From a virus, in IMG/VR virus record IMGVR_UViG_3300020442_003036, positions 1 to 42,612 of that record: DNA of 42,612 nucleotides; one strand, given 5' to 3'. Every line of letters starts with the position of its first letter. Position 1 is the first letter of the stretch. Below are positions 1 to 42,612 of the stretch, in pieces. The position numbers and the translations under genes are program-made. Below the pieces are notes generated by a model that made no database searches, was not told where the DNA came from, and was given only the letters and a program-made list of their open reading frames with translations.

Positions 1-147
1 CCACCTCCTTCATCACCTCCGCCACCACTTCCGCCACCTCCACCACCCCCTCCACCTCCACCACCATTATCTCCTCCACCACCACCACCTCTTCCACCTC
101 CGCCACCACCTCCGCCACCACCTCCTCCACCACCTCCGCTACCTCCT
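1..147 (+). repeat. Polyproline-coding low-complexity tract
   Basis: This is an almost uninterrupted run of CCA/CCT/CCG/CCC codons with rare Ser and Leu codons, in frame with the adhesin. Mixed synonymous codons show it is selected as protein and is not a simple DNA slippage repeat. It continues past the left edge. It probably forms a stiff polyproline-II rod ahead of the vWA-like domain. A second tract of the same kind lies in the 2450-aa gene at 17023-17187. Confidence 0.85.
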
Positions 148-3100
148 GAGATTACGATTGATGGTTCTATAGATGTTGTTATTTGTATAGATACTAGTTT
201 TAAGCACCCGTTGAATAACTGGACACTATTTAAAGATGAGTTATATAAATTTATTTATGATACTAATAATAGAGGAGATTTTGCTAACAATAAAGTAAGA
301 ATTGGTATTACTACTAACTTTGATGAATATCCTCTGACATCAAGCTATAATACTCTTTTATCAAATTTAAATAGTATTACTTTTGATTCTCCGCCTCCTC
401 CTTTTCCTCCTCCTCCGCCTGGCGTTGAACCTCCTAAGTTTTATACGTTTCGCTTAAAGCACCAACTACTAAAAGCAAAAACACAATTAAATAATTCAAA
501 GATTTGTGATAAATTAATCATTGTCGCTATTCCTGCTTTTAGCACAGACATTGTAAGAGAATCAGAAGCTATTGCTGAAGCAAAAGCGATTAATAAGTTA
601 ACAGTAAATGATGGAACATCTTACTATCCATATAGTATTAAGATGATTAGTGCATATAGTCCTTTAAGTAAATATCCAAAAATACCATCAGATAATACTA
701 AATTACAAATCGTATACGACGACTCTGCAGCAAAAAATAGCGGAGCTACGTGGTTAGAATATGAAAATTTATGGAACTATAATACTACTGTTGGCATGTA
801 TACAGTAGTTCCCACTTTAAGATATTTTATGGCAAATATGGCGTCAATATCGCCAACTCCTACTCCAACACCTACTCCTACAGCAACGCCTATAGTTTTA
901 CCAGAAGGAATACCTAATAATATAGCAGGGTGTAACGGTGAAGCATTTTTTGTAGAGTGTCTTCCTACAGAAATAGCTGTTGGTAATTCTACAGATGATA
1001 ATGCTAATGTTTGGACGCCTACCAATATCACACTTAAAAAAGGCGACACAATCAGAGTATCCTCTAGAGGATGTATATGTTCAGAAAGTGTTGCTTTACA
1101 GAGTATTGATAATCAAGATTTACAATTAGACGACGAAACACTAGTTCTTACAGAAGATGCTGATAGCTTATGTTCAGATTTCACAGGAGTACCAGGATCT
1201 AATCTTAATAGATTGTATGGCACAATTTTGCCAGATGGTGTTCAGCCTAGTATTACTAATCAATTTGATATTGATCTTGGACCAAATATTGCAGGTGGGA
1301 CAGCAGTAACTAAGATTGCTAAACCTGGAACCGGTAAATTGTGGTTACTACCTTATGCCCCAAGTTATAATAACACCAATACTTACAAGTTCTGTCTTTC
1401 CATTTATGTAGATGCTTTTTTTGCTACTCCAACAGCCACGCCAACGATTACGCCCACACCTACTGTCACTCCTAGTATTACTCCAACAATATCATTAACT
1501 CCATCTATTACTCCTTCTAATAGTCCAACCGCAACTGTCACGCCTACTGTAACACCTACTCTTACCATTAGTAATACTCCAACTAATACTCCTACACCTA
1601 CCATACCTGGTTGTAATTTGGCTCTATCTTCTTTGACATTAAACGATAGTAGCATGTCTATTATGGATGAGGGTCAAGGACACATATATGTTGCTGATGG
1701 TTATGATGGAATTAAAGTAGTTAAAAATCATGGTAGTAGTTTGGAGCTGGTAAAATATATTAATAAGGGCCAGAATATAGATAAAATAGCAGCTGATTTT
1801 AGTTTAAGAAATATATATGCTGCTTATGACAAACAGGTTGATGTTATATCTATATCTACTCCTGATACGGCTTCTGTATCTACTAGTATAGATCTTTCAT
1901 CTGTGCTTACTGGAGGCACGGATAAGATTACAGATATAAAAGTTTTAGACTCTAATAATACTGCTTATGTTATTTCTAAATTAGGAGTATTTGTTGCCAT
2001 TAATCTTGCTACAAATGCCATTATCAATAGTGCTACTTTAGTTAGTGGTGTTGATTATGACTTCAACTCATTAGATATAGCGACTTATCCTAATTATGAT
2101 TATGTATATGTTGCATTAAGAAATTCTACTAGTGGTATGATTTATAGAGTAGAAGTAGACACACTTACAGTAAGCAATATTACTTCTGTAGCAATATTAG
2201 GCTCTAGTGCTACGTATGGTTATGTGTTTCCTAAGTCTATAGCGGTTGTTGGCAATTATGCTTATTTAGCTATTACTACAGGTAATGTAATTATATTTAA
2301 ATTAGATCCTTTTACACTCATGTCTAGCCTTGAACTTAAGACAGCCGGAACTGCTGTTAACATTACTAAGTCTTGGGAAGATCAATATCTATTTATTGCA
2401 GATTCCCAGCAAGGGTATACTATAGCTAATATAACAGATGTTGACAATATTCATCTTAATTCTATAGATAATTACAACACAGTTTATAATGTTGATATGG
2501 CTTCTGATGCTACTAAATTAGTGTTATCACAAGGATACAGAGGTATTACTGTAGTGAAAAGTTGTGTTGGTAATTTTAGACCAACCCCAACTCCAACTCC
2601 AACAGCAACTATAACAGCTACTCCTACATCTACTCCTACAACAACCAGTACTGTTACTCCTACAGTCACGCCTACGATTACGGCAACCTCTACAGTCACT
2701 CCAACTGTCACGCCTACAATATCTTTGACACCATCTAATACTCCTACAAATACTGTTACTCCTACTATACCAACAACATTAACGCCAACCCCAACTAATA
2801 CTCCTACTTCATCACCAACCCCAACTTTAACAGTAACTTCAAGTGTTACGCCTACTATTACTGCTACTAACACACCAACACCGACATTAACACCCACATA
2901 TACAACAACACCTACTGTTACTCAATCAGCAACGCCCACAGCAACAGCAACGGTAACAGCGACTCCTACTAACACCCCAACACCAACTGTAACTTTTGTT
3001 AATAGAACAAATAGAGCGAATTATAACAATTCAGCTTCTTGGGGTTCTCTTCTTACTAGGGTTACTACAGTAGGCACCAATGGCAGCCCTAGTTACTATG

Positions 3101-3852
3101 GTGCTTATGATTTTTCTGGACTGCTTTATGAATGGTTGGACGATGTGCCTGCTTCATCATACAAGTGGGTGAGAGGTGGAGCATATTCATCTGCTTTATT
3201 CTATATTAGTAAAGCATTTAGAAGTATACAAAGTCCTGTAGGGCATTCACAGTATACCGGATTCAGAGTATCTGCTAAAACCACATCATCAGATTTAATA
3301 GATTTTGTTACCGTATCTAATGTAGACAATGCCAATGATAGCACAGGATTTGGTGCTGTTTCTTATGAATATAAAATTGGTAAATATAAAATTACTAATG
3401 GTCAGTATGTAGATTTTCTTAATTCTGTCGCTACTACAGACCTTTACGGTCTTTATCGTACATATATGGGTACAGAACCCGATGGTGGGATAACTAGACA
3501 CGGATCATCAGGTAGTTATGTCTATACGTACAGAAATTACATGCAAGACAAACCAGTAAATCATGTCAATTGGTTTGACTGTGCCAGATATTGTAATTGG
3601 TTACATAATGGTCAACCAATAGGTTCGCAAATTAGTTCCACTACTGAAGATGGAGCATATACATTAAATGGTGCTACTGCTGGCATAATAGATAAAAATA
3701 CAGATGCTAAATACTATATACCAACAGAAGACGAATTTGTAAAAGCCGCATACTACGATCCAAATACTGCAACATATTATGATTATGGTACGCAATCAAA
3801 CACCGGACCTACTGCTGTTTCAGCTAGTTCTGATGGTGATGGACTATTTTAA
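1..3852 (+). CDS. Multidomain virion adhesin/tail-fiber-like protein, 5'-truncated by the window edge
   Basis: The reading frame is open from base 1, so the TTG at 211 is not a real start; 1283 residues are visible. Order (residues counted from base 1): polyproline 1-49; a vWA-like Rossmann region about 56-285 with VVICIDTS (incomplete DxSxS metal site) and a polyproline insertion near 130-142; short TP linker 285-298; a Cys-containing beta domain 299-475 that weakly resembles PA-IL/LecA-type lectins ([10 protein letters not shown], then GKLWLLP near its end); TP linker 475-536; a beta-propeller-like region 537-860 with repeated IYVAD/AYVIS/YVYVA blade strands; a long TP linker 861-998; and an FGE-sulfatase (C-type lectin) domain 999-1283 with its halves swapped (RGGAY and GFRV come before [18 protein letters not shown] and [13 protein letters not shown]). 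No cysteines of the FGE oxidase site are present, so it is likely a binding domain. A receptor-binding or decoration role is inferred. A weak SD precedes the next gene 17 bp downstream. Confidence 0.75.
1423..1608 (+). repeat. Threonine-proline linker repeat (adhesin, between lectin-like and propeller domains)
   Basis: Imperfect 6- and 12-base units encode TPT, TPTVTP and TPTISLTPS blocks of about 62 residues. The block around 1480-1510 (TPTISLTPS) recurs in diverged form near 2712-2740 in the next linker, so the linkers look like copies of one another. Confidence 0.8.
2578..2997 (+). repeat. Long threonine-proline linker repeat (adhesin, before the lectin-fold domain)
   Basis: About 138 residues are made almost entirely of Thr/Pro with Val, Ala, Ser and Asn, in TPTVTPT-type units. 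This is the longest of the linkers and joins the propeller to the C-terminal FGE-sulfatase-type domain. Many Thr residues make it a possible O-glycosylation stalk. The antisense reading gives GVGVGV runs that are not genes. Confidence 0.8.
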
Positions 3853-3869
3853 GAATTAGGATGTAAAAT

Positions 3870-5855
3870 ATGGTATATAATAAACTTGAATTACCTGATT
3901 CAACAGCTGAGATACAATCTAGTGCTCCGCGAGACCCTAATGTTATAATAGAATTTAATGGTAGTGGTATACATAAAATTACAGGACCAACTCCACAATT
4001 TACATTTAGCACGACCTATAACAGATCTGCTGTAGGACAATTAGACAGTGTTGATAGAAAAATTACATTAGAAGGTCAAATAGTAAGGTCTGCAAATCCC
4101 GCATTTTCATTTCCTGTAGTACCAAATGAATCGGGTGTAAAAGGATTAACAGGAGCACACGAAGCATTAAAAGCTTTATTTTCAGAATGTAGTGCTGGTA
4201 CTCTTGCTATGTATTGTGACGGAACACAATTTTTTGAAAAACATAATGTTAGAGTAGATAGTATAGAATTTAATAGTAGTGATAATAATTTTATACAAGT
4301 TGCTGAATATACTGTTAATCTTAGTTTTTTTGAAGCCGGTACGCATGGATATGCTGTTAGAAATACGACAGACGAATGGAACATAGAACCTTTAGAAGAT
4401 TACGTTCATCAAAATTTTATTATAAAAGAAGCAGGTGCTGGTGGAGAATTGCACAATCCTCCAAGAAATCCTTTTGGGGACGGGAGATTCAATCCAGTAG
4501 AGAATACAAATATTAATTTCTCATCTATGCCTAGATATAAAATCTCTAGAAAATTATCTGCTGTTGGTTTACCCAATACCGGAGTTGGTAGTGGGTGTAC
4601 AGATGTGGGTGTCAATACATCATTTTTAGAAGCTAAAGGTTGGGTGGAATCAAAATTAGTTACTGCTTTTAATGGATCAACAAACAATAGCTCTATTTTA
4701 AATAGTGGACTACCGTTTTTTATGGATTCTCCTGACTATACTACTATGGGTCCTACATTCTTATACAATCATGTAAGAACTACTAATTTTAGTATTTCTG
4801 AAGGTTTATATGCTGTGAACGAAACATGGTTAGCGATGCCAACAGGAGTGAGGTTTTTAGAAAACTATGATATTGATGTTTCTACAGATGCAAGTTTTAT
4901 TAAAACCGTTAGTGTTAAAGGAGAAGTTCAAGGTCTTTATTTGAAAGAAATGACTGCTTTAACTGGACAAAATTTAACTCCTGACAGTACTGGTCTTATT
5001 GCAGTTGACAATGAGAACACCGAACGTGCTGTTCTAAATGATCAATCAGCTACTTCTTTTAGTGTTAATGGGGTTTTAGTCGGACAAACTAGCAACAAAG
5101 CTGAATTATCAAAAAATAAATTTGAAAATGCACTCAGTGGCTATATGGATCATGTTAAACCATTCTTATATCAAAGAGCTAATATAGGATTAAATAATAG
5201 ATATTATAATGAATATTGGTTAGATGAAACTACTAGCGCAGTACCTGATACGATCCGCAAGGATCCTATTCCCGGTTCGGCTCCACAAATCAGAAATCCA
5301 ATTTATGTTAAAGAACAACCATTAAATGTTATTCCAATTAGTACAAGCGAAGCTCATAATGTACAAAAGGGTAGTATTAGTTATAATTTTCAATACGATA
5401 ATAAAAGAAATATTTGTACTGGTGTATTAAGTTCTAACGTAACTGTAGAAACTAGTTTTCCTACAGATGTGTTTGCGGAAGCTTTTGTTTTAGGAAGAGC
5501 TCTTGGTCCAGTTTTGCAGGATTTGGGAACGGTAACTTCTGCCAAAAAAACTATAGGCATAGAAGTTAAAGTTATACCCCCACAAAACATTGATGGGTAT
5601 AGTATGAAAAACCCCTCGTGTCCTTTGTTTGTAGATGGTAATATATATCAAACCATTATTGGTATTGCTAATTCTCTTAAACCTTATGGAGATCAAACCA
5701 CACTATTGGGATATAAAGAGAATAACGTAAATCAAAAAGGACAAGTTTACAAATCAACAGATTCAGAAAATTGGAATCCTATAGATGGTTCTTACAGCAT
5801 ACAACTATCTTATACGTACCAGCCTTGTAATATTAGTCAATCATTTAGGACTTAG
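3870..5855 (+). CDS. Putative tail/baseplate structural protein (661 aa)
   Basis: The ATG is preceded by an AGGA-type SD (TTAGGATGTAAAATATG) and the gene follows the adhesin by 17 bp. I do not recognise a named family. By eye the protein is rich in beta strands and seems to hold three related beta modules: residues about 35-165 (FTFSTTYNR, then KITLEGQIV, ending YTVNLSF), about 305-430 (TTNFSISEGLYAVNETW, then IKTVSVKGEV) and about 500-661 (ISYNFQYDNKRN, ending YSIQLSYTYQPC). Each pairs a beta hairpin with a short helix, a pattern seen in phage tail-tube, distal-tail and baseplate domains. There is no signal peptide or membrane segment. Its place between an adhesin and two giant virion proteins supports a tail-tip or baseplate role, which is inference. 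Confidence 0.55.
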   Translation: MVYNKLELPDSTAEIQSSAPRDPNVIIEFNGSGIHKITGPTPQFTFSTTYNRSAVGQLDSVDRKITLEGQIVRSANPAFSFPVVPNESGVKGLTGAHEALKALFSECSAGTLAMYCDGTQFFEKHNVRVDSIEFNSSDNNFIQVAEYTVNLSFFEAGTHGYAVRNTTDEWNIEPLEDYVHQNFIIKEAGAGGELHNPPRNPFGDGRFNPVENTNINFSSMPRYKISRKLSAVGLPNTGVGSGCTDVGVNTSFLEAKGWVESKLVTAFNGSTNNSSILNSGLPFFMDSPDYTTMGPTFLYNHVRTTNFSISEGLYAVNETWLAMPTGVRFLENYDIDVSTDASFIKTVSVKGEVQGLYLKEMTALTGQNLTPDSTGLIAVDNENTERAVLNDQSATSFSVNGVLVGQTSNKAELSKNKFENALSGYMDHVKPFLYQRANIGLNNRYYNEYWLDETTSAVPDTIRKDPIPGSAPQIRNPIYVKEQPLNVIPISTSEAHNVQKGSISYNFQYDNKRNICTGVLSSNVTVETSFPTDVFAEAFVLGRALGPVLQDLGTVTSAKKTIGIEVKVIPPQNIDGYSMKNPSCPLFVDGNIYQTIIGIANSLKPYGDQTTLLGYKENNVNQKGQVYKSTDSENWNPIDGSYSIQLSYTYQPCNISQSFRT

Positions 5856-5865
5856 GAATGCATAA

Positions 5866-8800
5866 ATGCCAACACAGCCTTGTAGTATTTTTGATAAAAA
5901 GATAGCACAAACACTATTTCTGGGTGCTAGTGTTGCTAATTTTAATACTAGTCTAGGTTGGGGAGATCAGTCCTCACAGCTAACAGTTAACCTAATAGAA
6001 GATAAAGCATCTGGTTTTTGTAATGATGTTGGCGCACCATTATTCTCACAGTTTCCTAATTCAAGAAGTGTTAACCCAAATCATTATCATGATTGTGTTG
6101 GTGATGATTGTTATATGTTGGCTGATGGTAGTCCTTTTGATTCTAGTAAGCATGACTATACTAATAGACAATTATTGGGTAAAGTCTTTTATCAATTTTA
6201 TGACAATCCTCCTGTAACTCCATTAACAGGAAAAACAAATGCTGTATTATCACAATATTGGACATTACCAGATCCAGGCTTTATGGGGTCTGAGACAGCC
6301 ATTAATTTAGATGGCACTACATTACCTAATTATGACCCTAGCGCCGGAAGCCTTAATGCTGGTTATGATATTATTAATTGTCCCGTATATTTCCGTGTAG
6401 GAGATTTTAGTTTTGGTGGCTTGGTACAGTCCTGGAGTGTGTCACAGTCTAATTCTGGAGAAACAATTACTGTTAATATTGAAGATTTAAAATCTTTGTT
6501 ATCTGAATGTTACATCATTTTGGGTAAATTTTCTGGAGCCGTATTTAGTAAAGCCAAGACTACCGGCGATAATTTTTATGGTAAGCCACACAATTGGGTC
6601 GGTGATGATGTGGATTATTTAGGGAGACTTTACAATGGTAATATTCCTAATGTATTTAATGTATATGGTTTCTTAGAGTCTTTTGGAGTAGGTAGTTTCG
6701 GTGCTGCCAATTTAAATCAAAATGGTATTTCCGTTAATAAGGTTGTTGATGCTCTAAGTGTACTAACGGGTAATGTAGATACAGCATCGAGCATATTTAA
6801 TCCTGCTCAAGCTGGTTTTGCACAAAAAAGTGCATTTTCTCCTTTTGGTAGAATATTAGCTAAAACTCCGCAAACATATAGTACTTACAGGAATATTACT
6901 AGTGGTTTTGGTAGATTTGGTATAGTTCCACCAACGGCTTCTTTAGCCGATGGTGTAGATAGATCAGAATTTGTCTTGGATCTTAGTGAAATACCAAGAC
7001 TACCAGATGATTTTAGAATCGCAGAACCAGTAATGAGTATTACAGATCTTATTACTAGGATATCTGATGAAGCTGGATTTGATTTTTTGATAGATTATAA
7101 TCCTATAACTTACAATAGTAAAATTACTAATGTTATTAAAGTCAAGGTAGTATCTAGAAATAGTCAGCCAGTACCTAATCAGATAAGCAATACTGTTAAA
7201 AGACTTGCTTGTGATGGTTTTCAAATTTCCTCTAATACTATAGGTAAAGAAAAAAATAATACGAATTTAAAAAGTGTTATTATTGGAGGTAATCAAAAAA
7301 GATTACTACAAATTAAATCTAATAGACTAGCCTATACTCAAGCACATTTAGTTTTTAATTCAACTACTCAAGAATTTGTTAATTACGATACATTAGGTAA
7401 TGATTTTGGAATAAAAAGTAAATTCCATCATGGAAAATATAGATTTCCTTCTGCATTTTCTACTAATAATATAGGTTTGTCTAAACAGGTTAATCCAAAC
7501 CAAAGTACTAGGTATGATGCTGAAGATGCATTTACTGATGCTGTTACTGGTGCTGATGAAGGTGATGCCGATACTATATACAATGATGCTATGCTTGGTG
7601 GCGCTGAACCTAATCCTACCCAAGGAAATTATTGGAAAAGCGTAAACATAGATCAGAGAGACCCTATTAGCGTAAATAATCCAGGTTCAGCAGAAGAGTT
7701 TGCTGTCGGTAATCAGTTTAGATGGTTTCCTTTGTTTAAGGATGCTATTTGTCCGTTCTTTGGTTATATTAGGGAAGAAGAACTTAAGGTAGATACTGAA
7801 GATAAAAATACAGACTTTAGAATTCCAAGACCAGTATATCTAGATACTTGGACAGGTCAGTTGGCTGTGATCATTCGTTTGTTTGAATTGCCAGAAATAA
7901 GTGTTTCTTTATCTGCGAATATTGTATTAGATGGTGAGCCATGTATTATAATTTCTGAAAGTGAAATTAGATCTGCTTTGGTAGGTTTTGATAATTTCTT
8001 ATGTTATTCTTTAGCCAAACAATATCGTCCCGACCTTTTAGAAGCTGTAAGATTAAGTCATAAAGCTTATTACTACGATAAATTAATTGCAGAAGGTACG
8101 AACCCTTCAGAAGCTGTAGCCATGGCCAATAAAAAATACGATTGGTTTTGGAGACAAATACATGGCAATATAGCTGGTCCAGACGGCCAACCGATAGAGT
8201 TAGCTCCTGCAAAAAATGATGGTTCTGCTTATGTAGACGAAAAAGCTTTGCAAGATTTACAAATATTACATCAGTTTATTAATACCATTGCTGGATATTA
8301 TGGCAAGCAGTATATGGTATCTTTACCTAATTTACATTCATATAGAGATCAGCAGTTTGCTGATATTACTTTACCTTCTAACTATGGAGATGTTGTTGTC
8401 TTCCAAGGTGGAGGAGAATTATTTTATAATTATGAGCCAACCGATGCTGCTTGGGAAGAACCGGGTAACGCTTTAGATAATACTATTTCTATAGGCGGAG
8501 ATAGTTATTATGCTTTAGCAGAAAAAGACGGTAAAATAGGTCCTGTTTTAGGATATAATTCTAATAAATATTTTGATTATACTAAAAAAGAAATGTGTAG
8601 GTTTGCTCAATCTGTATTTAATCAAAACAGGGCTGATTTAAGTGATCAAAAAATCAACCCTGCTTGGAGTTATGATATATTTGATGAACTATTAACAATG
8701 AAAGATCAGCAATGTCCTGATAATGGTTTTATTTTTAACAGCATTAATTTAGCAAGTTTGCCCGCCACTGACTATATTAATGTTTCAGCAGGTGGCAGCG

Positions 8801-11800
8801 CTAGGGATGCATTTAATAAGACTATGTCGGGTACTCCTTTAAACAAATGCTATTTAAAAGCACAAGCCAATCCTCAAATAACATATCTTGATCCTAAAAG
8901 CTTTTATTTTCCTAAAGCAATTGTGTCTTCTCCAGGATTAACACTTAATACATCCAGCAGCCAATACAATAAAGATCCTAATCGTACAGTTATTACAAAT
9001 GTATCTATTGAAGATTTAATTATTTATCTTAAAACAACAAATCCAAGATACTGGGATTATGAATTTATCGGCTACCAATTATATTATGTTAGTCCTGCTT
9101 TTAGAAATCAATTTTATGGCAATTTTGCTGTATCAAGTAATGAATCTGCTACACATGTTGAAATAGCTCCAAAAGCTGCTCATCCATTTTTTGCTGCAAT
9201 TCCTATAGAATTAAAAAATTATGTTTATGGACCTTGGGCTAATAATGTTTATTTAGATTACTTAAATGATCCTCAGCAAGTTTTTCCTGATGGTGTTACT
9301 GTAAAAACTGGAGATGGTTTTCCTCCAACATGTACTGAAGAACCAGCAACAGTCAATGATGCACAAGCAAAAAATATTATAGATAATTTTATTGGCCCTA
9401 TGAATGTAGAAGTCGATGAGGAATTGGTGCCATGGAACTTTGGTGGTGCTGGATTTATGGATAAGGTTGCTAATCTTAAGGCATATTCAAAATTAAATTA
9501 CCAAAATATCATAGAAACTGCGCAAATTAAAATGCCAGGTATTCCTATATTTGATTTGGGATCTAGTTTTGATACTACTACTTTTAACAATGCTAAAGTT
9601 GATTTTGGTGCATATATTGGCAATGAAGAATACAACTATACAGATGTTAAACTGGTTGGCAATAGTCATTTGTCTGATGATTTTAGAGACAAAGAGATAC
9701 CTAATACACTATCTCTTCCATATTCATTTGGCGAAGGAGTAAGCCCTAATACGGAAAACTATAGGTATACAACAATAGCATTAGGAACACCAAAAGCTTC
9801 ACCCAGTACTGTTATTAGCAATATTCAAGTTAATGTCGGGAATGGCGCAGTTGAAACTACATATTCTTTAAGGACATATACTAAGAAACTTTCATTGTTT
9901 AATAAAACAGCAATTGATAGAGCAACAAAAGAAGGTAGAGAGCGCATTTCTAGAAATAAACAACTAGCCAGTATATCACAACAAAATAATAATAGTTTAA
10001 TACAACAATTTAAAACCAGAGAAGATCAAAGAATAAATAATGCTAATAAGAACTTTGATAGTATAGGATTTAGTAGTAAATTATTTGGTTGGAGTCCAAC
10101 TTCAGTTTTAATTGGTCAAGCTTCCCCATATCTGAAATCGTTAAATACATTTCCTGATTATATACCTCCTAGTTCTGAATATGTATTGCCTGATGAGTTT
10201 GGCAGTTTAGGTAGTGAAACCAAAAGATTTACATTACCTAAAGGCGAAGACATTGGAGATAATATTGATACTAAATCAACAAATTTGTTACAAGATACAA
10301 ATGCTCATATACCAACACTTATGAATGTCAGTAAAATTAGAACTGATGTTGCTATGTATGATATTAAAGAAGTTAGGACACAATTGAATTCTGATTATGG
10401 TTTACAATCAGCTATGAGTTTAGATGGGTTACTATCTCCTGTATCATTTTATCCTACTTATAAGCATAGTACTTTTAGCTATAGCAAATATGACATTGAT
10501 AGTTGTCCTTTCTGTAAAGGTACAAAGAAAATAAAAACAGAATACAAATATTATATGAATGGTTATCAGCAAAAGATTGTAGACTTTATATATTGTGACT
10601 ATTGCGCAAGAAGAGACGAAAATCTTAAATATAAATTAACAGAAAGTGCTAGCAGTTCATCTTCAGAAATTTTGCCTCCTTATATTATCACAAATGAAAC
10701 TAGTCAATCTGTACTTGAATTGTTTCAAGGTTTAACTTCAGGAGGAGGTAGTTCTTCAAGCACCGCTGGAGATAAACCAAGTATTAATCTGACTACATTA
10801 AATCCAATATTGGTAGGAGATGGTGATTTTCGTAATACCAACACCCAAAACTACGCAGGTGAGCACCCTGACGGGAAACATGAAGAATTGCGTTTAGGCA
10901 ATAATATAAGACAATTTAGGGATAGGTCTAGACACAGCATAGAAATAGTTGCTAGGGGAGCTATTGTACAAAGAGATTTAGAAATTACTAGTAGTCAATA
11001 TGAATATCAATATGATAGAGATCATCATCCAGATTATCACAGTAGAGATTTAGAGCTGAATAACAGTGTAAGTGCAGCAGGTGCCATACCTACACTAGAA
11101 GACTACCAAATGAATCAGAGATTCTTGGGACTTAGAGGGCCGTTGGTGATGCATGCTTGGGGTTACGATAAAGATGGATTTCCTATTCCTAATGCTGCTG
11201 ATGAACCTTTAGAAATTGACGCGCTAGGTAGACCAAGAAGATTTAAATTAAAAGTTAAAGAAAGCTATCCTAAAACCGTAGTATATTCTGAATTAGCTAA
11301 TGGTTCTGCATATGCTTTTGCGGTTAATGGCGAATTGAATGTTAAAGGAGAAGAAAAGAAACCACCAGATGATAAAACAGAAGTTCAGCATTATGTTTAT
11401 GAAAATGACCTATCAGATGCTGGCGGATTTATGGATGGCGATATGGTAGGATCAAATAGATTAAGTGGTTTTCAGGGAGATATTATTAGTAAAACTCAAG
11501 CTTTTACTAATGGGAAATGGTCAGAAAAAACAAAATTAAAAGAATTTTACTTAAATTTTGGAGAACGTCCTGATTTGTGGCCTGTTGGTCCTATTGATTT
11601 GAGATGGGATTACGATAGGCATGTTTGGACTGTGCCTGTAGATGTGACTGTATATAAAATGGTTTATGTTACATTAGAAGAAAATCTAATAAAAGCAGCA
11701 GATTATTATGATGAAACATTACCCGCTAGAGGATTTTTAGATGAAATTGAATATAGACAGGAACCATTGCCTAATAATGCTAGAAGATTAGTATATGTAA

Positions 11801-12090
11801 GAGATAAAAGTGGTTATACTGCTCCTAGAGGAGCAAAATTATTGTGTAGATATGATACTAGTTCTGGATATTATGAGCCAGTATCTAAGCCTTCTTTCAG
11901 TGCTTATGGAGCATTACTAGATAATAATCAGGCAGTCATAGATATGGATTTTGCGCAAGGTAAGGTCGCTGGTTCTGTACCAACGATGCAAGTTAAATAT
12001 GACAATAAATTTAATACTACTTTTGGAGCAGGAGCTAAAGGATTTTTTAATTTTAATGGAGGTAAGTGGATCTTAATTAACGCAGGATAA
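5866..12090 (+). CDS. Giant virion protein, probable tail/baseplate hub component (2074 aa)
   Basis: It starts 11 bp after the previous stop; TTAGGA spanning that stop can serve as SD. No enzyme motif is evident. The N-terminus (CSIFDKKI) is followed by a region with VYFRVGDFSFGG and VNIEDLKSLLSECY that resembles hub-type tail proteins. A Gln/Asn-rich stretch near residues 1345-1395 may be helical. Four cysteines at about 1547, 1550, 1577 and 1580 (CPFC and CDYC) form a likely zinc ribbon, unusual in a virion protein. A Ser-rich stretch surrounds residue 1600. The C-terminal 200 residues hold GPIDLRWDYDRHVWTVP, which I have the impression is shared by large tail proteins of uncultured phages (memory, not a search). 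It ends one base before the next ATG. A baseplate or tail-hub role is inferred from size, position and composition. Confidence 0.55.
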   Translation: MPTQPCSIFDKKIAQTLFLGASVANFNTSLGWGDQSSQLTVNLIEDKASGFCNDVGAPLFSQFPNSRSVNPNHYHDCVGDDCYMLADGSPFDSSKHDYTNRQLLGKVFYQFYDNPPVTPLTGKTNAVLSQYWTLPDPGFMGSETAINLDGTTLPNYDPSAGSLNAGYDIINCPVYFRVGDFSFGGLVQSWSVSQSNSGETITVNIEDLKSLLSECYIILGKFSGAVFSKAKTTGDNFYGKPHNWVGDDVDYLGRLYNGNIPNVFNVYGFLESFGVGSFGAANLNQNGISVNKVVDALSVLTGNVDTASSIFNPAQAGFAQKSAFSPFGRILAKTPQTYSTYRNITSGFGRFGIVPPTASLADGVDRSEFVLDLSEIPRLPDDFRIAEPVMSITDLITRISDEAGFDFLIDYNPITYNSKITNVIKVKVVSRNSQPVPNQISNTVKRLACDGFQISSNTIGKEKNNTNLKSVIIGGNQKRLLQIKSNRLAYTQAHLVFNSTTQEFVNYDTLGNDFGIKSKFHHGKYRFPSAFSTNNIGLSKQVNPNQSTRYDAEDAFTDAVTGADEGDADTIYNDAMLGGAEPNPTQGNYWKSVNIDQRDPISVNNPGSAEEFAVGNQFRWFPLFKDAICPFFGYIREEELKVDTEDKNTDFRIPRPVYLDTWTGQLAVIIRLFELPEISVSLSANIVLDGEPCIIISESEIRSALVGFDNFLCYSLAKQYRPDLLEAVRLSHKAYYYDKLIAEGTNPSEAVAMANKKYDWFWRQIHGNIAGPDGQPIELAPAKNDGSAYVDEKALQDLQILHQFINTIAGYYGKQYMVSLPNLHSYRDQQFADITLPSNYGDVVVFQGGGELFYNYEPTDAAWEEPGNALDNTISIGGDSYYALAEKDGKIGPVLGYNSNKYFDYTKKEMCRFAQSVFNQNRADLSDQKINPAWSYDIFDELLTMKDQQCPDNGFIFNSINLASLPATDYINVSAGGSARDAFNKTMSGTPLNKCYLKAQANPQITYLDPKSFYFPKAIVSSPGLTLNTSSSQYNKDPNRTVITNVSIEDLIIYLKTTNPRYWDYEFIGYQLYYVSPAFRNQFYGNFAVSSNESATHVEIAPKAAHPFFAAIPIELKNYVYGPWANNVYLDYLNDPQQVFPDGVTVKTGDGFPPTCTEEPATVNDAQAKNIIDNFIGPMNVEVDEELVPWNFGGAGFMDKVANLKAYSKLNYQNIIETAQIKMPGIPIFDLGSSFDTTTFNNAKVDFGAYIGNEEYNYTDVKLVGNSHLSDDFRDKEIPNTLSLPYSFGEGVSPNTENYRYTTIALGTPKASPSTVISNIQVNVGNGAVETTYSLRTYTKKLSLFNKTAIDRATKEGRERISRNKQLASISQQNNNSLIQQFKTREDQRINNANKNFDSIGFSSKLFGWSPTSVLIGQASPYLKSLNTFPDYIPPSSEYVLPDEFGSLGSETKRFTLPKGEDIGDNIDTKSTNLLQDTNAHIPTLMNVSKIRTDVAMYDIKEVRTQLNSDYGLQSAMSLDGLLSPVSFYPTYKHSTFSYSKYDIDSCPFCKGTKKIKTEYKYYMNGYQQKIVDFIYCDYCARRDENLKYKLTESASSSSSEILPPYIITNETSQSVLELFQGLTSGGGSSSSTAGDKPSINLTTLNPILVGDGDFRNTNTQNYAGEHPDGKHEELRLGNNIRQFRDRSRHSIEIVARGAIVQRDLEITSSQYEYQYDRDHHPDYHSRDLELNNSVSAAGAIPTLEDYQMNQRFLGLRGPLVMHAWGYDKDGFPIPNAADEPLEIDALGRPRRFKLKVKESYPKTVVYSELANGSAYAFAVNGELNVKGEEKKPPDDKTEVQHYVYENDLSDAGGFMDGDMVGSNRLSGFQGDIISKTQAFTNGKWSEKTKLKEFYLNFGERPDLWPVGPIDLRWDYDRHVWTVPVDVTVYKMVYVTLEENLIKAADYYDETLPARGFLDEIEYRQEPLPNNARRLVYVRDKSGYTAPRGAKLLCRYDTSSGYYEPVSKPSFSAYGALLDNNQAVIDMDFAQGKVAGSVPTMQVKYDNKFNTTFGAGAKGFFNFNGGKWILINAG

Positions 12091-12091
12091 A

Positions 12092-15000
12092 ATGAGCTGT
12101 ACCATTTTTGATAACTACTTGGTAAATGATTTAGAATCTTATTATTTACCACAAGATGCAAGTGTAATAAATTTTCCTGAAGGATTTACTTCGGATGTGT
12201 CTATAGACACAGAATGGCTGTTAGCACAAATGAAAAATAGTCGTGTTGACAGAACAGGATGGAGACCAATATGGGTTACATTGAATACTTCTAAGGTTGT
12301 TAGTAAGGCCATTAATAGAAACCTTACAGATTCAAAACCTATACTTGGTTGCGAAAGGTTTATAAGTTTTGAGGGCAGATTTCGTAATTGGGCTATTAGA
12401 TCTGGCTTTCCTAATATGTCATTAGATTGGTATCTTAATACTAATGATATACCTCATAATCCTTTGTGTGGTGTTATAGGTTGGTTTGCTAAATCACAAA
12501 CTCCTTCAAATTTTAATATAGAAGATCAACCATATAACCTATACATTAGTGGGGGTGATTTTTTTTCATATTCAGATTCCGAACTACCAACACAAGCTAT
12601 GTATGAATTGGGAGTTTGCTCAAATACACATATATCTCCTACCTTATGGAAAACATATCAAAAAATATATAGTATTCTACTTTCGTCTATGAAATTGCAA
12701 ACATGGACAAATAGTGGCGACAATGTAGCCGTGATGGGAGAGAAGAATCTTGTAACATATAAAATGCATAGATGGTTAAGGAAAATAGCTGCTTTGTTTG
12801 CTTCTAGACCACAACAAGATGGTGTTACACAAGAAATTTTAACACACCCAATTATTATAGATTATTTAAAGACAGAAACATTACCGGCTTTAGTTAATGG
12901 AATAGACTTAGAAATTAAAGTATTAAATGATCTTTTAGATTATATTGATGATAATACAAGTATGAGTCAATTAAACACTTCTACTGGAGGTGAGTATAAT
13001 AATGTCGGTTATATGTCCTCAAAGAAAGAACTTTTTAGTAGATTAATGGGTAAGTATACTGCTTATCTAGACCTTAACAGAGCTTCCACGATATCATATC
13101 CTTTACAAAATGGCCCACATTTTTATATGAATCAAGTATATACTGATCATTGCCCTAAAGGATTAGAGGGAACAACAGTATATAATAATATTTTTATTAG
13201 GGCTGGAAATTATGAATTCTCATCTAATTATGGAAATAATAAAACTGAATATCAAATTCAAGGATTTGATAGAAAAGATTTTGTGCCTACATTTGATATA
13301 GCTAAACAGTTTCAATTTTATGATATAGATAAACCAATAGGCATTACTGCTGGTGGAGATGTATATCTTCCTGTAACAAAACCTTCAGAAGTCACTTGCG
13401 GTGAAGAAGGTAGACTTGTTGGGTTCATAGAGTTGCCCACATATACAATAACAAAAGAATATATTCAAAGTATTTTAGGGGATGCTTATTTTCCTTTTTT
13501 TGATTTAGATTCTGCTGTTTTTTCTTTTAGTTTAGTATCAGGACCTTCAAAAGGTGTTACATTTGCAGAAAATGAATTAGAACAAGAACTGAAATTTACT
13601 AAAATGGGAAGATACAGAATTAGGCTTACAGTAACGATAGATACTCTTAGTGTATCAGATGATTTTACTGTTACGCTTGTTAACAAAACAGGATGTATAA
13701 TGGGTCTTGATGCTGAAGGAGTTTTGGTTATGAAAGATCCTGATGATGAGATTGGAGGGTGGTCTGTAGAAGAAGGACTTCGGGGGGCTGAAAAGAGATT
13801 CAACGATGCTGCGAATGGTATTGAAGAACCTGAAGATGAAGCCGTGGCCTTTATACCAGATAATTATTATAGTCCTACAGATAAAAGTCCAGTTACATTT
13901 GGCAGAAATAAAGACAAGAGCTTAAAGATTTATATAGATACTAGGCCATCTGTTTTAACTATCCAATCAATTCCTATTGATAGAATCAAACCATTGTGTC
14001 CAGGATTAAAACAGATAATGATGAGCAAATATGGGGTTGTTTATCCTAATAAAACCAACTCTTACATTTGTGTAAATAGTCGTGCTATTTTAGCAAATGA
14101 TGACGGTCAGTTTGCTGGAGCAGATACTATTCTTAGATTAGACGATGCTACAATGTATAATAAGTTTTTCTTCCCAACCGATAAATCAAATGATGGTCCA
14201 ACAGAATTAAGTATCTCTTATATACCCGGTAATGCTACAATGAAATTATATAGAATTAATCTTGAGAATATAAGAGATGTAGGTAGTGATACTGCTGGAT
14301 GTAAAAGTATGTACAAAAATCTTCTATATAAAACTAAAGTACCTAATAGAGAAAGAACAGGTACTGAAGTTAATTTCTTTAGAGAAACACCTGGTTCTAT
14401 TACAATACTACAAAGATACAACAAAGATAAAAAATTGGTAGAGACAATAGAAACTTATCCAAGTTTAAGAATTGGTGCTGCTTTTGCTCCTGACATAAAA
14501 ACTTTTGGTGGTTTTGGCAGTACTGAGGAAAGAGAAAAGCTGTTTGAAAATACTCCAGATTATGATCAATTATTAAATTATAATTTTGCTTCTATACCCA
14601 GATATGTTGAAGGACATTATTTAAACTATCACACACCTACTGCTTCGGAAATTGGAGGTTGGAAGGGCGATCCTGCAATATGTTATTTAAGAGAAGCCAA
14701 AGTGTTTTCTGATCCAGATTCATCCATAGGATATGATGCTCTTAATCCTAATATACGATTTAAAAAAGGTACGTTTCATCCTACTTTTGGTTTTATAGTT
14801 GGAGACAACGCATGGAACAATCAAACTAGTTCTTTAAAATTTAACGCCGGTAATAAAAAAAGTTTTCTTTTTAAAGGTCCGGGATATTTTAATCAAATTA
14901 GAGGAGATAATAGTTTACCTATTAATCCAGATAAGGGAGAGGTTGATATTGATGGGAAACAAAGGACCGTAGTGATGAGTTCTAATATTACCTTAAGCAA

Positions 15001-18000
15001 TAAGGGGTGGGAAGCACAATTTATAACTCCAGAAGGTTCAGATTTACCAGTAGAAGAAATTTTAAATGAGCCAGATGTAGTAGAAGAATTTGGTACACAT
15101 CATGGATATAGAAGACTTTCTGGATATGGAGATGCAAAAATACCGCACCTTTGGAAATCAGATGAGTATGAAAGAACTACAGAATCATATACTTTTATGC
15201 AGCGAGGGCGTAGGTTAATTGGAGAAGCTGGTGACCAAGGTACTGAATTAATTTGGTCAGAAATTAAAGACGTAGAAGTAAAACTAAATTTTTTAAATCA
15301 GGTAAATTTGAAAAATGTTAGAATTAAACTTATAATGAGACCTTCTTATTCTACTAGATATAAACTTAAACCAACCAGTGATGGAATAAGTTTAAATGCA
15401 CCATCAAAAGAATTTAATACTGACCCATATAGTTATGCTATTTTAGATTACGACCGGCCTCCAGTAATACAAAATTTTAATGAAGAAGCAGCACAGTACG
15501 CAACAAAATATGGATGGAATGAGGGCAGAGAATCGTTATATGATGCTATACCACATTCAGGATTAGCTGGCTATATGAAATCTTTGGATATTCACAACAA
15601 TATGGGAGCTGATACTTTTGCCCTTACATTATTAAATAGAGAAAATGTAGACACTAATACTGTAGATACTACTTTGCACTTTTCAGACCGTGCCAATAAA
15701 TACAACGTACCAACCAATTATAATATATATAATAGTGGCTTAAATTATAATCAAAATATTACAAGTTCAATTTTGCCCCCTTCATTGTCTAATCCTGCTT
15801 ATACAGCAAAAGAGATTAATGAATACGCCACAATGATGAGAACCAATGACTTTATACCTTTATCCAATACATTTGCTAAATTTAGAAATCATTTTATTTT
15901 TAAGGGAGCTTTAGATGAAAAGTCTAAAGAAAATGAAACAGTAAAGCCAGACTCTAGTACAACTTTTACTTTGGAGATAGAATGTTTTGCTGATGAAGAC
16001 ATGATTAGTTTAGATACTGTTTCAAATGTTGTTGATAAGATGGATGAAAAACCTTCTGAAAATAAAAGAGGTTCTGATAGTGTATTTAATTCTCTTTGCT
16101 CTTGGGAAGTAATTGTTCACACAAGCACTCCAAAAATGCATGATGGAGATAATCTTGGTATGATTAATTATGGGGTCAACCCAGAAATCCCAGGATATAA
16201 TTATATATCAGACGACCCCAATATAAAATCTAAATTACCAAAGTTGGTTTTAGATGCTCCCAATAATCCTTTGACTGATTATAGCGATTGCGTTTTTGAT
16301 GATGATACTAGAGAGAAGATTGGTTTTATTAGACCTCCGAAAGCTATAAAATTCCCAACTGCTTTATTAGTTATGGCTTTAGCTACTTTTGCTTCACAAG
16401 CTATATTTGTAGCCGGTTTTGGTTTAGCAGCAGCGTTCGTTCTTGCACTACCTACCTTTGGCTTTTTGTTCCAAATGTTGGCTAATATCAGAAGAGCTGA
16501 AAAAGATGCAGCGCTATCCGAAGCTACAGTTAAAAGCGATTATACTCCATTCGGATATGGTCAGTCAGATAAAATACTACTAAATGTAGGATCAAATAAA
16601 GGTATAGTTTATATATTAGAGGCTGCAATATATAAGTATGCGAATACTCCTATACTCAAACAAAAAGTTAGAGATTATGTTAAACCAGGTCCCTGTTTTC
16701 TACCAGAATTAGGAACATTTCCTGCTAGTGATATTAAAGATATTGTTGATATATTTGAGTCAGAAGATATTACTACAGAACTAGCGGAAGAACTTAGGAC
16801 AGAACCAGATTTTAATACTATACCACATAAAATATTGATGAATAATAATATATTATCATTAAATCTCGCTAAGCCTGCTACAATGAAAATAATACCAGGC
16901 AAAAGAGCTTATAATTATTTTGATGTGGGCAAAAAGGTATATGACCCAGGAGATTTATGTACAGACACAAAGTCGCAATCGCAACCACAACTAGCCTTTG
17001 ATTCTGAGTCTCCGTCCTACTCACCCTCACCTCCGCCACCTTATATACCTCCTTCGCCACCTCCTCCAAGTTCGCCTGGTTTCGAACCTGCGTCATATCA
17101 TGAGGTGGAAGAACCTGCTCCACCTCCACCACCGCTACCTCCTCCTCCTCTACCACCTCCACCACCACCACCTCCTCCACCGAAAGGCTACAAGATATCA
17201 GCAAAAGGATTTATACTAAAAGACGGACTCTACTATACTATATTGCAGTTTGATTCTGTCGTACCATACTCTACAATATGCTTAAAGCCTGATGAAAATC
17301 CTAACATACTTGTATATTCGACAGTAGGAGATCAGCCTGCTTATAATCATGTAATTCCCGCTAATCAGACTAATAATACTTTATTCCCACAACTAGCCTA
17401 TGGTGCTTCGCCTGTAGTAAATTCTTCTTTTGTTAGTAATCAAGATATTCATAATAGATTACCAACTATATATGATATTTTTAATAATCAAGAAAGCCAT
17501 GTAAAATCAATAAATAGAGTAGAGTTATTTCCAGATCCGTTTGGGATTGACCTGACCCCTTCAGAGTTATTGGAAGCAAAACGAAAACTAGAGAGGAACT
17601 TTGAACTTTGGGATGTCAACAATTATCCAGGAGAGAAAGAAAATATTCAAGGATATGGATATAATTTATTTAATCTCTATTCTCCTGTGCCAAGAACAAG
17701 TTCACAAGGAGTCGAATTAAAAACACAAGCTAGTGATTTGATATCTCCCGAATTTAAAGACTTATTAGAAAATATAGAAAATGTATCAGATAAACACTAT
17801 AATATTATTGAATTAAAAGCCGAAAGACTTAGAGGAGGCACAAGCGAAAAACGGTACAAAGGTTCTGTTTGTGTTGAAAATGAATTTGAAGCAGGATTCA
17901 GTATTGGTTTAAGAAGTCTTTCGACTATTCTTTCTAGAAAAACAGGTAAAGCGGAAGACATACAAGTATTGGACGATATTGTAAAAAGATTAAACTTTTT

Positions 18001-19444
18001 AAATTCTACAGATGTTCTTGTGGGGGATGAATCTTTTAATGAAATGTCTATACCTAATTTAAAGATGAAGTTAGATGGTCTACAGGAGGATAATGTCAAT
18101 TGTTTTGTGGATGCCGATGGTAATGCTGTCCAACCATCAGATTTGCAAGACTATGAAAGAGATTGTCCAAAAACAGTATGTACGCAAGCTCTACTAGCTA
18201 GATCTCAAGAAAGAACAGACTTGCTTAGAATACTAGAAGAAGTAGGGGCTAAATACGTATTGGATGATAGTGGGAATGTTGAAATAGTATATAATCCATA
18301 TCAGAATAAATACATGGACCAAGAAACAATTCATCATATGACTTATCGCTTCAAAAATGATACTAGTAAAACTAAGAATCCTTTTGTTTTTAGTAAGGAG
18401 GTTGATGATGATAAATATTGGATCAATATAGATCCAAGACAAAAATGTAAAACTAGTAGAGACATGTCTGCTAAAATTTTAGTAGAAGCTAAGTATGTAT
18501 GTATTCCTACTGTTGGTGTTGTAAGTCCAGGCATAGGAGCTACTTATGATGTGGCTACAGACAATGCTCAATCAATATGCGCTAGAGGAACACCTAGCGT
18601 ACAAGGTTTCCATACCAATATGGAGAATGAAGGAAATGTTTTTACATATACTTTTGATGAAGCTCATATAGCAAGACAGAAGAAGTATTATTTTGATAAA
18701 TATGGCATACCTAACGATGTTTGGGTACGACAAACTTTTCCAGGAAAAGCTCCTATTTTAGGAGGAGGTACTGTTACTAGATCATTTTTTATTAGACCGG
18801 GTGATGAATCAGAAGATGTTCTGGTAGAAGTAACAGAGAAATATTTGGTACCTTCAGAAAGTGCTTTCCGTGCTACAATAGGCTTGCCTCCTTTAACTCA
18901 AGAAGAAGAAGAAACTAGGCGAGCAAGACAAGAAGCCGGGATTCAGTGGGACACTAGTGATCCGAGTTGGGACGAGACTTTTGGTAGGGGTATATATTCT
19001 GACGATTTCGATGATGGCATACCTTATACTGAAGCGTTTGGTGAGTATATTGGAGAAGTAAGAAACATTGTTCCTACTTATATATTAAATGACCCATATT
19101 TAATTTGCAGTAGTAGAGTTATTCCAAGAAAACTAAAAAACCTAGATACTCATTATGATAAATTTACATATGGTCCTATGGGAGATATTTATAAAAATGT
19201 ACCAGTCGTTGGTCCTGGTGGTCCATTTACTAATATTTTACAGATGTGGCATTGTGTCAATCCATTAGAAGCAAATAAGCATACAGAAGCTCCAGATTAT
19301 TTTAAACTACAGAATGAAATGATACATAGAGCATATTTTGGTAGTGTTGATAACCTTGAGCATAAAGATAATTTAGTAGATAGTCTTGAGACTTTTGAGT
19401 GGACACCTTTCGAATATATACCAGATAGGGCTGAAGAAGAGTAA
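12092..19444 (+). CDS. Giant virion protein with membrane-hairpin segment and polyproline tract (2450 aa)
   Basis: It starts 1 bp after the previous stop, with AGGATAAA as SD, and its TAA overlaps the next ATG (TAATG). The N-terminus (SCTIFDNYL) echoes that of the preceding giant protein (CSIFDKKI). Residues about 435-535 look like a PKD/Ig-type beta sandwich (FSFSLVSGPSKG, then GRYRIRLTVTID). Residues about 1421-1463 form a very hydrophobic stretch long enough for two membrane helices, the only membrane-like segment in the virion genes here. A polyproline tract occupies about 1644-1698. The region after it is charged, with scattered Cys (KTVCTQALLAR, LICSSRV). No peptidase or lysozyme motif was found. 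Such a protein could be a tail-tip, neck or ejection component that contacts the host membrane; this is inference from the hydrophobic segment. Confidence 0.5.
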   Translation: MSCTIFDNYLVNDLESYYLPQDASVINFPEGFTSDVSIDTEWLLAQMKNSRVDRTGWRPIWVTLNTSKVVSKAINRNLTDSKPILGCERFISFEGRFRNWAIRSGFPNMSLDWYLNTNDIPHNPLCGVIGWFAKSQTPSNFNIEDQPYNLYISGGDFFSYSDSELPTQAMYELGVCSNTHISPTLWKTYQKIYSILLSSMKLQTWTNSGDNVAVMGEKNLVTYKMHRWLRKIAALFASRPQQDGVTQEILTHPIIIDYLKTETLPALVNGIDLEIKVLNDLLDYIDDNTSMSQLNTSTGGEYNNVGYMSSKKELFSRLMGKYTAYLDLNRASTISYPLQNGPHFYMNQVYTDHCPKGLEGTTVYNNIFIRAGNYEFSSNYGNNKTEYQIQGFDRKDFVPTFDIAKQFQFYDIDKPIGITAGGDVYLPVTKPSEVTCGEEGRLVGFIELPTYTITKEYIQSILGDAYFPFFDLDSAVFSFSLVSGPSKGVTFAENELEQELKFTKMGRYRIRLTVTIDTLSVSDDFTVTLVNKTGCIMGLDAEGVLVMKDPDDEIGGWSVEEGLRGAEKRFNDAANGIEEPEDEAVAFIPDNYYSPTDKSPVTFGRNKDKSLKIYIDTRPSVLTIQSIPIDRIKPLCPGLKQIMMSKYGVVYPNKTNSYICVNSRAILANDDGQFAGADTILRLDDATMYNKFFFPTDKSNDGPTELSISYIPGNATMKLYRINLENIRDVGSDTAGCKSMYKNLLYKTKVPNRERTGTEVNFFRETPGSITILQRYNKDKKLVETIETYPSLRIGAAFAPDIKTFGGFGSTEEREKLFENTPDYDQLLNYNFASIPRYVEGHYLNYHTPTASEIGGWKGDPAICYLREAKVFSDPDSSIGYDALNPNIRFKKGTFHPTFGFIVGDNAWNNQTSSLKFNAGNKKSFLFKGPGYFNQIRGDNSLPINPDKGEVDIDGKQRTVVMSSNITLSNKGWEAQFITPEGSDLPVEEILNEPDVVEEFGTHHGYRRLSGYGDAKIPHLWKSDEYERTTESYTFMQRGRRLIGEAGDQGTELIWSEIKDVEVKLNFLNQVNLKNVRIKLIMRPSYSTRYKLKPTSDGISLNAPSKEFNTDPYSYAILDYDRPPVIQNFNEEAAQYATKYGWNEGRESLYDAIPHSGLAGYMKSLDIHNNMGADTFALTLLNRENVDTNTVDTTLHFSDRANKYNVPTNYNIYNSGLNYNQNITSSILPPSLSNPAYTAKEINEYATMMRTNDFIPLSNTFAKFRNHFIFKGALDEKSKENETVKPDSSTTFTLEIECFADEDMISLDTVSNVVDKMDEKPSENKRGSDSVFNSLCSWEVIVHTSTPKMHDGDNLGMINYGVNPEIPGYNYISDDPNIKSKLPKLVLDAPNNPLTDYSDCVFDDDTREKIGFIRPPKAIKFPTALLVMALATFASQAIFVAGFGLAAAFVLALPTFGFLFQMLANIRRAEKDAALSEATVKSDYTPFGYGQSDKILLNVGSNKGIVYILEAAIYKYANTPILKQKVRDYVKPGPCFLPELGTFPASDIKDIVDIFESEDITTELAEELRTEPDFNTIPHKILMNNNILSLNLAKPATMKIIPGKRAYNYFDVGKKVYDPGDLCTDTKSQSQPQLAFDSESPSYSPSPPPPYIPPSPPPPSSPGFEPASYHEVEEPAPPPPPLPPPPLPPPPPPPPPPKGYKISAKGFILKDGLYYTILQFDSVVPYSTICLKPDENPNILVYSTVGDQPAYNHVIPANQTNNTLFPQLAYGASPVVNSSFVSNQDIHNRLPTIYDIFNNQESHVKSINRVELFPDPFGIDLTPSELLEAKRKLERNFELWDVNNYPGEKENIQGYGYNLFNLYSPVPRTSSQGVELKTQASDLISPEFKDLLENIENVSDKHYNIIELKAERLRGGTSEKRYKGSVCVENEFEAGFSIGLRSLSTILSRKTGKAEDIQVLDDIVKRLNFLNSTDVLVGDESFNEMSIPNLKMKLDGLQEDNVNCFVDADGNAVQPSDLQDYERDCPKTVCTQALLARSQERTDLLRILEEVGAKYVLDDSGNVEIVYNPYQNKYMDQETIHHMTYRFKNDTSKTKNPFVFSKEVDDDKYWINIDPRQKCKTSRDMSAKILVEAKYVCIPTVGVVSPGIGATYDVATDNAQSICARGTPSVQGFHTNMENEGNVFTYTFDEAHIARQKKYYFDKYGIPNDVWVRQTFPGKAPILGGGTVTRSFFIRPGDESEDVLVEVTEKYLVPSESAFRATIGLPPLTQEEEETRRARQEAGIQWDTSDPSWDETFGRGIYSDDFDDGIPYTEAFGEYIGEVRNIVPTYILNDPYLICSSRVIPRKLKNLDTHYDKFTYGPMGDIYKNVPVVGPGGPFTNILQMWHCVNPLEANKHTEAPDYFKLQNEMIHRAYFGSVDNLEHKDNLVDSLETFEWTPFEYIPDRAEEE
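17023..17187 (+). repeat. Polyproline-coding tract inside the 2450-aa gene
   Basis: This stretch encodes a Pro/Ser-rich then nearly pure Pro segment (residues about 1644-1698) interrupted by a short acidic piece (EVEEPAP). The reading frames opposite and alongside (two ORFs of about 70-110 codons) are composition artefacts. It matches the style of the tract at bases 1-147 and may separate the membrane-segment half of the protein from its C-terminal third. Confidence 0.8.
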
Positions 19445-19818
19445 TGGATTTATGTGAATTTCTTACATATGACGGGTACGATTTTAAGTGTAAAAATTGT
19501 GGTATAGTTTTAAGTTTTGAGGACTATCAATTAAACGAACCTGTATATGTTTGTAATATGTCTATTAAGAAAAATCAGAGTTTTCCTTCTTTTATTAAAA
19601 AAATTAGGAACTTTGCATTGGCCACAATAAAACATATTGCTACTGGAGCTAAAATGTGTGATGATAAAACCATACAAAAACGTTACGAAATATGTCAATC
19701 TTGTAGTAATTTTACTAATAATTCTTGCAGCTTATGTGGCTGTCATTTGACTAGAAATAGGCGATTTATTAGTAAATTAGCTTGGAAAGATCAAAAATGC
19801 CCAATAAACAAGTGGTAG
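19444..19818 (+). CDS. Small Cys-rich zinc-binding phage protein (124 aa)
   Basis: Its ATG overlaps the stop of the 2450-aa gene (TAATG), so translation is likely coupled. Two Cys clusters are visible: FKCKNCGIVLSF at residues 15-26, and a C-terminal module with CQSCSNF, CSLCGCHL and a final CPINKW. That C-terminal pattern (CxxC, CxxCxC, then CPxxKW at the very end) is one I associate with small conserved proteins encoded next to tail-fiber genes in many phages. The middle is basic and may be helical. No function can be assigned; a metal-bound structural or chaperone role near the fibers would be a guess. Confidence 0.7.
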   Translation: MDLCEFLTYDGYDFKCKNCGIVLSFEDYQLNEPVYVCNMSIKKNQSFPSFIKKIRNFALATIKHIATGAKMCDDKTIQKRYEICQSCSNFTNNSCSLCGCHLTRNRRFISKLAWKDQKCPINKW

Positions 19819-19866
19819 GTGTATAATTAAACATAACTATATAGTCTTAAAATGATAGGATAAGTC
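19819..19866 (+). promoter_or_regulatory. Short intergenic leader with possible -10 (TATAAT) before the fiber genes
   Basis: This 48-bp gap is the largest on the + strand. It holds TATAAT at 19822-19827 and a clear SD (AGGA, 6 bases before the ATG at 19867). No convincing -35 lies 16-18 bp upstream, so a host sigma70 promoter is doubtful; a phage late-type promoter recognised mainly by the -10 element is possible. The palindrome ACTATATAGT sits between them but is too short to be a terminator. Confidence 0.3.
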
Positions 19867-20913
19867 ATGCCCAAAATTTCAGAATTAGACATTATTACAC
19901 GGTTAACCGAAGATGATTTTTTTCTGGTTGTAGATAAAGAAACCTCTACGACTAGACAAATTAAACTTTCTGATATTTTAGATATTGTTCAGCATGTTTT
20001 TAACTTAGACATTAGAAGAGATCCTCCAGAACCAGTTGTTGAAGATCCATTGGGTGTTGTTCGCACTCCAGGAACACTAATTTCTAGCCCAGACTTATCC
20101 CCTCAAATATCTAATACAGAAACAGCTGTGGCTGGTAAAATTAGCAAATCTGGTAGTTTATCTTTTACCAGACAAACAATTTCAAGATTACAGACAGAAC
20201 TTTTAGCGCTAGGATTCAAGTTAGTATCAACTTCAGCAGCTAATGCTGGAGGCAAAACTAATTATACTACACCACAAAATAATACCCATCATGCATGGAA
20301 TGAAGCTAAAAATACTTGGGAGACTATACCCGCTACTCAAAGTAGCTGGATAGGTTCTATGACTATAATTCCAAGTACAGACATTTCTAACCTGGTTGAT
20401 GTATATACCGTCACATCTGAAGAAAGTATTATTCAGTTAGCATACGATTCATTTACTTTGCCTAATAGGTATGTTGTAAAAGCTGTAAATAGTAATGAAG
20501 ACTATGGTTCTGAAGAAGCAATAGTAACAATATTTGATACATATCACGAGGTTACTGGTGCTAAAACCGTTAATATATGTAAACCTGCGGGTTACAACAA
20601 AGTAACAGTAACGATTAGTTCTGCAAGAGGGAACAGTTTTGAATACACGTTAACAGATACTGGCACATCATGTTCAGTAACTCCTACTCCTGTACCAGTA
20701 ACGCCAACTGTTACTCCAACATCATTTGCTACTCCTACTCCAACTTCTACTCCTAGAGTAACACCTAATGCTCCTACGGCGACACCAACTGTTACGCCAA
20801 CCAGCTCTGTTACTCCAACTGTTACGGTTACTAGTTCTGTAACTCCAACAAATACTCCTACGGTTTCTGTAACACCAACCAAAACACCAACACCAACAGT
20901 CACTCCATCCTAA
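19867..20913 (+). CDS. Tail-fiber/adaptor-like protein with KISEL N-terminus and TP tail (348 aa)
   Basis: The start is supported by AGGATAAGTCATG. Residues 2-40 (PKISELDIITRLTEDDFFLVVD, then RQIKLSDIL) match the short module often found at the N-terminus of phage fiber and adhesin proteins, thought to attach them to the virion. Residues about 95-130 contain TRQTISRLQTELLALGFKL, possibly a trimerising helix, and residues 190-270 look like a small beta domain ending in Cys. The last 75 residues are a threonine-proline repeat that runs straight into the stop codon. In the first gene of the window the same kind of linker continues into an FGE-sulfatase domain; here that domain is encoded by the next gene, 17 bp downstream in another frame. 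Confidence 0.65.
   Translation: MPKISELDIITRLTEDDFFLVVDKETSTTRQIKLSDILDIVQHVFNLDIRRDPPEPVVEDPLGVVRTPGTLISSPDLSPQISNTETAVAGKISKSGSLSFTRQTISRLQTELLALGFKLVSTSAANAGGKTNYTTPQNNTHHAWNEAKNTWETIPATQSSWIGSMTIIPSTDISNLVDVYTVTSEESIIQLAYDSFTLPNRYVVKAVNSNEDYGSEEAIVTIFDTYHEVTGAKTVNICKPAGYNKVTVTISSARGNSFEYTLTDTGTSCSVTPTPVPVTPTVTPTSFATPTPTSTPRVTPNAPTATPTVTPTSSVTPTVTVTSSVTPTNTPTVSVTPTKTPTPTVTPS
20676..20910 (+). repeat. Threonine-proline linker repeat at the C-terminus of the KISEL fiber protein
   Basis: TPTVTPTS, ATPTPTSTP and SVTPTVTVTSS units fill the last 75 codons. Composition and codon choice (ACT/ACA/ACG with CCT/CCA/CCG) match the linkers at 1423-1608 and 2578-2997. The repeat ends at the stop codon with no folded domain behind it. 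Confidence 0.8.
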
Positions 20914-20930
20914 AAATATAGGTTATAACA

Positions 20931-23084
20931 ATGGCGCACACATCACTATTTGATTTTACTAGACCTCATAGATCTGTTAATTTGCTCACCACTTCTGGCG
21001 AATGGGATGGAAAAATTAGAGCTACTACGGTAGGTACTAATGGTATGCCGTCATATTATGAAACATATGATCAAAACGGTGGAGTAGCAGAATTTACAGA
21101 AAAGTCAGTTCTTTTAAGAGACAAAGACTTAACCGGTACTCCATATAACTTTTCTTTAGCTAAACAGGCATGGGGAGGTAATTATCTTTTATCCGTAGAT
21201 GGCTTTACGGCTTCTGGAAATCAAGATGCGTTTAGTACAGTGCCTGTTGCTTCTGGCAAGCCTGGTTTTGGGTTTAGGGTTGGTTCTATTAATTCTTCTA
21301 TAGAATTAAGTGGTACTGTTTCTGGTACAAGTATTACATTTTCTACCGGAACCTATGATCCAATTCATATGGACACAAGAGTTGAAGTTTCAGGTTCTGG
21401 CATGTTAAATTCTACAACTATCACTAATGTAGTTTTAAAGTCTAACAATGAAGTAAAAGTCACATTAGACAGGGATAGTGGCGTTAATGGAGATAGAAAT
21501 ATTAAATTGACTTTATCAAATCCTTTAAATCAAGCAAATATGGTTACTGTAGGCAATTCTGGAAATGCCGTAGACACTAATGGTAGAGGTAGGGTTAATT
21601 ATAATTATAATATAGGTAAATTTTCTGTTACTTATGGTGAATGGGCTAATTTTTTAAATAGCGCAGCTTCTGGTTCTGACAAGGATATATTATGGCACTC
21701 TGGAATGACACCCGTTGTAAAATACTACTCCCCCGCCACAGCAAACTATGGTGATTATGGATTTAGAGTCAAAAAGGCTTATGAGAATAAACCTTTAGAA
21801 AATGTAAGCTGGGAAGCAGCGGCTATGTATTGTAATTTCTTGCATAATACAAGTAAGAACGATAGTAGACCAGCGCCCCTTAAATTAAGAGATGGTGCGT
21901 ATGATCTTAAAACCAACGTTAAAAGTTTCAATAGAAGTGCTGGAGCAAGATATTTCTTACCTACTGTTGACGAATGGTATAAAGCAGCATATTACCATCC
22001 TGGTGGCGCAGATGCTTATGGCAGAGGATATATACCAAGTGGAGCAGGTTATTCAGATTTTGCAATAATGAATGACAATAAACCCTCAGTACAAGAAGAT
22101 ATTAATAAATATGGTGATGGTCCACAAATATTAGACTGTGGACTTTTTGATAGAAATAGTTTTGAAAACGCTATAACATGGTCTGGAAAAAATGGTGCAG
22201 AAAAGATTCTGTGGGCATTGCATGGAGCGGCAGACAGATGGGATAATGTTATTACTCTTATTAGAGATTATAGACATAAAGACGCTAGCACAGCAGGTCA
22301 ATATAAGAATTCTGCTAGATATATGCAAATTAAAGAAAAATATGAACATTATTATGAACAGCTTTTGAGTCATGGAGGTGGGAGGAAATATAAGGTTGAG
22401 GATATGGCGGTGTGGTGTGGTCTTAAATTAGAATATATTTCATTTTACAATAGCTCAAATGCTAATATAGCAGCTGCTGGTCCAAGGCTTATAACCATAA
22501 CAGACGATGCAAAAGCCGGAGAACCATGTAGACAAAGATTTTTACCAAGCACATTTACTTTACAGATTAATACTAGATTTTTAAATACTTATAGCGAAAA
22601 TGACTGGTTAGAAATTCTGACCAATCAACTTGGTCGTGCTTTGGGCTTTGCTACTTTATGGCCAAGAAATTTTGGCCCTAATCTAAGAAATCCATGGAAC
22701 AGTTGCACTAGTGCGGGTGGAACCGGATCTGGTGGAGCATATAACAGCACTGATTTAGATGGAGATTTCTTCATCAACACAAGTAAAGCATACAATGCTG
22801 CTGTTAATGATGGTGTAGAAAGAAGACTTATTCCTATCACTGGTTCTACTAATTCAACTACACCTTACTCCTTTCTTAACACCTATAGAGATGATACTGC
22901 TTCTACGGACGGATTAGAATATCCAGGCTTAAGCAACGATGTTATGGCAACTCCACATGCAACTCATGTTTCTAATAGTATAATTTCAACAGTAACTATT
23001 GGTAATATGATTGACTTAGGCTACTATGGTCACGTAAATCATCTTACTGGTGAACCAACTTTAACCTTAGCTAACAAGTCGTAA
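20931..23084 (+). CDS. Virion protein: permuted FGE-sulfatase domain plus inactive metzincin-like domain (717 aa)
   Basis: Residues about 15-112 equal the C-terminal half of an FGE-sulfatase fold (TTVGTNGMPSYYETYD, WGGNYLL, FGFRVGS). An extra beta domain follows at about 117-195. Residues about 200-385 equal the N-terminal half (MVTVGNSGNAVDTNG, YNIGKFSVTYGEWANFLN, RYFLPTVDEWYKAAYY). The halves are thus swapped, as in the first gene of the window. Residues about 395-717 resemble leishmanolysin-type metzincins: FTLQINTRFL, the helix at 564-577 reading T-N-Q-L-G-R-ALGFATLW, and a Met-turn-like NDVMATPH followed by TIGNMIDLGY. The zinc motif HExxH is replaced by NQLGR, so it should not be an active peptidase. 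A binding or structural role in the fiber is likely. Weak SD (ATAGG); a TAG at 20919-20921 blocks read-in from upstream in this frame. Confidence 0.65.
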   Translation: MAHTSLFDFTRPHRSVNLLTTSGEWDGKIRATTVGTNGMPSYYETYDQNGGVAEFTEKSVLLRDKDLTGTPYNFSLAKQAWGGNYLLSVDGFTASGNQDAFSTVPVASGKPGFGFRVGSINSSIELSGTVSGTSITFSTGTYDPIHMDTRVEVSGSGMLNSTTITNVVLKSNNEVKVTLDRDSGVNGDRNIKLTLSNPLNQANMVTVGNSGNAVDTNGRGRVNYNYNIGKFSVTYGEWANFLNSAASGSDKDILWHSGMTPVVKYYSPATANYGDYGFRVKKAYENKPLENVSWEAAAMYCNFLHNTSKNDSRPAPLKLRDGAYDLKTNVKSFNRSAGARYFLPTVDEWYKAAYYHPGGADAYGRGYIPSGAGYSDFAIMNDNKPSVQEDINKYGDGPQILDCGLFDRNSFENAITWSGKNGAEKILWALHGAADRWDNVITLIRDYRHKDASTAGQYKNSARYMQIKEKYEHYYEQLLSHGGGRKYKVEDMAVWCGLKLEYISFYNSSNANIAAAGPRLITITDDAKAGEPCRQRFLPSTFTLQINTRFLNTYSENDWLEILTNQLGRALGFATLWPRNFGPNLRNPWNSCTSAGGTGSGGAYNSTDLDGDFFINTSKAYNAAVNDGVERRLIPITGSTNSTTPYSFLNTYRDDTASTDGLEYPGLSNDVMATPHATHVSNSIISTVTIGNMIDLGYYGHVNHLTGEPTLTLANKS

Positions 23085-23092
23085 AGCCTAAA
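23085..23092. other. Convergent junction between virion block (+) and replication block (-)
   Basis: Only eight bases separate the two stop codons. I see no stem-loop with a T-run on either strand at the junction, so the two transcripts probably overlap or end by another means. This is the single strand switch in the window. Confidence 0.8.
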
Positions 23093-23419
23093 TTATTTTT
23101 TACTATTTGCGCTATATTTATACCATCCATTATTCTTGGTATAATTACCATCAGCGTCTTTTCTCTTGGGGAAAAGAGTTCCACCCTTTTTATGTTGACC
23201 ATAAGAAAGAATTGCGCCACAGTCCATACAACGTAATTCATAGTATTCATTGTCGTCTACAACTCTTACTACAAATTTAATATTTTCGGAACCACATATT
23301 CCACATTTGGTTTCTCCAAAAATTTCTTGAATACTTGCAATTTCCTTAAACAGCTCTTTTTGTCCAGCTCCGTCTAATTCAAATTCAAGTTTATCTCCTA
23401 CTTTATATTTTGCTTTCAT
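23093..23419 (-). CDS. Zinc-ribbon phage protein (108 aa)
   Basis: Residues about 39-42 (CGIC) and 64-67 (CMDC) form a classical zinc ribbon, followed by the polar motif GAILSYGQHKKGGTLFPKR and a Trp/Tyr-rich end (NNGWYKY). I recall this arrangement, including the SYGQHKKGG-type motif, from small phage proteins encoded beside single-strand annealing proteins, but its function is unknown to me. It starts 3 bp after the stop of the Rad52/Erf-like gene and is the last gene of the leftward operon, so it is probably co-expressed with it and may assist recombination or bind nucleic acid. Confidence 0.7.
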   Translation of the reverse strand: MKAKYKVGDKLEFELDGAGQKELFKEIASIQEIFGETKCGICGSENIKFVVRVVDDNEYYELRCMDCGAILSYGQHKKGGTLFPKRKDADGNYTKNNGWYKYSANSKK

Positions 23420-23422
23420 AAT

Positions 23423-24100
23423 TTATTTCCATTCCGAATTATATTCTAGGATAGTTGATGGTATATTATCTACATCTTGTTGATATGTAGATAGCTTTCT
23501 AATCATTTTTACAGCATTACCATGATCCATAGCATATATATTTTTAGAATCTATATCTTCGGATTCTAGCAATGATGATACATTTATATTAAGTCTTTTT
23601 GCTAATACGTCAATAAAATTTATTTGATTATTTGTAATTTTACTAACTGTATTTCCGTCTATATCTTCCACTTCTTTAGCTATTTCTTCAGCAGCAACAA
23701 CTTTTCTAAGTTTTAATCCTCTTCTTAAGGCTCTACCTTCTGCTCTAGTTTCAGCTACCGCAATTGGATGGTTTCTATATATCTTGTCACAATTACCCCA
23801 ATAGACATCAGCAGCTCCATTTACGGTTATCTTTTTAAATTCTGTATCAATCTTTGTGTCATTTAAAACGTACACTAGAGTGTGTATTACAGTGGCCCTA
23901 TTGCCATTATCTGGCTCTGGAAATTGAGGAATACTAGATGTGGATTCGATTACTGTACAATCTAAAGCCTGTTCAAATATTCTTCTAAGACCATCTGTAG
24001 TAGGATTGTCCGAAATTTTTTCGTCTTCAGACAGAAGACCTAATACATAATCATTCCATTCAACATCGGTTACAGCAGGCTTATTTGGTTTTCTTGGCAT
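23423..24100 (-). CDS. Putative Rad52/Erf-type single-strand annealing protein (225 aa)
   Basis: The middle part (residues about 70-140) shows ATVIHTLVYVLND, ITVNGAADVYWGN and AVAETRAEGRALRRGLKL followed by VVAAEE. The AETRAEGRALRR pattern, a helix just after a beta hairpin, is typical of Rad52-like annealing proteins (Rad52, Sak and relatives), where RAL and a nearby acidic pair recur. The C-terminal third is helical and may be a protein-contact tail. AAGGA 8 bases upstream of the ATG serves as SD. Neighbours are a VSR-like nuclease upstream and a zinc-ribbon protein downstream. The assignment rests on motif resemblance only; a structural prediction would settle it. Confidence 0.5.
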   Translation of the reverse strand: MPRKPNKPAVTDVEWNDYVLGLLSEDEKISDNPTTDGLRRIFEQALDCTVIESTSSIPQFPEPDNGNRATVIHTLVYVLNDTKIDTEFKKITVNGAADVYWGNCDKIYRNHPIAVAETRAEGRALRRGLKLRKVVAAEEIAKEVEDIDGNTVSKITNNQINFIDVLAKRLNINVSSLLESEDIDSKNIYAMDHGNAVKMIRKLSTYQQDVDNIPSTILEYNSEWK

Positions 24101-24102
24101 TT

Positions 24103-24912
24103 TTAATTATCCTTAATGTGAAAAACTCTATTATCTGGATTTGGAAATTTGTTACTAACTTGTTCAATAACTTGTAATAGTTGGTCAAATATTAGATAAG
24201 ATCTAGATACAGAAAAGTCCATAGTTTGTTTAATACGAACTAGTGCCATACCTTTACCTAAAATTAAACCTTCTTTCTTATTATCGTAGGTCTTTGTTTT
24301 TTTAAGTGTATCTTGTCCCCATACAGGACTGAAGTGCGAAGGACCATCCACTTCAATCGCTAAATTTATTTTAGGTAGATAGAGGTCTATTTGCAACTTT
24401 GTATTTACAAGACTTTGCTCTTGATGAAACTTAACATCTATATTGTTCTTAATGAGTTGTTCTAATAAAAACTTCTCTAGTTTTGAGCCTACTTTACTAG
24501 TTGTTCTTATTGCTTCATTAGCAGATTGTTTCATTAACTCTTTTTGCTCGTCAGACATTTCATTCCACAATTTTCTGTGTGTTTCTCTTCTTTGTTCAAG
24601 CTCGTTATTATCTAAGCTATCCCAAGATTCTAAAACTCCCATGCCTATTTTTCTTTTTGTTTCTTCTGGTCTTGTGGTTCCTTTGGTTGGATGTTTATGT
24701 TTTCCTGTTTTTAAAGCATTTTTTTGTGCTTCGCTTTTATTTCTAATTGGTATATTAAATTTCTTTGCGTCTCGCCTTAATTTATTTGCATAAGTATTAT
24801 AAGCAGATGCTATATCAGCAAAGCTATTTTTGTCTTTAACATATGATTTCTTTAACAGTTCAATCTTCTTTGATTCTGTTAAATCACTATAAGATGTTTT
24901 TGATGCTTTCAT
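24103..24912 (-). CDS. Endonuclease with N-terminal HTH and VSR-like PD-(D/E)XK domain (269 aa)
   Basis: Residues about 28-60 look like a helix-turn-helix (FADIASAYNTYANKLRRDA), followed by a basic stretch 60-140 with GKHKHPTKGTTRPEETKRKI, which recalls NUMOD3-like DNA-binding motifs. The nuclease core is at about 143-235: KLEKFLLEQL, then LQIDLYLPKINLAIEVDGPSH with the D...ExDGxxH arrangement of the VSR/EDxHD superfamily, and a closing VRIKQ strand. Free-standing homing endonucleases of this family exist, but the gene sits in a tight operon (26-nt overlap with the gene upstream) and a VSR-like neighbour of recA also occurs here, so a resident recombination or repair nuclease is equally possible. 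Confidence 0.65.
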   Translation of the reverse strand: MKASKTSYSDLTESKKIELLKKSYVKDKNSFADIASAYNTYANKLRRDAKKFNIPIRNKSEAQKNALKTGKHKHPTKGTTRPEETKRKIGMGVLESWDSLDNNELEQRRETHRKLWNEMSDEQKELMKQSANEAIRTTSKVGSKLEKFLLEQLIKNNIDVKFHQEQSLVNTKLQIDLYLPKINLAIEVDGPSHFSPVWGQDTLKKTKTYDNKKEGLILGKGMALVRIKQTMDFSVSRSYLIFDQLLQVIEQVSNKFPNPDNRVFHIKDN

Positions 24913-25345
24913 AACTTAAATCCCCAGAGACACAGATTGGTTTTTTCCAACATAACTCATAAATTTCTGATGTTCTACTATTAGACGCTATAAACTCTAA
25001 GTTTTGTGTATCAAACATTTCTTTAATATTTTTATATCTAGAGTATGCCTGTTGAGACCAAACACTATCATTAACGAAAAAGAAAATTTTATTAATATTA
25101 GGAAAATTCTTAGCCATCATCAATGACAAACTGTCAAATACAACAATATTCCCATAGAAGAACTTTGCCTGATTAAGATGCACAATTGGTATATTATATG
25201 TATTAGCTTTTTCATTATAGCTGTTAAACACACATATTTGGTTATATGGATTATTATCTATAATTGATTTAATAGATTTAAATATGGCTTCATGCATTGC
25301 AGTATTATCAGTTTTTAAAATTATAAAACCTAAGTCTTGTTTCAT
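24887..25345 (-). CDS. Small glycosyltransferase-like protein of the GT cluster (152 aa)
   Basis: It overlaps the upstream gene by ATGA. The sequence alternates beta strands and helices (FIILKTD, QICVFNSY, GNIVVFDSLSLMMAKNFP, KIFFFVNDSVW), ending with FIASNSRTSEIYELCWKKPICV, which resembles the part of a GT-B glycosyltransferase where a name of a sugar-binding site would be expected but lacks its Glu residues. It is too short for a complete GT-B enzyme. I cannot assign an activity; it is most likely a decayed or single-domain member of the surrounding glycosyltransferase block. Confidence 0.5.
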   Translation of the reverse strand: MKQDLGFIILKTDNTAMHEAIFKSIKSIIDNNPYNQICVFNSYNEKANTYNIPIVHLNQAKFFYGNIVVFDSLSLMMAKNFPNINKIFFFVNDSVWSQQAYSRYKNIKEMFDTQNLEFIASNSRTSEIYELCWKKPICVSGDLSYESIKNIL

Positions 25346-26001
25346 TTAATAATACTTTCTATATAACTTGAATATGTTTGATGTTCTTTGGGGTCAATTT
25401 GTATTTCTTCTAACTGTGTATTTAGTACTTTACATCCACACAGAGTGGCCTCCAATGCATAAAAATTATTTTTACAGATATAAAATTCCGAATCATTCAA
25501 GATATCATTTTTATCTACCTCTGTTAGAAATCCTAAATTTTGTGGATGATCAATCTTAAAATTATTAAACATTTTTATTGTGTATTCACTACTATTTGGA
25601 TATATTAATTTAGTAATATCATCAGGTATGTCTTGATCATTGTCTAAAAAATATGAAGCATGGATAGATCTATTGTCTTGGTTGTTGTTAAAAAATCTAT
25701 ATGGATTGTATAGTATTGGAATATCTTTATTGTAAAGATGTGTGATTGTGTTTATGTCATCTATATCTGTTTTCTGGTCTGTAGTATGATAGACTACTAT
25801 TTTAACCTCAGAAACGTTTCTACAAAAATGTATTTCTTCATAGCCAAGTTTTTCTGCAACTAAAATATAAAGATCTGGCTGTCTGTTTTGATGTATTTTG
25901 TATATATCATTATTAAAGTCTGTATATGCGATAGTGTGTCCTGATATAGAATCTAAATTATTAATAAATTTATTATCGTCTTTTTGTACTACTATTTGCA
26001 T
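25342..26001 (-). CDS. Degenerate GT-B glycosyltransferase-like protein (219 aa)
   Basis: The ATG overlaps the preceding stop (TAATG). The C-terminal portion reads EFYICKNNFYALEATLCGCKVL, matching the donor-site helix of GT-B enzymes (usually ...EGFGLPxLEAMACGxPVI), here with one Glu kept and the rest degraded. The N-terminal portion has strand-like segments (LYILVAEKLGYEEIHF, VKIVVYHTTD). At 219 residues it is about half the usual length. Activity is doubtful; it may work as a partner of the full-length GT4 enzyme upstream in the operon, or only be a remnant. Confidence 0.5.
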   Translation of the reverse strand: MQIVVQKDDNKFINNLDSISGHTIAYTDFNNDIYKIHQNRQPDLYILVAEKLGYEEIHFCRNVSEVKIVVYHTTDQKTDIDDINTITHLYNKDIPILYNPYRFFNNNQDNRSIHASYFLDNDQDIPDDITKLIYPNSSEYTIKMFNNFKIDHPQNLGFLTEVDKNDILNDSEFYICKNNFYALEATLCGCKVLNTQLEEIQIDPKEHQTYSSYIESIIK

Positions 26002-26675
26002 TAAACAAACCTTTTAGCTTTCTTCAAATCGTTAGTTGTATTTACCTTCATGATATTTCTATATGAAACTATATGATTTTCTATTTCTGAATTTTCTTGT
26101 AAGAAGTTTATGATCTCAAACAGGAAATAGTTGTCTATAGGTTTCTGCTCATTCATTTCTAGTATTTTATATAAATCTGATTTAATTAAAAAGATACATT
26201 CACACCATTTATTGTTTAATTCATAGAATAAATATTTAGATTCCATACTATGACAACCTATATTAAAATTATCTTTATCCTTGTCTAAAAGAAAAATTTT
26301 TGAATGTTTTTTCCTCCTAGAATGACCAAAGCATTTATTTTTAAACAAAATACCATTTTTCACTATAAATAAATTAGTTAAATTATTAATATTATATTTA
26401 ATGTAATTCACAACATGTTTAGCTTCATTACACTTTTCATAATCTGGTTCATAAATACTTGTTACATTTTTGTATTTGTCTGCAACTTTTTTTACTTTAT
26501 TGTTTTGGAAGCCTGTGGATAGATATATCTTATTTTGTCTATTCATTAATTTTATAGATTTAATTTGATAATCTAATATAGTGTTTTTTGCATTGATGGG
26601 TAATAGAGCTTTTGATCCTATAGATTTCATGCCTTTAGTAATTTCTGGAATTATTATTAAATAATCATTGCTCAT
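26001..26675 (-). CDS. Putative sugar-nucleotidyltransferase-like protein (224 aa)
   Basis: The N-terminus (YLIIIPEITKGMKSIGSKALLPI, then TILDYQIKSIK) follows the layout of NTP-transferase (GT-A fold) enzymes: first strand, a Gly loop, the Lys of the PK motif (SKALLPI) and the helix after it. Next come IYLSTGFQNN and a strand pattern typical of the fold, and the end (KVNTTNDLKKAKRF) matches the INTPEDLxxA closing element of the family. The Gly loop is altered from GxGxR, so catalysis is uncertain. Such enzymes activate sugars for glycosyltransferases, which fits the neighbouring genes. It overlaps the upstream gene by 11 nt. Confidence 0.55.
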   Translation of the reverse strand: MSNDYLIIIPEITKGMKSIGSKALLPINAKNTILDYQIKSIKLMNRQNKIYLSTGFQNNKVKKVADKYKNVTSIYEPDYEKCNEAKHVVNYIKYNINNLTNLFIVKNGILFKNKCFGHSRRKKHSKIFLLDKDKDNFNIGCHSMESKYLFYELNNKWCECIFLIKSDLYKILEMNEQKPIDNYFLFEIINFLQENSEIENHIVSYRNIMKVNTTNDLKKAKRFV

Positions 26676-27420
26676 AGTAGGGGTGTATTACTTCCGTATC
26701 ATTTCTTAAAGTATCTATATAATATTCATTGTTTTTTTCACAATATGATTTTATTTCTTTAAATGTTGATATGGGGATAAATAAACCATTTAAATGTTTA
26801 GTCGATTTTCTTAATCCAGCCATATTTTTTGGTCTTTTAACAGTGGCGATGAAATTTGCATAGCTAACTTGGTCTTGTAGTTCTGCAAAATTTTTACTAA
26901 TATAACACATATATCCTTTTTTATCTGCTTCTAAATTAGTACCAGTAATTGTATGAAAGACATTATTTTCATTAGTGTCTGTTTCTTGGTTTACAAAGTT
27001 GTGGGACTTCCAAGAAATTTTATTTCTTTTTTTCATACCATCAATAAACTCTAAAATATCTTCTTTTTTTAGCTTACACGCTATAGATATTTCATATGGC
27101 TTTATAAATAAGCTATCTATGTATTTATCATATATTTCAAATATCTGATCTATTTGTTTATCTATTAAATTTAAAATTAAGTAGTACTTTATTGCATTTT
27201 TTAAACGAACATAATTTTCAAAATCTTTTGGTAAATCATCTTTATGTTTATCAAATTGTTTTTTAGAAAAAGCATAAGTACACTTATAATTATTTATAGT
27301 ATATTTACCTTCTACCTCTTGTAGTTTATATTCTTTTGAGATTAATTTAGGAATATTAAAATAGCATTTATTATCTTGAAAAAAATGACATGTAGAACAA
27401 ACAGTATTAACTTCGCTCAT
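26665..27420 (-). CDS. Unknown Cys-motif protein in the glycosyltransferase cluster (251 aa)
   Basis: I do not recognise a family. The first 50 residues carry CSTCHFFQDNKC and a later YKC, a four-Cys pattern that could bind zinc or an Fe-S cluster. Residues 70-145 are rich in Lys, Ile and Tyr and look helical, and NFVNQETDTNENN forms a polar loop. The C-terminal third has SYANFIATVKRPKNMAGLRK, a basic stretch. It starts with an ATGA overlap after the methyltransferase-like gene and overlaps the nucleotidyltransferase-like gene, so it is made together with them. Confidence 0.5.
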   Translation of the reverse strand: MSEVNTVCSTCHFFQDNKCYFNIPKLISKEYKLQEVEGKYTINNYKCTYAFSKKQFDKHKDDLPKDFENYVRLKNAIKYYLILNLIDKQIDQIFEIYDKYIDSLFIKPYEISIACKLKKEDILEFIDGMKKRNKISWKSHNFVNQETDTNENNVFHTITGTNLEADKKGYMCYISKNFAELQDQVSYANFIATVKRPKNMAGLRKSTKHLNGLFIPISTFKEIKSYCEKNNEYYIDTLRNDTEVIHPYYEQ

Positions 27421-27830
27421 AAAGAAATCCTTTGTATTTTATATACAGTATAAGCATCATCGTTAGATACATCTACTATTTTTACATCTGCTTTGCTATG
27501 CAATAATTCAAAAATTTCTGATTGATTGATAAGACATGTCGTACCGTGCATATGTTGACAAACAGTGTCATCTGGCATTTTATTAAATTTATAAGAATCT
27601 ATTAATTGATTAAAGTTTAATAATTTTAATACAAGTGTTCCAGATTTTTTAAGCTTATCTGTTAAAATATTGATAACATTGATACTATCTTTTTTTGGAA
27701 ACATATTTAATAAAGATATGTAGATATTTTCATTAGAAAAATTAGGTATAGAATCTAACGAATTAATGTCTATATTGTTAGCCGAATCTAATTTATGATT
27801 GTCGTTATAACAAATATTTGTTACCTTCAT
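27417..27830 (-). CDS. Truncated methyltransferase-like protein (137 aa)
   Basis: A good SD (TAGGAG, 6 bases) precedes the ATG. The segment INVINILTDKLKKSGTLVLK, followed by LLNFNQLIDSYKF, looks like the helix and strand after motif IV of class I SAM methyltransferases (LxxxxRxLKxGGxLxI). The glycine-rich SAM-binding loop expected in the first 60 residues is absent, so this is either only the C-terminal half of the fold or a decayed copy. It lies within the glycosyltransferase block; sugar or surface-modification genes often include such methyltransferases. Confidence 0.45.
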   Translation of the reverse strand: MKVTNICYNDNHKLDSANNIDINSLDSIPNFSNENIYISLLNMFPKKDSINVINILTDKLKKSGTLVLKLLNFNQLIDSYKFNKMPDDTVCQHMHGTTCLINQSEIFELLHSKADVKIVDVSNDDAYTVYKIQRISL

Positions 27831-27839
27831 TTTGTACTC

Positions 27840-28676
27840 CTATAAAATTTTTATCAGACTTTCGTTAAACTTGTCTATATCATACATTTGTACCAAGTCT
27901 GAAATATCTGTTGCTTGTTTGTTCATCGCATAATTAATGCATTCAAAAGGGTTTTGAAAACTGCCAAATTTTGAAACATGATTATCTAAAATAGAGTCTG
28001 ATGTATCTAAAGTAGTTACGCAGTTGCATCTACACAATGCTGATAGTAACAATGTAACTTTTGATTCCAGATCTATAACAACTTTATACTTACTTATATT
28101 ATTAATTATATTATCTATGTCGTCGCCCAAACTACTGACCATATCAGAATCTTTATCGTGTTGTTGTATCTCTTGAAAAAACTTACTTAGTATATTATCA
28201 TTATTTCGATTGATTATCAATATATTTTTAGTTTTTTCGGTGTCATCTGTATAGGGAAGTCCATATTCTATATTATGACTATGCTCCAATAGTGCGTCGG
28301 ATTTTCTATTGAAATTAACAACTGTAATATGTTCTTTAGTTAAATTATTATTAATTATATGAACATCTTCTTTTTTAGCTTTTGTTAAATCTTCATGGTT
28401 AAAAACTACGATATGTATATTAGATTTTTTTAACTCTTTTAACACAGATATCTCTAGCATCAAATTATTAAAAAATATATAATCATAAGAAAAATCATAT
28501 ACTTTATTTTGTTCTGCAAGATCGTTTTTATTTAAAACAATAAGTTCAGGATGTTTATTGATAATAGCAGAAAATGTACTACCTTCAAAATTGCTTAGAC
28601 ATATTTTTTTAGAATTATCTATTTTAGTTCTAAGTCTGTGAAAAATATTAGATATTGGCCATTGATTATTTAACAT
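27840..28676 (-). CDS. Degenerate GT-B glycosyltransferase-like protein (278 aa)
   Basis: It overlaps the 311-aa gene upstream by 7 nt. The sequence shows a Rossmann-like alternation with a first strand (KKICLSNF), a middle piece (IHIVVFNHEDL) and a C-terminal piece with ISKYKVVIDLESKVTLLLSALCRCNCVTTLD. The last fits the second domain of GT-B enzymes, where this strand-helix precedes the donor site, but the EAMACG-type motif reads SALCRC. It has Lys and Asn in unusual amount, in keeping with the low GC. Likely a paralogue of the two neighbours, with uncertain activity. Confidence 0.5.
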   Translation of the reverse strand: MLNNQWPISNIFHRLRTKIDNSKKICLSNFEGSTFSAIINKHPELIVLNKNDLAEQNKVYDFSYDYIFFNNLMLEISVLKELKKSNIHIVVFNHEDLTKAKKEDVHIINNNLTKEHITVVNFNRKSDALLEHSHNIEYGLPYTDDTEKTKNILIINRNNDNILSKFFQEIQQHDKDSDMVSSLGDDIDNIINNISKYKVVIDLESKVTLLLSALCRCNCVTTLDTSDSILDNHVSKFGSFQNPFECINYAMNKQATDISDLVQMYDIDKFNESLIKIL

Positions 28677-29605
28677 AATAATTTTTTGATATCTACCTCA
28701 TTTGTATTTTTTGGTGTGGTTTTATCATTTGTCAAAGCTTGTTGTAAAGATTTATTTATTATATTATAGGTAATAACATTACCATTATTATTAGTATCTA
28801 AATCTAAATCGCTATATGTAATTATTTTATTATTGTAAGATTTTGCAATAGATGCTTCTAGAAAAGGAAAATAATTTTCATTTAATGCTAAAAATACATC
28901 GCCTGTTTTATGTATGGCTTGCTTGGTTTTATCGTCTTTGTTAAACATAAAAAAGATTTTATCTGTGTAAATATTAGCATTATAATATGACTTTGCTTCT
29001 TTATAAAAACTTATAATATCTGATTGATCTTTTGGGTCATCAAACTCAAAATAACATATCAAACAAATATCGTTATTGTCCGCACATATTTGCAAAAAAT
29101 TAGATATGATAACTTTTAATGTTTCAATATTTTCATGTTCTACTAATGTATAGTATTTTTTACAATCATGAAATAAAGGTAAAGATATTTCATTTTGTTG
29201 AGTATCGCAATCAAACAGTGACAATTGTTTTATTTTTTCTTTATCAATACCCGCATTAACTAATGTCTGATAGTCGTGGCTATTTGTAGCTAAGATTTCA
29301 TCAATTAATTCGAGTTTGTTTGTAAACTCTGAAGGCATACTTTGTATTGCAGACATGATGGGTATAAAATAAGTCTTACTGTTCAAATCAGGATGTACAT
29401 CTGTAATTGTACAATGTTGTATATTTATGTCTGGATATGCATTTGTTTCAAAAATATTAGTATAATTTACAGTGTTGTTTCCTCCATATATAGGATATAC
29501 ATATGTGTTATTCTCTTCGATTGAAGATATTTCTTTAACAACCGAAGCAGAAAATTGTCCTAAAAAAGACTGTTGTTGTAGCGGCCCTATATAAAATATG
29601 TTCAT
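28670..29605 (-). CDS. GT-B-like glycosyltransferase family protein (311 aa)
   Basis: The ATG overlaps the stop of the 551-aa glycosyltransferase gene (ATGA). The start (MNIFYIGPLQQQSFLGQFSASVV) is the typical first strand and loop of GT4 enzymes, where a glycine-rich turn binds the acceptor. Near the end GDVFLALNENYFPFLEASIA matches the donor-site segment (DVFLALxxxEGFGxPxLEAMA) with the first Glu lost and FLEA kept. The protein is shorter than a normal 350-400-aa GT4 enzyme. It may be an active but diverged transferase or an inactive partner of the full-length enzyme. Confidence 0.55.
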   Translation of the reverse strand: MNIFYIGPLQQQSFLGQFSASVVKEISSIEENNTYVYPIYGGNNTVNYTNIFETNAYPDINIQHCTITDVHPDLNSKTYFIPIMSAIQSMPSEFTNKLELIDEILATNSHDYQTLVNAGIDKEKIKQLSLFDCDTQQNEISLPLFHDCKKYYTLVEHENIETLKVIISNFLQICADNNDICLICYFEFDDPKDQSDIISFYKEAKSYYNANIYTDKIFFMFNKDDKTKQAIHKTGDVFLALNENYFPFLEASIAKSYNNKIITYSDLDLDTNNNGNVITYNIINKSLQQALTNDKTTPKNTNEVDIKKLLC

Positions 29606-31257
29606 TGTTGAGTTTTTAAGTTGGCGTATTGAATAAAATCATCATTAAATTGTATATTGTTGTCTATGGCAAATTTTAGTTCATTATTGTTTTTGACATA
29701 AGTATTTATTTGATCAATAATAGTATTGATATCTATTGCTTTTGTCTGCAAACCTTGTAATTGAAATCCGTTGTCTATATCATTTAAAAAATGCAACATC
29801 CTGCTAGAAGAAATTTTTTCTATATCTCCCAATCCTCTGTGACACATTAGCAACATTTGATCTATATTTTGAGATGTTTCTATATCTGCAATATTATCTA
29901 AAGTTTCCAACTGCTGTATCTTAGACCAATCAGCATGATATCTGTTGTCTATCAATGAATCTAAATAGTTTTCCCATTTTTTAGCGATTATGTCCCAATC
30001 ATAAAATTTTTCTGTTAATTCTCTAGTCTTTTTTCTTTTTTTGTCTATCATAGACTGCGGTAAATTTAACACCTTATTAATCGTTTGGATTAAATCGTCA
30101 TTATCTGGATAGACTCTAATGGCTCTTGTCTCTAGTTCTTTAAACTCCGCATCTACTTTAATAGGATATGCTTTAAGCTTGTTTACGATATCACACATAG
30201 CACTATAGTCTACAGTAGCAACAGGTACTCCGCAAGCAGCAGCTTCAACCTGTGGCATACCAAAGCCTTCACAGATAGCATATTGAACATAAAGATTGAA
30301 AGTATTATATATTGTGGATAGCTGTTCTGTGCTAATCCCAGAACTAACACTTGGAAAAACCTTGGTCTTATTTAAGCATTTAGGACACACAATATTAGGA
30401 CCAGAAAAGACCTGTGCAGAAACATCATTGCAGCTTTTACAGACGTAAGTAAATAAAACCTTATTCAATAATCTGTTTTCTTTTAGTACTTCTGGTATGT
30501 CCCAGCCAGCATCAGGCCAGCTAGTATGTAGGTAAAGATATAAATTTTTACCTGTAGAACTATTACTTGTTTCATATTGATCTAAAAGTTTTCTAAATGC
30601 ACCACATAATCTAGGTATTAATTTTCTTTTTTGGTTTCTCATTACAGAGCCTATAATCACGCTATTTTCGTCGATACCTAGACTCGCTTTACATTGTTGT
30701 GTATCTTTAATTCTAAATGTGTTTAGATCTACTCCCGGAGATGCTGTATCAACGTAATTAACATGACCACTAGATTGTTCTTTTAAAACATTTGCTCCCC
30801 AATCAGAATATGTAAAAACAGCATCAGCAGATAAATATGTATCCATCCATAATTGTTGCTGTGGCGCAGAGTCGATGGTTGGCATCAGTATCCAGTGAAA
30901 ATATGGTCTACATGGAGATAGTTCTTGATAAGAACTCATCCAATAATCTCTTATATCTATTACTACATCTGGTTTAAAATCAACAACAACTTTGTCGAAT
31001 CTCCATCTTCCAAAAGCATTGTCTGGTCTAGCTGAATACTCTTTGTGTCTAGGGTCATCATCTCTTACAGCATTAGCATACAATCTCCATGGAATATCTT
31101 TATCTCTAGGATCATTAACGTGTGAATAACTGGCAAATTCTGCTATTTCATATTTATTTGTTGCATACAGCCTATTGAGGATTTCTCTTGTATAAGTAGC
31201 AAATCCAGAACTCAGAAAACTAGCTTCCGAACACATTAATATTTTAAGTTTACTCAT
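29602..31257 (-). CDS. GT4-family glycosyltransferase with zinc-ribbon insertion (551 aa)
   Basis: N-terminal domain: KILMCSEASFLSSGFATYTREIL (first strand and Gly loop). C-terminal domain: GSVMRNQKRKL, the strand that begins the second Rossmann domain, and CEGFGMPQVEAAACGVPV, the GT4 EX7E donor-site motif, intact. Between them, at about residues 273-293, two CxxC pairs (CKSC, CPKC) form a small zinc ribbon inserted in the second domain, which is uncommon in the family. The last 100 residues are an extra helical tail. It should transfer a sugar from a nucleotide-sugar donor; the acceptor is unknown (virion, host surface or modified DNA). It is the first gene after the SSB terminator, and its ATG lies a few bases after the T-run with no clear SD. 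Confidence 0.8.
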   Translation of the reverse strand: MSKLKILMCSEASFLSSGFATYTREILNRLYATNKYEIAEFASYSHVNDPRDKDIPWRLYANAVRDDDPRHKEYSARPDNAFGRWRFDKVVVDFKPDVVIDIRDYWMSSYQELSPCRPYFHWILMPTIDSAPQQQLWMDTYLSADAVFTYSDWGANVLKEQSSGHVNYVDTASPGVDLNTFRIKDTQQCKASLGIDENSVIIGSVMRNQKRKLIPRLCGAFRKLLDQYETSNSSTGKNLYLYLHTSWPDAGWDIPEVLKENRLLNKVLFTYVCKSCNDVSAQVFSGPNIVCPKCLNKTKVFPSVSSGISTEQLSTIYNTFNLYVQYAICEGFGMPQVEAAACGVPVATVDYSAMCDIVNKLKAYPIKVDAEFKELETRAIRVYPDNDDLIQTINKVLNLPQSMIDKKRKKTRELTEKFYDWDIIAKKWENYLDSLIDNRYHADWSKIQQLETLDNIADIETSQNIDQMLLMCHRGLGDIEKISSSRMLHFLNDIDNGFQLQGLQTKAIDINTIIDQINTYVKNNNELKFAIDNNIQFNDDFIQYANLKTQQ

Positions 31258-31261
31258 ATAT

Positions 31262-31287
31262 AAAAATAGGGGCCTTTACAGACCCCT
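31262..31287 (-). terminator. Intrinsic (Rho-independent) terminator of the ssb transcript
   Basis: On the - strand the sequence reads AGGGGTC, a six-base loop TGTAAA, GGCCCCT and then ATTTTTAT. All seven pairs of the stem are formed (one is T-G) and the stem is GC-rich in an AT-rich region, followed by five Ts. It sits 20 bp after the ssb stop and directly ahead of the glycosyltransferase start at 31257. Confidence 0.85.
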
Positions 31288-31306
31288 TGAAGAAAATAGA
31301 AATTAA

Positions 31307-31702
31307 TTAAAATGCAACAGGTTCTTCTTTACCAGAAGCACCAGCTTGAGCACTTTGGTCTTTCTTATACCTAGATAGCTTAGTAAGCTTAGAGAAATTA
31401 TTGACCCTAACCTTAAAGCTATTATGCTTAACACCATCCTTTTCCCATGAATCATTTCGCAAAGATCCTTCAACCATTACTAAATCTCCCTTGTTGAAAG
31501 ATTCTGCAATAATTTCAGCACCAGTATCCCATGCTTCACAATTGATAAACGAAGTAACCTTATCCCTTTCACCGTTAGCCTTTGTATATTCTCTAGAGGT
31601 TGCAACAGTAAAATTTACAACTGTAGTATCCTTGCCTCCAGTGCTAACTTTTCTATGCTCAGGATCTCTAGCTAGATTACCTCTTAAAATTACAAGATTC
31701 AT
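31307..31702 (-). CDS. ssb: Single-stranded DNA-binding protein (131 aa)
   Basis: The start is the ATG of MNLVILRGNLARDPE, with SD AAGGAGATGATA directly upstream. The upstream TTG at 31741 would lie beside the promoter -10 region and is rejected. The OB-fold core is recognisable: LVILRGNLARDPEHR, FTVATSRE, FINCEAWDTGAEI, KGDLVMVEGSLR. The C-terminus ends EEPVAF, close in kind to the acidic-PxF tip by which bacterial SSB binds partner proteins. It coats single-stranded DNA at the phage replication fork. Unlike its neighbours it has its own promoter and terminator, so it should be made in large amount independently of the polymerase genes. It follows the second half of the polymerase gene. Confidence 0.93.
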   Translation of the reverse strand: MNLVILRGNLARDPEHRKVSTGGKDTTVVNFTVATSREYTKANGERDKVTSFINCEAWDTGAEIIAESFNKGDLVMVEGSLRNDSWEKDGVKHNSFKVRVNNFSKLTKLSRYKKDQSAQAGASGKEEPVAF

Positions 31703-31744
31703 TATCATCTCCTTAAAGTAAAATTTCCAAAACCAACACAATGT

Positions 31745-31772
31745 ATTATAAAACCTAATCGGATATAGTCAA
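31745..31772 (-). promoter_or_regulatory. Near-consensus sigma70-type promoter for ssb
   Basis: On the - strand: -35 TTGACT (31772-31767), a 16-bp spacer, then -10 TATAAT (31750-31745, perfect consensus). Transcription would start near 31738, about 36 bp before the ssb ATG. The -35 overlaps the last codons of the polymerase gene (stop at 31769-31771). This is the only such pair I found close to the start of a leftward gene. Confidence 0.8.
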
Positions 31773-33394
31773 GCCTTAGGAATAAAACATTTTTCTACAA
31801 TCAGACTATCCTTATTTTTTGATTTTTTACCGGTAAAAATTAACACATTTCCTTCAAACACATGAGTTCTGTATGATGCCCATGTTTCTGGAAATAGAAT
31901 AATAGAGTCTAGTAGACCATATTGATCTTCACCAGTGATAAATGCCATTTCAGCGCCAGGATTTTTACCATTTTTTGTTTTAGTTACATTAACACCAACA
32001 ACTTCTGCTGCTAAAATAATATCGTCTGTTTTATATGTTTTCTTAAAGTCTTTACAGTTAGTATTAGTCATTTCTATCTTGTAAGAGTCTAATTTAGAAC
32101 AGGTTATTGCGGTCCCCAGCAAAGAGTTTTCTGAATCAGACAGCCATTCGATTTTGTCTGTTAAAGAATATGGTGGATTATCTATAGAAGCTATAAGATT
32201 ATTTATTATTTCTTTTCTTTTAACATTAACTCTTTTTGTTAATAATTCTGTTAATATTTGTTTAAGATTATTGTCTGTATTAGATATTGCTTCTTGACAT
32301 TTTTCCATTTCTTTTTTTGTTAAAGTATTAAAGATTTCATATTCAAAAAGCATTTTTGTTCTAGACATTTTAAAATAATCTAATGCACCGCAAGAGATGA
32401 GGGCTTTGGTTGCAGTAGTATTAATTTTGCATAAAACCTTATTAAGCATATCGTACCAACTAAGTGAACCAATATCTATTTTATCTTTTTCTAAAATTTC
32501 TAATATCTTTTTATATACGGACTTTCCAAGACCTTTAATGTCTGTTAGTCCAAAAAATATTTTTCTATCTTTTATAGCAAATAGTTCATTGAGATTTCTA
32601 ATGTCTGGAGTCTGTATGTTAATATCCATTTCATTTGCGTTTCTCACAAGTTCCTTGATTTCTTGCTGAGGATCTATTTTATCTTTTGCAAACTTAAGAT
32701 ATGATGCAAAAAACACCCTTGGGAAATGTGCCTTTGTAAAAGCTGACAAATAAGCGTTCATCGCATAACTTACTGCATGAGATTTATTAAAGCTATATCT
32801 TTGACTTTTTTCGATCCAGCCAAATATTTCTTCTGCTGTTTCTTCGTCTACTTCGTTAATTTTTTTAGCACCCTCAAGAAAAGACTTCTTAACTTCTGCC
32901 ATTAAGTCCGCTTTCTTTTTACCGATAGCTTTTCTAAGGACATCTGCTTCTTGTAAATTAAACCCAGATACAACTCTAGATATTTCCATAGCTTGCTCTT
33001 GATAAATCATTTCTCCATATGTTTTTTCCAAAACATTTTTAAGAATAGGATGATAATAGTCTACAGATTCTTGACCATTCTTTTTATCTATGTAATGATT
33101 AGATACTGTTTTACCATCTCTAACAGCTTCTAAACATCCAGGTCTTAGGATACTAATAAGCGCAGATAGCTGTTCTATATTTCTGGGTTTCAATTTTTTT
33201 GCCATGCTTTGACCAAGCCTAGACTCTAACTGAAAGCATCCTTTTGTATTACCAGAAGAAATTAAATCCCAAGTCTTAGAACATTCTAAATTGATTTTTT
33301 CTAACTTGGGTTCAAATTGTATTCTGGGAAATTCTGAGTTACTTCCTGTTATCTCAAATTTACAACCGCAATCAAAAGTATAATACTTAGACAT
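31769..33394 (-). CDS. dnaE: DNA polymerase III alpha, C-terminal part (fingers to OB domain; 541 aa)
   Basis: Recognisable DnaE segments in order: WDLISSGNTKGCFQLESR (about 42-59), RPGCLEA (84-90), YQEQAMEI (131-138), SFNKSHAVSYA (201-211), a helix-hairpin-helix stretch (LTDIKGLGKS, near 282-291), and an OB fold at about 450-541 (AEVVGVNVTKTKNGK, then EGNVLIFTGKK). The PHP and palm catalytic Asp residues are absent because they are encoded by the gene at 34257-36128. No tau-binding domain is apparent. A new first 40 residues (FDCGCKFEI) replace the part normally joined to the palm. The ATG overlaps the exonuclease stop by 8 nt. It must assemble with the N-terminal part to make an active polymerase. 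Confidence 0.88.
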   Translation of the reverse strand: MSKYYTFDCGCKFEITGSNSEFPRIQFEPKLEKINLECSKTWDLISSGNTKGCFQLESRLGQSMAKKLKPRNIEQLSALISILRPGCLEAVRDGKTVSNHYIDKKNGQESVDYYHPILKNVLEKTYGEMIYQEQAMEISRVVSGFNLQEADVLRKAIGKKKADLMAEVKKSFLEGAKKINEVDEETAEEIFGWIEKSQRYSFNKSHAVSYAMNAYLSAFTKAHFPRVFFASYLKFAKDKIDPQQEIKELVRNANEMDINIQTPDIRNLNELFAIKDRKIFFGLTDIKGLGKSVYKKILEILEKDKIDIGSLSWYDMLNKVLCKINTTATKALISCGALDYFKMSRTKMLFEYEIFNTLTKKEMEKCQEAISNTDNNLKQILTELLTKRVNVKRKEIINNLIASIDNPPYSLTDKIEWLSDSENSLLGTAITCSKLDSYKIEMTNTNCKDFKKTYKTDDIILAAEVVGVNVTKTKNGKNPGAEMAFITGEDQYGLLDSIILFPETWASYRTHVFEGNVLIFTGKKSKNKDSLIVEKCFIPKA

Positions 33395-34079
33395 TATTAA
33401 AGGCGTTTCTAAACTTAATTTTTGGAGACAAATTTCTAAAAAGTTTCATAAATCTAATCAATATTTCTGCAGTATCCTGAACATCTTTAAGAGCATCATG
33501 GGCATTTTCCTTTGATAGTCCCATATAATCTCTAAGATTATCAAGAGTATAGTTTTTTAATTCATTATTGTTTTCGAACCAATAAAAAATCACATTCATA
33601 ATATCTAACACATCTCTAGGATAGAATATGTCAGTTTTGTTTTCTTTATTTACGTTTTTATACTTTTGGCTTAATCTATTAATAATAGGTAAATCAAATC
33701 TATTAATATTGTAACCAGCAGCAATCGGAGCACTAAAGCAATTCTTTTTAACAGATCGTGTGTGATACATTTGTAAATAACTTACAAACATCTTCCATGC
33801 CTGTTCTTGCTTTTGGTATTTTTTCCAGGACTTAAGAACTTCTGCTTTGGTTGTTCCTTTAACCTTAGCGTGAAAATCCAAAACATCGGAATCATCATAA
33901 GTATATTTGGGGTTGTCCTGTAGTGCCTCAGGTTTTAAACAAATGTTAAATTCTGAATCTGGCACTACCTCCAATTTAATTGGATCAACAATAACGGCTG
34001 CAATCTGTACAGGACTACAAACCTCTGGATTGCAACCGTCTGTTTCTAAATCAAAGACACAAATCTTCTGACTATTAAT
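33387..34079 (-). CDS. DnaQ-like DEDDh 3'-5' exonuclease (proofreading; probable ATT start)
   Basis: The conserved core begins KICVFDLETDG (Exo I, DxE), followed by AGYNINRFDLPIINRL (Exo II, N-x3-D) and NAHDALKDVQDTAEIL (Exo III, H-x4-D). It is thus a complete RNase T/DnaQ-type nuclease, likely the proofreading partner of the split polymerase around it. There is no ATG/GTG/TTG between an AAGGTGGAGGTG SD (34095-34084) and the core; ATT at 34079 lies 6 bases behind GGAGG and overlaps the preceding stop (ATTAA). A GTG at 34154 would give 25 more residues overlapping the 59-aa gene with no SD. The start is inferred, the identity is firm. Confidence 0.85.
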   Translation of the reverse strand: MNSQKICVFDLETDGCNPEVCSPVQIAAVIVDPIKLEVVPDSEFNICLKPEALQDNPKYTYDDSDVLDFHAKVKGTTKAEVLKSWKKYQKQEQAWKMFVSYLQMYHTRSVKKNCFSAPIAAGYNINRFDLPIINRLSQKYKNVNKENKTDIFYPRDVLDIMNVIFYWFENNNELKNYTLDNLRDYMGLSKENAHDALKDVQDTAEILIRFMKLFRNLSPKIKFRNAFNNV

Positions 34080-34254
34080 CTGACACCTCCACCTTCTGAT
34101 CAGGACGAATAAAATGTTGCACCCTATTATTATTAGCAACATAACAATTAGCACTTTTACAACAACTGACTTTAACAGTATTCATTTTTACATATTGTTG
34201 GTTATTGAATTTGAAAGCTTGACCAACTGCAATTTCTTGAAATGTTTTTTGCAT
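34075..34254 (-). CDS. Small conserved phage protein (59 aa) inside the polymerase region
   Basis: The gene is ATG to TAA, two bases after the stop of the N-terminal polymerase gene, with GGAG as SD. The protein begins MQKTFQEIAVGQAFKFNNQQ and has KVSCCKSANC in the middle, ending HFIRPDQKVEVSD. This IxVGxxFxFNGxxYxK...VSCCKS...FxPxxxVEV pattern is one I associate with very small proteins in many tailed phages; a compact beta barrel is likely but the function is unknown. It is omitted by length filters yet clearly real because of the matching pattern, spacing and overlap with the exonuclease start (ATTAA). Confidence 0.75.
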   Translation of the reverse strand: MQKTFQEIAVGQAFKFNNQQYVKMNTVKVSCCKSANCYVANNNRVQHFIRPDQKVEVSD

Positions 34255-34256
34255 TA

Positions 34257-36128
34257 TTATTCTCCATGCGATAGTGTATCTGATATTGACATAACTTTAT
34301 CTAACATAGCCACACCAAGAATATCAAATTTTATAATACCCAAAGATTCCAGATCTTGCATTTCCATGCCAGCAATTGTGGTTTTGTTTTTTGTATCGTA
34401 AATCATTGGACACATTGTATCTAAGTTGTGACTACTAATAACTACACCGGCAGCATGTTTTGATTGATTAGATTTTGTGCCCTCTAATCTAATAGCCTGC
34501 TCAAACCTTTTTGCAAGTGGGCCTTTTAATTTATTTCCATCTTTGCTAACAGAGCACCACTCTTTAAGCTTATCGTTATTGTTTTCTAATGCCCATCTAA
34601 TTATAGAAGCTTCTCCATAGTCATCTTTCATTTCTTGTAATTCATCAGCAATTTTAGCTTCATCGGGTATACACTTTGTAATCTGATTCATTTCATCAAA
34701 ACTTATATTTCCATAAACTCTTAATACTTCTTTTAAAGCACCTCTTCCTTTCATAGTATTAAATGTAATCATTTGAGAAACTTTGTTTTCGCCATATCTT
34801 TCTCTAATATAAGATATGATATCTTCTCTTTTATTAATTGGAACATCTACATCAATATCTGGCATAGATACTCTACCTTCTGTATTCCTACCAGAATTGT
34901 AAAATCTTTCAAAAATCAAGTCATATTTCATTGGATCTATAGAAGTTATGCCAATTAAGTAAGAAACTAAACAACCAGCAGCTGAACCTCTACCTGGACC
35001 GGGTAACCAGCTTTGAGACCTCACACGATCCACTATATCGGCAACAATTAAAAAATAGCTAGAAAGGTCAGCCCCTTGTAAAACAGAAAGCTCTTGCTTG
35101 ATTCTTTCTGTATAACGAGCGTGTTGGTCTTTAGGTACAACATTAGCTATTTTGTCTCTCCAACCATTACGACATAATTGCCTTAAATACTCGTCTGGAT
35201 TTTGTCCATTAGGACATTTAAAAGGAGGAAGAAGTGGTTTATGTAATATTTCATACTCTTCACACATACTATCTATTAATTGTGTATTTTCTATTTCTTC
35301 TTCAGTATGTAACTCTGCCATTTCTTCGGGAGAAAGGATATAATATTTATCTGATTTAAAAAAACAACTAAAAGGAACGTCTTGTCCATCTAGCATTTTT
35401 TTATTTATATCTGTTAAGGTTGTTTTAATATTATTGCATAATAGTATTCTTTGGTCTGTTGCATCCTCTTGTTCTGAATAATGAGCATCAGGAGTGCATA
35501 TAACTTTAGTATTTGTAATAGATGCAATTTTTCTAATTGTTTCTGTCAATTCTAACTGTTTCGGCATATATTCCTGATCCATCAATTGTGTTTCAAGAAA
35601 AAAGTTATCCTTGCCAAATATGTCTTTCATTTGATCTACAAAACTTAAACAAAGTTTTTGATAATTGTCAGGGTTGTTCTCTATAAGATCGGGTATATAA
35701 GAACCCATATGTCCACAAAAAGCAATTAAGTTTTTACCTTTAACGACCTCTTGTAATTTATCTACAGATAATCTAGGTTTGCGATAATAATTATTTGGAT
35801 TATTAGATTCAGAAACTATTCTAATTAAATTTTTCCATCCTTCTAAGTTTTTAGCAAGCACCAAGAAATGTGTAAGTTTACTATTTTCTGGAGTCTTAAT
35901 ATTAGAATCATCAAAAGATAAATATAGCTCACAACCTAGAATAGGCTTTATTCCATTAGATTTAAGAGTCTGATGTATTTGTACAGCACCGGATATGGAG
36001 CCATGATCAGTAATAGCACAACTTTTAACACCAATCTTTTTACATCGTCTTGCTATTTGTTTAGGCTTAGACAAACCATCCAACAAAGAGTAGTGGCTGT
36101 GAACATGTAAAGGTATATAGTTTTTCAT
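34257..36128 (-). CDS. dnaE: DNA polymerase III alpha, N-terminal part (PHP and catalytic palm; 623 aa)
   Basis: PHP domain at residues 1-230: LHVHSHYSLLDG, TDHGSISG (41-47), GCELYLS, GHMGSY and PDAHYS all keep metal-binding residues, so the PHP domain may be active, unlike in E. coli. Polymerase core: LPGPGRGSAAG (375-385), SMPDIDVDVP with Asp426 and Asp428, and KFDILGV with Asp602, the third catalytic Asp. The protein ends 21 residues later, before the fingers. The rest of the enzyme is encoded by 31769-33394, after a 59-aa gene and an exonuclease gene. No intein sequence is visible at either end. It starts as ATGA overlap with the RecB-like nuclease gene. Confidence 0.9.
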   Translation of the reverse strand: MKNYIPLHVHSHYSLLDGLSKPKQIARRCKKIGVKSCAITDHGSISGAVQIHQTLKSNGIKPILGCELYLSFDDSNIKTPENSKLTHFLVLAKNLEGWKNLIRIVSESNNPNNYYRKPRLSVDKLQEVVKGKNLIAFCGHMGSYIPDLIENNPDNYQKLCLSFVDQMKDIFGKDNFFLETQLMDQEYMPKQLELTETIRKIASITNTKVICTPDAHYSEQEDATDQRILLCNNIKTTLTDINKKMLDGQDVPFSCFFKSDKYYILSPEEMAELHTEEEIENTQLIDSMCEEYEILHKPLLPPFKCPNGQNPDEYLRQLCRNGWRDKIANVVPKDQHARYTERIKQELSVLQGADLSSYFLIVADIVDRVRSQSWLPGPGRGSAAGCLVSYLIGITSIDPMKYDLIFERFYNSGRNTEGRVSMPDIDVDVPINKREDIISYIRERYGENKVSQMITFNTMKGRGALKEVLRVYGNISFDEMNQITKCIPDEAKIADELQEMKDDYGEASIIRWALENNNDKLKEWCSVSKDGNKLKGPLAKRFEQAIRLEGTKSNQSKHAAGVVISSHNLDTMCPMIYDTKNKTTIAGMEMQDLESLGIIKFDILGVAMLDKVMSISDTLSHGE

Positions 36129-37174
36129 TCAATACTTCCTGGGGCTTTGTAATGACCTACATTATACCCTGGTACTGTGTATTCGTCAACTACATTTTCC
36201 AAACCTTTTAATTGTATGTCGTGAGCCACTTGTTCACACATTGTCATATTGTATCCTGGATTACAAACCTGTCCATCTCTATACTCTAGTATCGGCAATA
36301 TATTGGGATTACCTTTAAAAGAATTTTTGCCATAATGACATAGCTTGGTACATTTCCATGTTTTAGAAAGCTTAGGTCTTTTGGTGTTTTTGATATGATA
36401 GAACTTTTGTCTCAATAAGTCTTCTGTTTTTTGCAGATCGGACTTATGGAACGTCATGCTAAAAGGACCTCCATCATTAATAAAGTATATTGTAATAATA
36501 CACGTATCAATATGAGGATATAATTTTTGGACAGCATAAAAGTATATCATCAGCTGAGGATCAACTTCAAGTTTTTCTTGTGTCTTTTCTTCGCCAGTTG
36601 CCCAATTTAATCGCCTGCCAGTTTTCCAATCTATAATTTCCAAAGTATTCTCTGCTGGTTGTGTAATTAAGTCAATTGTTCCTTTAATTGATAAATTGCC
36701 TTTTAGTTTTTCTCCACTGGGTAGTTCATATTCATACTCTGCCCAAGGTTTATTGATAGTAATATCAAATCTCTGTTCAGGATAAAGTATATTTCTGTTT
36801 CTAGGATCAAACATACCATCTGCATATTCTATGGCTTTGTATGTCCATTTTCTACAATCTCTAAAATCTCTATCTGACCAATCATGATGACTAAATCCAC
36901 CAGTGTAATAATTATAAACCCTTTCTATAATATCATCTAAATCATAATTATATACATTAATAGTACCAAGAATATCATCTTCAAAAGTAGATTCTCCCTT
37001 TTGTACAGTATATTTCACAAAGGCTAGTATTTCTAGAGCTTTATGAACTATAGTTCCCTTGTCCGCTTTCTTATTTGAGGGAGATCTATAGCCTAATACA
37101 TAATCAAATAAATATTGTTGTTCACACATATTGTGTGTGTTATAACTAGAGCTACGAAAGTATGTAATTATTAT
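36125..37174 (-). CDS. RecB/Cas4-like PD-(D/E)XK nuclease (probable ATA start)
   Basis: The nuclease core shows MCEQQYLFDYVLGYR, then KGTIVHKALEIL (the His of the first motif), IKGTIDLI (Asp) and LEIIDWKTGR (ExxDxKxG, Asp-Lys), the pattern of RecB-type and Cas4-type exonucleases. A Cys set near the end (CTKLCHYG, CNPGYNMTMC) could hold an Fe-S cluster as in Cas4/AddB-type enzymes. The ATG at 37129 would drop the conserved beginning; in frame upstream lies ITYFRSSSYNTHN, the usual N-terminal SxS motif of the family. No ATG/GTG/TTG precedes it after the stop at 37184-37186; ATA at 37174 sits 7 bases after GAGG of an SD (GAGGTGAT). It probably trims DNA ends for recombination and packaging. Confidence 0.8.
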   Translation of the reverse strand: MIITYFRSSSYNTHNMCEQQYLFDYVLGYRSPSNKKADKGTIVHKALEILAFVKYTVQKGESTFEDDILGTINVYNYDLDDIIERVYNYYTGGFSHHDWSDRDFRDCRKWTYKAIEYADGMFDPRNRNILYPEQRFDITINKPWAEYEYELPSGEKLKGNLSIKGTIDLITQPAENTLEIIDWKTGRRLNWATGEEKTQEKLEVDPQLMIYFYAVQKLYPHIDTCIITIYFINDGGPFSMTFHKSDLQKTEDLLRQKFYHIKNTKRPKLSKTWKCTKLCHYGKNSFKGNPNILPILEYRDGQVCNPGYNMTMCEQVAHDIQLKGLENVVDEYTVPGYNVGHYKAPGSIE

Positions 37175-37911
37175 GATATCACCTCATTAAGTATTTTTTC
37201 TATTTGTATTGATTGATTATATATATCTAAGTCATTATTTTCAACAATATAATCAAAGTTATTCCAATCATAGTTATGTTTATCTAATGCTGTTTCACTA
37301 ACATGAGCAGATTCACAGGTGTTTCTGTCAAGCCTAACAACGACACCATTATTATTTTGAATACATTCTACTTCATTAGGAAATCTGCAATCTGTTATCA
37401 AAGACAATTGACTACCATCTCTTTTAATTTTAGAAATAATTGCTGATGTCCAAACATCTGATTTAATAGTTCTAAATATATCTGTGCCAACATATTGCAT
37501 AACTTCTCTGGCAGTCATTTTAGCATCCGTTTCAGGCCAAAAACAATCTACCAATTCATTCTTGTTTTTATCTGAACCGTAACACTGATCATGAGTCAAT
37601 CCTAAGATATTCATGCATACATCTTTTTTTAATGGATCTGCAAAGCTATATACTTTTACAAAAGAATCCATTTTTTGACAAAGTTGCTGTAAAATGTAAT
37701 CATTAGAATTATGTATATGGGAAGGATCAAATGGTCCAGCATAATCCTTGTTTCCAAGGAGATCACTGACTTCAATTAATCCGTAGTCATTGATTTTTAC
37801 TTTTTTAGCAACGCCGAGGTTTACCATAAAAGTAGAATATATAAAATTAACACAAGTATTTTTACCTGATTGCTTTCTTCCTGAAAAAGCAATAATATTT
37901 TTATCAGACAT
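37171..37911 (-). CDS. Deoxynucleoside monophosphate kinase (246 aa)
   Basis: The P-loop is FSGRKQSGKNT (residues 9-19). Later segments fit phage T4 gp1-type dNMP kinases: VKVYSFADPLKKD, MTAREVMQYVGTDIFR (a lid/base-binding stretch) and LITDCRFPNEVECIQ. The length agrees with the family (about 240). The enzyme phosphorylates dNMPs to dNDPs, feeding the phage replisome with precursors. The start overlaps the primase stop by 8 nt and the stop overlaps the SD/start region of the nuclease gene. Confidence 0.88.
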   Translation of the reverse strand: MSDKNIIAFSGRKQSGKNTCVNFIYSTFMVNLGVAKKVKINDYGLIEVSDLLGNKDYAGPFDPSHIHNSNDYILQQLCQKMDSFVKVYSFADPLKKDVCMNILGLTHDQCYGSDKNKNELVDCFWPETDAKMTAREVMQYVGTDIFRTIKSDVWTSAIISKIKRDGSQLSLITDCRFPNEVECIQNNNGVVVRLDRNTCESAHVSETALDKHNYDWNNFDYIVENNDLDIYNQSIQIEKILNEVIS

Positions 37912-39055
37912 ACTCTAGCCTTGGTTTAATAAAGTCCTGTATTTGTTCCACTGTCATTGCAGCAACATCCGGATAGTCAATCTGAATGTCTACTATATTA
38001 TAGGTTCTTTCACATTTCTTGTGAACATTTTCTGCCGCTTTCTTTCCGGCATCATCGTTATCCATTATTGTGTATATCGTCATAGCACCAGAAGTATCTA
38101 AAATCATTTTTTGAATATCAGCTAAAGAAGATCCAAAAATTGCAACAGAATTATGTATACCTGCTTCTTCTAATCTCCATACATTTCCTGGGCTCTCTAC
38201 TAAAATTACTGATCGGGATTCTTTTATATGTTCTTGAGCAAACCAGTAATTATACAGGTAGTTTTGTGTTTTAAATCCGTAGTTATGTCTCCATTTACAA
38301 TGAAGATATAAAGACTCTTTATCTGGACATTCATTACCCAAGTGATAGTGATTGCATTTTTCACACTTATCTGTTGTGGCACGGCCAGTACAGCCTATCA
38401 TATATTGTCTATTATTGTCATATACAGGAACAACGGCCCTGCCTGACATTGGTTTACCTGTTTTTGTACAATCTCCAACATCATATTTTGTTAAAATATT
38501 TTTACTAAATCCTCTAGAAACGAAATATTTAGAGGGGATATCTAATGAATTAACAATAGATGCTCTAGATATTTTTTGTGATTCATCAGGTTTGTTGGTG
38601 CTAATATATTTTACAGCATTAACAAAAAGACTTTTCTCTTTATCTTTATTATTAATTTTTATATTATTTAACTTGTCACCCAAAAATTGTTCTGCGAAGG
38701 TTATGGTTTCTTTGAATGTACATATTTGATCAGTATTGTTGGGCCAATCAAATCTTTTTTTGGATAGACAACCTCTTATAAACCCCAAGATAGATGATTT
38801 AAACGTTTCTTCACAACCATGAGTTCTACATTTCCAATTGCCTCTATAAGAATCTCCTGTGTGATATAAATTAAAAGCAGAATCATTATCTCCACCATGT
38901 ATCGGACAACTACAAATTACCATCTTATCAGAAATTTTATAGTCTTCAACATCTAATATATCTAGTAATTCTTCTATATTATCACAAAGCCTATCTGACA
39001 TTACCTTTAATTTGGCTTGATCAGGAAAAGTCGATTGTTTGGTTTTCGTTATCAT
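37904..39055 (-). CDS. dnaG: DnaG-type primase with extra Cys cluster (383 aa)
   Basis: N-terminal zinc finger: ICSCPIHGG (C48, C50, H53) with CRTHGC (C76-C81). The middle, SRGFSKNILTKYDVGDCTK and VVPVYDNNRQYMIGCTGR (about 180-224), fits the primase core. A second cluster CEKCNHYHLGNEC (C231, C234, C243) with C253 is an insertion not usual in DnaG. TOPRIM: VILVESPG (E287) and TIMDNDDAGKKAA (D332, D334). It lacks a helicase-binding C-terminal domain, so it is short. It overlaps the helicase gene by 35 nt; a second ATG at 39001 with AAAGG close by is an alternative start. It lays RNA primers for the polymerase. Confidence 0.88.
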   Translation of the reverse strand: MITKTKQSTFPDQAKLKVMSDRLCDNIEELLDILDVEDYKISDKMVICSCPIHGGDNDSAFNLYHTGDSYRGNWKCRTHGCEETFKSSILGFIRGCLSKKRFDWPNNTDQICTFKETITFAEQFLGDKLNNIKINNKDKEKSLFVNAVKYISTNKPDESQKISRASIVNSLDIPSKYFVSRGFSKNILTKYDVGDCTKTGKPMSGRAVVPVYDNNRQYMIGCTGRATTDKCEKCNHYHLGNECPDKESLYLHCKWRHNYGFKTQNYLYNYWFAQEHIKESRSVILVESPGNVWRLEEAGIHNSVAIFGSSLADIQKMILDTSGAMTIYTIMDNDDAGKKAAENVHKKCERTYNIVDIQIDYPDVAAMTVEQIQDFIKPRLEYV

Positions 39056-40478
39056 TTATTATAAACCCATCGTTATCAGGAGTACTACCATTAGTTAATT
39101 CTAGTCTTGTTTGACCTTCTGTAATTTTTGCACACCAACCTTTCATATTACAGTTGATGTAATCATTGTCGTCCAATCCTCCACCATGACGACTAATAAC
39201 GGGTAATAACTTTCTATTACCAGCATTTGGTCCGTCTTCTGCTATTTCTTCGTCAGTCTTTCTTTTAAATATTGTAAAATTACTACACAACCATATAATT
39301 CTATCAGAACCACTGGCCGTGTCAGTGCTTTCCTTAGTTATACCATCTCTATTTAGCTGTACAAATGCTACCACAGGAATACCATATTTGCAAGCAAAAT
39401 TATGTAAAGATGTCATCATAAAACCTAGAACTTGATATTCTTTAAGATCTTGCGACATACCCTGACTATCCATCAGCTTAAGATAATCATAAAATATAAC
39501 ACAATCATTTGCTGTACCATCTGGTTTTAGACCTACTTCTTTTACTATCCATCTTCTCATAATCGCTAATTGTTCTTCGAATGGTTTTCCTGCAATGCTT
39601 TTATGATATAATGGTATCTTGGATATATTCTTTGCTGAATCTCTAACCTTTTTTCTCATATTTGGAGACTCTGCAAATTTGCCAGATTCAATCTTATTGA
39701 TTTCTACTTCAGTAGACATAGCCAAAATTCTATGTATATGATCTTCTTTAGTCATTTCTGTGTCCATATTCAGGACAGGTATATTAAGTTCATTTGCTAT
39801 ATAAAAACCCATATTATCTGATAATAAGGTCTTACCTGTTTTAGGTCTTGCTGCTATAACATTAATAGTATTTTTTCTCAAACCACCACCAATAGACTTA
39901 TCGAAAACAGGAAAGCCAGTAGAAATACCTATTTGGTCTACAGGGTTTGTCTCTAAATAATCAACATAATCTTCTATTGCATCTCCAACTGTACTTGGAG
40001 CAGTTTCAGAGTCTGTAAGTTTAGAAGAAAAATCGAATACGGCATCTTCTGCTATACTTAATATAGAAGCTATTGATTCATTACCGCTTACGTCTAAAAT
40101 TTTATTTTGTGTGTCTTTAAGTTCTGAATGTAGGTTTCTAGCAATTTGTAATTTTTTAATTTTTGCAGCAAACTTTCTTGCGTTATTGCCATCTACAGGA
40201 AAATCCTTGATTGCTTTAATGTGCTGCGACTCTTGTTTGGTATTTAATAGATTAGATAGTCCTAGTTCTTGGGCAGTAGAAAATACGGACGCTATGTCTA
40301 TATGAGAACAAGCTTCTTGTTCAGCTATATGCTTCAGACATTGGAAAAGATATTGATTACTATCTATAGTAAAAGTTTCTTCATCAATTAAATCAGCAAT
40401 ATCCAAGAAAGCTTTGTCGCCGCCTTGCATTATTGAACTCAAAACTGCTCTTTCGGCAGCGGGATCACACAATATCAT
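39021..40478 (-). CDS. dnaB: Replicative DNA helicase, DnaB family (485 aa)
   Basis: The N-terminal domain, about 1-110, has AERAVLSSIM and helices as in DnaB. The RecA-type ATPase follows: ISTGFPVFDKSIGGGL (185-200), Walker A AARPKTGKT (K216), MDTEMTKEDHIHR with the catalytic Glu241, Walker B CVIFYDYLKLMD (D331), and VAFVQLNRDG. The length is close to bacterial DnaB (about 470). It unwinds DNA ahead of the fork and loads the primase, whose gene overlaps its end. The start (GGAGCTGGTTAATG) overlaps the stop of the Zn-ribbon gene, and there is no separate loader gene in view. Confidence 0.92.
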   Translation of the reverse strand: MILCDPAAERAVLSSIMQGGDKAFLDIADLIDEETFTIDSNQYLFQCLKHIAEQEACSHIDIASVFSTAQELGLSNLLNTKQESQHIKAIKDFPVDGNNARKFAAKIKKLQIARNLHSELKDTQNKILDVSGNESIASILSIAEDAVFDFSSKLTDSETAPSTVGDAIEDYVDYLETNPVDQIGISTGFPVFDKSIGGGLRKNTINVIAARPKTGKTLLSDNMGFYIANELNIPVLNMDTEMTKEDHIHRILAMSTEVEINKIESGKFAESPNMRKKVRDSAKNISKIPLYHKSIAGKPFEEQLAIMRRWIVKEVGLKPDGTANDCVIFYDYLKLMDSQGMSQDLKEYQVLGFMMTSLHNFACKYGIPVVAFVQLNRDGITKESTDTASGSDRIIWLCSNFTIFKRKTDEEIAEDGPNAGNRKLLPVISRHGGGLDDNDYINCNMKGWCAKITEGQTRLELTNGSTPDNDGFIINDNENQTIDFS

Positions 40479-40882
40479 TAACCAGCTCCTCTAGCGCACC
40501 CATTGCACTTGTATCTATTTACACCATCAACAATTAATTGACTACTAACAGATTCTTCTTTACCGCAAACTCGGCATTTTACGTCAACTAGAGTAGCTGT
40601 TCGATTTCTAACAACAGGTTGAGAAGATTTAAGTTTTTGGTCAATAGCAACATCATTTTTGTGCATATCTTTTTCTGGCATATCTAAAAACAAATTTTCT
40701 TGTAGGCCATAAGGCTGTCTTTTTCTAACATTTGGATTATTAGATTTAGGAGCTTGTACAGAAGGTTTTGACTCCGTAGTTTTTGCAGCTGGTTCAGAGG
40801 TTGCTTGTGTATCATCTCCATCTAACGTTTCTATCATCGCATAAAGCAATTGCTTCAATTTATCTGTGTCTACATTACCCAT
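40478..40882 (-). CDS. Unknown protein with C-terminal zinc ribbon (134 aa)
   Basis: An SD (AAGGTGAAAAATG) supports the start. The first 60 residues are low complexity (Thr/Ser/Pro/Lys-rich: TQATSEPAAKTTESKPS), probably unfolded. A short conserved-looking stretch (QPYGLQENLFLDMPE) follows, and the C-terminus has CRVCGKEESVSSQL and YKCNGCARG, a four-Cys zinc ribbon. Its place immediately before the helicase gene, with TAATG overlap, suggests a replication-associated adaptor; there is no direct evidence. Confidence 0.55.
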   Translation of the reverse strand: MGNVDTDKLKQLLYAMIETLDGDDTQATSEPAAKTTESKPSVQAPKSNNPNVRKRQPYGLQENLFLDMPEKDMHKNDVAIDQKLKSSQPVVRNRTATLVDVKCRVCGKEESVSSQLIVDGVNRYKCNGCARGAG

Positions 40883-41357
40883 TTTTCACCTTATTCCTTT
40901 GTATTGAAATAATAATATCTGATAAGTTTTTTAAAGTATTAGCTATGTATGAAAGTCTATCCATTCTTTGTTTAGCATATCTTTTAATTTTATTCAAAGC
41001 ATCTGCTCTAGAGTTGTGCTTGATTGCCTGTAGAGATTTTTCTATATATCCATATCCTTTATAATTATTTATTTCATCAGCAATAACTTCTTTTATTTTG
41101 TCATCTGACCAATTATATCTAGCAATTTCTCTATTAATGGTTCTTTGCACATGAAACGCAAATTGAGATAGTCTATATGCTATTTCTCCACATTGATCAG
41201 GAGTAACTTTTTCTAAAACATCTCTAGACATTGTTAGATACTCATTAAGTTCTTCAGCAGGTAAGCCTTCCGTGATATAGTTAGGCAAGCCCATGCCTTG
41301 TTCATACTCATCTAAAATCGTATCCCAATGTTCTAATTCTTCTTTAGTTGTTTTCAT
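40875..41357 (-). CDS. Conserved helical phage protein of unknown role (160 aa)
   Basis: The ATG overlaps the VSR-like nuclease stop (ATGA). The protein is nearly all alpha-helical by composition: AEELNEYLTMSRDVLEKV, CGEIAYRLSQFAFHVQRTINREIARYNW, then a basic helix with KRYAKQRMDRLSYIANTL. I have the impression of a conserved phage family with the CGEIAxxLxQFAFxxQR pattern but cannot name a function. Between recA and dnaB it is likely a recombination or replication accessory that binds DNA or another protein. Confidence 0.55.
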   Translation of the reverse strand: MKTTKEELEHWDTILDEYEQGMGLPNYITEGLPAEELNEYLTMSRDVLEKVTPDQCGEIAYRLSQFAFHVQRTINREIARYNWSDDKIKEVIADEINNYKGYGYIEKSLQAIKHNSRADALNKIKRYAKQRMDRLSYIANTLKNLSDIIISIQRNKVKNG

Positions 41358-41758
41358 TTTAATAACCTATCTCGCCATTCTTCTTCTGATTCTGAATAAG
41401 GTAGTTCTACATATTTAATGTCGTTTTTTTCGCACCACTCTTTTTTCTGTTGATCTCTTTTTCTGTGTTTTAAAAAACCTAAAGTATTGTTATGATAAAA
41501 TTGAACAAATTTGTAATGCTGTTCGCCATGAACCTCTATACAAGTTTTACTCAATGGGAGATAAAAGTCAAGATACAAAGTTTCATTTTTTCTAATTGGT
41601 GCTCCGACCTCTTCTAATATCTGCAAAGTGGGAAAGCATTCTTTAATTAATTTTCTAGCTTTGAGATGTAAACCAGATTTATTGAGTCTGCTACCTTTTG
41701 CTATATGTCCTTTCAGAGACCATTTTTGTATATTGTCGTCTAAATCACTAATGTTCAT
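41354..41758 (-). CDS. VSR-like PD-(D/E)XK nuclease domain protein (134 aa)
   Basis: I chose the ATG at 41758 (MNISDLDDNIQ), which overlaps the recA stop (ATGA); an upstream ATG at 41791 lies inside recA. The nuclease core is LYLDFYLPLSKTCIEVHGEQH (D, then ExxGExxH), followed by HRKRDQQKKEWCEKNDIKYVELP, the helix and strand of the VSR/very-short-patch-repair and related homing endonuclease superfamily. It is a stand-alone domain with no DNA-binding part beyond a short basic N-terminus. It is related in fold, not closely in sequence, to the nuclease at 24103-24912. A role in resolving branched DNA beside RecA is possible. Confidence 0.7.
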   Translation of the reverse strand: MNISDLDDNIQKWSLKGHIAKGSRLNKSGLHLKARKLIKECFPTLQILEEVGAPIRKNETLYLDFYLPLSKTCIEVHGEQHYKFVQFYHNNTLGFLKHRKRDQQKKEWCEKNDIKYVELPYSESEEEWRDRLLK

Positions 41759-42612
41759 TGTATTCCCATAGTTGTTTTTACTTCTTTCCAAAGACTATCA
41801 TAAACTTTAGGATTCTGTGCAATAAAATCCCTAGCCTTTTCTCCGCCTTGAAATTTAGGAGTATCTTTAACAGTAGAGAACGTGTACCAAGCACCACCTT
41901 TGTCTATAAGCCCCAAATCAGTCGCTAAATTAAATAATTCCATTTCCTTATCAACTCCGACACCATATCTAATATAGCTTGTTATTTTGGCTCCAGGAGG
42001 CCCTAAAGCGGAACATATAACCTGCCAATCAATAGTTTGTCCAATTTGAGTTTCTTCTTTGCCTACATTCCATGCTTTAAAATATGCAGCCTTTAGCTTG
42101 ATATCAGTTTGATATGCAATAGCTTGTCCAGATTTTTCTTTCCATTCGCTACTACCATAACCGGGATTACCCATCAAATGAGTAATACCAATAACAATAT
42201 TTTTATTGACAGGAATAACATTAGCCACTTTTCTGCAAAACTTTGCTAATAATTTAGCACCGTCTGCTCTTTGCATTTTGCTCATATCGGAAGTAATTTC
42301 TGATTCAGTACAAAGAGCTGAATACGAATCAATAATAACTACTGATCCAGGAACTTCATTAATAATTCTTTCTCCAATTTGTAGATATTCTTCAGCATGT
42401 AATATTTTGCCCGTCTTAGATCCTATAATGTGGAACCTGTCTAGATCCAAGCCCTTTATGCCATTTAAGTCTCGCTTTTTCAATCTACCCTCTATGTTTA
42501 GATAGTACACTTCTCTACCATCAGCAAAATCTCCATGTGCATATTGTTTCTGTTGTGCTATTGCCGCAACATACAAAGAAGTTGTAGTTTTACTACATTT
42601 TGGTTGCCCTGT
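41755..42612 (-). CDS. recA: RecA-family recombinase (5' end beyond the window)
   Basis: The frame is open to the window edge, so the TTG at 42576 is not the true start; 285 residues are visible. At the edge the P-loop reads TGQPKCSKTTT: the second Gly of GxxxxGK is Ser. Next come YYLNIEGRL (the Glu equivalent), SVVIIDSYSAL (Walker B), a loop with GNPGYGSSEW, and the C-terminal RecA signature ALGPPGAKITSYIRYGVGVDKE and ELFNLATDLGLIDKGGAWYTF-like ending. It forms filaments on ssDNA and drives strand exchange during phage replication. It is followed with an ATGA overlap by the VSR-like nuclease gene. Confidence 0.9.
   Translation of the reverse strand, partial: TGQPKCSKTTTSLYVAAIAQQKQYAHGDFADGREVYYLNIEGRLKKRDLNGIKGLDLDRFHIIGSKTGKILHAEEYLQIGERIINEVPGSVVIIDSYSALCTESEITSDMSKMQRADGAKLLAKFCRKVANVIPVNKNIVIGITHLMGNPGYGSSEWKEKSGQAIAYQTDIKLKAAYFKAWNVGKEETQIGQTIDWQVICSALGPPGAKITSYIRYGVGVDKEMELFNLATDLGLIDKGGAWYTFSTVKDTPKFQGGEKARDFIAQNPKVYDSLWKEVKTTMGIQ

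Follow-up and report, generated by a model that had tools for sequence, protein, structure and literature searches.

The N- and C-terminal ends of the chain pair as antiparallel strands in the CLec fold of FGE type (PMC6328139), so a bridge of about 10 residues between them should be physically easy. The DGR variable proteins TvpA (2y3c), Mtd and TaqVP appear to share the FGE-type CLec subtype with the phage domain described here, and their variable segment likewise lies just before the GFR strand. In DGR variable proteins, the segment before GFR forms the binding site and the variable region occupies the very C-terminus (PMC6328139), whereas the variable segment of the phage domain falls within its first third and no reverse transcriptase was found in 41 virus records. 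The motifs of both halves are also common to the phage domain and the PF03781 FGE-sulfatase (SUMF1-like) proteins, such as human SUMF2 (1y4j) and CarF (5aoh), but the phage domain has reversed halves, lacks the catalytic cysteines and occurs in a fibre-like context. Its closest sequence relatives, at about 40-55% identity, come from Planctomycetes and Verrucomicrobia (L006-L008, L118-L197) and are FGE-like proteins of PEP-CTERM type in the usual order. All of these run from N-half to C-half, some of them in tandem, whereas the phage units are swapped. For domains of this kind, “lectin” is a fold label.

Reversed half-domains in two proteins of one phage

The window, by which we mean the whole stretch of DNA analysed, is a 42.6-kb virus record of an uncultured phage (IMG/VR IMGVR_UViG_3300020442_003036, positions 1-42,612). 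Its 717-aa protein B (20931-23084, + strand) combines a permuted FGE/CLec-type domain carrying an insert with a metallopeptidase-like C-terminal domain, as judged from the ORF, Pfam, motifs, half-domain profiles and structure prediction. The C-half (TTVGTNG...GFRVGS; 20970-21287), delimited by a profile match and motifs, lies at the N-terminus, with TTVGTNG at residue 32 (nt 21024) and GFRVGS at residue 114 (nt 21270). The N-half (VTVGN...LPTVDEWYKAAYY...GDG; 21543-22139) comes after the insert and contains VTVGN at residue 205 (nt 21543), IGKF at residue 228 (nt 21612) and LPTVDEW at residue 343 (nt 21957). PF03781 matches the N-half over residues 222-355 with 35.2 bits (cut-off 23.3), and half-domain profiles, the seeds of which included proteins A and B themselves, place the C-half at about residues 14-119 (E 1e-38) ahead of the N-half at about residues 205-403 (E 3e-77).

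Protein A (ORF 1-3852, + strand; 1283 aa, open at the 5' end) is closed by a permuted domain at 3001-3849. Its C-half (3001-3282) and its N-half (3307-3849), which forms the end of the protein, were assigned by PF03781 and half-domain profiles, and the short fused linker between them, which leads from the old C-terminus to the old N-terminus (3283-3306), by motifs and half-domain profiles. PF03781 positions 153-253 align at nt 3025-3270 and positions 36-139 at nt 3367-3801, with a score of 59.9 bits against a gathering cut-off of 23.3. In both proteins the C-half thus comes first, the reverse of the N-half to C-half order of PF03781, and the full set of conserved motifs is present, rotated, within one chain and one domain, as in a circular permutant. 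The original prediction had described this order in the 717-aa protein and in a second one; for protein B, motifs, PF03781 and half-domain profiles all agree with it at the same positions, and for protein A the order of the PF03781 segments bears it out.

Two near virus contigs encode relatives of protein A (87% identity) and protein B (71%) with the same swapped order, and in the near relatives L004/L005 and L009/L010 both genes are present and ordered as in the window. Because these relatives and about 70 contigs share the order, misassembly or chance can be ruled out, as had been argued from the two genes of the window.

AlphaFold2, supplied with 64 related sequences, modelled domain A in its swapped order as one compact domain (pLDDT 94.9, pTM 0.94), not as the two unrelated folds that would have counted against the original prediction. 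Taken together, sequence and model make the permutation of the domain in proteins A and B well supported. When model A was compared with the PDB by Foldseek, the leading matches were PorK, TvpA, CarF and FGE, all proteins of the FGE/CLec fold but each matched over roughly 86-117 columns or about one third of the chain; such short matches are expected of a sequential aligner given a permuted chain. Searched against the PDB, a profile built from permuted domains retrieved 26 FGE-family sequences (SUMF1/2, FGE, TvpA, PvdO, PorK, EgtB), with the halves in swapped order in both alignments displayed. Model B found no match in a structure search of the PDB, nor did model A find a significant one among predicted viral structures, and the permuted arrangement itself was found in neither collection.

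The model of protein B residues 1-415 reached a pTM of 0.78; its confidence is good in both halves and poor in the insert. This insert (21288-21542), which lies within the fused C-to-N linker, had been described as a beta domain of about 80 residues separating the halves. The segment exists and measures about 85 residues, but its beta nature holds only in part: strands are predicted at residues 118-138 and 188-196, and residues 139-184 have pLDDT below 50. Among the collected loci, its only relatives are in the two near phage contigs.

The C-terminal domain of protein B (22167-23081; about 300 residues) was assigned by comparison with a relative and by a likeness to leishmanolysin-type metallopeptidases that stays below threshold. 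At 22623-22649 (+ strand) its zinc motif is degenerate: the HELGHGLGF of the relative L009 reads NQLGRALGF in the window, and the peptidase-like domain of the window's protein has therefore probably lost its activity. A search of solved structures with the relative's C-terminal domain gave no match.

Distribution of the permuted domain among phages

Scanning IMG/VR with a four-sequence alignment of permuted domains yielded 78 loci on about 70 contigs, most of which matched the full query length in swapped order. A first census counted 77 distinct permuted units, forming 64 clusters at 70% identity, and the full set comprises 114 distinct complete permuted units. The linker between the joined ends measures 7-21 residues in 102 of these and 47-287 in the other 12, two of which are protein B and its near relative. 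The junction accordingly tolerates insertions, as had been supposed from protein B alone.

Queries blind to half order gave the same picture. With the C-half as query, 28 viral units were permuted, one was in the usual order and two were ambiguous (28/29 classifiable permuted); with the N-half, 66 of the 86 classifiable viral units were permuted and 20 were usual. These ratios hold for the relatives of this family, which seeded the scans. No permuted unit occurred in the best 80 loci from the bacterial and archaeal genome collection, which contained 84 usual-order units and a further 6 that are tandem arrays. Since the swap recurs on about 70 other phage contigs and is absent from the 80 best bacterial and archaeal contigs, the swapped FGE-type domain appears to be an established phage domain rather than an accident. 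The suggested search for the same order in other phages thus returned many carriers, in line with the proposed lineage of permuted domains. The domain also appears to be undescribed: none of the papers searched describes permuted CLec/FGE domains, and a tblastn search of 50,697 phage records with family queries, positive control included, gave no match. The domain family and its fold are known, and the permuted arrangement would be new.

FGE-type domains in the usual order also occur in stalked phage proteins, on contigs L246, L255 and L257. One protein of L257 (ORF 1-4707, + strand) carries a permuted domain with a usual-order domain from a different subfamily immediately after it. Two contigs classed as viral, L006 (1425-6170, + strand) and L007 (4507-7376, + strand), bear genes in tandem that encode secreted FGE-like proteins of PEP-CTERM type in the usual order; these look planctomycete-like, and the contigs may be bacterial DNA that was misclassified.

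Origin of the permutation and its three openings

Bacterial tandem proteins of the form N-C-N-C (L118, L125, L128, L130) have C-to-N linkers of 12-13 residues, and these usual-order proteins likely correspond to the duplication intermediate. In the route that we propose, duplication of a usual-order domain would yield a tandem protein with a C-to-N linker, and loss of its first N-half and last C-half would leave the phage unit of C-half, linker and N-half. Sequence and prediction show that the linker connects the GFRV strand, the old C-terminus, with the VTVGN strand, the old N-terminus, and that the new ends fall in the loop separating '..GDG' from 'N.ANYN'. After this single origin, two more openings elsewhere in the domain would have followed in other phages. 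In protein B the joined linker contains an insertion of about 85 residues.

When both halves were used to build a tree, a branch with SH-aLRT 99 separated 82 usual-order rows from a set comprising all permuted rows, the usual-order MAG sequences L122, L181 and L194 and three array rows. The three MAG sequences adjoin or fall among the permuted rows, so a loss or a second origin is possible. Constraining the 83 permuted rows to one clade, in a test that left out the C-N-C-N array rows, gave a likelihood 74 units above that of the free search (p-AU 0.94). As all permuted units can form one clade, one origin is likely, being the simplest reading rather than a proven one. The permuted domains of proteins A and B share only 36-39% identity, and the original prediction took the two genes to look independent. 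Both are indeed permuted, but with a single clade not rejected they would be paralogues of one lineage and not products of two independent permutation events.

Most units, including proteins A and B, are opened between '..GDG' and 'N.ANYN'. Units of L016-L018, L091 and L092 instead start just before 'YW[LI]P..[DN]EWYK' and end before the same motif, so that an intact natural N-to-C junction is followed by the C-half and then by the joined linker. A third opening, just after KAAYY, is found in L267/L269 and in L027, L028, L031, L033 and L036. Units of all three openings keep the joined C-to-N linker while their new ends lie at three sites spread over about 55 residues, as would follow from repeated opening of a closed ring. 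Few circular permutants found in nature show several alternative openings together with recognisable intermediates (single, tandem, permuted and reopened), and the combined phage and bacterial set allows the duplication route to be tested on real sequences.

Fibre context and alternative readings

Immediately upstream of protein B lies a fibre-like protein of 348 aa whose tail is rich in Thr/Pro (19867-20913, + strand), assigned from its sequence and conserved in a related contig. Between the end of its Thr/Pro stalk and the protein B start codon are 17 bases, a split that is kept in a relative, whereas in protein A a stalk of this kind runs straight into the permuted domain. Stalks rich in Thr/Pro or Thr occur in 79 of the 101 proteins with permuted units, and 64 of the 114 units are terminal in their protein, standing first or last. 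Ahead of protein A in a related phage are genes with matches to tail-fibre families, to RCC1 repeats and to a subtilase fusion. This context suggests that the permuted domain is most likely a receptor-binding domain on Thr/Pro-rich virion fibres.

Variability peaks between the EW motif and GFR: mean entropy over 64 sequences is 3.1 bits in that segment against 0.5-2.3 elsewhere. This variable segment before GFR would make the receptor contact, and the domains would not act as enzymes. The permutation would move the segment away from the chain end, so that the domain could stand at the beginning, at the end or in the middle of a fibre protein. The arrangement suggests that a scaffold for massively variable phage and bacterial adhesins works with its variable patch shifted from the chain end and accepts modules inserted at the joined ends. 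As a whole, we consider it probable that a ring-joined FGE/CLec domain, arisen from a single duplication, constitutes a widespread phage family that binds receptors on fibres.

The similarity of the profiles to FGE and EgtB could instead point to a permuted but active enzyme of either type. The catalytic cysteine pair of FGE sits shortly before GFR, which corresponds to alignment positions 14-92 here, and no cysteine is conserved across that range in the 64 sequences, making FGE chemistry unlikely; Thr/Pro-rich stalks moreover carry most copies. We reject the enzyme reading, which we regard as extremely improbable, because the cysteines at the FGE site are not conserved. A DGR target whose variable segment is rewritten by reverse transcriptase would explain why fold subtype and variable segment are as in the DGR variable proteins. 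RVT_1, however, had no match in 41 virus records including the window, many of them fragments in which absence is no proof, and the window and L005 differ little in the variable segment; we consider a DGR target very unlikely.

The remaining alternatives concern the architecture itself. Bacterial N-C-N-C arrays with the same linker length could have left relics, cut at both ends, in the form of non-functional half domains. Decaying halves would not keep all their motifs, yet the phage units, in 64 clusters at 70% identity, retain every conserved motif of the two halves, and multi-unit proteins such as L087 have a short C-to-N gap and a long N-to-C gap. The relic reading is thus highly improbable, and a truncated tandem array as the present state can be ruled out, the units being complete and separated by long stalks. 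The halves might also pair between chains, the C-half of one protein completing the N-half of another and so linking fibre subunits in the manner of strand exchange. That C-halves often start and N-halves often end proteins (the 64/114 at a protein end) would suit such head-to-tail linking, but the model of domain A as one chain is compact and of very high confidence, and 102 of the 114 linkers are just long enough for the adjacent ends of one domain, so that we judge this quite unlikely. We give slightly more room to a broader version, itself unlikely, in which the domain evolved as a closed ring whose ends were fused once and which opened at three or more places, with some halves completing each other across chains and joining fibre subunits.

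Between 5866 and 19444 (+ strand) the window also encodes two very large proteins, one of 2074 aa and one of 2450 aa that contains poly-proline stretches; neither has a Pfam match above cut-off, and both are conserved in the related contig. At 31769-36128 (- strand), the domains of DNA polymerase III alpha are divided between two ORFs, PHP and NTPase in one (34257-36128) and finger and HHH in the other (31769-33394). An ORF for an exonuclease subunit (33387-34154) lies between them, and the related contig has the same arrangement.
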